From the NCBI GenBank assembly GCA_030248295.1, contig JASANH010000787.1, positions 495,900-559,899 of the forward strand: DNA of 64,000 bases, read 5' to 3'. The DNA is from Mesodorylaimus sp. YZB2_4 (Eukaryota; Nematoda; Enoplea; Dorylaimida; Dorylaimidae). Positions 1 to 64,000 of the stretch are shown here, piece after piece. The position numbers and the translations under genes were made by a program. The notes beneath the pieces are model-generated. The model saw only the letters and a program-made list of their open reading frames with translations. It did not search any database and was not told the origin of the DNA. How positions within the stretch are numbered: position 1 is the first letter of the stretch; the number at the start of each line of letters is the position of its first letter.

Positions 1-2536
1 CAGATAATCCTAGTACCAAATATGCCCAGTTTATCTATTAAATTCTGGTGGCTACAAGAAATCGTGCTTCTTGGATTTGAATGTAGGCTGGCAGGTTTAG
101 CTGGGGTATGTGAAACCCTCATCAAGATCTGTTTAGTAGTCAAGGAGCAAGGAAAAGTACCGTGGCAATTCCAAGAAATCAACAAAAACTACACTATAAA
201 AGCGAAAAGTAACGCCAAACATCTCAGTTCCGTACTCACCCCCAAAGTAGAGTCCTTTGCGATCACTGGCGAAGAATGCAGTGATTGTGAAACAAGCAAA
301 TATAATCTCGGCACTGAAGAATGTTGTGGACACAACCGATGGGTGTACGTGAAGTACACTAACCATGAACTGTCCACTGGTCACTCCTGAAACAATATCG
401 AGTATGCCATCTGCTCTCATGAATTGTAGTAGATAAACTTGAAAGGACAAAAATGCAATATTTAAAATGTATACTGAATATTAGCGAAATATGCTGGAAT
501 GTATAAATAGTACACACCTACAGTAGGTACGCATAAATAATTCAAAAGACAAGCCGAAAAGTTCAACCCCTGAACTTTAACAGATAGGTCATTTCATGTC
601 ATGTCGCTAATGGAAAGAACAGTCTTGTGACCCTTTCACTACAAGTTCAGCTTACCAGCTAAAAATGAAAATCCAGTCAAATAAGCCAGTCGGCGTTTTT
701 CATTTGAGTCATTTTTCGGGGTCATGTAAAGAATAAGTAAAAATAACATGGCGCCAAATATGCAGAAAATATTCATCTAGAATAAAATAAATTTTTACAT
801 GTCACAAACTGGTTTCCAGTATCTAAAAAGCACTTATGTGAAACGCATATTTATGTACGTAGGCTGTGCGACACCTTTCCCCACCGCGTGTGTTTTACAC
901 ACATATACAACGAAACAATACACAATGCTGAGTTCCTGCGTCAAACTTTGCGTCAAACTTTGATCGCAGCGTATGATGTTTACGCGCCCATAAAACAGTC
1001 AGTGCTAAGAAGTGACCGTGAATGGATATGCGTATATGTATATAAATTTACATGATTATGTATATCACGCGTGCGTAACGGAGCAGCTCATTTGAGGGTC
1101 ATTTTTTGGGGCTGATCCTCTCAATAGGACTAAAGTTACCAACTGCATTCAATAAAAACCTCGCAAATTGCCTCTCAACAACTCCCACACCACTCTAAGA
1201 CCCCACTGGTCACTATCAGCACAGCAGAACAAGGAGAGGGGACAAAGTACAGTATATCCAAAACGAAGCCCCCCATGGGCGGGGTCCAGGGAGGGGTCTT
1301 ATTCGAGGGGCATAATCGACAGTTTACGTAAGTTCAAGCTGCAAGCCAGTGACCTACACCCGTACTAATCTGCGTGCATTACGAGTATATACCCGGATGT
1401 ATACTGTACATATGAAACACCTACGACACAGAACATGCAACGCAAATGCTGCTAGTTCCAGTGCAAGGGGCCCGTGTCTGACTGAGGCTCACATCTGGCC
1501 ACGGATGGAATGCAAGCAAATGAGAAAGCATTACCGAGCATATGAAATAGGAAATCACCTACGTCTACAGTACAAAGGGTGAAGAATAAGTTTGGTTTTC
1601 GCCGTGTCAGACTGGACATACAAATCTGATATTTACCTGCACTATTTGCTACGGTCCTTCTGCCAAACTCTCGATGTTTCTAATCGTAAGTGTGCTTATA
1701 CGCGCCCAGACAGGAAATTAGTGGTGGTTCGTTTTCGTGCATGACTGATACCTGTTTCATGGTCACGCAAGATATCGAAATGCCAAAATATGCTTACTCT
1801 CAACGCATCCGTCACCATATGCACACCAGAGCCCAGCGCCGCCGTCAGCAAGGTCAGAGTTAGACATCCATAGAGCTTCCTCAGCTGCGCTTGCATTCTC
1901 GGTTCCCTGAAAAATCAAAGCTGACAATTGCAAAAGAAATCAAGAAAATTGCAAACAGCCGTTTTCCCATTTGATAAAATACCAAATATCATTTTCTGCA
2001 AAAACAACCTGAAAACCGTTGCATTTGCACTAGCTGACTACTACATAAGGCCTGGCCGGGAATCGAACCCACAAATGACTCACGATTGCTCTGGATTTGC
2101 AATTCACGGGTGAAAAAGTTTTAGCCTTCAGTTGGTCCAACTCTTGGGTCCACAGACCCAACGTATCTTATAGCACAGGGGTAAATGATGATTTGCTTCT
2201 TCAAAAAAACTACGAAGATTTTGCGCGAATCATGTGAATTCACAGGGCATACAATGCGTGCTGCAAATTAGGATTCGCAAAATTTTTTCAACATCTTTTG
2301 TAGCACAATGCCAGCCAGCATGCATCGACTACTCAAATAACAATAAAGAAATCTAGAACAGCAGATAAATCAATCCTGATCAAAAAATGTCAAGTCCAGA
2401 AAGGTTTTTACCAATCCTAGCGGCATACATTTTTTAAAAATACAATCCAAAATTTGCAAAATACTTACAAAATCTCATCGAAACTTTCCAAAAATCTTTC
2501 CATGCCGCTCAAACTCGTGGTTGTCGTGTCCCCCAT
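1..2536 (-). CDS. TMBIM6: Bax inhibitor-1 / TMBIM6-like membrane protein, 5' part
   Basis: Multi-exon gene running off the left edge. Exons by matching splice phase: 2536-2469 (ATG; begins MGDTTTTSLSGMERF), 1906-1798, 776-656, 386-240, and the first 9 bases of a fifth exon at 9-1. About 151 codons are visible, against roughly 240 for the family. Diagnostic stretches are LRKLYGCLTLTLLTAALG, RRLAYLTGFSFLAG, VHPSVVSTTFF and FACFTITAFF...GLYFGG, which follow the order and spacing of BI-1 transmembrane segments 1-4. Family knowledge: BI-1 is an ER multispanning protein affecting ER calcium leak and suppressing stress-induced death. The C-terminal transmembrane segments lie outside the window. All internal junctions are GT-AG and keep frame, so the gene looks functional. 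Upstream on the same strand lies an unrecognised exon. Confidence 0.88.
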
Positions 2537-3108
2537 TATTCGCTCTTTATTGGGCAGCGAGCAATTTTCTAATCCAGTTCCGTAACACGACCTTGCTCCT
2601 TCGAGATCGACTTGATTCCGGGTCGAGATTCTGGTCTTTAGTTCAGCTTTTGCGTCGCTTTCTTCGACAAGTTAGCTAAAATACTCAGAGCCTAGCTGAG
2701 CGTGGCTCGTACAATTTCCATATAAAAGAAGGCGATGGAAATTCCCCAATGTACAATCATCTCCTCCCAGCCCGCCTCCATATTTGTATGCATAGGCATA
2801 CCCCGAGTGTCTCGTCAGAGCCCGTCTGACACCCAGATCGATACAAAGGCTTAGGTTTTTCAGTTCGTAGCGAGTAAAAACCAATCCAGTCGACAACCAG
2901 ACCGAATCAGCAGGAGGCACAGTTGCAGAGTTGGAGTAGTGAAGGTGTCGTAATATCTTTGTTAGCACTGGTTGGTGGGAGAATGGTATTTGTTCCACTT
3001 CAAGTACTCCTTTTGTTGTCAAATCGTATTTTTTCGAGTGGTCGTCTTGGTGACGGAGCAGGGGACACGATGTAATTGAGATGGGTGCGCAGAAAATGGC
3101 AGATAAGT

Positions 3109-3293
3109 TCACTGCTGATCATAGAAACAGGCCACATCATTGAGGTATATCTCGTTCTTCTGATTGGTTGCCGCTGCAGCCAAGAGCCCTTTTGAGGGGT
3201 GTTTCTTATTAAAACGATCCTTTTCGATGCTGCCTGCAATGTAACCGCTTCCACCATGAGAATGTTTCAACATGGCCATCTCTTGAACTTCAC
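3109..3293 (-). CDS. Unrecognised terminal coding exon
   Basis: A splice acceptor (cccatatcacag) at 3294 is followed by an open stretch entered in phase 1. It codes 60 residues, including GEVQEMAMLKHSHGGSGYIA and KKHPSKGLLAAAATNQK, and ends in TGA at 3111-3109. The composition looks like real protein, but I do not recognise the family. Earlier exons should lie to the right; 3.4-4.3 kb is filled with an LTR and other repeats. A possible short exon at about 4483-4430 (codes ISYPIEETDRTNQGMQ, then gtaag) ends in phase 0, so it cannot join this exon directly. No start codon or domain was found. Confidence 0.4.
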
Positions 3294-3523
3294 CTGTGAT
3301 ATGGGAAACAAGCAGGCCATAATAACACTGCAGATGCAGATGGAGTTGTCACACGCAAAGACGCTGTTTCATAAAGACATCAATTAAAGAGTGGACTGCT
3401 TGTTGGCACTTAACACCAGCACTTAGTCACCCAGTGGAAAGGTTCTATGTTTTCAAGCTATGCCCTGCGCCGCCCTCAGCAATGGGACCTGATGTCCGTT
3501 TTGTCAATTTCATGTTAGCATTC

Positions 3524-3873
3524 TGGAATCCTCGGCTCGCCCTAAGATAGACTAGGGCTGACCAGGGGATGGCTCAAGCCACAGGAACAGTCCCGCACAG
3601 TCCACGGACGATTCATGCCGAGCCTTTCTGACCCCCACCACAAGGGCCGTGCGGGCCATGATTGGGGAAGCGGGCGCACGAGTCTGCCGTCAGAAGGGTC
3701 TGACCGACCTGTGATTACAGTGTTCAGACCAGAAACTCAAGACCAGTCCTCAGCCCGATGCCTCCAAACACACCAGTTAGTCCCGTGCAGGCCTGACTTA
3801 GGGGAGGCGGAGACTTTTTCTGAACCAGTGCGCTGATAGATGCGGGAAGGCTAGTCCGCGTTTACACTATTAC
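3524..3873 (-). mobile_element. Solo LTR (diverged) of a Ty3/gypsy element
   Basis: About 350 bp that aligns along its length with the LTR at 56888-57279, in the same orientation. Shared blocks include ctcggctcgcccta, actagggctgacc, gtccacggac, ccacaagggccgtg and the closing ctattac. No internal coding region adjoins it, so it is a solo LTR or a truncated remnant. No target-site duplication could be read with confidence. Confidence 0.7.
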
Positions 3874-4290
3874 TGTCATGATACGATGAGTAAGACCGTG
3901 AGGCAGCTAGCTCTCACGGTAAGTTGCCTCTGACGGCTCCACTAGCGCCATCTCCACATGAGGGCATCCTGTGCCAGAACCAGCGTCCCAGGATGATACT
4001 GGGCGGGCATGGTGGCATGGAGTAACTGTCGCAGTACAGGACTCGCACTACCCCGGGAGACTATTTGAGGGGTATCATTCAGCCACATGAGTGCTAGAGC
4101 AACCAAGCTGGCAGGCGTCAAAGAGAATGCAGCCAACCAAACCTTCAACTGGAGCAGGTATGTCTCGCTACGATAGAGTACCTACGGCTGAAACATCAAC
4201 CCGAGGGGTTGACGTCTCCCAGCCAGGATCGATCACTCTCTCCCACTCGCCATGGCCTACCAGGCACGAGGATTGCACTAGGAGGTGAAA
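3874..4290 (+). repeat. Dispersed hairpin-containing repeat, family R1 copy A
   Basis: Shares with 17621-18060 the blocks gtcatg..atgat.ag, a GTGAG...CTCAC mini-hairpin, ctccacta.g.gc.c.tccaca, agggcatc and tcccaggatgat. It carries a hairpin at 4194-4214 (CATCAACCC-GAG-GGGTTGACG). The LTR remnant abuts its left side, apparently inserted into it. It is non-coding. Confidence 0.65.
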
Positions 4291-4871
4291 CTGAATGATC
4301 ATCTACAATGTCATTATGCTTCCATAAAATTATCCTTATCGACCAACTTCAGAGTCGTTCTCATATTTCGTCGAAGAACCATTGAATCCGATTGTGGCAA
4401 AGTCATCCACTCGCCAGACAAAGTCTTACCTGCATGCCCTGGTTCGTTCGATCCGTTTCTTCGATCGGGTAAGATATATTTCTGACAAAATAATTTTTAC
4501 ACGCATTTTATGAACACATCCTGACACCAAACCACGCAGGGTCACTCCACAAAATACTATCCACGAGTGGGCAACACATTTGTCACAAATAGATTTCCAA
4601 CAGACGAGAAAAGATCTAAAGAAGATACTGCACGCCAAAAAACCATAACTTATGAAAAAACTGCATCTTACCAATTCCAAATTCAGACCAAAAGCACAGA
4701 AAACTAAAAACCCGGCAAATGTTTCTTCATTTCTGTTTTTCTTCGCCCTTCCCCTTGTCCTCAAACAAAACTACATTCTCATGCTGGATATCATGTGCGC
4801 TTATATTATAGATTCACATTCAGAATAACCAATCCTCGCCCAGACTCCGCCACCTTGCCTTGCCACCACCC

Positions 4872-7800
4872 TTACACCTTGACCGTGAACGTGACCTTGT
4901 TCTTGGAAGTCATATTATTGGATAATCCGGCTTTGCTTCCAAACAGGACACTCGCTACCAAATTTCGATCCGGATCCAATCCATTCGATTTCCTAAGATT
5001 AGAATATCAGTGTTCAAGCAAGGATTAGAAAATTAGTTTCGCCAAGGTTTTTTTTAAATTTCTCAGACAAACATTTGATTTTTCTGCCTGATTATTTCCA
5101 TACTGTCCTAGCGAGACTAAACCAGTTTCAACTGACTTACTGCCAACTGAGGCAAACGCACCCAATCACAGTTTCCTCTGATTTGGCTCCTAAATTCCCA
5201 TTTCCCTATTATTTTGCAGGTTTTCCAGATACTTTAAGATTCCCCGACTTTTCACGCTTCTGCAGACTTATATAAATCTTGGCCGTAAAAAGAACCTTTG
5301 TTTAAAAAATCACTAGTTCCTGTAATTTGCATGTCCTGATATATTATCATCGCTATTTTATATAATACTTCAACAGAATTTTAAAAAAAGTGACTGCGGT
5401 TATTTAAAACGTGCGTAAAAGACAGGTTTTTCAGCAAGGTAAGGTAAAATTTGACCTACAGTAGAATCAAGGTCTTCGAATATAAGTTATCATTCAAAAT
5501 AATTTTATTCATTTCTCAACTACAATAATAACCTGATTATATTTTCACACAGTTGAGGAAAAACACGCGCTTGCAATCATTTTTAAATTGTTGATATTTT
5601 TTAAAACTATCCTGGATTATTTGAAAAATTCAAAACTAAAATAAAATAAAATTTCCTGAACTTACATTCTGGACGCAACTGGCAATGCATAATCGCTCTC
5701 GGCTCCTTGAAAACGACCACTCAACGTTGCATTACACATTTGATTCTGTTTACGACCACTCGGGGCCGCCGTCGATGTCAAGATTTGACATTGCATCGGA
5801 GCACCTACAGCAAACAGATATGTAAGATTCCAGATTATTTTTCAGACTACTGCATGTTCCTATGTCCCTATTCTGTGTATTTCAGCACCCAGAATATGAA
5901 AAATTATCGTTCAAAAATGAAAATTTCTTCTCCCTACTAGCACTTTACAAAGCTGAAATTGAAGACTTTGAATTCTCTGACTCACTATGCTCAACACAGA
6001 GTGTATAACCAAAGGTCACTCCTGCAATGCCTTACCATCCAGTTCTCTATTATTAAATTCCTGAACCGATCTTTCGGCGTCCGATTTTCGAATGAATATG
6101 GCCTCTCCAAATCCAGGCTCGATCAAATAAGCGTCTTTCAATGGTCCGACCGAACTAAATAATTCCTAAAAAGCACATCTACAAGTAACGAGTGACCCGA
6201 GACTGTTGCCGCAAGCATGCATCGCCTCCACCAGCATCGGCCGAACTGATCCGCCGCTCTGGGCCGGATCGGTTTAGGGGAGCTGTGGGTGTCCTTCATC
6301 GATGGGCCTTTATCAATGAAAGAAAGTCCATCACGGCAGAAAGCCCTCCCTTCCTGACTGCGGATGTCGTTAGGGAGTACATCATGCTAGAAAATAGATG
6401 AGATGAGCAGGCGCAATACAGCGTTGGGTTACGTCGATCGATCGGCCTAAGTGTGAGGCCACTAAACCCACCCAACGTTGTATTGCGCCAGCTCATCCGC
6501 AGTCAGGAGGGGAGGGGTTGGAGGATTTTGGGCGAAAACGGACTTAAGAGGGGTGAGGCTGCCGAAGAGAGGACGTCCGATTTGGGTCCCTGCCTGCACG
6601 CAACAGCTGTCAGTCTTGTGGGGAATAAATATGATCCTCCCAGATTTTGCCTTAACGTTATGCAGTTGCTGTTCTGGTAGCGTGGAGTTTTACAAATTTT
6701 AAAGAACGAACTTTATCTACAATATCCCTGTTTGTGGGGTCTTCGCTTGTAGACTTCACGTCGTAGATTGGACGGGTGGAGTATGCGGACACAAGGGAGA
6801 GAGGGTCGAAAATTCAGAAATATTGGGACGCCATTTACGGACAGTCAATTCTAGCTTCCTGCATGAAGAGATACTCCTGCCAGAAAGAGGGATATTTTGG
6901 CGGCGATTCTAATTTGCCGATCCGACCTACACAGCTTCGGTCAGTTCCCCCAAACTGGTCCAGCGTGGATCAAGTATGGGCAAGGGGGGAGGGGGTAGGA
7001 GGGGTGGCCGGCCAGGACATCGAACCCTTACTCTCGAGCCCCCCCTCAGGTCCAGCCCTGGCCTCTAAGCAAAGGCCAATTGTCCAGCCGACCTACAGTA
7101 CTGCATGTAAACAGTCATACAACTCACTCACTCGACTCGAGCCAAACCTGACCTGGCCTGACCCGTGTCACACGCAATCAGATCAGGCTTAGGCGATCTG
7201 ATCTGATCTCTACCCTCTCCCTCCTCCCTCCTCCCCCCTCTAACCCAGCCGACCTTGCCCATACTTGGCGTGGATCGGTAAGTCTTGCATCTCCTACCTT
7301 CAAATCTTCCGACGTGACCGTCTCTTTTAACTGCGTGACCAATACACGATAGCCGCTCACTGTGTTTGAACTGGTCGATGACACGGCCGAGGGCGCCGAC
7401 AAGCGATGACGTATGGAGACACGAGGCATCGATTTCTGTTTCGGTTCGATCATATCAGCGACCATAGTGCCCCCGATTGGTCGGCGTGCAGCGAACGCTG
7501 TGCCGATGGCGGAATCTTGCGATTGGGCACGCTAAAAACAACATCAGCAGATTGTTCGGAAAAAAGGAACTCGGGTCTGCAGATTCCAGTATGCAAATTG
7601 CAATTACACCACTGACAGCTATGGCATCCCCGTTATCAGCTCAGCAACAATCATACGTCTGATCGATTTGACTGACGACTGATCAGTGTGCCATCAGCCA
7701 ATCGATTCATTATTAGTCAGTTAAAGAGGCTGATATTCAGTACGCTCGTGCAACTGCTTGTGCAATCCTCGTGTCTGGTAGGACATGGCGAGTGGAAGAG

Positions 7801-9136
7801 TGATCGATACTCTCCCCTGGCTGGGAGAAGCCAACCCCTCGGGTTGATGTCTCCCAAACCCTCGATATGCCCAAGTGGAGAGGAAAACGAGGCAGCTGAA
7901 CTGAGATAATCCGGGCAGAATAGAGCCAAGAAATACTTATTGGCCTGCTAGTCATTTTAGAGCGGTGCTCAAAGAAATGCAATGGCAATCAAATGCCTGA
8001 TCGATTTGACTGAAGGTTTTTAAGTTTTTCTACGGCATTAGAAGATAGTGAGAGGCAAGAGCCGGCGTATTTACTGTATGATAACTGACGGTGGGATCGG
8101 TTTTGGCCTAGGAGGTCATTGCGACAAGAAGTCCTGTCAGTCAAGGTGGCCTGGCCGAACAGCCACGGCCAGCATATCCGTACCTGCAAGGCTGATACAA
8201 ACATTCCAAACGGCCCAACCGCACGTTTCTGATCCATTTCCATCATTTCGCTGTCGTCATCGAACTGCTCGTTGAGTGGACGACGACGTTTTAAGGGCGA
8301 AACACTGTCACTCCCGGGGGCGCTTCGTCGTTTCATGACCGCAGTGGCCCGTTCCAACGCCGACAGGTTATTCGATGCTCTTTCATTGACGATCTGAATA
8401 AATAGCAGCATGAAAACACAAAACCAAGTATGGGCACACATGTGCTCATGCTTTACACCCCCCTCCCTAATCGCTGCGATCTCCAAAACAGCATGCTGAG
8501 TTTAGTCCTGAAAAATCCAATCCAAAAAATGACCAGGAAAATTCTCAAATATGCAAATTATCCCTCGGTATCTGAACGGCCCCATCCTTGCAGAAACCAC
8601 CAATTTTTACCAGATGCTGCCAACTTTCATCTAGTCAGGCTCAACAATGAGTAAACGCCCATTATAATTTTTCCCAAAATAGAAAATAAAGTGCCCATCA
8701 ATAGAGGTCTTACCGTTCGTCTCAACCCGGCCGTACTAACACCGCTTATATTTCCACGACTTCCAAAACCGCTCAATTTGCTCGCAATGGCTTTCACTTC
8801 CGGCGGTGTCATCGTATTGTTCAAATTTGCCACAATTTTAAAATTTGGCAAAGTTTTGGCGAAATTTCCACTTCTTGCATTTCCTCCACGTTTCACTTCG
8901 GATAAAAGACGTTTTCGTCGGCTATTTGCTAATTTTGCTGATAAATCCATCGGATTATTATTAAATGACGAAGAAGGTGAATCACCTTCGGAAAATCGAC
9001 GTTGTTGCTGTTTTTGAAAACGACGTACGGCGGCTACTTTTTGTTGAACGTGTTGAGCACGACGCCGGGTTTCAATCTTTGTTCTGGCATCGAATCCACT
9101 AGCCGCAGTACGACCTCCACCACGCGATGAAAACAT
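4872..9136 (-). CDS. POLDIP3: POLDIP3/SKAR-like RRM protein (mRNA export / translation adaptor)
   Basis: Six exons join in frame: 9136-8714 (ATG), 8393-8184, 7531-7298, 6165-6036, 5804-5666, 4992-4872 (TAA), giving 418 residues; human POLDIP3 is about 420. The N-terminus is basic and Arg/Gln-rich with a FDARTKI motif, like the repeated RFDARQKI motifs of SKAR. A basic region SPLKRRRPL is a possible nuclear localisation signal. The RRM spans about 271-342: GYRVLVTQLKETVTSEDLK (exon 3), ELFSSVGPLKDAYLIEPGFG and FNNRELDG (exon 4), APMQCQIL (exon 5). The C-terminus has LDPDRNL...SVLFGSKAG...VTFTVKV, matching the conserved SKAR tail. Family role: binds the exon-junction complex and TREX factors and links S6K1 to spliced mRNA. 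All junctions are GT-AG with compatible phases. It lies 274 bp downstream of the ankyrin/SOCS gene on the same strand. Confidence 0.9.
6402..6497. repeat. 28-bp inverted repeat (hairpin) in POLDIP3 intron 3
   Basis: The arms 6402-6429 and 6470-6497 are complementary at 26 of 28 positions (core GGCGCAATAC), with a 40-bp spacer. Probably a small MITE-like or fold-back element. Confidence 0.7.
7737..7870 (-). repeat. R1 repeat copy B (inverted relative to copy A)
   Basis: The reverse complement matches 4190-4290: atcaacccgaggggttg, ctcccagccagg, atcgatcactct, cccactcgccatg, ctacca, cacgaggattgcac. It retains the hairpin CAACCC-CTC-GGGTTG at 7832-7846 on the plus strand. Lies in POLDIP3 intron 2. 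Confidence 0.65.
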
Positions 9137-9410
9137 TTTAAAAAGTTTGCAAGAATGATATTACAAACTTATTATCTATATATATATTTCAACAACAAAC
9201 TATTCCGTCTCTCGGCTCCGCCGGATCGGCGCACCTACAGTACGAATTTGATTTCTAAGTCACAACTCTTTATGACATCTGAGCACTAATACGAAACTCC
9301 GGCAGTCATCATTGTGTACATTTCATTTACATCGATTAATTGGATTGGTTCACATAAAAACAAAAATCTTCACAATAATTTACAGTGTTCGAACTTGCGA
9401 CATCATTTGC

Positions 9411-11968
9411 CTACACAAAATTTACATATTTCAATTGCTCTTTCAATTTTTCAGGCAAGGGTAATCGATCGATCAGGGGCCAAATCGATTTTCCCTGTTC
9501 ACCCAATCTGTGCCGAATTATTTGACTGCTCAGACGCAATAAACACGGGGGATTATGTAATTCGTTTCGTATCCATTCGATCAAGCCCTCATTTTGACGT
9601 AATCCAACTGGCATATGTCGATTATTGGTCATGTTATCACGATCTTTCCGATTTATATGAGCGCCGGCGTAAATCAATAATTTGAACACATCCATTTGAT
9701 TGTTTGCCAATACCCAATAAATGGCTCCTCGGCCATCGCGATCTGTCGGGTCTAGTTTACAACCATGCCTGATCAATAGTTTCGCAATTTCTGATCGTCC
9801 AAAATATTTGGTGGCCAAATATAGCGGGCATTGATTTCGACGATCACCAGCATTCAAATTGGCGCCATTTTGGACCAATAGGTCGACCAATTCCAGGCTT
9901 CGTTCTCGTGTAGCAATCCACAACGGACTCCGCATTTGAGAGTCGGCTGCATTCGGATCTGCGCCATATTTGAGAAGGATGTGAGCCAAATCGTAATTAG
10001 CCTGTCGGCAAGAAGTGACCAGCGGGGTCTCGAACTGGCCGTTGGCATCTCGCGATAGCTTATTGATGTTGGCGCCGTGCTCCAACAGCACGGCAGCTAT
10101 GGACGCGTCGCCTTGACGTACAGCCAGACTGAGGGCGGTGATTGATCTCAGACTGCTGTCAGTATTGATTGGTGAGTAGGCGCAGAGGAGACGCACCTGT
10201 AAGGAATGAGGACACTTGGAACATGGCATGTGAAAGAGCACAGAGGAGACTAGCTCATCAGCGCAAGCCTCATGCTATGTAGTCATCTGCAGGGTGTTTC
10301 ACATGCTGCATTTATCACTGCCACTCTCGCATTTCTGTCATTTTCTACCCATTATTTTTCGGCCCACAGCGCTCAAAGTTGAATCGCAATATCCTTATAG
10401 ATGTATCATCCATCCGACTCCACGGGTACTTTAGAGAGGTCAGTCTCGATTTCCAACTTTTCTTGTTAGGGTGTCTTCTATATACATGATTTATAAGCTC
10501 CTGATATTGACCCATGTCATATCAAGATCCAAATTGCTCGATCACCTTCACCAACAGGTTAGGAACAAATCGCTTTCCACTCAGCCTTCATTTGGGTTAT
10601 TCAAGGCCGTTTAACATGTGCCTAGATTCTGCTTGGTCATGGTCGACGTATGCCTTCTTATTACTGCACCACATAGCACCAAGCTTACAGTATATTTTGA
10701 GTAAGCATATTCAGCATGTCTATCTGTTTTCTATTGGAATGTACTGGCGGCACCATGCGGCAGGCGGAGGACGTGTACCTATATTCTCAAAAACACAGGT
10801 TATAGTATGTGCTGATCACAAAGACCAAATGTACGTCATGATTACAAGCACCCACACCCTGCATGTTTCTTATCAGCACAAGCCCGTAACACAAAATCAG
10901 CAGGGTTTGTCCCATCTGGATACATTTGTTAACACCTGCTTATCAGTCCTGTCTGCAGCGGTAATGATGCTCATTTTGAGAATGTCTAATGGCGTAAATC
11001 CTTAATTGTTACTTTGGGGCTTAGAGGACTCAAAGGGTCAATAAGGCAGAAAAGTACAAGTGAAGAGGACTCATTCAAATTTCGGAGGTCTGAACTAAAT
11101 GTTTCTGCACCGAAATACCTATTATCAGGTCAGCTCTCCGCAGTCAGAGCCTAATTAGGGTCGAGTCGTGTCCTAGCGGGTGAGGGCAATTGCCTCTCAC
11201 GATGGGTGCACACTTACAGGGGAGGGTTCGACTCCCTCCCGGGTGAGAAATGATTGTCGAATACATGTGTTCTTTTTTTTGGAGAGTGTTCCTTAGCCCT
11301 CGAGTGCGCCTTGTGGTGCTTGGCTAAGGATAAAGTATGATATGACAGTGGAAAGTAGGCCGTTAATCGTCACTGCTGGTTATTGTCACAGTTAGTATGA
11401 TAAGAAAAACATAAATTGTGAGAAAATCAGTTGGTGCTCCAAATTTATCTTTTGAGTTACAGTAGAGACCCATATTTCAAGGGAGGATTTTTGGTGCACT
11501 ATTCACTATACGACGATATGCCCGCATAGGCACCCCTAATCGTCATAGTGCGGGTATAATTCGATGCGATGAGTCAAATAAGCGTGCGATGCGACTCTGA
11601 GAGATATCATAGTCGATATGTCTCAAAGAGTCACATCGCATCAAAGTTACTTTAGGCCCAGTACGTACATCAGTGCCATGTCAAATTTGTCACACTGCTA
11701 CGAGCCAAGCAATTAGAGCGGTGTAATCAAATTATAATTGCGGAATTTAATTTTAAATTCAAAAAACCAGTAAATTAAGATGCAAATAACTTTTGCACGC
11801 TCTCATTCTCTCCGCAACAGATTTCCGATTGATCGAACTTACCTTTCTCAGATCCCTCAATAAAATGGCTTGATGCAGATCTTCTAATGATGGCATGATG
11901 CGGCTAATAGCCAGACACCATTCGCCCCGATCTTCCAGTTCATCCTCCACTTCTCGCAATAGAACCAT
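9411..11968 (-). CDS. Ankyrin-repeat and SOCS-box (ASB-like) protein
   Basis: Two exons: 11968-11843 (ATG start MVLLREVEDELED, 42 residues) and 10196-9411 (261 residues, TAG), joined in phase 0 across a 1.6-kb intron, giving 303 residues. An upstream GTG in frame is not taken as start because the first ATG is 11968. The junction reads AILLRDLRK|VRLLCAYSP, continuous ankyrin-type sequence. Repeats include TALSLAVRQGDASIAAVLLE, ETPLVTSCRQANYDLAHILL, RSPLWIATRERSLELVDLL, QCPLYLATKYFGRSEIAKLL and GAIYWVLANNQMDVFKLL. The C-terminus (PPCLLRLSSQIIRHRLG then IDRLPLPEKLKEQL) fits a SOCS box, which recruits Elongin B/C and Cullin-5. Inference: substrate-recognition subunit of a CRL5 ubiquitin ligase. 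The substrate is unknown. Confidence 0.87.
11165..11250 (+). repeat. tRNA-derived SINE-like sequence
   Basis: Contains a perfect TpsiC-arm form: stem GAGGG (11222-11226), loop TTCGACT, stem CCCTC (11234-11238), with B box GGTTCGACTCC. Upstream is an A-box-like tgtcctagcggg and a hairpin GTGAGGGC-AATT-GCCTCTCAC. The acceptor arms do not pair, so it is a SINE or decayed tRNA rather than a functional tRNA gene. Lies in the ankyrin/SOCS intron. Confidence 0.5.
11586..11644. repeat. Imperfect palindrome in the ankyrin/SOCS intron
   Basis: gatgcgactctgagagatatc is followed by an approximate inverted copy ending in agtcacatcgcatc. A small fold-back sequence with no coding capacity. Confidence 0.45.
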
Positions 11969-13595
11969 TTTTTTAGGTTTCTTATTTGCGCAAAATGAAA
12001 ACACTGATCAATGGAAAGGAATAAGAAGCTTCTCCGTCAAATGTCACTCAGTAAATCGGATGTTCGTCCTCTCGGCACGACACGAAGCACACTGTCCGCT
12101 GTCTAAACTAAACCAAATACAAATCGAATGCTTGCATCCAATGCCAGCCAGGATCGTCCGCCCACCGTCGGCGTCTTGTATCAACTGTCGCCAGTCGCCA
12201 CTGCACTGACCAAACGATACCCTAGCAGACAGGAAAAAGGTTTGGTAAACATTTGTTCACAGCGTCCTACCATGTCCAACACTGGTGAGGGTGGGTGAGG
12301 GCGTGAAAAGCAATCACAGTCCCGTTCATTGTCGGTCTGGTGCGGCTGTCAGTCTGATTCGAACTATGGTGAAAATAGAAATACAAGTAAAGGGTGGCTA
12401 ACGGAGGGACCAGGGGAACTACTGGGTGTGGTCAGTGAGGGTACCAAGGTTAATCCAACGTGAAATAGCCCAGACAGGGGTGGAAAGATGGCAACTGTTC
12501 GAGGGTCTAAATTTTTGGATCTGGCAAGCGATCTATTCCGACCGTGCCTGGCTACCATGAGCAGTGGAGGATGCACTTGCCATGCTCTGCCAACACAAGG
12601 CCATAGCGACAAACAGAAAACAACAAAGAGTAGCCTTCGCGAATTTGGCCCCTGAAGGACGGGGTTTCTATTGCCCAAAGACTGGTTACACTCAATAGAA
12701 TTCATAAACAAAATTTATAATTTTACGAACGCCAGCCAATCAGTGCGGGAGGCAGTGCCAGGACGGGCAGATGGCGATCAGAACAAGGAACAAAGAGAGG
12801 GCCATCAAAAGGAAGCATAGTCCAATTTTATGGTCAGATTTGGTTTTTGATGAGGAAAATGATTGAATAGGGTCTTTGTCGGGGTAACAAATGGGTGTTG
12901 GTACTGAGTGGTTCACGGTTAGGTAAACCTATTCAAGGGAGCACCAGACGAGGAAACTTCAAAGGTGGTCAAGGCATGTAACGAAGAGACGTTATCACCC
13001 AGCTGACAGCACTTATTTTTAGTCTCATCGCCTAGCTGGAATCCAAACATGCCCGCTCGAACATTCCCAAAGGACTGCCTCTAAATTTCCTGTTTCCTCT
13101 TCAAAAGACCTCCCTCTCCCAACCCTGTAATAAGCACTCACTTTCCAAAATCGAAGAACACTTTTCCCAGATTCAAAATTCAATTCAATGACAACCTACT
13201 GATAAGAGCATCCAAATCGGTGCGCGTACTTCGACCCCATAAAAAGTAGGTAGGCACTCACTTTACTAATCGAAAATAACGAGTAGCGACCTTGACAGCT
13301 TTATATAAAGAGCATCCTGTTCATTCTGCCAGTCGAGTCAGCTGATGTCTGCCTTCGCGACTAGACTCCCCATGCCAAATATGAAGAAGAATATAGTACC
13401 TACTCGTCGTGCGTGACTAGGCGCTAGGCCAAACGACAGTCCTGCCTATGCACAGTCAAGTCAGGAAAGTATAGGCGGGGTGTCAGCTGATTTTTCAAGG
13501 CGTTTATTCTGGCTGTGTGCCATAAAAGACTACGACGTCAGAAGGAGTGTACGTGATCGGTGCCCACCTAGTATATGGCTGGGTCGTTGGCACGA
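11969..13595. other. Intergenic region upstream of the ankyrin/SOCS gene
   Basis: No exon-like open frame or known domain found on either strand. It should hold the promoter and 5' UTR of the ankyrin/SOCS gene just above 11968. A short phrase, ggcactcacttt or similar, recurs near 13133 and 13253. Confidence 0.4.
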
Positions 13596-13599
13596 CGAG

Positions 13600-13670
13600 T
13601 GAATGGCCTATTATGGCTGTACACTGGACTGCTGATCCCTGAGCGGGTTCGATACCCGCTCAGGTGGTGA
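13600..13670 (+). repeat. tRNA-derived SINE-like sequence with extended T-arm
   Basis: CCTGAGCGGG-TTCGATA-CCCGCTCAGG (13638-13664) is a perfect 10-bp stem around a canonical T-loop. Nearby upstream text tggctgggtcgttggcacgac is only weakly A-box like. Probably a SINE head. Confidence 0.45.
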
Positions 13671-13679
13671 TATTCAGGT

Positions 13680-13920
13680 TACTTTGGAGCTGTTCCATGC
13701 AGCCCAACGCATGGTGTTGTCTACTGGCGGGGTGGCAACATGATATTCGCCAAGAGGACACGCGATGAAGCAGCACGTGGTTATGGGTGATTTGTACAGC
13801 GATAAGGAAAACAAGGGAGCTGATAAGTAGAAAAAGTTTGTAAACTTTGAAACAGGATAAGGTGCAGGAATGTTCTGGCATACCAGCAGGTGCGAAGGAC
13901 CATGTGATTGCGAAAACAAG
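13680..13920. repeat. Dispersed repeat R3, copy 1 (uninterrupted)
   Basis: Matches 20938-21345: catgcagccca.aacgcatg, tgttgtctact, ggtggcaacatgatatt, acacg.gatgaagcagc, gggtgatttgt, then after a break gaaacagg.taag.t, gcgaaggacca..tgattg. Copy 1 lacks the pyrimidine insertion seen in copy 2. No coding evidence. Confidence 0.7.
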
Positions 13921-15403
13921 ATTATTCCCTTTGGCTGCAGAATAAGCCCATTTTCACCATAGCATCATCTTGCACACGCGCATTCTCTCCAATGAAAGAA
14001 AAATGCCAGTAATTGCTCTTTAGACCAGTACTGAAACTAGCCGGATAAGAGACCAAAATACACATGCGCATTAATAAAAATTGGCTTCTTAAGCGCAAGC
14101 TGTCGTCGTTTTTCAATCCAATTAGGCCTGAGATAAATACAAAACTAAACCAGTACGTACAGTATGTATTTTCGGCCGAAGAGTTGTATTCAATCGCTGT
14201 CGCGTGGCTTGAACCAACCTTCAGCGACCTTTTTATTCCTATTTGGGCAGTTTTAGTTTCCCTGGTCACCCTGCTTGTAAGCAAATAGCAGCTGTACGAT
14301 GTCCTAATTTCACAGAGATACAGTACTTTATGCTTCAAACGAAGTCTATATACCCGAATTTTCGGAAGGACGGTATAGCGCCATTTGAGAAACGCGTAAT
14401 GGAATTCGAGACGATGGGCTTTGACAAATTTTTGTGACCCTAGCAACCATAAGAAGGGAATTCCTTGATCAATTCGGGAGGTATCGATCAAAAATGTGAT
14501 CAAAGCGGCAAACCCCCGTACTCAAGAATACCGTATGAACCCAACTTGACAAAAAAGGGCCTGCGCAAGGGTTATATTAAAATGATATATTGTAAGTATT
14601 TTTACTTACGGCATACTGTTGCGCTTCAGTGGGCGGCTCACCAAGTACAGGACACGCCTTTCAACATTTGAATAGATCAATAGTAAAGTTAGAGAATTTC
14701 AGCAACGCTTTTCAAAATACTGTAACTACTGAACTGTGGGCTCAGGTGATAGCTGTGCGAGAGGCGTTCAAAAACTACAGTTTTTGCTACATCAGGCTTA
14801 CACTGCTGCAATGCTGCCGTCATTCCGGAAACTTTTTGAGCGCTGTCGGTATTGTGACGAAGAAGGAAACAGTCCCCAAAAGAAAATCGAGAGCAGACTG
14901 ACGAGGTTCAGTCAGGTTTCTCTTGTGGATCTAAGCGACTTCACGCTCCAGAGCATGATAATCTTTCAGCTGCTTTTTAGCATCGACTGATCCACCGATC
15001 CGGCCAAACCGATCCGTCGATCCTTGGGGTGGATCAGTTCGTGATCTGATCCGGCCCTCTGGATCAGCCGAAGCGGAAACTGAAATTTCGCTCTGTATTT
15101 GCTGAAGAACGATGAAGTGTGACACACTATGATAGGGAAATCCTGTTTTTTCTCTCAAATCAGCATTCAGTCCCACTTTAGGATCTCTTCATCTCTCCAG
15201 TGTCCTTTGGAGAAGCTGTACATGTGCGATGTCTCACACTGCAGTAATGGCACACTGATCGTGTTTATCAACGTGGGGCACAAAATACTGAGGGTATGCC
15301 TACACTAGACTACTACAACCCTCTATACGAATGAAAAGAAAAATAGGGTAAACCTAACATTAGCATGTTGCTACAGACCTGTGTAGAGCATAAAGCGATC
15401 TTT
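13921..15403. other. Gene-poor stretch
   Basis: Open frames here are long in two overlapping frames but show no domain or convincing splice sites. Around 14985-15075 there is a run of GATCC-rich words (gatccaccgatccggcc..., gatccgtcgatcc) that partly resembles 6237-6285. Confidence 0.35.
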
Positions 15404-15737
15404 TTACGCCCCTCGATCGTTTGTGCCAAGACGGCCTATGGTGTGTAGTCGTAGTGATGGCACGATGGTGTGATTTTTCCTTTGCTCAGAATCCGCGCTC
15501 GACCATGTGAGCAGCTGGCATTCATTCTTGCCTCCACCTTGCTCGACCAGAATGTAATTGAAACTGCGACACCAGGATCTGCTCGAACAAGTGATTGCGC
15601 AGTCCTTTGGCGTCTCCACTTTGGTTATCTCGTTCGGGTTTTCGTCCAAGCAAGATTCGACTTTTGTGTAATTCTGCGGTCCGCATAAACAAGCATTGTC
15701 TCACGGGCATTTTTGTTTACAGATGATCCTTACCTTG

Positions 15738-15915
15738 TAATACGACTGGGTCCGTATTACTGGAGGGAGTGACCGGTGGAGCTTTTGCACCACGCCAAAA
15801 ACCCAGCGCAGCCAACTAAGTCCTCCGACCTAGTACATGGCTGAAACGTCACCCGTCAGGGTGACGCTCCCAGCTGCCGGCTCCGTGCAGAGTATCGATT
15901 GCTAGTCGAGCCTCT
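15738..15915 (-). repeat. R1 repeat copy C
   Basis: Inverted relative to 17870-18047: taatacga..tggg.tccgtatta, aagtcctccgacctagtaca, ggctg.aacgtcac, cagctgccggctccgtgcag and agtcgagcctctacaa are shared. Perfect hairpin CGTCACCC-GTCA-GGGTGACG at 15847-15866. The R1 copies here and at 17.62-18.06 kb flank the decayed CTLD exons. Confidence 0.75.
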
Positions 15916-16227
15916 ACAACCTGTATACTGGCAGAAAGCCAGTCCAAAAAGGTCATTGATGCCTGTATCAGCAACGGCATACGGCGGCACTCTTCTTTTT
16001 GTAATCAGAAAAACTCTCGGTGGGGGGGGTGTAATGTACTGTAGTTGGTTCGGGGTTGGGTCACTTCCTACCCACGTTACACTCAATGCTGCTTACCCAG
16101 GTTTCGATACGGCTGGTATCGATGGTTGGATCGTCTGCCCCGTCCGAACCTCGCCATAAGATTTCACGTCGTCTTTATTCAATAGCGATACGCGTCGACA
16201 AATGGCAAAAGAATACGTTCTCTGGTT

Positions 16228-16267
16228 GCAGCCAGCAGGAGTAGGTCCTTTTATACCTGCTGGCTGC
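16228..16267. repeat. Perfect 12-bp inverted repeat
   Basis: GCAGCCAGCAGG (16228-16239) and CCTGCTGGCTGC (16256-16267) with a 16-base loop containing ccttttata. Lies inside the decayed CTLD copy. Confidence 0.7.
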
Positions 16268-17214
16268 GACCGGTTCTGTCCAAAACAAATAGCATTTCCA
16301 AACATAATCACAACCTAGGTCACCAGCTTTGCACCACGATACGTATGGTCTAGGCCAGGTGCAAACAGGGTGAAACAGGGAACCAATATAAGTGGATTGC
16401 ACAACAATTAGCAGGCCTAGGTGAGATCCAGTTCCATTATCATCATCATCACCAGGTGACCCTGGTTCCAAAGTCAATAGAACGTGAACTGGAATTGATG
16501 CGGGAAATTCAAACTAACTATACTGCAGAGGATCTGGACTTTTTCCGTCGCAATTGTGATATCTGCCAATCCAAGTCATGTTCAGGGCTTGTATGTTAGT
16601 CAAGGGGGTGGTTTCATTCTGATACCACGACACACTCTTCGAACGCATTACGCAAATTTCTCCAGCTGGAACAGCATTGTCGTCTCGTAAGGCAAGAGAA
16701 CAAAAGTTTTTTCAAAATAGGTGCTTAAGATTTTATTCTTTGTACGTAGACAGCATAAAAGCCGAAAAGAAATCTTACTGTTCCGTACGCCCCAATATTA
16801 TCCAACTCGCTCTGCGTTTGTATTTGTGCCAATACCGCTTCATATTTTCTGCATTCAGCCCAAGCAGCTGCCCATTTTGTTGGTGTTGCACCGAGTTGGA
16901 CCATGAAGAAACAGCGGGCCCCATCCGACGCACCATAGAAATGTTGAGTGCACAGGGTATCGAAATCTGATTTTTTGTCGTAGCATTTCTCCGTCATGTC
17001 TAAACCACAATTACAGTTTACCATGACCAGTCATTTTAGTGTCACTCCTTGGACCATTTGGCTTAGTAATTTCCCCTAAACTACAGTAGCTTCCCAGGGA
17101 TGAGGATCATTGTGACGTTAGGGACAGGTTTTCGTATGGCTTAGTCCATGGACACTGTGCCGTGATGATTTTGACGAAAAAGATATGAAAAGCAAATTCT
17201 CGCCGAGTAAATTG

Positions 17215-17310
17215 TCATGTCCGACATTGGGTCCCAAAACCAAGCCCAACCCAAAACGCAACCCATTTTTGGGGTTTTTGGGTTGGGTTGGGTCGGGTTT
17301 TAATTGGCAG
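17215..17310 (-). repeat. GGGTT-rich repeat tail (R2 family), inverted copy
   Basis: gggttgggttgggtcgggtt and cccaaaaccaagcccaaccc, bounded by atgtccgacattgggt, which is the reverse complement of the aacccattgtcggac boundary seen at 19456-19470. Confidence 0.6.
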
Positions 17311-17620
17311 GGGGCTTTTAGGCTGTGGAGGTTGACCTTTCTTCAAACCTTGCCCAAAAGAAACCACATTTTCACTCAGGGTCAGCCATATTAGTCTGCA
17401 TGAGCATGTGGACATGTTCTTGTGATGCCCCTAGCGTATGATTTTAGAAAACATCCTGAATAAATACTAAGCTTGGAATAGCTACGAATTACATCGGGGT
17501 CAGGCTTCACAAAGTTACAGGTCCAAAAGCGGCTAAGGCCTCTTATTTTTTAAAAAATTTTGTGAATTGGCCTCGTGCTCACCCGTAGGACTTCCAACCC
17601 GTTCTGCTTATAGCCGCCCA

Positions 17621-18060
17621 GCAGTCATGTTATGATAAGCGAGCCCGTGAGGTGACCAGCTCTCACAGCAGCTCCACTAGGAGCACCTCCACACTAGGGC
17701 ATCTTGTGAGCAGCAGCATCCCAGGATGATAGGTACTGGGCGAGATTTCCCGACCCCTGATTCCATATTCGTTTGGCGTCCGCCACTTGATGGTACCCGA
17801 TGGGTCGCAGAGATTCAGGTGTGCAAGGCCAGCGACGGACTACAAAATCGCCGTCGAAGACCAGTTCCCATTGTAGAGGCTCGACTGGCAGTCGATACTC
17901 TGCACGGAGCCGGCAGCTGGGAAAGTTACCCGTCAGGGTGACGTTGCAGCCGTGTACTAGGTCGGAGGACTTGGTAGAGTGACTTTGGGTTTGGGCCTGA
18001 GCAAAAGCTTCACCTTCCTCCAGTAATACGAACCAAATCGTATTACAGTACACCGTTCGG
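17621..18060 (+). repeat. R1 repeat copy D (longest)
   Basis: Runs from agcagtcatgttatgataag through a GTGAG..CTCAC hairpin, agggcatctt, cccaggatgat, the region shared with copy C, hairpin GTTACCC-GTCA-GGGTGAC at 17925-17942, and ends with aatacgaaccaaatcgtatt, itself palindromic. No intact coding frame. Confidence 0.7.
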
Positions 18061-18094
18061 AGGACGGGCTGACTAAACTGCTGTCCTCAGGCCT

Positions 18095-18178
18095 AACAGA
18101 ACAGCGGCCTCCTGTTAAGCGTTCTGGCCCGAACAGTGCGGGACCAATGCCTCAAACCACTGAGCCACCGCGGCTTTG
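18095..18178 (-). repeat. tRNA-derived SINE-like sequence
   Basis: On the minus strand GCCGCGGTGGCTCAGTGGTTTGAGGC contains a good pol III A box (TGGCTCAGTGG). A B box is not clear. Adjoins the end of R1 copy D. Confidence 0.45.
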
Positions 18179-18839
18179 GCAACTCATGCTTCTCCAACGA
18201 AAAGCCATCGACATTTCCGAGTGTTACACGACTTATTTTTAACAAGAACTATTTATCTGGTGTGCCATATCTTCTACCAGCCTTACTATGCAAGTTATCG
18301 CAGTAAATTTTATGGCGCACTGTACAATGTGATGGACACTAATCGTAAGTGGACTGCCTGATGCAGAGCTGAATGCTCACTCTGCCTGTGTTAGCGTAAA
18401 GTTACTGCTACAGCGTACAGTGCAAAGCGTACAGCGTAAACTTACAACGCGACTGCTTCCGAAGAAAACTAGCCATTTCTGTGAGGCTCATTCTTTAGCG
18501 CACCTGAGATAAGCGATCTTGGTTCAAAAACACAACTTTTAAGGAAAAGCATGGGCTTGTAACCTGTGAGCGATTTTCTACGAGTCAGAAGGGAGTGGGC
18601 ATTGCAGGGCCCTTTTCGTTGGCAGCTGTTTTTAAATACGTTTTTCTGTTTTTCGGCTGTACATACAGCTATACTATTTACAGCTGTTTTTCGGCCTTTT
18701 TGTCCTTTGAAGGGTGATTATGATGACGGGAGACCAGCATCTCCTTTTTCGAGGAACATAGCTTGTAAAATTTAAAAGTGCCGTAGTGAAAATGGTACCT
18801 CAGCTGGGGTCATCTTATTTAAAACTTTCATCTCGAAAA

Positions 18840-19475
18840 GGGAATGGGCGTTGAGATATGAGCACGATACTTCTCAGGTCATAGGTTGTTTATGAAAGAG
18901 TCCAAAACCGAATTCGGATGGGCAGTCAGATTAATTCACGCCAGGTTATCACCTGCTAGGTAAGTTGCTTCTGATATCACTGGAGATCTTTTTGAAGGTA
19001 GATAAAGATGCGGGGTGGCCATGACTCACTCAACTGCTCAAAAATGTGTTCATCGTAAGGTCAGCTATCAGAGTTATGTGCGCTGTCAAAACGTGCTTCT
19101 TGGTGTCCAGAAGAGGCCAGGAGAGACTCTTCCACTAAGCTTCTAGCCTGTCGCTCAGAGAAGACATTCGAGTAAAGCCACCGCGCCAAGATTGCTTCCC
19201 GTCAGGTTGCTTAGTAAAGAATGATGGAATTTTCACAGAAATGTGCGATACTGATTATATAACTTCACTGAACAAAAGTGATTTTTCTGGGGTTTTAGTC
19301 AATTTTTTCAAAAAATATGGGTTTTGATGGGTTGGGTTCGGGTCTGGGTTCACTGGCGAATGGGTTGGGTCTGAGTTTTTAAAAACGGGTTTGGGTTAAG
19401 CTTTGGGTTGGGTTTGACTTGGAAATTTTTGGGTTGGGCTTGGGTCGAACTTTGAACCCATTGTCGGACCTGCAT
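18840..19475 (+). repeat. Dispersed repeat R2, copy 1, with GGGTT-rich tail
   Basis: Aligns with 30920-31067 plus 31984-32450: gttgagatatg.gc, caactgctcaaaaatgt, atcgt.aggtca, cagagttat.tg, gaggccagg.gagactcttccactaa, gagtaaagccacc, gcttagtaaagaat. Ends in a tract of GGGTTGGG/GGGTTTGGG words at 19325-19445. Confidence 0.72.
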
Positions 19476-19679
19476 GGCCAGATAATCATGATCACGATAA
19501 TAATGATAACAACTGATTTTTGGAGTGATTTATCTGATGGACCTACAGTAGCATGTCAAGAGGTTGCAAATTCTAGTTTGCCTTTCAAAGAGTTTATGTC
19601 AGCCAAACAGCCCCCGCCCAGACATTTTTTACGTTATTTCCCCATGATTTGAGAATTGACAACGCTCGTCTTTTAGCTC

Positions 19680-20640
19680 AGGTCACAACTGCTACATCTT
19701 ACCCGCTGTTAAACTTGGCTTTGGCAACCCACTGCTCTCAACAGTTGGCAAATAATTCATAATAATAATGAAAACAGAAATGAACGTCGAGGGTCCAGCT
19801 GTAAGCCGCACCTCTCCGTGCAAGTGGTGCCTCCACCCTCATCCGCATGGCACGTGTGTTTCCAGCACGTGTTTTTCCTCCCCCTTTTCCTCCCGCCTGG
19901 GACCGGGGTGGTACCCCAACCCGTTCCCCCCCTCCTTTTTTGGCCCCCACCCCCCCTTGGTTTTCCTTCCCCCTTCCCCTTGTTTTTCTGGGCCGTGGCT
20001 CGTTCCGCTCCCCCCCCCCTCTTTATTTGTGTACGATCCACCCGTCTGGAGGTGTCCCTGGTCTGCCATCGCTTCTTCATACATTATCCAGAATCTGAAC
20101 GGATCTTCTGCGATCGAGCACTCGATAACGTTAGTTCGGTGCTTTGCTATTATCGTCGGACACCACCATGGGTGCATAAGTGGGGGAGATAGATACTCGT
20201 ACAGCATGAAAAAGGCCTCTGATTTGTTGACATGGTTTCTAGGTGTTGGAGGGAAGATGGAAGAGGCGACAAAACGATTAGGTACCAAATGATTGGACCT
20301 GATCAATGAGCCTGACAAATTCTTTTTTCCGAGGGCGAACGATTTTATTATTGTGTCCGTTAGGTCAGATAGACGTAAGAACTCGCTCCATAGTTCGTTG
20401 TCTGTGCCTTTTCAGATTTGCTCTTTACAGTAGAACCTTCTCGAGGGCTTTAGATTGTGCGAGAACGTGCCCTCATCGATGCAGGAATAATTTACGAACG
20501 CAATTTACGTGGAGAGAACTCACATTCATTCCATGCTGCAACATTATCTGCTCACTTTGATTAAGCCAGTGATCCATAAGCCTCTGTTAATGCACTCGAG
20601 GAGCGTCCTGACTGAAAGGACAAATGCTCTAAACTGATAT
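19680..20640 (+). repeat. Dispersed repeat R4, copy 1, with C-rich insertion
   Basis: Aligns with 24300-25160: cttac..g.gtta.acttggctttgg, ataataat.aaaac, gagggtccagc, then ctgaacgga.cttct, gaccaccatg, gatacagtatgaa-like text and aaggcctc.gat. A C/T-rich block (about 19856-20030) is absent from copy 2. Open frames across it are low-complexity artefacts. Confidence 0.6.
19856..20030. repeat. C-rich low-complexity tract
   Basis: Runs such as cccccctcctttttt and ccccccccccct dominate for about 170 bp. Apparent 100-170-residue frames on both strands are composition artefacts. Confidence 0.85.
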
Positions 20641-20937
20641 TTAGCTTGGTAGGGTACTAGGACAGGCTAGAATATCGTTGGCTGAGATAGATCAGCCTGC
20701 CTTCTTTTTTCCTAAAAATATTATGGCCCAAAAAATCAGCCACAGTGATCTTATTGCCTCATTCATATCGCTGCTACAGAAGTATATCGAGAAGCGATCG
20801 ACGCGGGGACCTAGAACTGTCGTTTTCTCATAAACCGCAAGTACGTGAGTCCTGCCTGTCAGTTCTCCGAACCTTATGTATCTTCATCATACTGCCGCCA
20901 ACCTGGCTGGACCAATCGCTTCAAATGTACCAGGGCC

Positions 20938-21345
20938 TAGTGGTTCTATGCAGCCCACAACGCATGATGTTGTCTACTAACTAGGTGGCAACATGATATT
21001 AGCTAAGTGAACACGTGATGAAGCAGCGGTTGTGGGTGATTTGTTTTTACTTACCTATTACATATTTACCTTACACTCTTTTTCTACTTTTCTACTACTT
21101 CTTTTTCTAATTTTTTTTTTTTCCTTCCTCCCTCCCCTTTTTTCCTCCTACTTTTTTTTTCTTCTTTTTTTTTTCCCCTTTTCAATCTTCCCTAAAAAAA
21201 AAATTTAACCCCTTGGTGATTGTGCCTAGTGATGAGAAAAACAAGGTGGAAGTTTGAAAAATCTCGAAACAGGGTAAGCTGGAAGCAGGGATGTTATGGT
21301 ACGGCATCAGACGCGAAGGACCACATGATTGCTGCGAAAAGAGAT
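20938..21345. repeat. Dispersed repeat R3, copy 2, interrupted by a T/C tract
   Basis: Same sequence as 13680-13920 but split after gggtgatttgt by about 170 bp of pyrimidine-rich sequence (21045-21210: tttcttttt, ttccttcctccctcccc, ttttttttcccc). The repeat resumes at gtgatgagaaaaacaaggtgg. Confidence 0.75.
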
Positions 21346-22201
21346 TAAATAATCATTCTGCATCCACCTTGCAAATGCGCATTTTTCTTCGCCACTGACC
21401 GTGAGACAAAACGCTTGTGGCGCATCACGCTTGTGATTGCAATTTTAAAGCGGTCATAAGCTCGTATTCTCCATGAAAAAAGTCGTAAGCGGATCGGCAA
21501 ATATCAGCCACTTCGTGGGCAAGTTTGCCGATCATTGCTGCACTGGTCAGCCCGTAAGTTCATGGCCCAACTTTGTTATAAGCAGCTAGACTTCCCTGGG
21601 GTATAAAAGTTGCGCCATTGTTTCTCAAAGTGCTAATATTCAAGGAGATGGGCCTATAAAGTATATCAGAGGTCTAACACAATATCTGATATACATACAC
21701 TGTACTGTAGGTCTGAATCTATATCAGATATCTGGTATAAAGGTCCAGCTCCTTGTAATATTGTAGTAGGAAATAGCAACACTAGTATGAGCAGACTTTC
21801 ATCGACCTGAAAACATTCAACCCGATGCGGGATCTAATCCATGGGACGTGCGTGATTTTCTACACACAAGTCACTGGCCAGCACTAAAAACTGCATACTA
21901 TTTATGGTGCACAAACTGAGCTTGATCATGCAGATTTCTGACTTCTTTGACCTGTGTGCGTGCACTTGCACATCGTCCATGAGATCCTAATCACGAAATA
22001 ATCGTTTCTGATGAGACAGCTGTGAAAACTTCGTGAATCGATACAAAGTACACCATGGACTCATTTATTCCATAAGCGCGGGTCATACTTGTGGGAAGAT
22101 TCAGAAAAAGGTGAACATCACCTTCACATGCCGTTACTCTTGCTAGGGCTAAAAGGGAATCACAAGTATAACGCTGCCTCGATCGTTTGTGCAAAATCGG
22201 C
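21346..22201. other. Gene-poor stretch with small palindromes
   Basis: No coding support. Around 21658-21745 several tatcaga/tctgatata words form short inverted repeats, with a tgtactgtaggt octamer at about 21692. Confidence 0.4.
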
Positions 22202-23094
22202 CTATGGTGTGTAGTCGTAGTGATAGCACGATGGTGTAATTTTCTTCTGCTGGGAATCACTGCTCGCCCATGTGAACAGCTGGCATTCGTTCTTGCATCC
22301 ACCTTCCTCAATCAACACGTAATTAAAACTGCGACACCAGGACCTGCTTGAACACGTGACTGCGCAGTCTCTTGGCTTCGTCACATAGTCTATCTCGTTC
22401 GGGATTTCGTCCAGACAAAATGCGGTCTTTGTGTAATTCTGCGGTCCGCCTGAAAAAGCCTTCCAGTAGATCAGATTCGTTGGTTCATTTTGTAAAGGGG
22501 TATTCCTTACCTGTATATTGGCACACAGCTAATCCTGGAAGATCATTGATTCTCAAATCACCAAAGGCATATGAATCTTGCATTTTGAAAATAACAAAAG
22601 CTCTTGGTGGTGGATCTGGTTGTCTCCCGCCGCAACTATGGTACCTGCCTATCCAGGTCATGTTCACGACTCGTATTTTGGTCAATGGGGTGGTTTCATT
22701 TCGATACCAATATACGCTCTTCGATCGCATTACGCATGTTTCTCCCGATGGAACAGCGTTTTCGTCACGCATAGCGAAGAGAGCAGAAACACCACCATCA
22801 AAGTTAGAACTTGGAGGTTTCTAAATACCTTCTGTTTTTTTTAGGAACAACAGAAGTCGATTGTAGGTCTTACTTTTCCGTACGTCCAAAGTTTATTTAG
22901 CTCACTCTGCGTATGTATTTGTGCCAACACTGCTCCATACTTTTTGCACTCAGCCCAAGCTGCCGCCCATTTTGTTGGTGTTGCACCGAATTGGACCATG
23001 AAGAAACAGCGGGTCCCATCCAACGTGCCATAGAATCGTTGAGTGCACAGGGTATCGAGATCAGATTTTTTGTCGTAGCATTTTTCCGTCTCGT
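22202..23094 (-). CDS. C-type lectin plus PAN/apple-domain protein, copy 2 (first exon not found)
   Basis: Three exons with consistent phases: 23094-22874, 22820-22511, 22449-22202 (TAG), about 260 residues. Exons 1-2 form a CTLD: TLCTQRFYG..CFFMVQFG, TPTKWAAAWAECKKYGAVLA, GETCVMRSKSVYWYRNETTP, NMTWIGRYHSCGG, DLPGLAVCQYTG. The Trp and paired Cys pattern is typical; no EPN/QPD sugar motif is evident, so carbohydrate binding is uncertain. Exon 3 is a PAN/apple domain: FCLDEIPNEI, KPRDCAVTCSSRSWCRSFNY, CKNECQLFTW. Upstream coding sequence in phase 1, presumably a signal peptide, was not identified. Likely secreted and involved in adhesion or recognition (inference from family). Compared with the decayed copy at 15.4-17.0 kb, every splice site is intact. 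Confidence 0.8.
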
Positions 23095-24299
23095 CTAAAT
23101 CAAACTACTGTTCATTGTGGCGCTCGTTTAACCTCCTCTCTCAGGACCATTCGGTTCAACAATTTCCCTCTCGAATACAGCAGCTTCCCTTGGTGGTGGG
23201 TTAGCGGGCTACTGCGGTAGGAAAATGTTTCGGCAAAGCTCCGCTCGTGTACTCGCCGTCACCGTCACAAGACTCGCCATTTTAGATAGAGAAGAGGAAA
23301 ATAAGAAGGAGAAGCAATGATCAAGAGTGACAAGGAATCCCACGCATATCATCATCAGAAAAGTTTATGGTAATTTTGGTGGAAACTCCAAAGATCGCAG
23401 TCGATTCCTACCAAACGTTGGCCCGCTGGCACACGCCTTTTTCAACGGACATTTCTGCCGTTCGCCCTGTCAAAACATCCTAAAATCTTAATTTATTCGA
23501 AATTTTGAAACTGGCGGGAAAGCTTTGCATTTTTTGCGGTGTCGAACTCGGGATTAGTCTGCGTGCAAAATTTTTAGTCTTTTCAAATACTGCAGAAGGT
23601 ATCATTGTCTAAATTAGAGTAAATTAGAAGCTATAAGGACAGGACGTTTATCCCTCGATGTTTGACATCGGGATCGAGAAACGATTTCATGGGTGCCATG
23701 TCGTTTGTAATTTCTGAACTGATAAAGGCGAGCTGAACAGCACCAGCCAGCATCCTACAGCTAAATTTTGACCAAGCGTTGTGAGTTATAGGTACTGGTT
23801 GATAGATGGTCAAATTACTGAGTCAAGAAGGAGGCGAATACTATAGTTTGCCTATTATGGAAGAGAGCGACATGGAAAGCGTGAAGCAGAAGTTAAAAGT
23901 ATGTGAGGCAGTCGCAAAATCGACATTTTGTTGCGTCTAATTTTTTGGCTGTCACCATTTGACCAATCGTACTTACAGTCGAATACGCTCACTATATCAT
24001 CGGGACCAGAGAATTTTATGCAATAACCAATTTATGGCCTTCTGATAATCCGTAACTTCTGATAATTATGGAATAAACTTATATTCTATAAATGGGTATG
24101 GCTTCTTCAGTGTAACTTGCATGCCGAAAAGTGTCGCAAATTTTTGTTTCCCCTTAAGTCGGCTAAATAGTCGGATACTGCCTCTAACGCCTAGGGCTCC
24201 TGTGGGATAAAACCAGGTATTTTTCTTGAATTCCTGGATTCCTTTTTGTCTTTGAGCTACTGTAGTTATTTTTAATGAATACTTTTGGTGCCTTTTAGC
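23095..24299. other. Gene-poor stretch upstream of CTLD-PAN copy 2
   Basis: A possible first exon ATGGCGAGTCTTGTG on the minus strand near 23283 could supply the CTLD-PAN start, but its hydrophobic stretch is too short to call. At 23972-24075 the text tacagtcga..., gggaccagag.attttatgcaata resembles the left end of the pogo-like element at 31068, suggesting a decayed relative. Confidence 0.35.
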
Positions 24300-25160
24300 T
24301 GGTAGTTCTCTAAATCTTACCTGGCGTTACACTTGGCTTTGGTAATGTGCTGTGAACAGCAGTTAGGACATAATTTATTATGATAAAAACAAGTAGGAAA
24401 TTCCAGGGTCCAGCAATCCAGTTCTGGCTTTCCATCATAATGGCGCATACAATATGCAGTATGTGGGACCTGAACGGAGCTTCTCAAACCGAGGAATCAG
24501 AGTCCACCGCTGCTCGTTGCTGGCTACGAGTAATACATAAGACCTGCTCGATTTTGGACCACCATGAGGCACAAGAGCATGGCTGGGAGACAGATACAGT
24601 ATGAAAGAAGGCCTCCGATATAGCATTAGCTAACATGGTGACCAGAGGTGGTCAAGAAAGAGATGCAAAAAGATAAAAATATGATTCGCTAAATAATGAC
24701 AGCTGACAGATGAGCCGTAAACATTTCTCTTCGCTGACTATCGATTTCACAAATTTGTGCCGTATGGTTAGATGGAAAGAAGAATTCACGAATGCATTTA
24801 CGGGAGTAAGACCAGACTTTATTCTTTTTCTTCCTTCAAGAAGCTTTTTTTCCAGAGCCGGCACGAATATGTTCTTTAAAAGCAAGTCCAGAACTTTCGA
24901 ATGTGCTCAAATATCCAGACAGAAAATAATTGAGCGAAACCAATAACAAAGGGGTCATTATTCTTCCCGCGATAGATACAAATTCAAATGTATAATATTC
25001 CAGTGATTAATCAAGCCGTCAATTATCGCAACATGATTTGCTTACAGATTTCAAACCAGTAATCCATCAGCTGCTGTTTTAATATACATGATTCTAGGAG
25101 GGAGCTGAGAGGAGCAATCACTCTAAATGAGATTTTCGTATCTTTGCAACATGACGCTAT
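24300..25160 (+). repeat. Dispersed repeat R4, copy 2
   Basis: Old copy of the sequence at 19680-20640, lacking the C-rich block. No coding evidence. Confidence 0.55.
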
Positions 25161-25412
25161 ACCAATTATTTTGATAGCATAAGGCTATTGGCAAAAGTTG
25201 CGGACGCATATTCTACAGTACAGGGTCCACATTTTAGAAGGTGGTTTTGATCGATATTTTCTTAACCGATCAAAATTTCGCCAAATCCCCATCGTAGGGC
25301 TCTCAGATACCATGTCTCGCATTCTAGGTAAAATTCATCGAAGTCCAGCGAGCGATACTGGAATGGCGCCAAAAAACCCTACTGGAAGTACTGCAAAGCT
25401 ACTTAATTTCGC

Positions 25413-25482
25413 AGGACATTACATTTTGCGGATTTCGCGGTTCGTCGTCGACCGCGAAAATTTGTTTCCGCGAATGTGTCCT
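25413..25482. repeat. Fold-back (MITE-like) element with TTCGCGG arms
   Basis: AGGACATTACATTTTGCGG.TTTCGCGGT and its imperfect inverted copy ending in CCGCGAATGTGTCCT are separated by only a few bases. A half-related piece (ccgcaaaattttctttccgcgaa) lies at about 26101. Confidence 0.6.
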
Positions 25483-25489
25483 GTACAAA

Positions 25490-28080
25490 ACGTAGCTCGG
25501 ACAGGAAAACTAATTCAGAGCTTGTCATTTGGAAAATTGGAGGAAAAATAGATCAAAACGTTTCGCTACCCTGGTCTGACTGAGCACAAGCTGTCATGGC
25601 TTGTTGTGAGATTGGACCAATTACAGTTTGTTCGAATGAGATAGCTAAAAACGCCTATAATTTGCGGACTTTGAGGATTGACGACCACACTGAAACTTTT
25701 TGCAAAAACTGACCGCTTTTCTGAAGCAGTTTTTGTTCCTTGCAAAACTCTCAGAATAAACCTGCAAAACTGAATTAACCTCTCAGACACTGCGTGGATC
25801 TTCTGGGATTATTGGCTAACCTGTATAACAGCCGTTGTATAGAAATAAAATTTGACAGGAAAAATGCTTGGCTGCATGACAGGAAAAGCAATGTGACGAG
25901 TCGCAGGCATAGATTCACTGTAAATGATGAATCCAGTACTTGCATCATGGTGAGGAAAGCTAGTAATGCGTACCGTATGTGCAAGAAAGAAAAGCCTAAA
26001 ACTGACATAGCGTTGGAATGCAGTGCTTGCTGGCAGTGATCGAGATGCGCACCCACATGAGCAGCACAAAATAAGAAAAGTTGGTTGGATGAAGCATGGA
26101 ACCGCAAAATTTTCTTTCCGCGAACATAGCCAAAATTGGAAAAAAACGAAATTAACTTGCTTTACAGCATGTAGAGTTCGCCTGAAAGGTGACGTAAATA
26201 TACAGTACATATATACATGTATGGTACTGCATTTTCGTAGAATTATGTTCTAGCGCTGGAATAGTACAGTAGCACCTGATGTTACTAGAAGAGTGACGGA
26301 AAGAGTTAAAAGATCGCTCCCTACAGAATACCGATCGCTCAACGTGGTTTCTTTCCATGATCTTACCGAATCGGTTTCTACGCCAAGTAACTTTGTGAAC
26401 TTGCAAAAATTGAGAGAACCTTCATTTGTATACAATTAAGATACAAAATAAGCAGAAAAATCCACGAAACGAAGCTGTGAAACGCAGTGCATGTATTCCA
26501 ATTATGTGCATTCCAAGCATGAAGATACCGTTTACCCTGATAAAATACTTTTCACTTCTCTTTAATCGAAAGTAAATGTGATGAGCAGCCATTAGAAAAT
26601 TACCAAAGCTCACGTGCTCATTGCTAGTTTCATTCCATGATTTTTTAGGCAAGCTCCCTTTGCTTGCTGTTACTCATGGGTGTTGCTGCGTGCTTGCATT
26701 CGTGTTACACATTCTCCTTCTGAGCATATTCAGAATGCGTCGAAAATCACTTCACGCCTTTGTGCAGTTTATAATTTCTCTCCTTGTTTGTACTGTATTC
26801 CCACTTCTCTGTTTCTTCGAAACCAGCACAACTATAAATTCTTTAAGTTTGTTGACTTGCTTCAAGTCTCAATTTTTCAAGATGTCATTCTAAAGTGTCA
26901 ATAATCCATGAGACCTCGAGTATGGCTGATCGGATGTGCGAAAGTGGAATGTGCCCATCCATACACAGCCTGCCTTGAACGACTTACGGACCTCCGGTAC
27001 ACTTCTTCACATATCCGTTTCATATAGCCCGTACATGGCGCATGCTCTCCGGCTGCCTCTTCGCCTCTCATATTTTAGTATCTAGGCCACCTATTCAAAG
27101 GCAATGGCTCCTGAAACTTTTACCATTTCAATTCATACGCGAGGCCGAAAATGTTTAAAACTCGTTCTGCATCCGTTTCGGGATGGAAAGCACACGAGGC
27201 AGGCGGGGAAAACTTGGTAGGCGCGACCCACACTGTCACGACCTTACCTCTACTACCGCCCATTGTACGCCTATGTAGGGAGGAGTGGGTACATTTCGGT
27301 ACTTATTGCCAACTGCAGGTTCCATATTTTAACTTTGGTGAAGCCGACTAAAATTTTTTGATTGAAGATCTTCTTGTTGGACCTGTCCAGTTTTGGGGAC
27401 AATTTTTTATTTTCTACAAAGAGGTATGGTTGGGTCAGTTGATTTTTATTGATTTGTATACAGTATATTTCTGCATGCGGAGGATGAGGAGCTTGAAAAT
27501 CTATCAGGCGTCGGCTGATCGTGAGTATATGATTTGGCTATACTGTACTCATGGATTACTGACTATAGGGCAGGTACTAAACAGCAAGCACAATCGACCA
27601 ATTATTTTTGACTGAACTGATTTTCGATTTTTTGAAAATTATACTCATCAGCCAATAAAATACTGAAGACAAATAAGTGGAATATAGTTTTGTGCTGGAA
27701 TATATATCTCAGTAAAATGAAATCGATCTGCGCTAAAAAATATCGGTTCCTGAAATCATAAAATATTTCTGAGCGCTTGAAAGTAGGTTTGGGTTTTATC
27801 ACTAAAATCAGTAAACTATTGATTACTGGCCCACCCCAGCCGTGTGTGCCCCTGTATGTGCTCAACCGCTGAGTGCGTTTCACAATGCTTGGTGAGAGTA
27901 AATGACGTGACATGGCTGAAATAGGAATCCCTATTTCTAAATTTTGACTCAAAATATTGTTAAAAGCATAAATATCTTTTATAATAAGCACACAATCGAT
28001 AATTTTGCACTTGAATTTTTGGTGACAAAATGTTTTTGAATTATGGCCACAAATTTATGATTTCTCTTAGTCCTCGTCCA
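25490..28080. other. Gene-poor stretch before the SEC14-like gene
   Basis: Open frames up to about 130 codons lack domains, convincing splice borders or plausible composition. A splice-acceptor-like tttctcttag at 28064-28073 just before the 28089 ATG could mark a 5' UTR exon of the next gene. Confidence 0.35.
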
Positions 28081-28088
28081 ATTCCAAT

Positions 28089-29549
28089 ATGGTGCAAACT
28101 GGTGGCATCGTCGACGACACAGCATCGGCCAATTCATCAGCCGCTAAGCTGCCCTCAATCGATCCTCAATCAAAGGCGATCGATGATAATTTCACTAACC
28201 TTGTCAAAATTCATCGACAAGACATTGGATTATTGCCGATCGAAGGAGCTGCAATGAATGATTGCGCCTTGGATGCCACACCATCACCACATCCTACACC
28301 CGCCTATTATCAATTGAACGATGCCGATCGCCGCCTGATCAGCGAATTACGTAATCGATTACGTGATCATTTGCCAAAATCATACGATACCGATTTCAAT
28401 TTATATCGATGGCTGAAATCGGCCGATCGTACGTCTCGCCAAGAAGGCAATGTTGAATTGGCGGAAAAATTATTACATAATCATTTAAAATTTCGAAAAG
28501 CATTAAAATTAGATGAAATAGAAATACCAAATTGGGAAACTAATCCAATGTTTTCTCGTCGATATTTACCTCGTGGTCACTTATATTATATGCCATCGAA
28601 TAATCGATTTTTATGGTGGGTCGATTATTCAACGATCGACGTAGCTGGAATTATGAATTCGGTCACCAGCACTGACATGCTGATATGGCATTTTTGGAAA
28701 TACGAAATCATGTTGCGCATGGTGAACGAAGTGGAAGAACGTACCCGGGCCTTGTCCGGGGTGCACATGGTCATGGATGTGCGCGATTATGATATGAACC
28801 CATTTTCTCTCATGCTCACAACCAATGGCGGCATGACCTACTACGCACAACTAATCCATTACGAACATTACCCAGAACTGACTTGTCCAGTCAATGTGAT
28901 CAATGTGGCCAAATGGTTGATGCTACCTTATCGATTAATTCGTACAGTTATGCCTAAAGATTTCAATGAACGAATTCGTGTCAGCGATTCAAATTTTTTG
29001 AATACATTATTGCAAGATATTGCTGAAAATGAATTACCGAGGTCGTTGGGTGGCAAAAACGATGACATCAAAGAGACAGTAAAAGCGGAAAAGTTAGACC
29101 CTAGTGGCTACTATGAACGTCGTCAACACGAAGAAGAGCCAGCAAGTGATCAAATATCACAGATTCAAGTGGCTGCTAGAAAACGCAAAATGATAGCAGT
29201 CGATTGTAAAAGTGGGTCAAAATTGAAATGGTGGTTTCGCACGGATGCAGATGTTTATTTTGGTATTTTCTTTTTGCCAGAAGATAAAACGAAAGAAAAT
29301 GTCAAAAAGCTATCCAAGAAAAAAGATATTTTAGATACAATGGAAATGGTGCATCCATTTTTTCGTCTGTTAACTAAAATTATACCCGAACGTGGTGAAC
29401 ATATTTGCCAACAATCAGGCACATATTATTTAGTATTTTGTAATCGTGGATCATGGGTATATCGACGGAATATTCAAGTGAAAATCGATATTGATGATCA
29501 TACATATGAACGGAAAAGAGTGTTAGAACGTTCCTTGAGCATCCATTAG
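28089..29549 (+). CDS. CRAL-TRIO plus GOLD domain lipid-transfer protein (SEC14-like)
   Basis: A single open frame of 486 residues from ATG to TAG with no intron. Residues 1-75 are a poorly conserved acidic/Ser-rich extension. CRAL-TRIO N-terminal helices run about 78-150 (DADRRLISELRNRL, TDFNLYRWLKSADR, AEKLLHNHLKFRKAL). The lipid-binding fold is about 160-325 (HMVMDVRDYDMNPF, YYAQLIHYEHYPELTCPVNV, RSLGG). The GOLD-like beta domain is about 370-475 (KLKWWFRTDADVYFGIFF, GTYYLVFCNRGSWVYRRN). This architecture is that of vertebrate SEC14L and C. elegans CTG proteins: cytosolic binding and transfer of phospholipids or tocopherol-like ligands, with the GOLD part mediating Golgi or protein contacts. 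All other host genes here have introns, so a retrocopy is possible, but there is no poly(A) tail or frame damage. Confidence 0.92.
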   Translation: MVQTGGIVDDTASANSSAAKLPSIDPQSKAIDDNFTNLVKIHRQDIGLLPIEGAAMNDCALDATPSPHPTPAYYQLNDADRRLISELRNRLRDHLPKSYDTDFNLYRWLKSADRTSRQEGNVELAEKLLHNHLKFRKALKLDEIEIPNWETNPMFSRRYLPRGHLYYMPSNNRFLWWVDYSTIDVAGIMNSVTSTDMLIWHFWKYEIMLRMVNEVEERTRALSGVHMVMDVRDYDMNPFSLMLTTNGGMTYYAQLIHYEHYPELTCPVNVINVAKWLMLPYRLIRTVMPKDFNERIRVSDSNFLNTLLQDIAENELPRSLGGKNDDIKETVKAEKLDPSGYYERRQHEEEPASDQISQIQVAARKRKMIAVDCKSGSKLKWWFRTDADVYFGIFFLPEDKTKENVKKLSKKKDILDTMEMVHPFFRLLTKIIPERGEHICQQSGTYYLVFCNRGSWVYRRNIQVKIDIDDHTYERKRVLERSLSIH

Positions 29550-30103
29550 AAAATTTGCAACATTTTATTCTGAGTGGTTATACACTGTTCCATTCTAACT
29601 AATGCACAGTACAATTACCTGGTGTTAAAATGTACTAAGGAATTTAAAAACCCATAAGTATGAGATTTATAGACCCCATAGCATGTGTGTGATTCCACTG
29701 TGCGCAATGTGGCAGATACTGAATTATTATTTACCAGAAATAAAGTATAATGTGTCAGCTTGAAGTGATATCGGCACCACTGTCGCTACAACAACTGCCC
29801 TAGCACAGCGCAAGTCATCACCAGAACTTAAATTAGGTGTCTCTGGAAAAAGGCCTGAAAAAGTTTTTCTCTCGCCGAGCTCTCCGATGCGTTGATACAA
29901 GATATTTTCACTCCTATAAATATTCCAGGGCGAGTGACATGGCTAGAGGTACAGTTCCATGCGATGCTCGCGGCTATGTTTTAGCCATTTTTACATTGTC
30001 GTCAGGTATACGTATCTGGAAGTTTTTTAAAAATTGTGTGGGATGGGCCCCACGCCGCCTCAGCTCCCCCCCACAAGGGACTTCCCATTTTGCCTTCAGC
30101 TGG
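29550..30103. other. Region downstream of the SEC14-like gene
   Basis: Probable 3' UTR followed by unannotated sequence. Nothing else supported. Confidence 0.35.
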
Positions 30104-30300
30104 CTAGCAGTCATGACATGATAAGGTGGCCGTGAGTGGATCGTGAGGGTTCCCCTCGTGCTCGTTTTCCCTACTGAGACGGGAAACACCTAGTGGAAGA
30201 CTCGTCACGGGACCGTTAGGTGACCAGCTCTCACAGTAGCCTCCCTCTGCGTGTCTCCACTGGGAGCACCTGCTCGCGAGGGCATCTTGGACTGGACACC
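30104..30300 (+). repeat. R1 repeat copy E, partial
   Basis: ctagcagtcatgacatgataag opens it, and gtgaccagctctcacagtagc..ctccactgggagcacct..gagggcatctt matches 17658-17705. An extra block (30131-30215) separates the two parts. A reversed B-box-like gatcgaactc follows at about 30472. Confidence 0.55.
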
Positions 30301-31067
30301 GACTTCCTCGTAAAATGGCGGGCGGGCTGTGGACCTTGTCGGTGTTCGACAGCCGAGCGAGACTGTCTCGCATGGCTTCCATCTCTCCACTCGGAGCACC
30401 TCTAGGGTACTGGGTGGCTCACCCACAGGTCAGCGAGGGTTTATGGCTCACAAACCGACCTCCATCATCAGGGATCGAACTCATCATGAACACAGCCACT
30501 TGCTGAAAAAAGTAATACGGCTAGACGAATGCGAACCACTGCAAAAGCCCGGCAGCTATGTCTGGAAGCTGCGTGCAGCATCGATCGCATAGCGTAGCAT
30601 TGGCAAGGTGGATTATAATCCTGCCATGTAATGCAGCATTGTGCAAATAAGTTTCTACACACAATGTTATGTGAGATAACGCTATTGTTAATGTATCTTT
30701 GTTTTATCAGTTTTTTTTCGAAAAAATATTCTGATGGCACAGTACTTCTGTCAAGCCAAAACTTATACCTAGTATCTCACAAACTTGCATCCAATTTCGG
30801 ACTTTAGCAACTGCTCGAGGAACAGGGCTTGTAAGATAAGTGTACAGTGTGTAAGTGTCGTAAGTGTAAGTGGCTTGGGGAAACTGACCCCTCAGCAAGG
30901 CGCTATGCTATTTGAAACATGTAGTCGAAAACTTTGTTGAGACATGTATGTTCAATGGTCGCTGAGATATGGGCTAAATACTCCTCAGATTCCAGTTGAT
31001 TTCTGGTTTGAAGGAATTCAGAAAGTGAAACTTGAAAGTATGGTCAGATTAGATCATGCCAGATTTA

Positions 31068-31983
31068 CAGTCAACTCCGCATAATTGCATAGCCTCCGGA
31101 CCAAAATTTTATATGCAATCAACCGGTTTATTCCTTTATCCGAAACATCGGATATTTGCAAAATATGCATATATGGATGAGTTATTCAATTAAGCGATGA
31201 AAGCTAGCTTGGTTTGCTCAAGCACATTATGCTGAATTCAGTATTCTCGCAAAAACTCTCATTGACCACTACTTTAATCGCATGAGATATCAAACAAAAC
31301 TCCAAATAAGCGGTGGCATGTATACGAATACCTATTTAGTGATCTTTTGCAAAGTAATCTGTGATCGTAGTTTGAATGCTGCTTGTTCCTGCGTTCAAAA
31401 CGTCCTGCTCAATCTCATATACTGTAAAGCATGGAGACTGGAATTTTCACGGCTCAAAAAGAATCTTTGCAGAATATAGATAGCATTCAAAACATCAGAA
31501 ATCGATTTCAGCTTGACTCAATCGTTGTTTAGACTTATCAATAACCTCAATTTTTTCTTTCAAACTTAAATCCTTGCGGTTTTTTCGAACTATGAAGTTG
31601 ACTGGTCGATGCCGCAATAGCAAACGCAAAGATCGACCTTCCAGAAAAGAACTAAAGTTGACAATGAATGTTACTACTAAATGACGGCGTCGATTATCTA
31701 ATCTCATCTAATCTGACGATGAGCTGAAACTATGGGAAACTGAGAAGCTCGTTATTCGAATATCCGATAACGCTATGCAATTATCCGATGGCAGAATGCA
31801 TATGTAGCATATGCGTCCTTCTGTTAAAGGCTATGCGTTTATCCGATTTATGCATTTATCCGCTATTCAATTATGCGAAGATTTTTAACATAGAGGGTAT
31901 AGGAAAAGAATCAGGACTTAAAAATTTTATGCAATAAAGCGATTTATGCGATAATCCGATATGCAATTAAGGGGAGTCGACTG
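31068..31983 (-). mobile_element. pogo/Tigger-type (Tc1/mariner superfamily) element, internally deleted
   Basis: A 916-bp element with terminal inverted repeats CAGTCAACTCC...TAATTGCATA (left) and the reverse complement of TGCAATTAAGGGGAGTCGACTG (right), flanked on both sides by the TA dinucleotide (31066-31067 and 31984-31985). A short minus-strand frame at about 31707-31495 codes FIVRKNRKDLSLKEKIEVI followed by DKSKQRLSQAEIDF, the CENP-B/pogo-type N-terminal helix-turn-helix of these transposases. The DDD/E catalytic region is missing, so it is non-autonomous. It split an R2 repeat. Confidence 0.82.
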
Positions 31984-32450
31984 TAATTAGCTGCTAGATT
32001 CAGATGCCTCTGAAGATCTTTCTGATGGCAAATGAAATTGCGAGCGGGGCACGAGTCACCCAACTGCTCAAAAATGTACCCATCGTGAGGTCAAATTTCA
32101 GAGTTATATGTGCCGTGTCAAAATGTGCTACCTTTAGCCCTGGGGAGGCCAGGGGAGACTCTTCCACTAACCTCACAACTTCTCTCTCAGGGGAGACTTT
32201 TGAGTAAAGCCACCTTGCTAAGATTACTTTTCCTGATCGTAAGGTTGTTTAGTAAAGAATAATAGCAATTGTGCGTCATACTGATGACACCTCAGTGAAT
32301 AAATGTCGTGATTTTGGTGTTGTCAGATTTTTAAGAAATGTGGGTTTCGCGGGTTGAGTTTGGGTTCACTAGGGAATGGATTGGGTTCGACATAAAAAAT
32401 TTTGGGTTGGGTTTGGGTCAAATTGTAAGCCCATTGCAGGACCAGAAATT
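31984..32450 (+). repeat. Dispersed repeat R2, copy 2, with GGGTT-rich tail
   Basis: Continues the R2 segment 30920-31067 across the pogo insertion and aligns with 18960-19475, ending in the same ttttgggttgggtttgggtca tail and a cccattg.aggacc boundary. Confidence 0.72.
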
Positions 32451-32480
32451 TTTTAACCCACTGATTTTCTGCGTTTTCAG

Positions 32481-32704
32481 GCGAGGAGCAAGACTTTACA
32501 GTAGTCCCATCAAAATGCATGAACGCAACAGCCGTGCAATCACTAAGCACAACATCATCGCAAATTTGCACCCATGAATGCGCGAAGTATAAGAAAAAAA
32601 ACATCTGGTGTCGTAGTTTCAATTGGTACGAGTCGACTGCCAAATGCGAGTTATTTTCTTGGTATAGCCCTGAAGCGGACATGTTTGCATGTGACGACCT
32701 TTGA
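32481..32704 (+). pseudogene. Orphan PAN/apple-domain terminal exon
   Basis: A good acceptor (ctgcgttttcag) is followed by about 74 codons ending in TGA: VVPSKCMNATAV, SQICTHECAKYKKKN, IWCRSFNWYES, AKCELFSWYSPEAD. The WCRSFN core and Cys spacing match the PAN exons of both CTLD-PAN copies, here on the opposite strand. No CTLD exons lie upstream; that space is repeat and pogo sequence. It may be the relic of a third CTLD-PAN gene, or the last exon of a gene whose other exons I did not find. The frame itself is undamaged. Confidence 0.6.
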
Positions 32705-33415
32705 TTATGTACACGAATCGTGAGGGAATAGTCGGATTTTTGCATAAAAAATCCACAAAGACGTGTTTGAAAATTCTTTATCAAAATAAATGGCTAAAAT
32801 AAAATTCGCACTTAATTTTCTACCAAAGAATTTTGATCAATTATTAAGATGACATGCGTTATGTGTTAGGGCCAATGATACTTCAGGAATAAAAATATGT
32901 GAGCGGTTACAGTATCCCCTTGAAATGGGACAGTAGGCAGCGTCGGACCAGCTTATTCGCAATGTCTGATTTTTGACTTCTAACATTTTGGAAACGACAA
33001 AGTACAGATTTGTTCAGGATTTCTTTCTATTGGAATGAAGTTTATTGTAGATCTAATATTCGCAGATCTTGTTTCGTGTCTCACATAGTTCGCTTACCGA
33101 CTTTTGTTCTCCTTGTATTGCCTGGTACTGACTCAAAAATGCGACGCTAGATACTTTATCAAGAGAGATTCGTACTCTAGGGCAAATGTTCGAAGTGGTT
33201 TATTGTTAGCCCATCGCAGATAATCCGTCTTTTGACTTGCTTGCTGATCACTTCACGAGTCGCGACCACAATAAGTTCACTTACCCGTTAGCTGATACCA
33301 GAAATAAATGACACAATTTTTTTTTCAAATCCAACAAATACATAACACTTGGTTGCTGTCACCTTTTAGCAGATTACCCAGAACCATCGTTTGAGCGTAG
33401 CGGATATAATATAAG
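32705..33415. other. Spacer
   Basis: No supported feature; possible 3' UTR of the PAN exon. Confidence 0.3.
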
Positions 33416-33564
33416 ACTGGCATGATGAGGAAGCAGACCCACATGCCCAATATGGGAATTGGGAAAAGTGGGCAGAATTAGCTCAATGGTCGACATGGAG
33501 GAGATGGTGGTCCAAGGCAAACTGCTGTCCCGATATTCCTGCCTGTTGTGCCATATGTACCTCG
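33416..33564 (+). CDS. Unrecognised Trp/Cys-rich secreted-type exon
   Basis: Between an ag acceptor (ataatataag) and a gtaaga donor, a 49-codon frame entered in phase 1 codes WHDEEADPHAQYGNWEKWAE then LAQWSTWRRWWSKANCCPDI and PACCAICTS. Seven Trp and five Cys in so few residues, with a WSTW phrase, suggest an extracellular disulphide domain; the phrase recalls thrombospondin type-1 repeats but the rest does not fit. A short final exon (ttgcag|CTTGCAATG..., stop after nine codons) may follow at about 33615. The 5' exons are unknown. Confidence 0.4.
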
Positions 33565-33644
33565 GTAAGAATCTGAAGCAATCTTGTTACCTAATTTGCA
33601 ATTGATATTTGCAGCTTGCAATGCATCCAAAAATCAGTTTTTAA

Positions 33645-35490
33645 TTCTACCGCAAAAATCCTGCACTTTAGCCGCAAGCTTGGTAGGAACAGCACGGTTT
33701 GCTCTTATACCTCTAGAAAACAGTTGTGTTAAGGGGGCTTAGTTTCGAGCATCTTGACTTTCGGAAGAATCAGTTCGTCTGCGCAATACACTGTATTGGG
33801 TCTGAAGGTCCGAAGGAGAAGGAGACCATTCAGTATTAGCTCAGGCCAGGCAGAAGTGCCGATATCGGAAGACTGTGTTTCTATTGCACTGTTCAGCTCC
33901 TGGGCTTACGCTTCAAACTTTCTACACCCCGCCCTACACTCTATCCAAGTGCGCCATGCATTTTACAAATTGAACTCATTGAAATATGGATCATATATAC
34001 GCCATATTGCATACAGTAAGTTCGAATTACGATTTTGTGATTGTAATAAAAACATGATTTTCTGTAATTGTATACAGTAAGAAAAGGCTTCTGGAGTTAT
34101 ACTCAACTGCTTATTTTAGCCTGCATTATTGTTCGAGATTAATATTGTTCTCAGGCAACTGAACAATATATATTCTTGCATCGCTCACACCCTCGTCGTT
34201 TTCTGTAGGTAATGAAACCTAATAAGAGAGCAAGCGCAGACCGTGGCTAAAATGACTCCGCACACCAACAGTAGAATTTCATTCCTACTGTGGAAGGTAG
34301 TGTAAGGAGAATGAAGATCATGTTATGTAAATGAGTGTGACCCCGTCTGATGTTAGGCCTGTTTGGTGAAATTTAGTGATTGCTGTGTGTGGAACTGGTC
34401 TCCCTCAAAATCAGTGTTCATGCCTGCGTGAGTTCGGTGCGGTCGAGTAGTAAGCCTCTTCCTATAAGACACGAGGTCCTATAGTAGATCTCGAAAAAGA
34501 TCTAGAATGAAAACTGAACTTGGAGGTGTTCACCATGATCAGGAATTGAAAAAGAGCAGTCTCATAAGGCACACGTTGACGAAAGCCAGTGGGTGCTCTT
34601 TGGAGCGGGCTGGCACCGCTGGATGCACTGTGATGCTACAGTATAATACTTCTAAACCATTATAGAAGAGGTGATTTAGAAGTAGCATAGCAGATTTGCG
34701 GGTATTTTTGTCCTGTCTCTTGTTAGCATTTGAGGATAGGTCTTCCAGTTCCAGGCAAACATGCATCATGGCTTGTGGAGAATGAGGTGGGCAGAAGTAG
34801 AAGGGGTGATAATATAATAAAATGTGAATAAAGCTATGATGCTTTTGGTTTTTGTTGAACTTACATTTTGCTTTGTGTCTAATAAACGTATGATACGTGA
34901 AAAAAACAGTATACTGTATCTTGACTTTTTGAGCTGCACACAAATGCAGAGAAATAGATTTCACGATACCCTAGGATGATTCTCTGAAAAAAATGATGTC
35001 GGTAAAGTCGCTTATAAAATTGGCTTGGTTTTTGAGAAGAGGTTTCATAAAGTCCTAATACTGTAAAACGATAGTACAGAACTATTCGTAGTATTTTCTT
35101 TGCACGGTATCCTCAATACTTTTTTGTAATAAAACTGTTCTGCCAGGGTTTTAATTCTATAAGTCAGCCAGTAGACAAAGCTCTGACAAAACTGCAAAAG
35201 AAATCTCGCCTGAACGAAGTGCGGCCCGTCAGCTGTTGCAAAAATTCTTCTCGAAGAGAATGAGTAAGCTACAGCGTTCTTGGTGCATCCTCACTCGAAG
35301 CCAGCATGTTTTAGAAAACCCTGCAGCTGAAAGTTGTGCCGCATTTAAGCTACTCGTAGACTCGAGGTTCGAGTGGTCTTCGCATTCAACGCGTCGCAGC
35401 TAATTCACCAGTTCGTATAAATTTTAAACATTTTCTAGTATCTAGTCCTGTTACTGCATTTTTCTTGGCTTATTCTAATTTTATTTATGA
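33645..35490. other. Gene-poor stretch before the F-box gene
   Basis: Frames on both strands (for example minus 34964-34539) show no domain or codon pattern I trust. Confidence 0.35.
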
Positions 35491-35491
35491 A

Positions 35492-36142
35492 ATGTTGGAA
35501 GAATTGCCTGATGTTGTACTGATCCATATTTTTCACCGACTCCCTTATGGAGATCGATTTCAGACAGAATTAGTTTGCCATCGATTCCACGACTTAATGA
35601 AAGAAGTGTGGAATAAAAAGCGTGCTATTATTTATCCATACGATGTTAAAACCATTAATCCGAAATATCCAGTTTCGTCATATTTGGATAATTTCGAAGA
35701 CGAAATGCGAAATTTAATTATTCATTGTCCTAATTTTAACGAGTTACGCTTTAAAGATTTTCGTCTCTTACAAATTATTATGCAAGCCAGTTGTATGACC
35801 TATTTCGAACAATATTTGGTCAATTTTCAAGTCAAAGTACGGGAAATATTTATTGATAGCCGTTACGTAACTGATGTTGACACAATCCGAGAAATGGGGC
35901 GTGTTTTCCCAAATTTGGAGGTGCTCACTATCACCACGCCTTATCCCTTAGTGCACAGGAAAAAGCCGGATACAGTGGACATGCTGCGCTCCAGAATTAC
36001 AAATCTTGAACCCCAAATTTGGACCTTGATGGACGACAATCAACGAGTTACTGAAGACATCAGATTCCTTCTAGAACTGTTTGAAAGAATTAAAGTTTTG
36101 AGACTAAAAGATGCAGTTTTTAATGTAATTGCAAGTTCATAA
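35492..36142 (+). CDS. F-box protein
   Basis: ATG at 35492 opens 216 codons to TAA. Residues 1-40 form an F-box: LEELPDVVLIHIFHRLPYG, ELVCHRFHDLMKEVW. The remainder (NLIIHCPNFNELRF, FPNLEVLTITTPYP, LFERIKVLRLKDAVF) has the periodicity of leucine-rich repeats. Family role: binds SKP1 through the F-box and presents substrates to an SCF ubiquitin ligase. The open frame extends upstream of the ATG without a stop for at least nine codons, so a spliced 5' exon is possible. An acceptor-like cccatttcag at 36145-36154 hints at a further 3' exon, but the implied intron would be only about 30 bp. Confidence 0.75.
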   Translation: MLEELPDVVLIHIFHRLPYGDRFQTELVCHRFHDLMKEVWNKKRAIIYPYDVKTINPKYPVSSYLDNFEDEMRNLIIHCPNFNELRFKDFRLLQIIMQASCMTYFEQYLVNFQVKVREIFIDSRYVTDVDTIREMGRVFPNLEVLTITTPYPLVHRKKPDTVDMLRSRITNLEPQIWTLMDDNQRVTEDIRFLLELFERIKVLRLKDAVFNVIASS

Positions 36143-36563
36143 TTCCCATTTCAGGAGAATATGCCAGGTTATAGCGACTCTGTCTGGTGGAACTGAGTAA
36201 AGAGAGTGAAATACGGATTACATAAAATGGCTTACTGAGAACCCAGCCCCACCGGGTCTCATACAGAACTGATAGAACGAGCGTGAAAATACGTTGTGCT
36301 TATCAGATAAAAAGAATCCTGTTATCGATTACGACAGCATGTGCGATCGTTGGAGCTAGCTGCGGTTTTCAGCAGGGTCGGATCTCTCATAGGCATATTC
36401 AGGGCGTGTTGTCAAGGAAGTGACCCTGACAATAAGCAAATACTCAATTGTTCAGACAAGATTGTACGGTAGAGTGGGTACTGCAATAGACAAAGTTTGA
36501 TGTGCCAAAAAATTTACAGTGTTCTGTGCTAGTCTAGTTATTAGTGCGAGGTTCAGCCTTCGG

Positions 36564-36776
36564 TCATTTGAAGTCGAATTTTACACTGGTTACATCCACA
36601 TATTTATTGTCACTGAGGCGCGCGAATTGCGTTTCAATGGATACTTCAAGATGATGGTGGTAGAGATCTAAAAATGCAGAATATTGGGGAGCGTGAAAAT
36701 ATCTTTCCCATTGACTGTATTCATTAAAACTTACGATAAGCAAAAGGCAGCCTCTCACCAATTGGTACACTGGCAT
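36564..36776 (-). CDS. Small ORF of unknown function
   Basis: ATG to TGA, 70 residues: MPVYQLVRGCLLLIVSFNEY at the start (short hydrophobic stretch) and VEVSIETQFARL-like amphipathic sequence later, ending TSVKFDFK. Acceptor- and donor-like signals inside (gtgaga at about 36757, aatacag at about 36717) mean it could be pieces of exons. No family recognised; could be chance. Confidence 0.25.
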   Translation of the reverse strand: MPVYQLVRGCLLLIVSFNEYSQWERYFHAPQYSAFLDLYHHHLEVSIETQFARLSDNKYVDVTSVKFDFK

Positions 36777-36779
36777 GGC

Positions 36780-38950
36780 CTTGACTTGCTTCCTTAGATC
36801 TTATAACAGCAGATTATAACGTGATAAGACGATAGTCTTGGCGGCTCTGGAGGAAGACTGTATCATCAAATCCACAGTGTGGGTGTGTGGCTCTAAGATA
36901 TAAAAATTGTGAAAAAGCGCACATAACATAACGCACATAACAATTCACTCGCTATCCCAAACTTCAATTTAGCAAAGGCAGGTCAGTGAATGGTAGCTAC
37001 CCGTTTCTGGCACGGAATACCAAAGTTTAAGTTAGAGACCCTGAATCATTATCATAGTAGATCAACTGTGCAGCAGCCGACATGTTCATGAAAATAGACG
37101 ATCATGATACCCGCTTCAGATTTTAGTGGCGTACTATCGGCGTCACGTTTACTTTTGAGGCTCGTTTTTTTACTGCCATCTATTGGGCTTCTAAATATGC
37201 AAGCCATCACAGTTTTTTTGTTTTTGTACCCGTTTAACATAGGACTTTTAATGATATTACTTATGCATGGAATAAAAAAGGAGTTTTCAAAACGTTTTAA
37301 CATCAATCCAACTTTTAATATCTGCCATTGTATTCTCAGGTTGGCCAATTTCATGTGTGCTCATTTTTTTGGCTGTATGACCTTAAGATGGTGCTGCACT
37401 GTTCGTTTCCGAGCGCAGTGCTTTACATACCGTATTTGCACACATTTTTCAACTTATCAGCATACGACCGGGCGGAAGCTTCTGAAGTATGCTAGTATTT
37501 ATACCCGCTCACAAGTTTCACGCCTACGCATACACTGTGCTCTATTTATCCCGTTGACACAGCTGCTCACGTTTTTCGCTTTAGCGATCGCTCTAAGTCT
37601 CCCGAAGCTCATGGAAGCTTTCGTATTAGCTGCACCTAACTTGCTTTGATGTTTCTTCCTGATTCTTGCCTGTCCTTCATACGGGGTCTATCAAGTTCCT
37701 GATGGAAAAAGTTTGGAATCCATATCCCCTTTATCGAGGAAATCTGGCTCCTCTTCTGACAGGTATTTTTCAGTTTCTTCAATGGTTGATTACCGGTTTT
37801 TGCTGTCTGGCGCTCTACTTGAAATGCAGTCACTAGAACCTATACTTATTGTAAAAGTGGCGGTATGGTATCGTGCGAACTTTTGTTGAGAATTTCTAGT
37901 ACTAGGGGCTGGAAGAGGTTTTTATTGCCCTGAAGATCATGTTCTATAGAAAGTGCACCATTCCACTGTAAGTTTTCTTAGACGTCTGACCTCAACAATT
38001 TTATTGCATAGTTTACTAAGCACCAATTTCTGCACGCGCTGCCTCATTTCTCCCTTGTCATGCGCTTGGTCGTTCATTCATTTTGAGCGAAAATATTCGA
38101 TGTTTGTACCCGCCTGAACACGTCCTAAATAGGCCGTCTCGGCGAACTGTTCACTGTCAAATTTTCGTTGATCAGGTGCTTGCGGTGTACTTGAGGAAAA
38201 CCTGTTTCACTAGAATTTGCTGACTTTGCGAATGCTGTTCTCTTTCGCTCCAACTCCACGTTATTTAAATTGAGGAGAACACGCGATAGAAAAAGTGAAT
38301 ATACCGGTACCAGTTTCTGAACTGCTGGTGTCCTCTTTCCTGCCTTCTTCGCCGGGCAGTGTGCACAGTAAGGATACAGGCTGGAAAAGTTGAGTTCAGA
38401 ATTGTCAAAAACGACGCCTACTCGCCTTTCTTTAGAGTCTACTGCTCACCTATTCACTGGCCTCTTGTAGGTACAATAGGTGTGCACACGCTGCATGGCT
38501 TGTCGTCAACATGCTAGCTTTGAGCCGGACATAAATCCTTTTTGTGTGGGTTGATACCTAGTTTCAGAGACTAGACAGCGACTACTAGTCACAAAATACG
38601 CGTCATCTTTTCTCTTTGACATATTCAATCAGCAGTGAATATTGCTCGGAAAGGTGGGAAAACTTGATGGTTGAGGATTGGATAAGTGGATGTTCATGAC
38701 GACATTGCGCGCTAATGGATTGAATTCATTGATTTCGGAATCGAGAACACTTGGAAGCTGGTTCTCGAAAGTTTGATTTCTGAAAGAGTTGATTTTCGTG
38801 TTTTATAAATTGAAGCAGCCTGATTTTGAACCAGGGAAGAAAGTAGCAATTACGATCCGATTGAACTCGTAAATTGATTGTTGCGAGGTGGCTGAAACTA
38901 ATCTGCGGAAAAGCAGAGGCTAACCTGGAATTCAAAGTATTTCTGTTCTA
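36780..38950. other. Spacer before the FAM20 gene
   Basis: The longest frame (plus 37104-37649, ATG start, hydrophobic, 181 codons) lacks recognisable domains and overlaps another frame on the minus strand. I do not call it a gene. Confidence 0.35.
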
Positions 38951-38953
38951 ATA

Positions 38954-41900
38954 ATGCGTATGTCACTGAGACGTCTCTTATCCATCGCCTTCGCCTCATT
39001 CGCCACGACTCTGCTCGTTTCATTACTGAGCACCCTTAATGCTGAACAGCATCGAGACCCTACATGGACTGATAAGGCACATAGAAAATTGAATCTAAAA
39101 TCCAATCTCGGTCAGCCTGACCATGAAATATCTCATGACAACATCGGAGACAGCAGACACAAACAACCACGACAACCACCACATCCACTATCTGACCAAT
39201 TTCAAAACATTGAATCGAATCGAATTCCACGAGTGGACAAAAGCGAACGGCTAAAAAAATTGAAACAAATCTCAACAAAATCGGATGGCGAAAAGAAGAA
39301 AAAACTTTGGCAAATAGAAACGGAGAAAAGATGGCGAAAAGATGATCAAGTTTTAGTGCCAATTGAACCAGTCGATGGTGAATTACCAAAAAGAACCAGC
39401 TACGATGCGGACATTGTGGATTTGCGGGACAAATGGCACGTGGACGTATTTCCTGAACCCGATGAAGCTTGCCCAAATAAGACCACCTTGGAACAATTTT
39501 ACTGGAAAAAGTACAAGTAAGTGCATAGTTGCTTTGTCTGTGATGAACAAATGTGCCCGAGGTGCCACCTGGCAAAGCAGCCCCGCAAAATATAAACATT
39601 ACTGCCTACTTTCAAAACTTCTTGGGTCAAATATGTCCCGTGTGCTCTATGGCCTTTAGCTAGCAGAAATGCAGCTAATTTTTGGGTCTTGATTTGATGG
39701 CTCTTCGGACAAAAAATTAGCTGCTTTCTTGCGTGGCACCTTTCCATGGTAAATCTATTGCCCTCTGTCCAGTGCCTCAGGCCAGTACAAAGTGCAAATC
39801 GACTTTAAACTGATCCAAAACACCCGTTTTCTGATTTCGTTAGATGGAGCAATTTTCGACCCTACAAAAGCAGTATGCATAGCTAGATGACCTTGTTGCA
39901 TTGTACCCTTATGCATTCCAAACTTTGCTGCAGTTCACGCTATGCATGATTTCTTGCATGCATTTTCGGCAATTTAATTTCGTTCGCTTTGCACTTCCTT
40001 CTTTGCTCTTGTTTTCTCACTTTCACTATCCCCAGACTAACAATTCATCATCGAAATTGTGCATGACTCATTATTTTTTTGGTAATCCCGCAGCATAATT
40101 GAACAAAGTATTTGGGCATTCAGGAAAATGTGGCACAAGGACGACAGCTGGGATTTATTTTTCTCACAAATCGGCAACTGCGATTTGTATCGAGAAAAGA
40201 GTGAAATTGTGGAAAATTTATTAGAAGATATGGCCACGATGCCCATAAAAAGTGTATCCAATTTAGATGGTGGCACGCAGGTGAAATTATCACTCACATT
40301 TGAAAATGGAAAACAGGCTGTTTTCAAACCGATGAGGTAACTACATTTTTTCATATTCTTTTAATGGTGAGATATATAAAAAAATTTATTTAGATTTGGG
40401 CGATATTACGAAACTGATCCGAATCATTTCTATTTTACCGATTTTGAACGCCATAACGCAGAAATTGCCGCATTTCACTTGGATAGGTACGCGCATTATG
40501 TTTGTATCCGTGTGCATCTTCTTACACAGATATAAAAATTATTGATAGGCTTCTGGGTTTTCGTCGCGCCATACCGACTGTAGGACGGGTTTTAAATATT
40601 ACCCAGATAAGGGGTATTTCTGACGGTGTCATAAAATATTTTTATTCGCCAGGTAATTATTTAAAAATTTTTATTATTGCGTTTATCTTTAACTTATAAT
40701 TTTTCAGCAAAGAATCTCTGCTTCGTTGGCAAATGCGATTATTATTGTGACACAACGCACGCTATATGCGGCGAGCCAGATCTGAAAGAAGGTTCAGTTC
40801 AAGTTTGGCTACCTGGAGATGAGATTGCACAACGAGATTATTGGAGGTCGCCTTTCAAACGGTGAGTATTGCAGAGCTACTGTCTGGCATGATTTTTCGC
40901 CTACCAGTGCAAAAATTATGCAAAGTGCGGGCTTCCGACAAAGGACACAAGATATATATGTATACTACTTGCAGACCAGGAAATATATATCACAGCTATA
41001 CTGTGTGCTGCAGCCATGCATATTTACATAAATTATAAGATTGCGAATATGGGTTACTGGAAGACTTATAATGTACATACTATAATGTGTGTATATGATG
41101 TACTGTGCTTATATGCATGATGAGTGAAGTATCAACAAGAAAGGTCGCAGTTGTCAGTTAGTGGTACCGCTCATGTTTAGTGGCAATTAATTAAAAAGGT
41201 ATAAATTGGGTGTAGTTTTCTCAAAAATGAATATTCATACCAGCTTTGCCACTTACTAATTGTGAGAGCTGTGTCCTTTTATTATATTTTCGTTTACAAG
41301 GGCAGAAGTGCACCATTTTATGACTCCCGTTTTGCGCCCATTTCAGGACATATTCCAAAAGAGACCAACTTGCACCATGGCAAATCGATTCCACTTTTTG
41401 TACATGGAAAGTTAAAAATACGCCACCATTCACCACGGGTCGGCGGCTGCTAGATATTGTGGATTTGTATATTTTTGATTTTATAGCGGGTACGTTTATT
41501 ACAGTGTAAATGCAGAAGGCCGCACATCTACTGTACACTGTGCTGTACTAAGATTATACGAATTCTATTCAGCGTATCTTTCCAGGTAATCAGGACCGGC
41601 ATCATTATGAATCATTTACCTTTTTTGACCCTGTGCCACATTTGTCCTATATTGTACATTTGGATAACGGCAGAGGGTAAGTTTGTGTCAAGCTGTTTAT
41701 AAAGTCTGAGCAAAGCAGTTTAGCTGCTTGTAAATATTTGTATTAGGGAAATGCAAAAAGGATGTGTAGAATAAATTTTTAAACGGTTTAGAGTAATTTT
41801 TAAGAAGATCAGGAAGGTCAGATTTTTTAAAATAGTTAACGTCAAGCCTAAAAGGCTAAATTTGCGGCAAATATTGTCTTAACTATACAATAAAACGTTT

Positions 41901-42602
41901 CTTCCAATTGAACATGAGGTTTTTCAAAACCATTTCCAGGCTCGAGGGGCTCTGATCCTTCTACTGATTCTTCCGTGATAATGCCGTCCTCTACAAAATC
42001 TTGCTATTTTTAAGTCTGCGCCAGCAACAATAGATTCATACTTCTATATACTTCAGTAGTTTCATTTTAAGCCCAGTTTCTCCCATTCGCATAATCCTAC
42101 GAGAAAAAATCTTATCCGAAAGATATTTCTTTGTGCTACATGCTGTACCTTACCTGCATATGTACTGTAACTCACACACGTTATGAGACCTGTGGGACTT
42201 TTTTTGAGGGAGACATAATTGAGCATTCACGGTATATCATTACACTGTATAAATGTTTATGCCATATCCAAACATTTGCATCGTATAATTTATAATTTTC
42301 ATGATTTTAGTGGGTTTTATATGGAATATATATATATTTATATATATATATCATATATATATTCATATATATATTACATACATATATTTATATATATATT
42401 ACATATATATATTTATATATATATTACATATATATATTCATATATATGTTACATATATATATTTATATATATATTACATATATATATTTATTTATATACA
42501 TGTTACATATTTATATTCATATATATATTACATATATATATATTTATATATATGTTACATATATATATTTATATATATATTACATATATGTATTCATATA
42601 TA

Positions 42603-42641
<39 letters not shown>

Positions 42642-43353
42642 CATATATATATATCATATAAATATATATGTATGATGAACAAATATAATACAAATATGGA
42701 TAATATATATATCATAAAAAAACCGTATTGCGAGAACTACCCACTAGCAACACTGCACATACAAGCTATGCCCTAAATAAAAAGCATAGACTATGCGCTC
42801 GTGTGTCTACATATGTACTGTAAATACGGATATAAATATAAGCATATTTATTTACGCAGTTATATAACGGAAGATGGTAATAAACCCAAGAATACTAACT
42901 CTATACCATTTCTGTATTTGTGCTCTTCAGCAAAGAAACTTTTATGCTGAGGATCGGCAAAACTCAGAATAGCATGTTTTCGAATAACTTAATAATAAAG
43001 TTTAATGTTTCAGATTTGGTTCTCCTCATTTTGATGATATTGACATACTCGCGCCATTAACTCAATGCTGCATCATTCGACCATCAACAGTGAAAACACT
43101 GCTGAAGCTATACTTGAGCCCGTCATCTTTAGCTCAACAGCTCAAGGACTCTTTACGTCACGACCCCGCGTACCCGGTGTTAGCTAGAAAGTATTTGATT
43201 GCTGTAGATCGGCGATTAGAAATCGTTTTAAAGGAAGTGGCAAAATGCATACAGCAGACCGGAGATTTGAAGAAAGTACTTATCAATCACTTCTACAATC
43301 CCAATGCACCCCCGGATGCCAAAGAGTTTGAAGATAGTGATTCAAATGAATAA
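38954..43353 (+). CDS. FAM20-family secretory-pathway kinase
   Basis: Eight exons in phase: 38954-39516, 40124-40336, 40394-40486, 40549-40652, 40708-40861, 41347-41489, 41586-41676, 43014-43353 (TAA), 566 residues. Residues about 5-29 ([20 protein letters not shown]) form a signal anchor, so a type II Golgi-lumen protein. A basic, low-complexity stem runs to about 150. The kinase domain has GGTQVKLSL and FKPM (Lys256), [14 protein letters not shown] (Glu282), [62 protein letters not shown] (Asp427) and [11 protein letters not shown] (Asp450, the DFG-equivalent). The ion-pair Lys/Glu and both catalytic Asp are present, unlike the FAM20A pseudokinase. Family members phosphorylate secreted S-x-E proteins (FAM20C) or xylose in proteoglycan linkers (FAM20B); which applies is not decided here. 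Exon 2 may instead start at 40094, adding 10 residues. Confidence 0.93.
42322..42672. repeat. AT-rich micro/minisatellite in the last FAM20 intron
   Basis: About 350 bp of (TA)n interrupted at regular spacing by ttacat, tttata and ttcata words, giving a higher-order period of roughly 28-32 bp. It generates artefactual Tyr/Ile-rich frames in all three plus-strand phases. Confidence 0.93.
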
Positions 43354-46300
43354 GAATTTATGAACATACCACATACTGTGCCTGTCTGCTTTGGCTGGGT
43401 GTGTATTTTAGACAGCTAGACATGAGGTAAAAAATGGAGGCTTGTAATCGAGTATGACAGATCAATTTTGGTAAAGCACAGCATTGCAACTCCGTCTGAA
43501 AATGCGCGTCCCAACGAAGCATCCAAAGTGCTATTAGTAAACACTTAGACACTTTTCAGACGTTTTAGCGTTCATAATTTCATAGCTCTGATTGTAAGCA
43601 CAGTCAACTCCGTAATGGCTTTTTCATTCAAGAATTTTTCCTGTTGGAGTTGTATTACAACTCAGCGGTCAGTCGAGTTTAATGAGTACACCCCATGCTA
43701 TGGTTCGTAAGAGTACGTAGTGTCCAACTGGAACAACCCCGAGGAGTAAGAATTCTCTTCTTCCCTTCATGAGGGGGCCATGTGCCCTAAATAAATGTTC
43801 ATTGCAAGACGCCTTCCTTTTAGACCCTAGTTTGCACCCTAAGACCTGGATCATGGCTAATTGGGACTCTATAAGCACCCCACTTATGTGAGGGGGCAGG
43901 AGTTTATATTCGGTGCATTTGTGCCGCCATTTGTCCTAAAGCTGTCGCGATATCAAGTGATCTGTCGTGTCGGATCTCGTGTGTCCCTAGCTCTCCTCTT
44001 TGAGCCCAACCCGTGCGGTTAATCTCTGCTGTAGGAAACTCTTCTCTTATACTGAGCATATACGCTTCACGCCAGCCCAGCGAAATTTTAGTTTGTGCCC
44101 CTGGAACCTACAGTAGAGTGTGTGAGCGGGAATTTACGGTGTTTCTCTTGAGTCAGACATGCCTTTTTTGTGCTCAATTCCTACATCATACTTGAAAATA
44201 CAGAATGGACCATTATCAGACCATGAGAGTTTTTTGAAAGGAAATTTTTGACCAGCAAATTTTTTCTCTCTCTATACTATAGCAGTACGGGCCAGTCCGC
44301 CGTGTGCATGTCTTAACACCAGGTTCAGGCTGTTGGGAATTCTATGTCAGCCCTCCTTATCTCATAAGCCTGTACAGTAGATTTGGTATTTTCTATCGCG
44401 TAATGCAACTTACTGTATGCACACTTACAGTAGGTAAATGGTACGCTTTGTGATTTATGACATCGTGCCCGCTTTCTTCGTGGCTGCATCGGAGTTCTGC
44501 GCGCTGTCATCATCCGCTGACCCCAGCAGGGTCCAGCTCACAATTCACGGCATATTGATTTCGGACTCTGTGATTAGTGTAAGCTTCCCTTGCATAGACA
44601 AGAATCTTTTGGCCCACAAGTGCCGAGGTTACAATTCGAATCCATGCAGCAGTTCATCCTAATTCTGCAAGGTTTTTAGAGTCGCTGATTTTGAGGGCAG
44701 TATAAGTGCAAACCTCCCTAAAATTTTCAGTAAAGTACAGCGCGGTAAAATCGGAATTTCACCCTTGTGCTTATGTTTTATTTAGGTGTATTATTTAGCA
44801 AGCGGTACAGACTGTGCGAGGGTGAGAAATTGAGGTTTATGATCAGCACCTTTCAATTTTGGGATTTGGAATGTAGAGCTCACTCTAGAGGTATCTACTC
44901 TGCATCGGTCGGCAAGTGTAGTCGACAGAAAAATATCCAATTCGGCACGTAACTGTAATGCTAATATGTTGGCTCGGCGTTTACTGCAAAAACTCAAGGA
45001 TTATAAAAGGCCTTCTGATAGTGCTTTTAAAATAAATCCACATTTATATTTAGGTAACACATTTGAAAATGAACCACTTTTAAATATAGAGCCAGTTAAA
45101 ACCGCATGTATATAGGCCTCGCGAAGTTTAAAATTGATTTGCAATATAATTAGCCAAAAGCCCTTGCTCACGAGGTCTAAAATTTTGAACTCACACCCGA
45201 TACTGTCAGCCCCATGGGTACAAAGTCGAACATGGTCTGCTGGTTAATTGACAACACATGTATTCATTTGCCCCACAACAGTGCCTTTCTTTGGTTGACT
45301 AAACAGCGTTCACTTTTTTCAGCAAAACCCGGTTTCCAACCCCCACGCAACAAAATCAAAACTAAAGCGAGGAAGCATAAATTTTTCTTCAGTAACTGAG
45401 CATAACAAAATACCAACTCTTGAACCATGGCTTCTGCAAAATGCATAAATCACCGTCTCCATCTGGGTCGTTGAGATTTTACCGGGTCTAGTCTTCGTTA
45501 GTTGCACTCATCACCTCATTGTACTCGCTCGATCGCTGGCATGTCACCGCTCTCTGCTCCCACTCGTACAGTCGCTTCCACTATCTGACATAAGGCACTG
45601 TGGATTCTGGTTCGAAAACAGGTTTTCTGTTTGGTTCAGATCTGGAATATGGCGGCACAGGCACGAGCTGTCTCGCACAGAATGAGTGGAGAATACCTGA
45701 ATAAAAGGTGTCACGAGACGTAGTGTCGCAAACTCAAATACAGAAGGGGCACCAATTTTTCGTCAATTTCTTACTTTCGTCATCACATTTGGCGAGAATA
45801 AAACGAGATTTTCTATGAATAAAAATCAAAATTCTGGTTATTCAAACTTGAAGGAAACCTTGGTTTAGTAAGTTTTTTATTTTTTATGATTGAGAGGCTT
45901 TTCTGTTATTATATTTCTCAAGGCTCCAGTTTGAGCGATAAATTTTATGATAACGTTATTACGGCAGAAAATTCTTCAAAATTTTACTGAGAGCTTACAT
46001 TGTTCATAATCAATGGAAAAAAGCAGCTAGGAATACAAAGCTCCATAATTTAAATATTCCCGCCATTAGTTTCTCGCACGCAAGAGCAGCGGCGTCGTCT
46101 GCTGAGAGGCGGGAATATTTAAAAGTGTTAGGAATCTGTTTTGGTGGAGAATCAGTTCTCGTTTCCGTCGCTGCTTGAGATTAGCCATTGAAGCTTTTGA
46201 TATCCATAATTATACTTTCTGGATTTTGGAGAAATCCCAATATTTCAAAAAGAAAAGTGAGGAATCCGTGAGAGAAGTGTTCAACAAAGCGCCATCTGGC

Positions 46301-47889
46301 GGCAATTTTGTTATCGCACGCTGCGCGGCCAGCAAAATTGGTTTCTGCCCTCTCTGTTAATCGCTTCAGCTTGAAGCTAGACTCGCTATCAAGACGAACA
46401 TGGCGAGGGTCTATAGCAAACTATCTACTCGGGCTTTCCTACAGTCTGTCGAGTTAGACAGCGGACGCGCAGCAATGGCAGATAGGCCTTCGATGTGTTT
46501 CCTCAAACGGCGCCTAGTTACAAGATCGGTCTATTACGGGGATGTGCAGCTTGGTCAGTGGCTTCATTCTCATGTGGCAATGGGATATACTGTAGGTACC
46601 CGGTTTGTGTCGGATCTGTTAGCAGGACGGGTTTTTATGAGAGGTGAAATTCGGAAATAGCCCCGCGAGATTGTAAATCGTGGTACCTGTTTTCTCGATT
46701 TGGTTTGAAATTTTTTTTAGCATTGGATTTATAAAAATCGGTCGCTATGATGTTTTGGGCTGATCAGCCTACATTTATCGAATTTAATCCCATTTTTTTT
46801 ATCTGCCCTTCGCACGCGAAATTCCTCTGTTAGAGGAAATTCGAGTCTGTCAGCTTGCTGTTTCTTTCCGATCGTCAAAGCTCTATCGCCCATGGCTCTC
46901 GTCGTTGGTTCTTTATCCTCGTTGTTCCCTTAGACACTGATTTTGTCGGAACTGTAATAACTTATTGATAAGGCAGTATCTAGTGTGTAGTGCATTCCTA
47001 TTCTTGTCCAATTGGCCCGCCAGTGCACCATGGGCCAGGGCATATGGAACCTACTCGACTATAGTTCTTGGCAAGGACACTGTTCTTGGCAAAAGTGATC
47101 AGTGCGTTAGTGCAATGGATGGCTCAGAGCCAACTTTATCCGATCTGACCTCTGGAAAGCACGAGAAGAGAAAAAGTAATGGCGAGTCTGTCGAGGACAA
47201 AGGAAAGCTTACTTTAGAAACCTGGCCAGGCTAGGGTCGATAAAGTAGTCCCGGTGACATTTTGATGATTGGTTAGTTGAGAGCGGGCCTGAACACTGCT
47301 TCTACCTGCTTCGCCCACTCACCTAGGGGCCCGAGAATTCGAAGCAAACACGTGAAGGCGCATAACGAATGTCGTCACCGTTGCTATGTACGAGGACAAG
47401 GAGTGTCTTCTTTTATAATAATTAGCTTATAGCCTCGAGCTTGGTCGGGCATAAGCAACCTGCTCCCCGGCACAGGGCACAGAGACGGGGGGGAAAGGAG
47501 GTATGGAGCAGGTATGCGTACAGTCGAGGCCTTATTCAGTAGGCAGCTAACGAGTCTCCCATGGCAACGGGCTACACGGGTTTGTCGAGTTTGCCCGTCG
47601 AGTATGCTGCGCAATAATTACTGTTCTTGTTTAACTTTCCTCCCTCCGCTTACCCGTCTATGCCTTAGCTCTATCCAAGCTACCTAGCGCCGGTCTCATA
47701 GGGTTCTTTATTCGACAAACAGCTCACCTGCCCCTCATTGCTCGCACAGATCCCTTTCAGTAAACGGGATCATACACTTCCTTTCTTCGAAGTGTCTAGT
47801 TAACCCATCGTGTAAAAACTACTTGCAAATTCTATACAGCATTTTATTTCGAATTTTATGTCAGGATAATCTCGATTTGATAAGAAAAA
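43354..47889. other. Intergenic region between the FAM20 and nuclear receptor genes
   Basis: No supported gene. Contents: a cagtcaactccgta terminus-like word at 43601, several tacagtag octamers (about 44109, 44406, 46589), a perfect 16-bp inverted repeat at 46049/46108, and an isolated ATG frame at 46400-46660 (86 codons, MARVYSKLSTRAFLQ...) with no recognisable family. The receptor promoter should lie just above 47890. Confidence 0.4.
46049..46123. repeat. Perfect 16-bp inverted repeat
   Basis: TTTAAATATTCCCGCC (46049-46064) and GGCGGGAATATTTAAA (46108-46123), 43-base loop. Probably the ends or core of a small MITE. Confidence 0.75.
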
Positions 47890-50800
47890 ATGTCGGAACC
47901 AACATTGCTCAAATCGCAACATTCGTGGGAAGAGCAACAAGAGCAGAAAAAGAATATGGATGAAAATGAATACCAAGACCAACACGATTTCGAAAGATCC
48001 TTATCCCGCGGTGGCGATGATCGAAAAATGAAGATCTGTCGAGTGTGCGGCGATCGAGCCCTGAGCGTCAATTTCAACGTGGTCACGTGCGAATCATGTA
48101 AGGCGTTTTTTCGACGCAACGCCCTCAAACCTAAGGTAACTAGTTTGCCTCGATTCTTTCCACTTGTTCCCTCCAATACTCTCACACCGGGGGCAAACCG
48201 AGTGCGCGCGCAAGCCTGCTCGGTGCCGGCAAATGAACCAATGGTGGCGCACGATCAATGGCTTCATGACAGGACCCACATCCCAAACTCAGATTCTGGG
48301 TCCAGCATAGGTTGAGTGAGGGATTACGAGCCGCAGTGCGGATAGGATCAGGCCTAATCCTAAATTTGATTCTCACAAAACTAATAAGCGCCTAGGAAAC
48401 GCACGCGCCGCACTTTACTGCAAAGTGAAAAATGCGCGCGGTAGAGAGGTATAGGAGCTGAAGGGGAGCAGGGAATCGCTCGCTCGACAGCGGGGAAAGG
48501 TGGCCGTTCGAGTGTTTTTGCGCTTCCTCGTTCAAAGTTTCCAAAGTTTTCTTGGCAGTTATCACAGTATTGTAGACAGCAATAACCAGGTTTTTGTCTA
48601 TGAGTTATGTATTCTACCTCGAAGTTAATATATCTCAGGGTTAATTTTGGCTCGAGCAGCTCCTTAAAAGGAACTACCACAGGAATCAAAAAATATTTTT
48701 AAGTCATAACAGAAAATTCTCACCTACAATAGGACATAGACTGTCAGGTATGAACCCTATCGCGGATCGATTGCTAAGATGTAAGATAACAAATTAGGCT
48801 TTGTCTAGGGGCGTCTGGTATCTTGCTTGGACTTTCCTGCAAAAAAGATTTTAACAAACTAATGAAAAGCTTTCAAACAGGACAAACATGTTTTGGCGCC
48901 CACGGTTGGATAACAGTGTTGAACGAGGACAGGAGGGCAGAGTAGAATTTTCCTACCCTTTGTCAGGTCTACATCAATCGTGTTAAAGGGGGACAGGGGT
49001 TAAAGGCTTTGGTTCAGACCTGTAAGGTCGATTATGTGATAAGCAAGACTGCTTTGGATGATAAGATATCAGCGACCGTTATGGGAGATCACACATCAGA
49101 TCATTGATAAGACACAAAGTTGCTGCAATCTGTCTGACTGGTTCACTGTCAACACAAGTGGCCTCGATACAGGCTGGTCACAAGCATGTATCATGTTGGG
49201 GTCTTCGCACCAGCTTAACTGCCGAAGCTATATTCTCACTTCGCTCCACTCTTTCGCAATTATAAGCAATCATACTGTAGTCGAGCAAAATGGCAGCTGA
49301 GTGGCCACATGTAGGAGATACTAATATGATCAGCTTGCCATAGAGTCCGCTGAACGGTTCCGTTAGAACGGTCAGCGTTAGAACGATTCCGATAAGTCTT
49401 ACCCGTTAATTTATCACGTGAGTCTTAAAACTTGACCAGATTATGTGATAAGCTATACTACCCACATAGGCAAGGCATTCTAATGCAAATCCGAGGCCAG
49501 GTTTACTGTAGGGGCATTTCACGGTGTCTAAAAGGCGAGAAGCCATAGAGATGTACCAGTTTCCTATCTTATTCCTACTAGAGCTAGAGCTCATCAGATC
49601 TTCTTTCATTTCATCTGATGAATGTTTCGGAAGTGCAATCTTCGTCTTTTTGAACCCAATGGGAGATTCCCACGCATAGCATCCTATTAAGATATCAAGT
49701 TCATATTCTCGAGGAATATGCAGCTGATATCACAGCTAAATTCTATTCTTTCTAAAAGAAAAGCCCCTTCACGCACATGGAGAGAACGGCTCTGCAGGAA
49801 CTGCAATATGCAACTAACGCTGGCTGTCGGCGTTTGCGTAGTTTCAAGGCGGGGGTCAGTTATCGGTTACGTGACATCCTTCCAAAACGATTTCTGTTGT
49901 CCCGTGGCATTTAGATCGGTCATCATACCCCATACAGTACATTGACATAGAAAAAACCAGGGTCGCTATCCCACTAAATGTCATCCTGTGCCTGCCTGAT
50001 TAGACATGCCGATTTAGGCCTGTATAACTTGCTATAAATAGTAACGTACTTCTGTATTTTTATGATGGGGAAAACCAAAGTTCGAAAGTCTCCTGGTCAG
50101 TGGTAACCTCTGTGAGTCCCCCTCAATGAGATATTTTGTTCATTTTTCGTGGGCGCGGGTCAAGGTCCGCTGCGTAGGCCTAGCCTAGGCAAGTTTAGGT
50201 TCCTTTCAGGAAGGTGTTTAGGCGGATGTTTAGGTTGAGGATGCCTCGATAGGTATGATCGAAACAGTGTTTTTGAGAAACCCTAGCCAAATATGGTTTG
50301 TGTTAGCTTCTAGCTTTTCAATGCGGAACTTAATCATGCTCGTAGATGGCAAATGCATTCAGTTTGGATGGAGGCGCAAATTGTTTTTTCTCGTAGCTCT
50401 TTGAGTTGATGCTTGAGGCATGCGACACAAAGTCTTTGAACAATCACTAGCCCTTCAGTGGGCGGGGGGGGGGGGGGGCGAAAGACAAAAGGAAAACGAA
50501 TAGAGTCTCTGAGGTTAGAAACCCTATGAAACTAGAAATAAAAGAGTCCTGACAGAATGCTTATTTTGATTCCATCGCATCATTTGAGAAACTAGCCTTT
50601 TAAAAGCCTGATCATAAGATCTTCACACTGACTTTGGAAGCCACTCTAAATGAGCAGCCGTTACGAAGCCTAGAAGAAGCTGCAAAACCTATTTAGTGAC
50701 TTGTTTCGTTTTTCAGTTTTTCTCGCCTGCTTTTGATTTTTCCAAGTAGTACTACTGTCGTTTGCATCCACTCAGTGTTTTCCATGTTTGTCACCTTCCC

Positions 50801-53800
50801 GCTCACCATCAGAGACTATCAAGGGCATTTCAGGCTGATAAGCACATTGTGGAGAGTTCAAACTGTTCAGAAGTTGTAACAACCTCTAAGCAATCAGGAG
50901 ATCATCTGAGCAGCTCGTCGGTCGAAACTGTCTTCAGCCAATAATTAACTACAGGATACGCCAGTTAAGGACATCGTCATCTAATCATTTGTGCCTAAAT
51001 TAAATCATGTACCCGGCACGATTATTAGTAAATATGTAACTCGTGTTACCTCTACTGCCTTGCGAAGACCTCTCATTATGAGTCCTATTCGTCCTGCCAG
51101 TCAGCCGGCAAACAAACTTGCTTCCACATCCGTGATGTGGGGCTCGCTGGCAGTGTCTGGCATTCCCTGGCGATGTGCCATGGCCAATGATCTCGAGACT
51201 AATTTGATGAACTGGTCACTAAAATCGTCCCTTACTCTTGTATACATACGTGCATATGAGCAGACAGCTTTTAAGTAGCAAGGAACATTCTAGTAGGGCA
51301 AGAACTCCCAAATTGCCATGTATCAGGCTTCTCCGCATGACTCCTTTGCCAAGATTATAGCGCGCGGGGAGGGTACCGGACAATCTGCAGTGTGTTTGAT
51401 CATTTGACGGGATATGGATTTAATTATAGGCGTTTCGATGTCCGTTCAGCGGCGCTTGCGAAATCAATGTCGTTTCGAGAAAGTTCTGCAAAAAGTGCCG
51501 CCTAAGGAAATGTTTCGAGGTAACGTATAATGCGAGATTGTATTCAAGCACGTGGTGACATTTGAGTTTTGCACTGGGTCTTGTTCCTAGCTCAATATGG
51601 ATTAATTACAGTCGAACGCAACGCCTTTGCCGCCTTCGGGTTTTTTCGAAAGGGTAGCGAAAATGTTAATCTCGGTCAGTTTTATAGAGAAGAATGTCCT
51701 TGAACTTGAATACTGTTCTTCGAGTTCAGTACGGTTTTTTAGCATCTATGGGCCTTTCCGCTTCCTCTTCAGAAGTCAATGCTCTTCATGTTCCAAGGAT
51801 AATAGACTGATAAGATGACAGGAAAAGTATTCTCGAGGACTAAAAGTATATCAGACTGACGGTACAGTATTTGTAGAAACAGCTGATCAATATGGTTTTA
51901 GCAACTTGGTCCTTACAGAGGTCACGAGAGATGCTCTTTTACGAGCATCTTTTATAGCTGGACCTGACATAAGAGCCTCACCCTCATTCTAGGCTACTGT
52001 ACCACCTTGTAACTGAGAATTGGAATACTGTGACCGTTGCTTACAGAATTGCACTCCATGCGATTTTGATTTGCGTTCCAGGTTGGCATGATGAAAGAAT
52101 GGATAATGAGCGACGAGGCTCGACTGAAAAAACGCGAACTAATCAATATGAACCGAGAAAAGAGACGTACGGTCATCATGGCAACAGCTGCTAAGCACGG
52201 GCTAGACGCTGTTGAAGTTGAAAAACTGTAAGCACGCACATTGTAGTGGCTAATGGAATGCAGTAGTCGATAATTTTTCAGGGATTCCGATGAGACAAGT
52301 TGTTTGGAAGGACCGAAAACTCAACACAACACATTCACTTCGGACGAAGGTTACTTCAGTTCGGGTAACTACTATTTTAATCAGGCATTTTTAGGTTGCA
52401 TTCATTAATTGCATTCGCCAACCTCCGCAAGTGCAAAAGCATAAGCTTTTCTGTATGCAATGTAGATTGTCCTCAAGGCAAAACACGAGATATACTTTTA
52501 AAGCTCATTACCGAACTTGAGAAACAAGAACAGAAAATGCATGTACCTTAGGTTTAGTCAAAGCGAGTAATTGTCCAGGCGCAACGAGTATTCGCCCTCA
52601 TGATCGAATATGATAAATTGGAGAAAGACGACTTTTCAACATCTTGAAAAGTCGTCAACGGCAAAGAATAAGGTTAACTGCAATGACGCACGTGAGCCGC
52701 CCCAATCAGGCGACCCCCTACCTTTAAAAACACCACGGGACGTCATAAAATAACCATGGCCTGTTAGAATGAATATAGCTATTATCTTTGGAAAATGCGC
52801 CAAACACGAGCTCCCTATTTTTATAAATCTGAACAAAGCAAACGCCCAGCCCTAAACAGCATGGCATTCTCGTCAGTTTCAAATAAGTGAATTTCCGTCC
52901 TATGAGCCCAGCCTTCTATTATTGCAGAAAATGTCATTGAGAAGACCTTACAGTATGCCTCTCAATGTAAAGGTGATGTAGCGAATGCTACATTTCAAAT
53001 TTGCCGCTATTTTGTATGCAGGTACGTTAGGAAAGATAGTGAACGATGTTTTCTTTTTAGAACGATCGAGCGATGAGAGCGATGTCGTGCCCGCGATCGA
53101 TCCGTCGATCACTGTGCCCAAATCAGCTTTGATTGAATTCGCGGTACAGTGCCGTTGTCCGTATAAAGATCTCAGTGTGATAATCGATGATTTTATTGAA
53201 CTCTACGGAACGACGCGTGGAAAAAATGCGAGTGGTCGGGACGCCGCATTACATCAGGTCAGTGCATTGCAACAAGCGGAAATAGTTCCCTGGATGCCAC
53301 TGCTTTTGCTGCTTGTGATCGCGGATGTGCTTCCACAATCAGCAGCCACAATCTGCAACTGCACTTCGTTTTAGGCAGATCACAGTATCCGTCAGCCACC
53401 GCATCATATTTCAACAAATTCAGCCATGTGCGATTGCGGTCTGTGTTCGGATTATCGATTGAAGTTACCACATTTGAATGGGAACGCGGGTCAATTGTCT
53501 GCGGCTCAAGTACAATTGCCTACTTTAACCGCGGATCGAATGACCAAACTTCACGATGAAGCTGGGGCCAATGGAAACATGCTCAGCTTTTTGGCACCAT
53601 CGTTGGGCAAATATTATCACGCGGTCGAATATCCTCTATCCATTGCGAACCAGACTGGAGTCTCGCCGTAAGTCGACATCGGTGCAGTCACTTTTGATTA
53701 AGAACTTGTTTGTCCTCATGACACAACAACGCAGAATCAACGCCTTTCAGACAAACAGCTCCGCTTTTTAAATTGTACTACATTTGACCAAAGAAAAAAT

Positions 53801-55231
53801 GCTTTTTCTTGCCGTTTTAGTGCAGCTCCTCGCGCGCCTCCACCAGCGGCGCCCGGGTTCACCCCGCCATCGCCATGGACGCAATCAGTCTCATCGATGC
53901 CGACGATCCCGCTGGATATATCGCCCCACATATACGACCTAGTCAACAGCCTGCATCGGCCCGGCACACTTTCCTGTCCATTACCAATAAAATTGATGAC
54001 CGCTCCTCAGCAACAACACCACGATGAAATGCCACGACTAATTGCGGCCGATGAAGCGAGCAAAATATCAGCGGCTCAAATTCCGACACCACCCACCGCT
54101 GAGAACATGAAAAATCGCGACAAATCATTCAATAGCGGGCTATCACCTATGGCTGGTCTTTCCGCTACGGGTACCATTACGGCAGCAATAACGGCACCGA
54201 CCTCGGTCCTGACTTACGCGGCGGCTGGAAAATTATCAAAATTACCATATAGCATGTTGCCGAAATTACAAGAATTATTGAACGCAAAAAAATTTCTGCC
54301 GATCATCACTGAGTCACACGGAGAAAAATCTGTAAGTTCGCATGAAAATATGACCTTGCTAATAACGCAGCTTGTAGAAATAACTCGAAAGAAATTTTAA
54401 GAAAAACTGTCATACCTGCTTCAGCAATAAATTGTAAAGAGGAGGTGCCATTTCGAAATGCTTTGCTCCAAACATATGACAATTTCTTTTTAGAACCTGT
54501 GCGATTGGACAGAGAATTTTTTCAATCACATCTCAGCGTTTAATCGCCTTCTAGAAGGCGATAGAATTTCATTGCTGAAGGGTAGGAGTATAACTACGAT
54601 CAGACAATTTCTGGCAATTAACGTCCCCATCTTTAGGTAATCGTAAGGAAGCTGCAATTCTGCGTCATGTCATGTTCTATGACGCAATGAAAGAACACAG
54701 CGGATCTGACAAAACTACATTCTTGAATGGTAAAAATTTGGATATTTTTGAAAAGTAAGCCAATTTAGAATATTTTAGCAAGGAACGTGTTTTAAAAAAT
54801 TTTTAAATATTAGATATGTCAAAATAATTCCGAAACTGTGGCGTAATGATGATTGTATTATGCTGATTCTGATGGCTGCTGCCATATTCAACACCGCTGG
54901 TTGTCAACTGTTGTGCAAGGATGCCATCAAAGAACAGCGCGACTTCTATATTGAGATGCTGCGAAAGTAGGTCTCATTTTCTCTTCAGTTACGCAGCCGG
55001 GTGGGATTATTGTCGAAACCACGTTTCTATAAGACCTGAGCATCAGCTTTCACGACCCGGCGCCAAATTTAAACGTTTTTCTTCAGATATTTGGAATGCT
55101 TGTACAAATCCAGCGAAGTTCAAGCTGCGCAAAATGCATTGTTGGATATTTTGCACGAAATGCGCTACGAGAAGTTGGAAACGGGTATCGGAGAAACAGC
55201 AGAATCCGGGATGAAAATGGAACTCGCTTAA
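47890..55231 (+). CDS. NR1J-type nuclear receptor (DAF-12/NHR-8/HR96-like)
   Basis: Twelve exons with compatible phases: 47890-48135, 51430-51519, 52082-52227, 52282-52364, 52928-52972, 53061-53257, 53375-53667, 53821-54331, 54494-54581, 54637-54754, 54814-54966, 55087-55231 (TAA), 704 residues. DNA-binding domain: finger 1 Cys50/53/67/70 (ICRVCGDRALSVNFNVVTC), P-box CESCKAFFRR, finger 2 Cys86/92/102/105 (FRCPFSGACEINVVSRKFCK), then CRLRKCFEVGMMKEWIMSDE. A long acidic, Ser/Pro/Gln-rich hinge spans about 160-470. The ligand-binding domain has GDRISLLKGNRKEAAILRHV, MFYDAMKEHSG, KLWRNDDCIMLILMAAAIFN and KEQRDFYIEMLRKYLECLY. Relatives bind steroid or xenobiotic ligands and control development or detoxification. 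The C-terminus departs from the family after helix 10/11, and no AF-2 helix is evident. Intron 1 is 3.3 kb. Confidence 0.92.
50464..50478 (+). repeat. Homopolymer G run
   Basis: About 15 consecutive G in receptor intron 1, within ggcggggg...cgaaag. Confidence 0.9.
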
Positions 55232-56887
55232 CAGTAATTTTGAGATTTTCTGAAACGATGTCACCAGATGTGGCCGGGTCTTTGCATTTGTCTCGTTTTG
55301 GGGTTTTTTCCTATGTTCTACAAATCTGTTTTCACAGTCTCTGTTTACTGTATTTTTAACGCTTCGTTTTTTAAATCTACCTTTCCACATTTTCCACCTC
55401 GTCTGCATCTTTCAGTTACAGCGATGGGTTATTGCGCTGTTTATTTATACAATAAATGTTTTTTGCCACCTACTAGCTATTATGTAGCTTTTTTCAACAG
55501 TATATCAAACATTATCTTTATACGAGTATTATGCGGAAATACCTGTGCGTATATTAACCATTTTTATCTTGTCTGAATGTCTCCCCTTGTTGTTCTCCGA
55601 CAGACACGGGAACTGATTTTTTGGGTAGCGTAGACACATTGTCTTGCTGTAAACCGGTATCACTCGTATGAATTATCTAGATAAAGTTTATATGATGTCT
55701 TATTTAGTATAGGCAAGAAATTTCAAAAAGTATTATCTATGTGCCCTAGTGGATTATAACCTCTGTCTAATATATACTTATAACGTTATAGTAAAGATTA
55801 TCTTATTTTACGGGCAATGCAATTCAGTGGCACACTCCGCCGCTAGCACAACAGTGTGGAAATTGTGAGCAGCATGATGCAGCCCTAACAACCTTAGCAT
55901 ACTGTATCTATTATAAGTGAAGGCTTGGGTGGACTTGGTGGCCAGACGCCTCTAACATTTTGCACAGAGCTTTCTTTTGCACCTAGGAACATATTACAAT
56001 TTTTGGTTTCTCAAAGTTCGACTTAACGGTTGGCGATGTTCCCTTGTTAGATTGATGGACAAATTACCTGCCTAGAAGCGTCCCGCATTTGCAATTTATG
56101 TCATTCCCCCTTGTACTCGTGCATGCGTACCTATTATCCCCGAATCATAATACATATGTTATTATTTCCGAAGCCTACGTAGAAGGTTGACTTGGTGATA
56201 CACTTGGCTGTTTGACGCAAAGAGTTCTCTGGAGCAAATTGATGCAGCGTAATTGATCAATCTGACGCACAAAAGACGCTAACGTTGCTCAGGATAACCC
56301 CCGCATGTTTCTTAATAAAACGAGCGTCATAAGTTTTCTGAAATGCACTTTCCTTGACGTCGTCCTAGAAAATAAAATCAGTCATTTGAAGGCTGACTCG
56401 ATGGGCACATGGCTATGCGAATAACCAAACTCAACAAGCGGACTTACAGTATTTAGAAAAATAATATAACCTGGCCAATAATAAGCATATATATGTATTA
56501 CATAAGAGCATAGGCACCTCATTTCTGCGTTTGCTGCTGTCTATCGGAGTGTCATAGAAGAATTTTGTCGCTTCACGCGTCGCTTGCACGAGCCCTGTTT
56601 TACTGTTGTTTATGTAGCCTCTGAGGCTAAGCACTTCAGCATTTTTCAGGGGGTCTGTCTGTGGCAATCAGTGCGCATAACGGACATTTTTAGGGACATT
56701 CCGTGCTCTACATGCATGCATCTTAGCGAAATGACTGCTATGATAGTAACTCATGGATGCAAACCGCAATTCCTCACTCTCATATGTATCACGCCTAATA
56801 TCCCTGAGGGATTAGATCTTTAAAAATCAAACTGGACGTGGCAATATCGATACATTTTGGTGAGGATAGTATTTCCTGGTTAAACTG
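55232..56887. other. Receptor 3' flank and spacer to the LTR element
   Basis: Probable 3' UTR (aataaatgtttt at 55451) then unannotated AT-rich sequence. No coding exon recognised, and no exon carrying a missing AF-2 helix was found. Confidence 0.4.
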
Positions 56888-57279
56888 TGAAATCCTTGGC
56901 TCGCCCTAGGACCAACTAGGGCTGACCAGCGGATGGCCCAAGTCAGGAACAGTACCACGCAGTCCACGGACACCTTGTAATATAGTTTATTGGTCACCAC
57001 ACCACAAGGGCCGTGTAGACTCACAATTCGGGGAGCAGCCGCACGTGTCGGCCGTCAAAGGGGTTCTGACGGGCCTGAGCCCGAAGTGCTCACAGAGCAG
57101 TTCAGATCAGGTGATCCAGACTAGTTCTCAACCGATGCCTGCAATCAGACCAGCCACTCGACCTCAACCTCGCTCTCGGTCTCGTGCTGGCCCTGACATA
57201 GGAGAGGTGGACCGGTTCCCTGAACCAGTGCACACATAGGCCGGAGGACATAACACATGCCTAGTCCATGCCTATTACA
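56888..57279 (-). repeat. 3' LTR of the Ty3/gypsy element
   Basis: The right border is set by TG at 57279-57278 (minus strand TGTAATAGG...) immediately after the polypurine tract; the left border by the point where similarity to the copy at 3524-3873 begins (tgaaatcc / tggaatcc). Length 392 bp. The target-site duplication cannot be tested because the other flank is outside the window. Confidence 0.8.
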
Positions 57280-57293
57280 TTCCTCCCCTCCTT
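57280..57293 (-). other. Polypurine tract (plus-strand primer site)
   Basis: Minus strand AAGGAGGGGAGGAA directly abuts the TG of the 3' LTR, as expected for second-strand priming. Confidence 0.85.
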
Positions 57294-58237
57294 AAAAGAA
57301 GCGTGACCCCACGCTTCCCGTGAAAAGTAGGGCACCTTCGATTAAGGGATCCCGGAGAAAAGTCCAGGTCGTCAGGCTAAGAAAGCAGAGATCAGAAACT
57401 GAACCAGTGGGAGAAAGGTCCAGCAAAAGGCGAGACCAGGGCGTAACTGGAGTCAGTGGAGACCAAAACGGATAGTCCACTGCCGTCGTCCAGCGAGTCC
57501 CCTAGGTGACACGAGCATAAGCGACTCCCCAGACGGCCCTATGGTCCAACGAGGCGCACACCAAAGTACCTCGGTCAGCAATGCTCAACACCACACGTCA
57601 TCCCAGCCCCCAATCACAACATCACAGAACATCACACGTTCTTCATGGCTGGGTGACGGCTGCTGAAAGGGAAGAGGAGCACCACCCAGGCACACTGCCA
57701 GAGAATCATCTAGCAATGGGAGACCCCGTGACCTACGCACTACCCTGAAGCCCGAAAAGGGGTCAAGGATCGTGCACCGACACAACCAGGGATCGCCCAG
57801 AATGTGCGCAAACTCGGTGTGTGCAGAGACCAGAACAGTCCAGACTCTGCAACCCAGTCCAGGTGACGAAAGACTGGGCGGACAAATAATGCACCAAACC
57901 TCAGCAAATCGAAAATAATCCCCACAAAATCTACCACACGGCTGAGGCTGGGCCAGAAATAGTCTAGCCCATAAAGAAAACAGGACCGAAAAGAGTTCAG
58001 TCCGTAAAATACCCACGCAAACACACACACAGGGTTAATCCAATCAGCCGAAACCCTGTTAGCCCAACTTACGACGAATCACTCCACCATCGGCGCCGGG
58101 CAAGGAATCGCCTCGCCGGCCACCGGAGCTGCGACGAGCTCATCGCCATCAGCCGACATACGAACGTCCGAAACCAAAGATTCGTCGTTGCAGAACGGGA
58201 AACCACCACTGGCCGGATCTGGAAAGTACATGGCCAA
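57294..58237. other. Region between pol stop and polypurine tract
   Basis: About 940 bp of retrotransposon DNA without a convincing coding frame. The minus frame 58028-57585 starts at GTG and is hydrophobic and Cys-rich, but shows no envelope-type features. GC content is higher than in surrounding host DNA. Confidence 0.4.
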
Positions 58238-61200
58238 TTAGGCCGGCGACAGCTGCTGCACACGGGCAATCCACATAGCCCTCGCAACCAGAAAACGGTG
58301 ACTGCAAAGGCTACTCACCCACTCGTCGAACGAAGCAAACAGCTGACGTGACGGCCAATCCATAATTGTCCACGGCTGGTCCATGGGGACGCCGGTGATG
58401 TCAAAAGCCAGTCGGAATGCCGTGGGATAATGCGGTAAATAGAAGAAGGGTTTGCGAATCACCCATCGCTTGATCCCACCATCACCATGGATCACGACCG
58501 CTGCCGGACAGTCGAACAACAGCTCGTAGACGTACTGCGACAAATCTTGACCGTTGACGAGACCATCTTGACGTAGACCTCCTGAGCAACGTGTTCAACC
58601 ACGAAGATGCTCAGGCGCGGGAAGTTCAAATTCCGAAAATCACATATCGCAGTCCAGATGCACACAAGGCGCATAGGGGCAGCGATACACTGAAGTGAAT
58701 CGGACCGGGGCTGTACCTTCGTCAAGATTGGCCTCTGGCAAAGTGCCAGCCAATCGCATATCTTCGATTGCACAAACCGCTTGGTGAATTGCTTCCTTCA
58801 AACGACCCACCTTACCCTTGTGCTTCTGGGGAATGAAATTCTTTAATTTCAGCTTGGCCTGGAAGAACTGCTGATGCGTGGCAAAATCGCGTATCGCTGT
58901 TTCCCGCAGAACCGCATACTTCCCGTCATCGTTCAGGAACTGCACCCGATATACCTGTTCCAGGTTGACCTTGGACACGGAAGACGCATGTGCCTTCTTG
59001 ATCGGTGCATCGTCGAGGTCACCAGGGCACGAATCCGGGCCCAGGCCTGTAATACGACCTGGCCACCACGGAAAACCCATGACCTTTGCCCAAACGTACT
59101 GACCAACGTGGAAAGATTGCGTAGCAGGCGGGACATTCGTCGTCGAACTCGTATTCGAGGTAGGCTTGTCCTGTAATGGAATAGGCTGATCAGCATTATC
59201 TGCACTACCCTCCACCTGCTCTGAAAGACCCATGTCCTTCGTCGGTATGCGCTCTGCGTCAGCAGACACATCTTCCACTGCCGCAGCTCGTTCCAGGCGT
59301 TCCGTCGTCTTGACTAAATGCTGTGGGTGCCATCGTTCAATCGGCTTCGACGGATCCTGCAAATTGCGGATCAACACGCCCGACTCACCCAACAGCTTCA
59401 CCACTTCGTATGGACCTAACCAGTGAAAACTCAATTTCCTAGAAAGGCCAGGTTTGAAGTGGTAATTCGGCTTACGAACCCAATCTCCAACTTTCAACGA
59501 CAGAGGACGTGCCGTTTTGTCATATTGTAACTTCTGACGAAACTGATTGAGTTCGATGTTCTGTCGCACCTTCGCATCGATACTTGCCATGCGGATCCGC
59601 AAGTGATCCACATACTCAGTGCCTTGTACCGATTCGGTACGAGGTTGAGCGAGCAAAGTATCCAATGCCGTGGGCGGGTCCCTTCCATGCGACATGAGAT
59701 ACGGGGAAAGACCCGTCGTCGTGTGCGGTGTATGCCGATAATGCATCATTATCAGCTGCAATCAGTTATCCCAATCATTTTGATTAGGATGCACGTAGCA
59801 TGCCATGGAGAACCCGATTAACTTGTTCAAATTTTCGACATTACCATTGCATTGCGGGTGATAGGGTGTTGTCGAAACTTTCTTCACTCCCAGTTCCTTG
59901 CAAAGTCGTAAAACGAGCTTTGACAAGAAATTAGAGCCCCGATCGCTAAGGAGCACCCGAGGACATCCGTGTCGAGTGATCCACCCATCGACGAGCAGGC
60001 GAGCAATGCGTGCTGCCTTTTGATCGGGCACCGCATATGCCTCAGCCCACTTGGTGAATATGCACATAATCACAACCACGAACCTGTTACCATGATCCGA
60101 GGTTGGAAATGGACCTTGTACGTCGATGGCAATCGTGTCGAAGGGCGCTGTGCGTTTAATGATCTCCAACGGCGGTCGTTCGTATCGATGAGGTGCCTTG
60201 AAACGCGCACACGTATTGCACTCGGCACACCAGGCCCTGAGATCGCGTCGCATCGTGGACCAGAAATACTTGATCCTCAGCGCAGAGAACAGTCGATCGA
60301 AACCAGGGTGGTTCGCATCCTTATGGGCAGCATCGAAAATGAATCGACGCAGCTCCGACGGGACCACCACTCTGTCGTGAAGATACGTTCCTTCGACCAA
60401 CCTGCTCTCGTGATGCCATCTGTGCATAAGAATGCCCTCGTCGTCCAGCAGTTAGCTCTTCGCCAAATTCGCGATTCTGGGAGGTTGATTGTAATCACCC
60501 TGCAAAAATGCAATGATACGTCCCATTTCATCATCATCCCGTTGCATCTTCTTAAGAAGGTGCCGGGATGGTGCATCAGGAAATGCATCGGCTGCTATTT
60601 TAGCCATGTCGATCCCCAACTCGTCCGATTCCAATTGCGTTGCTGGATCCAATTCGTCCCGCAACTCCAAATCGCATTCAGAGTCGGAGTCGTCAGAGAG
60701 ATTGACATCTGGTTGCACTTCCAATTCCAAAGTGGCATCTGTGTCCGGAGACCCTACTGTAGTCCAGACAGATGCTCCAACCACATGTTTCGCTTCTGCG
60801 ATCGCGACGGCACATTCATTGAACATGCCCTCATATCCATCTTCATTACACTCCTCAGAGATTGAGTCTAAGGGACCAGACGATGCCAGAGCAACAAAGT
60901 GGTCTAGCCAATTGACTGGGAGAGGCACTGGTAGGACCTCACGCACTGGAGCCAACGGGATATCGTCGATAACTGCTCTTGGAGCCTCCACCACAGACTC
61001 ATCCTCGCTTCCCGTATCCGTTGCTGCCGTGACGCAGATCATGGGTACACCGGGCTCTGTGACAGGAGTTTGCTCACCGTCACCATCAGTCGCTTCGCCA
61101 CCGTCGGAGATACCAGAATCCGACTCGATCGTGACTGCTTGCGGCAATAAGGCGATCAATGCGGAAGGGCCACACGTCGAACACCGTTTGGTGGGTGACA

Positions 61201-64000
61201 ATGCCGAGAACAGCATAGCATCGGCTGCTGGCATGCGCGATAGAAAATCGGCGGCGCCATTGTCACATCCTTTCGCGTGTGTAATGCTGAAAGTATAATC
61301 TTGCAATTGCATAAGCCACTTACCGCGACGTCCTTCCAAGTCCTTCTCCTTGTACCAGTACAAGAGAGGCTTGTGATCCGTGTACACTTCGAAGGACCGT
61401 CCGTATAAATAATGTCGATATTGTTTGATCGCCCAATGAATAGCAAGGCACTCCCGATCGATCGTCGGGTACCTCTGCTCGGCTGGTGACAGAGTTCGTG
61501 AGATGAACCCAATGGCCCATGCGTGTTTCGGCTTCTTCGGATCATACTGCTCCAGGACAGCACCTATAGCAAAACTACTTGCGTCAGTGCTGAGTCTGAA
61601 AGGCAGTGAGAAGTCAACATATCGCATGACTGGATACGTTACCAGTGCTTCTCGCAGATCTTCGAATTCTTTTTGATGTGTATCCGTCCATTCCCATCGC
61701 ACGTTCTTCTTCAAGAGTTCTCGCAGAGCCTTGGTTCTACGAGCAAACCCCTCGACGAACGATCGATAGTAACTGGCCAACCCCATAAATTTGTGGAGTT
61801 GGTCTGTGTTCGTCGGAATTGGGAAATTTCGGATTTTGTCCCGCTTATCATCTGTGATCGAAACACCCTCGGCACTAATGCAATGGCCCAAGTACTCGAC
61901 TCGGTCCATGCCAATAGCGCACTTGGATGGTTCAAGCATCAGTTGTGCCTCTCGCAATCGTCCAAATACTGTGTTCAGATGCTCGACATGTTCGTCCAGT
62001 GTCTTGCTGAACACGATGATATCGTCCAGATAGCATAGGGTGTAAATCCACAGCAATCCGGACAATGTCATCTCCATGCACCTTTGGAACTCCGCAGGTG
62101 CGTTGCAGAGTCCAAATGGCATGTTGACGTACTCCCAGAAGCCGAAGGGGCAAACGAATGCCGTTTTTTCAGCCGTCTCTGGGTCCAAGGGTATCTGACT
62201 ATACCCCGACGTCATGTCGAACACTGAAAAATACTTCGACCCACGCAGTGCATCCAACATTTCATGAATGTTGGGCAGTGTGTGGGCGTCCTTCTTCGTT
62301 ACCTTATTGATGGCACGGATGTCGACGCACATCCTCCAATCGCCCGTTTTCTTGCGCACCAATACGATCGGCGATGCCCATGGAGAACGTGAGGGTCGAA
62401 TCCACCCCAGGCGCAATAACTTCGCGACTTCCTCCTGGATGATTGGCTTCTGACTTTCGGCTAGTCGTCGGGGACGGGCCATGATTGGTTTTGCGTCCCC
62501 GGTATCGATATGATGTTTTGCCAAATGTGTGCCACCAATTTCTTCCTTTTTCAGGGCGAAGACGTCCGAATTACATGCGACCACCGCACGGACACGCTGT
62601 TCGTCTCGCTCTGAAAGGTTGCCATTTCCGAATTTGAGCTTACCCAGTAGTTCTTTCTGACGTTTCGGATCATGCCGCTCGATCGGAACTCGGTGTAGGC
62701 GATTGGGGTTCGGCTGCCCATCTTTCTTCCACGCCGTGTGCAGCCACAGTTCTTCATGCCTCACGAATTCGACCTCAGGCCTGATTGGCGTGTATGAACC
62801 AGGCGCCAACTCCGCGGGTTGATCCGAAATAACCGCCTCAATCCTCCAAAACGGAGGCGCTTTCTTGTCAAACGGAAATGGACTTGGTACTTCCCATTGT
62901 AGACCAGATTTCCCTGGATCCGTCCTCCGATTGTAACGGAATGTTACTCGGAACGGTTCCAACTCAGAGAGAAATCCCACATTCATATTTCTCGGCAGAA
63001 TCTGAGCCGCTTCTGCCAGATTCACTAAAGGGACCAGAAATTGTCCGGTCCTTTTATCAGGTCGTACCACAGTCCTGGGCATCATGACTTGTGGTTCCAT
63101 AGGCACCGGGTCGAAGAGCACATCGCGTCCCCGATATCGACGAGGTGCGACGGCTGTGGTGATCACATGCCGACGAGCTCCAACCTGAGTGGCGTTAGCC
63201 ATTCGAGCGGATGCTCGGAATAAATCTTGAGGCGTACGATGCACTGGTACATCGACACCGGCCAACGCACCAGCCGTGTACCGAACTCGTTCTTGGTTGG
63301 TATCGTATTGCCATCGATGCAGACCCGTGTTGAAATCTTCTCCCAGTAGCACGGAATATTTTCCATACTCTGAAACGTAGAATGGGACATTAGGTGCAAT
63401 TTTACCACCGATTTTGATATCCAAACGAGCAATGCCAATAATTGGCATTGGTTTACCATCCCCGTCAACACAATGATCGATGTCTGGGGGCTCCAGTTTG
63501 GACCGATCGTATCGTTTTCGTTCTATCGCTTTCATTGTTTCCTCTGAAATCAGGGTAATGCTTGCACAACTGTCCACATACGCACGAGTCTTATGACGAC
63601 CAATTGAGACATCAATCTGCGGGAGAGACAGACGTCCCGTTACCATCGTTCGCCCATCGCTCGCCATGCATACACCATACGGCCCGTAGCCTGCCTCTGC
63701 AAAAGATAGTTTTACAGTGGGTACGTTCTGGGGGGAAGGGAATAAATAGTGGATAGGCGGCACACTCAGTGGTGTACCGCCTTCCTCACGTTTTTTTGAA
63801 TCGGCTTTTCGTTCGACTTGTTCTTCCTCCTTCTCCTCCACTGGCTGTGACTTCTTCCAATGGTACGGACTTTCATCTCGTATTCTGGCGCTACACTGCA
63901 TCAAGGAGTGTGACCTATCCCCACACTGACCACATGGGGAGGAGCAGTCTCGGGCATAATGACCACTACCCTTGCAGTTAAAGCAAACTACCTTACCGCT
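58238..64000 (-). pseudogene. pol: gag-pol polyprotein with integrase-linked PWWP domain, four nonsense codons
   Basis: One reading frame from the window edge to TAA at 58238, interrupted by TAA 60454-60452, TGA 59764-59762, TGA 58642-58640 and TGA 58597-58595. Two CCHC knuckles (63985-63944 and 63934-63893). Aspartic protease near 63574 with VDSCAS in place of the usual D-S/T-G-A. Reverse transcriptase about 62480-61950 (ASPIVLVRKKTGDWRMCVDI, FSVFDMTSGYSQIPL, CYLDDIIVFS). RNase H about 61600-61250 (STDASSFAIGAVLEQ, YTDHKPLLYW). Integrase HHCC then catalytic D, D-35-E (AIDVQGPF, LLSDRGSNF, GNVENL) about 60380-59820. GPY/F module (HWLGPYEVVKLLGESGVL) about 59430. PWWP (GQYVWAKVMGFPWWPGRI) about 59110-58870. 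Gag and pol appear to share one frame, since the knuckles are in phase with the protease. Confidence 0.9.

What the first reader, a model, noticed from the sequence alone, without database searches (positions are those of the whole stretch)
58640..59761. PWWP chromatin-reader domain fused downstream of a Ty3/gypsy integrase
Seen: after the integrase core and GPY/F module, the same frame continues through a Ser/Thr-rich linker into HVGQYVWAKVMGFPWWPGRI, then YRVQFLNDDGKYAVLRETAI and a helical KLKLKNF...KGKVGRLKEAIHQAV segment, the layout of a PWWP domain (beta barrel plus helices). Known: PWWP domains bind H3K36-methylated nucleosomes, and the host PWWP protein LEDGF guides lentiviral integration; chromoviruses carry a chromodomain at the equivalent place. 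Inference: this element has built the reader into its own integrase to steer insertion to transcribed genes. I know of no described Ty3/gypsy lineage with this fusion.
Basis: partly seen in the sequence, partly recalled or inferred. Interest (0 to 1): 0.88.

Follow-up and report, generated by a model that had tools for sequence, protein, structure and literature searches.

The report
Retrotransposon integrase with PWWP chromatin reader
A large group of jumping genes in an unnamed animal genome carries, at the end of its DNA-inserting enzyme, a chromatin-reading PWWP domain, which suggests that the element brings its own guide to where it inserts.

Summary
On the minus strand a Ty3/gypsy-type polyprotein (protease-like, RT, RNase H, H2C2, rve, GPY/F-like module) is followed in the same frame by a PWWP domain (E=3e-11, 44.1 bits, cut-off 25.6). 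The window copy is broken by two in-frame stops. It is no one-off: the 145 Mb genome gave 146 PWWP matches, 96 shown within 2.5 kb behind a same-strand integrase, 35 in open frames of 1000 aa or more, in at least three diverged subfamilies. PWWP dN/dS estimates are well below 1. RT-RNaseH unites subfamilies A and B (100/99); C is unresolved. In nine paper searches no listed title or abstract start described an integrase-PWWP element; integrase-chromodomain and -Tudor fusions are published. None of 120 listed database relatives (of 165) bears a precomputed PWWP. Gene targeting is untested. The window's subfamily keeps F, W, F at three of four cage positions; family A has lost one aromatic, 9 of 12 C-like sequences the tryptophan. 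The window family's copies lie mostly in short contigs.

The parts
60452..63904 (-). pol frame, first part: aspartic-protease-like (about 63332-63616), RT (about 61883-62359), RNase H (about 61295-61690); ends at an in-frame stop
   Evidence: Pfam RVT_1 1.6e-34, RT_RNaseH 3.2e-35, gag-asp_proteas 9.6e-06, the last just under its cut-off
59762..60427 (-). integrase, first part: H2C2 zinc-binding domain (60194-60364) and rve core (59855-60148) with D,D(35)E triad; ends at an in-frame stop
   Evidence: Pfam Integrase_H2C2 1.8e-16, rve 8.6e-12; triad read by eye
58640..59761 (-). same frame, third part: end of integrase with GPY/F-like module (about 59312-59500), Ser/Thr-rich linker (about 59117-59311), PWWP and tail
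   Evidence: GPY/F motif LGPYEV and borders read by eye
58778..59104 (-). PWWP domain; relative to A and C it has an insert between the PWWP motif and the VxF strand; positions 18, 21 and 44 (PSIP1 numbering) are F, W, F
   Evidence: PF00855 3e-11, 44.1 bits; alignments; profile against PDB
56888..57279 (-). 3' LTR, 392 bp (3' border certain to one or two bases), TGTAATAGG...GGATTTCA
   Evidence: borders from where other genomic copies stop matching; sequence
57280..57293 (-). purine-rich tract just before the 3' LTR
   Evidence: sequence; many genomic matches begin only behind it, as expected for 5' or solo LTRs

Best explanation
A lineage of Ty3/gypsy LTR retrotransposons in this animal genome has a host-type PWWP domain as the C-terminal domain of its integrase, in the place where chromoviruses carry a chromodomain. 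Shown: the fusion, its spread over several subfamilies, long open frames, constraint on the domain. Inferred: the PWWP is part of the integration complex and tethers it to nucleosomes; in the window's subfamily (B) the tether reads a methylated lysine, most likely H3K36me as in NSD2, DNMT3B and LEDGF PWWPs, so one polypeptide joins what lentiviruses achieve with integrase plus LEDGF. In subfamilies A and C the contact has been changed, probably towards DNA/nucleosome binding with weak or different histone-mark reading.
For: Pfam PWWP in the window ORF and in 5 of 5 members of an A/A2/B/C integrase-PWWP alignment, together with H2C2 and rve. 39 of the 40 best-scoring PWWP loci have a same-strand integrase match within 2.5 kb upstream; in the 40th (L022) the contig ends 25 bp before the domain. 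In all, 96 of 146 PWWP matches are shown behind an integrase; 40 were neither matched nor fetched. PWWP dN/dS 0.10-0.29 in the 4 of 6 A/C pairs that gave a ratio. RT-RNaseH: A+B one clade, 98/98 and 100/99. A profile of 11 element PWWPs matches NSD2 (6.5e-16), MSH6 (1.4e-15), NSD3, DNMT3B, HDGF, LEDGF. The cage positions M15, Y18, W21, F44 of PSIP1 (PMC3663649, passages) read V, F, W, F in 9 of 9 B sequences examined.
Against: No insertion map relative to genes or histone marks could be made. B matches lie mostly in short contigs (14 of 51 in contigs of 200 kb or more). The cage is incomplete in the non-B sequences examined, so mark reading of the usual kind cannot be the common function of the lineage. 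The PWWP-to-end stretch changes faster than the integrase core (dN about 0.47 against about 0.08, window against L037, L038 and L035). In the broad rve table only 41 of 150 matches have a PWWP behind them, so PWWP elements are a part of the genome's rve-bearing elements. The only structure model was useless (mean pLDDT 34).
Confidence: 0.52

Rival explanations
1. The PWWP is a general nucleosome/DNA anchor that raises integration efficiency or retains the complex on chromatin without selecting H3K36-methylated gene bodies.
For: A multi-copy, near-identical subfamily (C: L039, L041, L043, L045, L047, L048) has L at the cage-tryptophan position and H at position 18; family A has V/I/L at position 18. 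PWWPs bind DNA as well as histones (PMC8934638 and PMC3663649, passages). B matches are not enriched in long contigs.
Against: B keeps F, W, F at positions 18, 21 and 44 in 9 of 9 sequences examined, more than a pure DNA anchor should need.
Confidence: 0.28
2. The domain serves another step: integrase folding or multimerisation, nuclear retention, or interference with host silencing.
For: It is under constraint but no targeting evidence exists; other extra domains in gypsy elements act elsewhere, such as an m6A demethylase domain in orchid elements (PMC9289625, title and abstract start in a listing).
Against: Its place, directly behind GPY/F, is that of the chromodomain and Tudor readers in other gypsy lineages (PMC12477816, passages).
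Confidence: 0.16
3. A chance host-exon capture in one dead copy, with no function.
For: The window copy has two in-frame stops.
Against: 96 of 146 genomic PWWP matches shown behind integrase, 35 of 146 in open frames of at least 1000 aa, several subfamilies, dN/dS well below 1.
Confidence: 0.02

Closest known systems
Chromoviruses (Ty3/gypsy with integrase C-terminal chromodomain; PMC3605345, abstract start in a listing)
   Same: Ty3/gypsy pol order; Royal-superfamily chromatin reader at the integrase C-terminus
   Different: PWWP instead of chromodomain; different expected histone mark (recalled). Another family in this same genome has a weak chromodomain match about 520 bp behind rve (4 of 70 chromodomain matches)
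Gypsy-10_Ec32 of Ectocarpus (integrase-Tudor) and the non-chromovirus chromodomain gypsies of stramenopiles (PMC12477816, passages)
   Same: Independent capture of a Royal-family reader behind the integrase
   Different: Tudor or chromodomain, in brown algae and relatives; no PWWP in the passages seen
Lentiviral integrase with host LEDGF/p75 (PSIP1) (recalled; PMC2706977, abstract start in a listing)
   Same: A PWWP connected to an integrase; proposed tethering to nucleosomes
   Different: In lentiviruses the PWWP is on a separate host protein; here it is encoded in pol
NSD2/NSD3, MSH6, DNMT3, HDGF/LEDGF PWWP domains
   Same: Same domain; best profile matches
   Different: Host proteins without integrase; the donor gene was not identified

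Membership tests
Ty3/gypsy (Metaviridae) LTR retrotransposon | pol order protease-RT-RNaseH-integrase with H2C2 and rve | tested here: met
   the protease match is slightly under its curated cut-off
Ty3/gypsy (Metaviridae) LTR retrotransposon | LTRs with TG...CA ends and purine tract | tested here: met
   3' LTR 56888-57279; the 5' LTR lies outside the window, but LTR matches 11.36 kb apart at C42, C73 and C339 indicate pairs
Chromovirus | chromodomain at integrase C-terminus | tested here: not met
   only PWWP matched in the tail ORF at E up to 1
Chromovirus | RT within the chromovirus clade | not tested
   no named reference elements were put in the trees, which used database proteins that are mostly unnamed
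PWWP domain (PF00855) | score above curated cut-off | tested here: met
   44.1 bits against 25.6; 5 of 5 matched
PWWP domain (PF00855) | methyl-lysine cage residues | tested here: inconclusive
   B: V, F, W, F at PSIP1 positions 15, 18, 21, 44; A and C changed; no reliable model
PWWP domain (PF00855) | binding to H3K36me nucleosomes and DNA | not testable with these tools
   needs experiment
LEDGF/HDGF family | PWWP plus integrase-binding domain on a host protein | tested here: not met
   the domain sits in pol; one search lists no other domain in the tail ORF

The most novel reading that the evidence does not exclude
A gypsy lineage has internalised the LEDGF principle: a self-encoded integrase-PWWP that directs insertion by reading H3K36 methylation in one subfamily, with sister subfamilies that have remodelled or lost the cage, giving a natural series of retargeted integrases within one genome.
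Probability: 0.35. Interest if true: 0.88.

Novelty: new variant of a known kind. Interest (0 to 1): 0.72.

Why it matters
Integrase-reader fusions are known for chromodomains and, recently, a Tudor domain. A PWWP version would be convergent with the lentivirus-LEDGF system and would give a single-polypeptide system for asking how a reader domain sets integration sites. Subfamilies with kept and altered cages make the role of mark reading directly testable by comparing insertion maps within one genome.

Tried and rejected
Structure: AlphaFold2 of the window PWWP alone gave mean pLDDT 34, and I searched it against no fold library.

Distribution elsewhere: a protein search with the PWWP region of an open B copy gave no hit at E 0.001 among 199 candidates; the window tail ORF gave one plant integrase among 2900 candidates; a five-sequence integrase-PWWP profile gave 165 hits, 120 listed, 0 with PF00855 and 6 with PF00385 in the precomputed Pfam column (counted by eye); a simple PWWP motif pattern found nothing in the 121 proteins. 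Of two viral-contig scans, one had no pattern match and one had four that tblastn did not confirm. These searches reach mainly relatives sharing short words, and the contig tool says records of this genome or near kin may be left out, so absence is weak.

Taxon: the search for cytochrome oxidase (PF00115) did not complete; an exact nematode SL1 pattern gave 0.

Single origin of the PWWP: the integrase tree needs 3 changes and starred branches force at least 2, but one clade is not rejected (AU p 0.304). The RT-RNaseH tree joins A and B (100/99), C unresolved (2 changes in the best tree; AU p for one clade 0.389). The only C row there is a neighbouring opposite-strand copy in L025, 97.6% identical to L039. 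One search had no C row.

Gene-body targeting: no insertion map was possible. The contig-size comparison uses interpolated contig lengths and is confounded by assembly breakage.

In one search the IN1 values for L033 and L042 (dN 1.26 and 0.49) do not fit their 84-85% protein identity; I take them for frame slips and disregard them. dS was saturated for the IN core in most pairs. A/C pairs L012-L030 (dS saturated) and L014-L017 (no PWWP difference) gave no ratio. The 'PWWP' stretch there runs from 8 to 12 codons before the domain into the tail.

Full report
What is there. The finding lies on the minus strand. Three ORFs in one frame, 60452-63904, 59762-60427 and 58640-59761, are parts of one Ty3/gypsy-type pol cut by two in-frame stops. 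Pfam gives RT, RNase H and a weak aspartic protease in the first, H2C2 and rve in the second, and PWWP (E=3e-11, 44.1 bits, cut-off 25.6, aa 220-328) in the third. By eye the rve core has D,D(35)E and the third ORF a GPY/F-like module (LGPYEV) and a Ser/Thr-rich linker before the PWWP. The 3' LTR is 56888-57279, preceded by a purine tract. The 5' LTR is outside the window; if contigs are numbered by size, contig C57 ends within about 12.8 kb of the window's end (length bounds 559,844 and 572,697 from its neighbours).

Not a single accident. A search of the window's own genome (145 Mb, 1067 contigs) with PF00855 gave 146 matches (150 scored of 173 candidates), 35 of them in open frames of 1000-2265 aa. 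Of 150 parsed matches to the window's 221-aa integrase piece (150 scored of 770 candidates), a PWWP match lies on the same strand within 2.5 kb downstream in 33 of 51 with at least 64% identity, 50 of 60 with 40-45%, and 3 of 39 with 33-39%. In the broader rve table 41 of 150 matches (of 526 candidates) have one. The misses were mostly not examined. Of three looked at, L051 ends with its contig before the place of the PWWP, L050 has a diverged PWWP (26.1 bits, just above the cut-off), and L052 by eye has none, its open frame ending in HPYNLRPRTRQS. Of the 40 best-scoring PWWP loci, all fetched, 39 have a same-strand integrase match upstream; the other, L022, starts at a contig end. In total 96 of 146 are shown behind an integrase within 2.5 kb; 40 were neither matched nor fetched. 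Ten further matches, one of them already counted among the 96, were fetched. By eye L054, L055, L057 and L061 resemble family C and L060 resembles A2; L053, L056, L062 and the pair L058, L059 are two further repeated types whose neighbours I did not see.

Subfamilies. A (PGSLVWAK..PWWPARVLPESE), with an A2 variant; B (GQYVWAKV.GFPWWP, the window's); C (VGDAVWAKMKYHPYLPARIVDE and relatives). Each of 5 A/A2/B/C members scanned has H2C2, rve and PWWP. Integrase identity between A, B and C representatives is about 37-47%, no more than to the nearest database proteins, which bear no PWWP in the precomputed column. The RT-RNaseH trees join A and B with strong support (98/98, 100/99). The integrase tree does not join A, B and C, though one clade is not rejected (AU p 0.304); C is unresolved in the RT tree (AU p 0.389; the C row is a copy 97.6% identical to L039). 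So A and B probably inherited one capture; C may share it or be separate.

Constraint. dN/dS by NG86 over the PWWP and the codons up to the end of the frame is 0.16 (L012-L014), 0.10 (L014-L030), 0.15 (L012-L020) and 0.29 (L039-L045, only 4 and 4 changes); two more pairs gave no ratio. Window against four B copies gives dN 0.46-0.49 with dS 1.5-3.3, i.e. about 0.15-0.32, with dS near saturation (a fifth copy, L035, repeats the L037 values). The domain therefore evolves under constraint, but faster than the integrase core (dN about 0.08 for L037, L038 and L035).

What it can bind. A profile of 11 element PWWPs matches NSD2, MSH6, NSD3, DNMT3B, HDGF and LEDGF structures. In PSIP1 the cage is M15, Y18, W21, F44; M15A and Y18A strongly reduce specificity for methylated nucleosomes, while W21A and F44A show no binding and may disturb folding (PMC3663649, passages). 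Mapping by alignment (positions 15, 18 and 21 tallied over 53 sequences; position 44): B, 9 of 9, V-F-W, and F at 44; A and A2 have M/L15, V/I/L18, W21; of 12 sequences with H18 (C and relatives) 9 have lost W21, the commonest form being M15-H18-L21 (7 of 53); two further sequences (L058, L059) have A at 21.

Does it target genes? Not tested. B-type integrase matches are under-represented in long contigs (14 of 51 in contigs of 200 kb or more, against about 70% of the genome, 37 of 60 for the 40-45% group, 17 of 39 for the 33-39% group and 75 of 146 for PWWP matches as a whole, interpolated lengths). This is not what gene-body targeting would lead one to expect, but near-identical repeats break assemblies, so it is weak.

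What is known. Integrase-chromodomain fusions are the hallmark of chromoviruses (PMC3605345, abstract start in a listing); a 2025 Ectocarpus study reports further chromodomain gypsies and what its authors, to their knowledge, call the first TE with a Tudor domain, at the polyprotein's C-terminus (PMC12477816, passages). Nine searches of 5.39 million open-access papers (listed of found: 3 of 3; 21 of 22; 20 of 108; 15 of 21; 6 of 6; 9 of 9; 8 of 18; 8 of 37; 12 of 285) listed no paper whose title or shown abstract start describes an integrase-PWWP element. I saw passages of four papers and not the rest; subscription papers are mostly not held. In the 5.8-billion-protein collection none of the 120 listed integrase relatives (of 165) has PF00855, while 6 have PF00385. 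The same genome also has a family with a weak chromodomain match about 520 bp behind rve (4 of 70 chromodomain matches).

Verdict. The fusion is real, spread over several subfamilies in this genome and constrained. I find it a new variant of the known kind 'integrase with C-terminal chromatin reader'. Tethering is the most likely function; H3K36me-guided insertion is plausible for subfamily B and unproven.

Noticed in passing
L037 and L038, downstream of the PWWP ORF (L038:3-1517, minus): B-type copies carry a further ORF behind pol, at least 505 aa in L038 (starts MSQERPPPATSPMDDTPG), with no Pfam or PDB match; tblastn finds no convincing remnant of it in the window (best E 3.8). It sits where an env or accessory gene would be.
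   Followed up: partly
G000 C268, C682, C851, C1059: Weak chromodomain matches about 520 bp behind an rve match: a second reader-bearing integrase family in the same genome.
   Followed up: no
window 47884-48315 and about 51439 (+): Exons of a nuclear receptor: Pfam zf-C4 in the first, the second zinc finger by motif. That it is DAF-12/HR96-like is recalled, not tested.
   Followed up: partly
window 28089-29549 (+), 35360-36142 (+), 9411-10274 (-): CRAL_TRIO, F-box and ankyrin-repeat proteins in long open frames.
   Followed up: no
L053, L056, L062; L058, L059: Two further repeated PWWP types in the genome, the second with the core PWWP motif changed to QPAP; their neighbouring genes were not seen.
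   Followed up: no
L012, about 1.4 kb behind the PWWP: An open frame that looks by eye like part of an ionotropic glutamate receptor, possibly a host gene next to a family A insertion.
   Followed up: no
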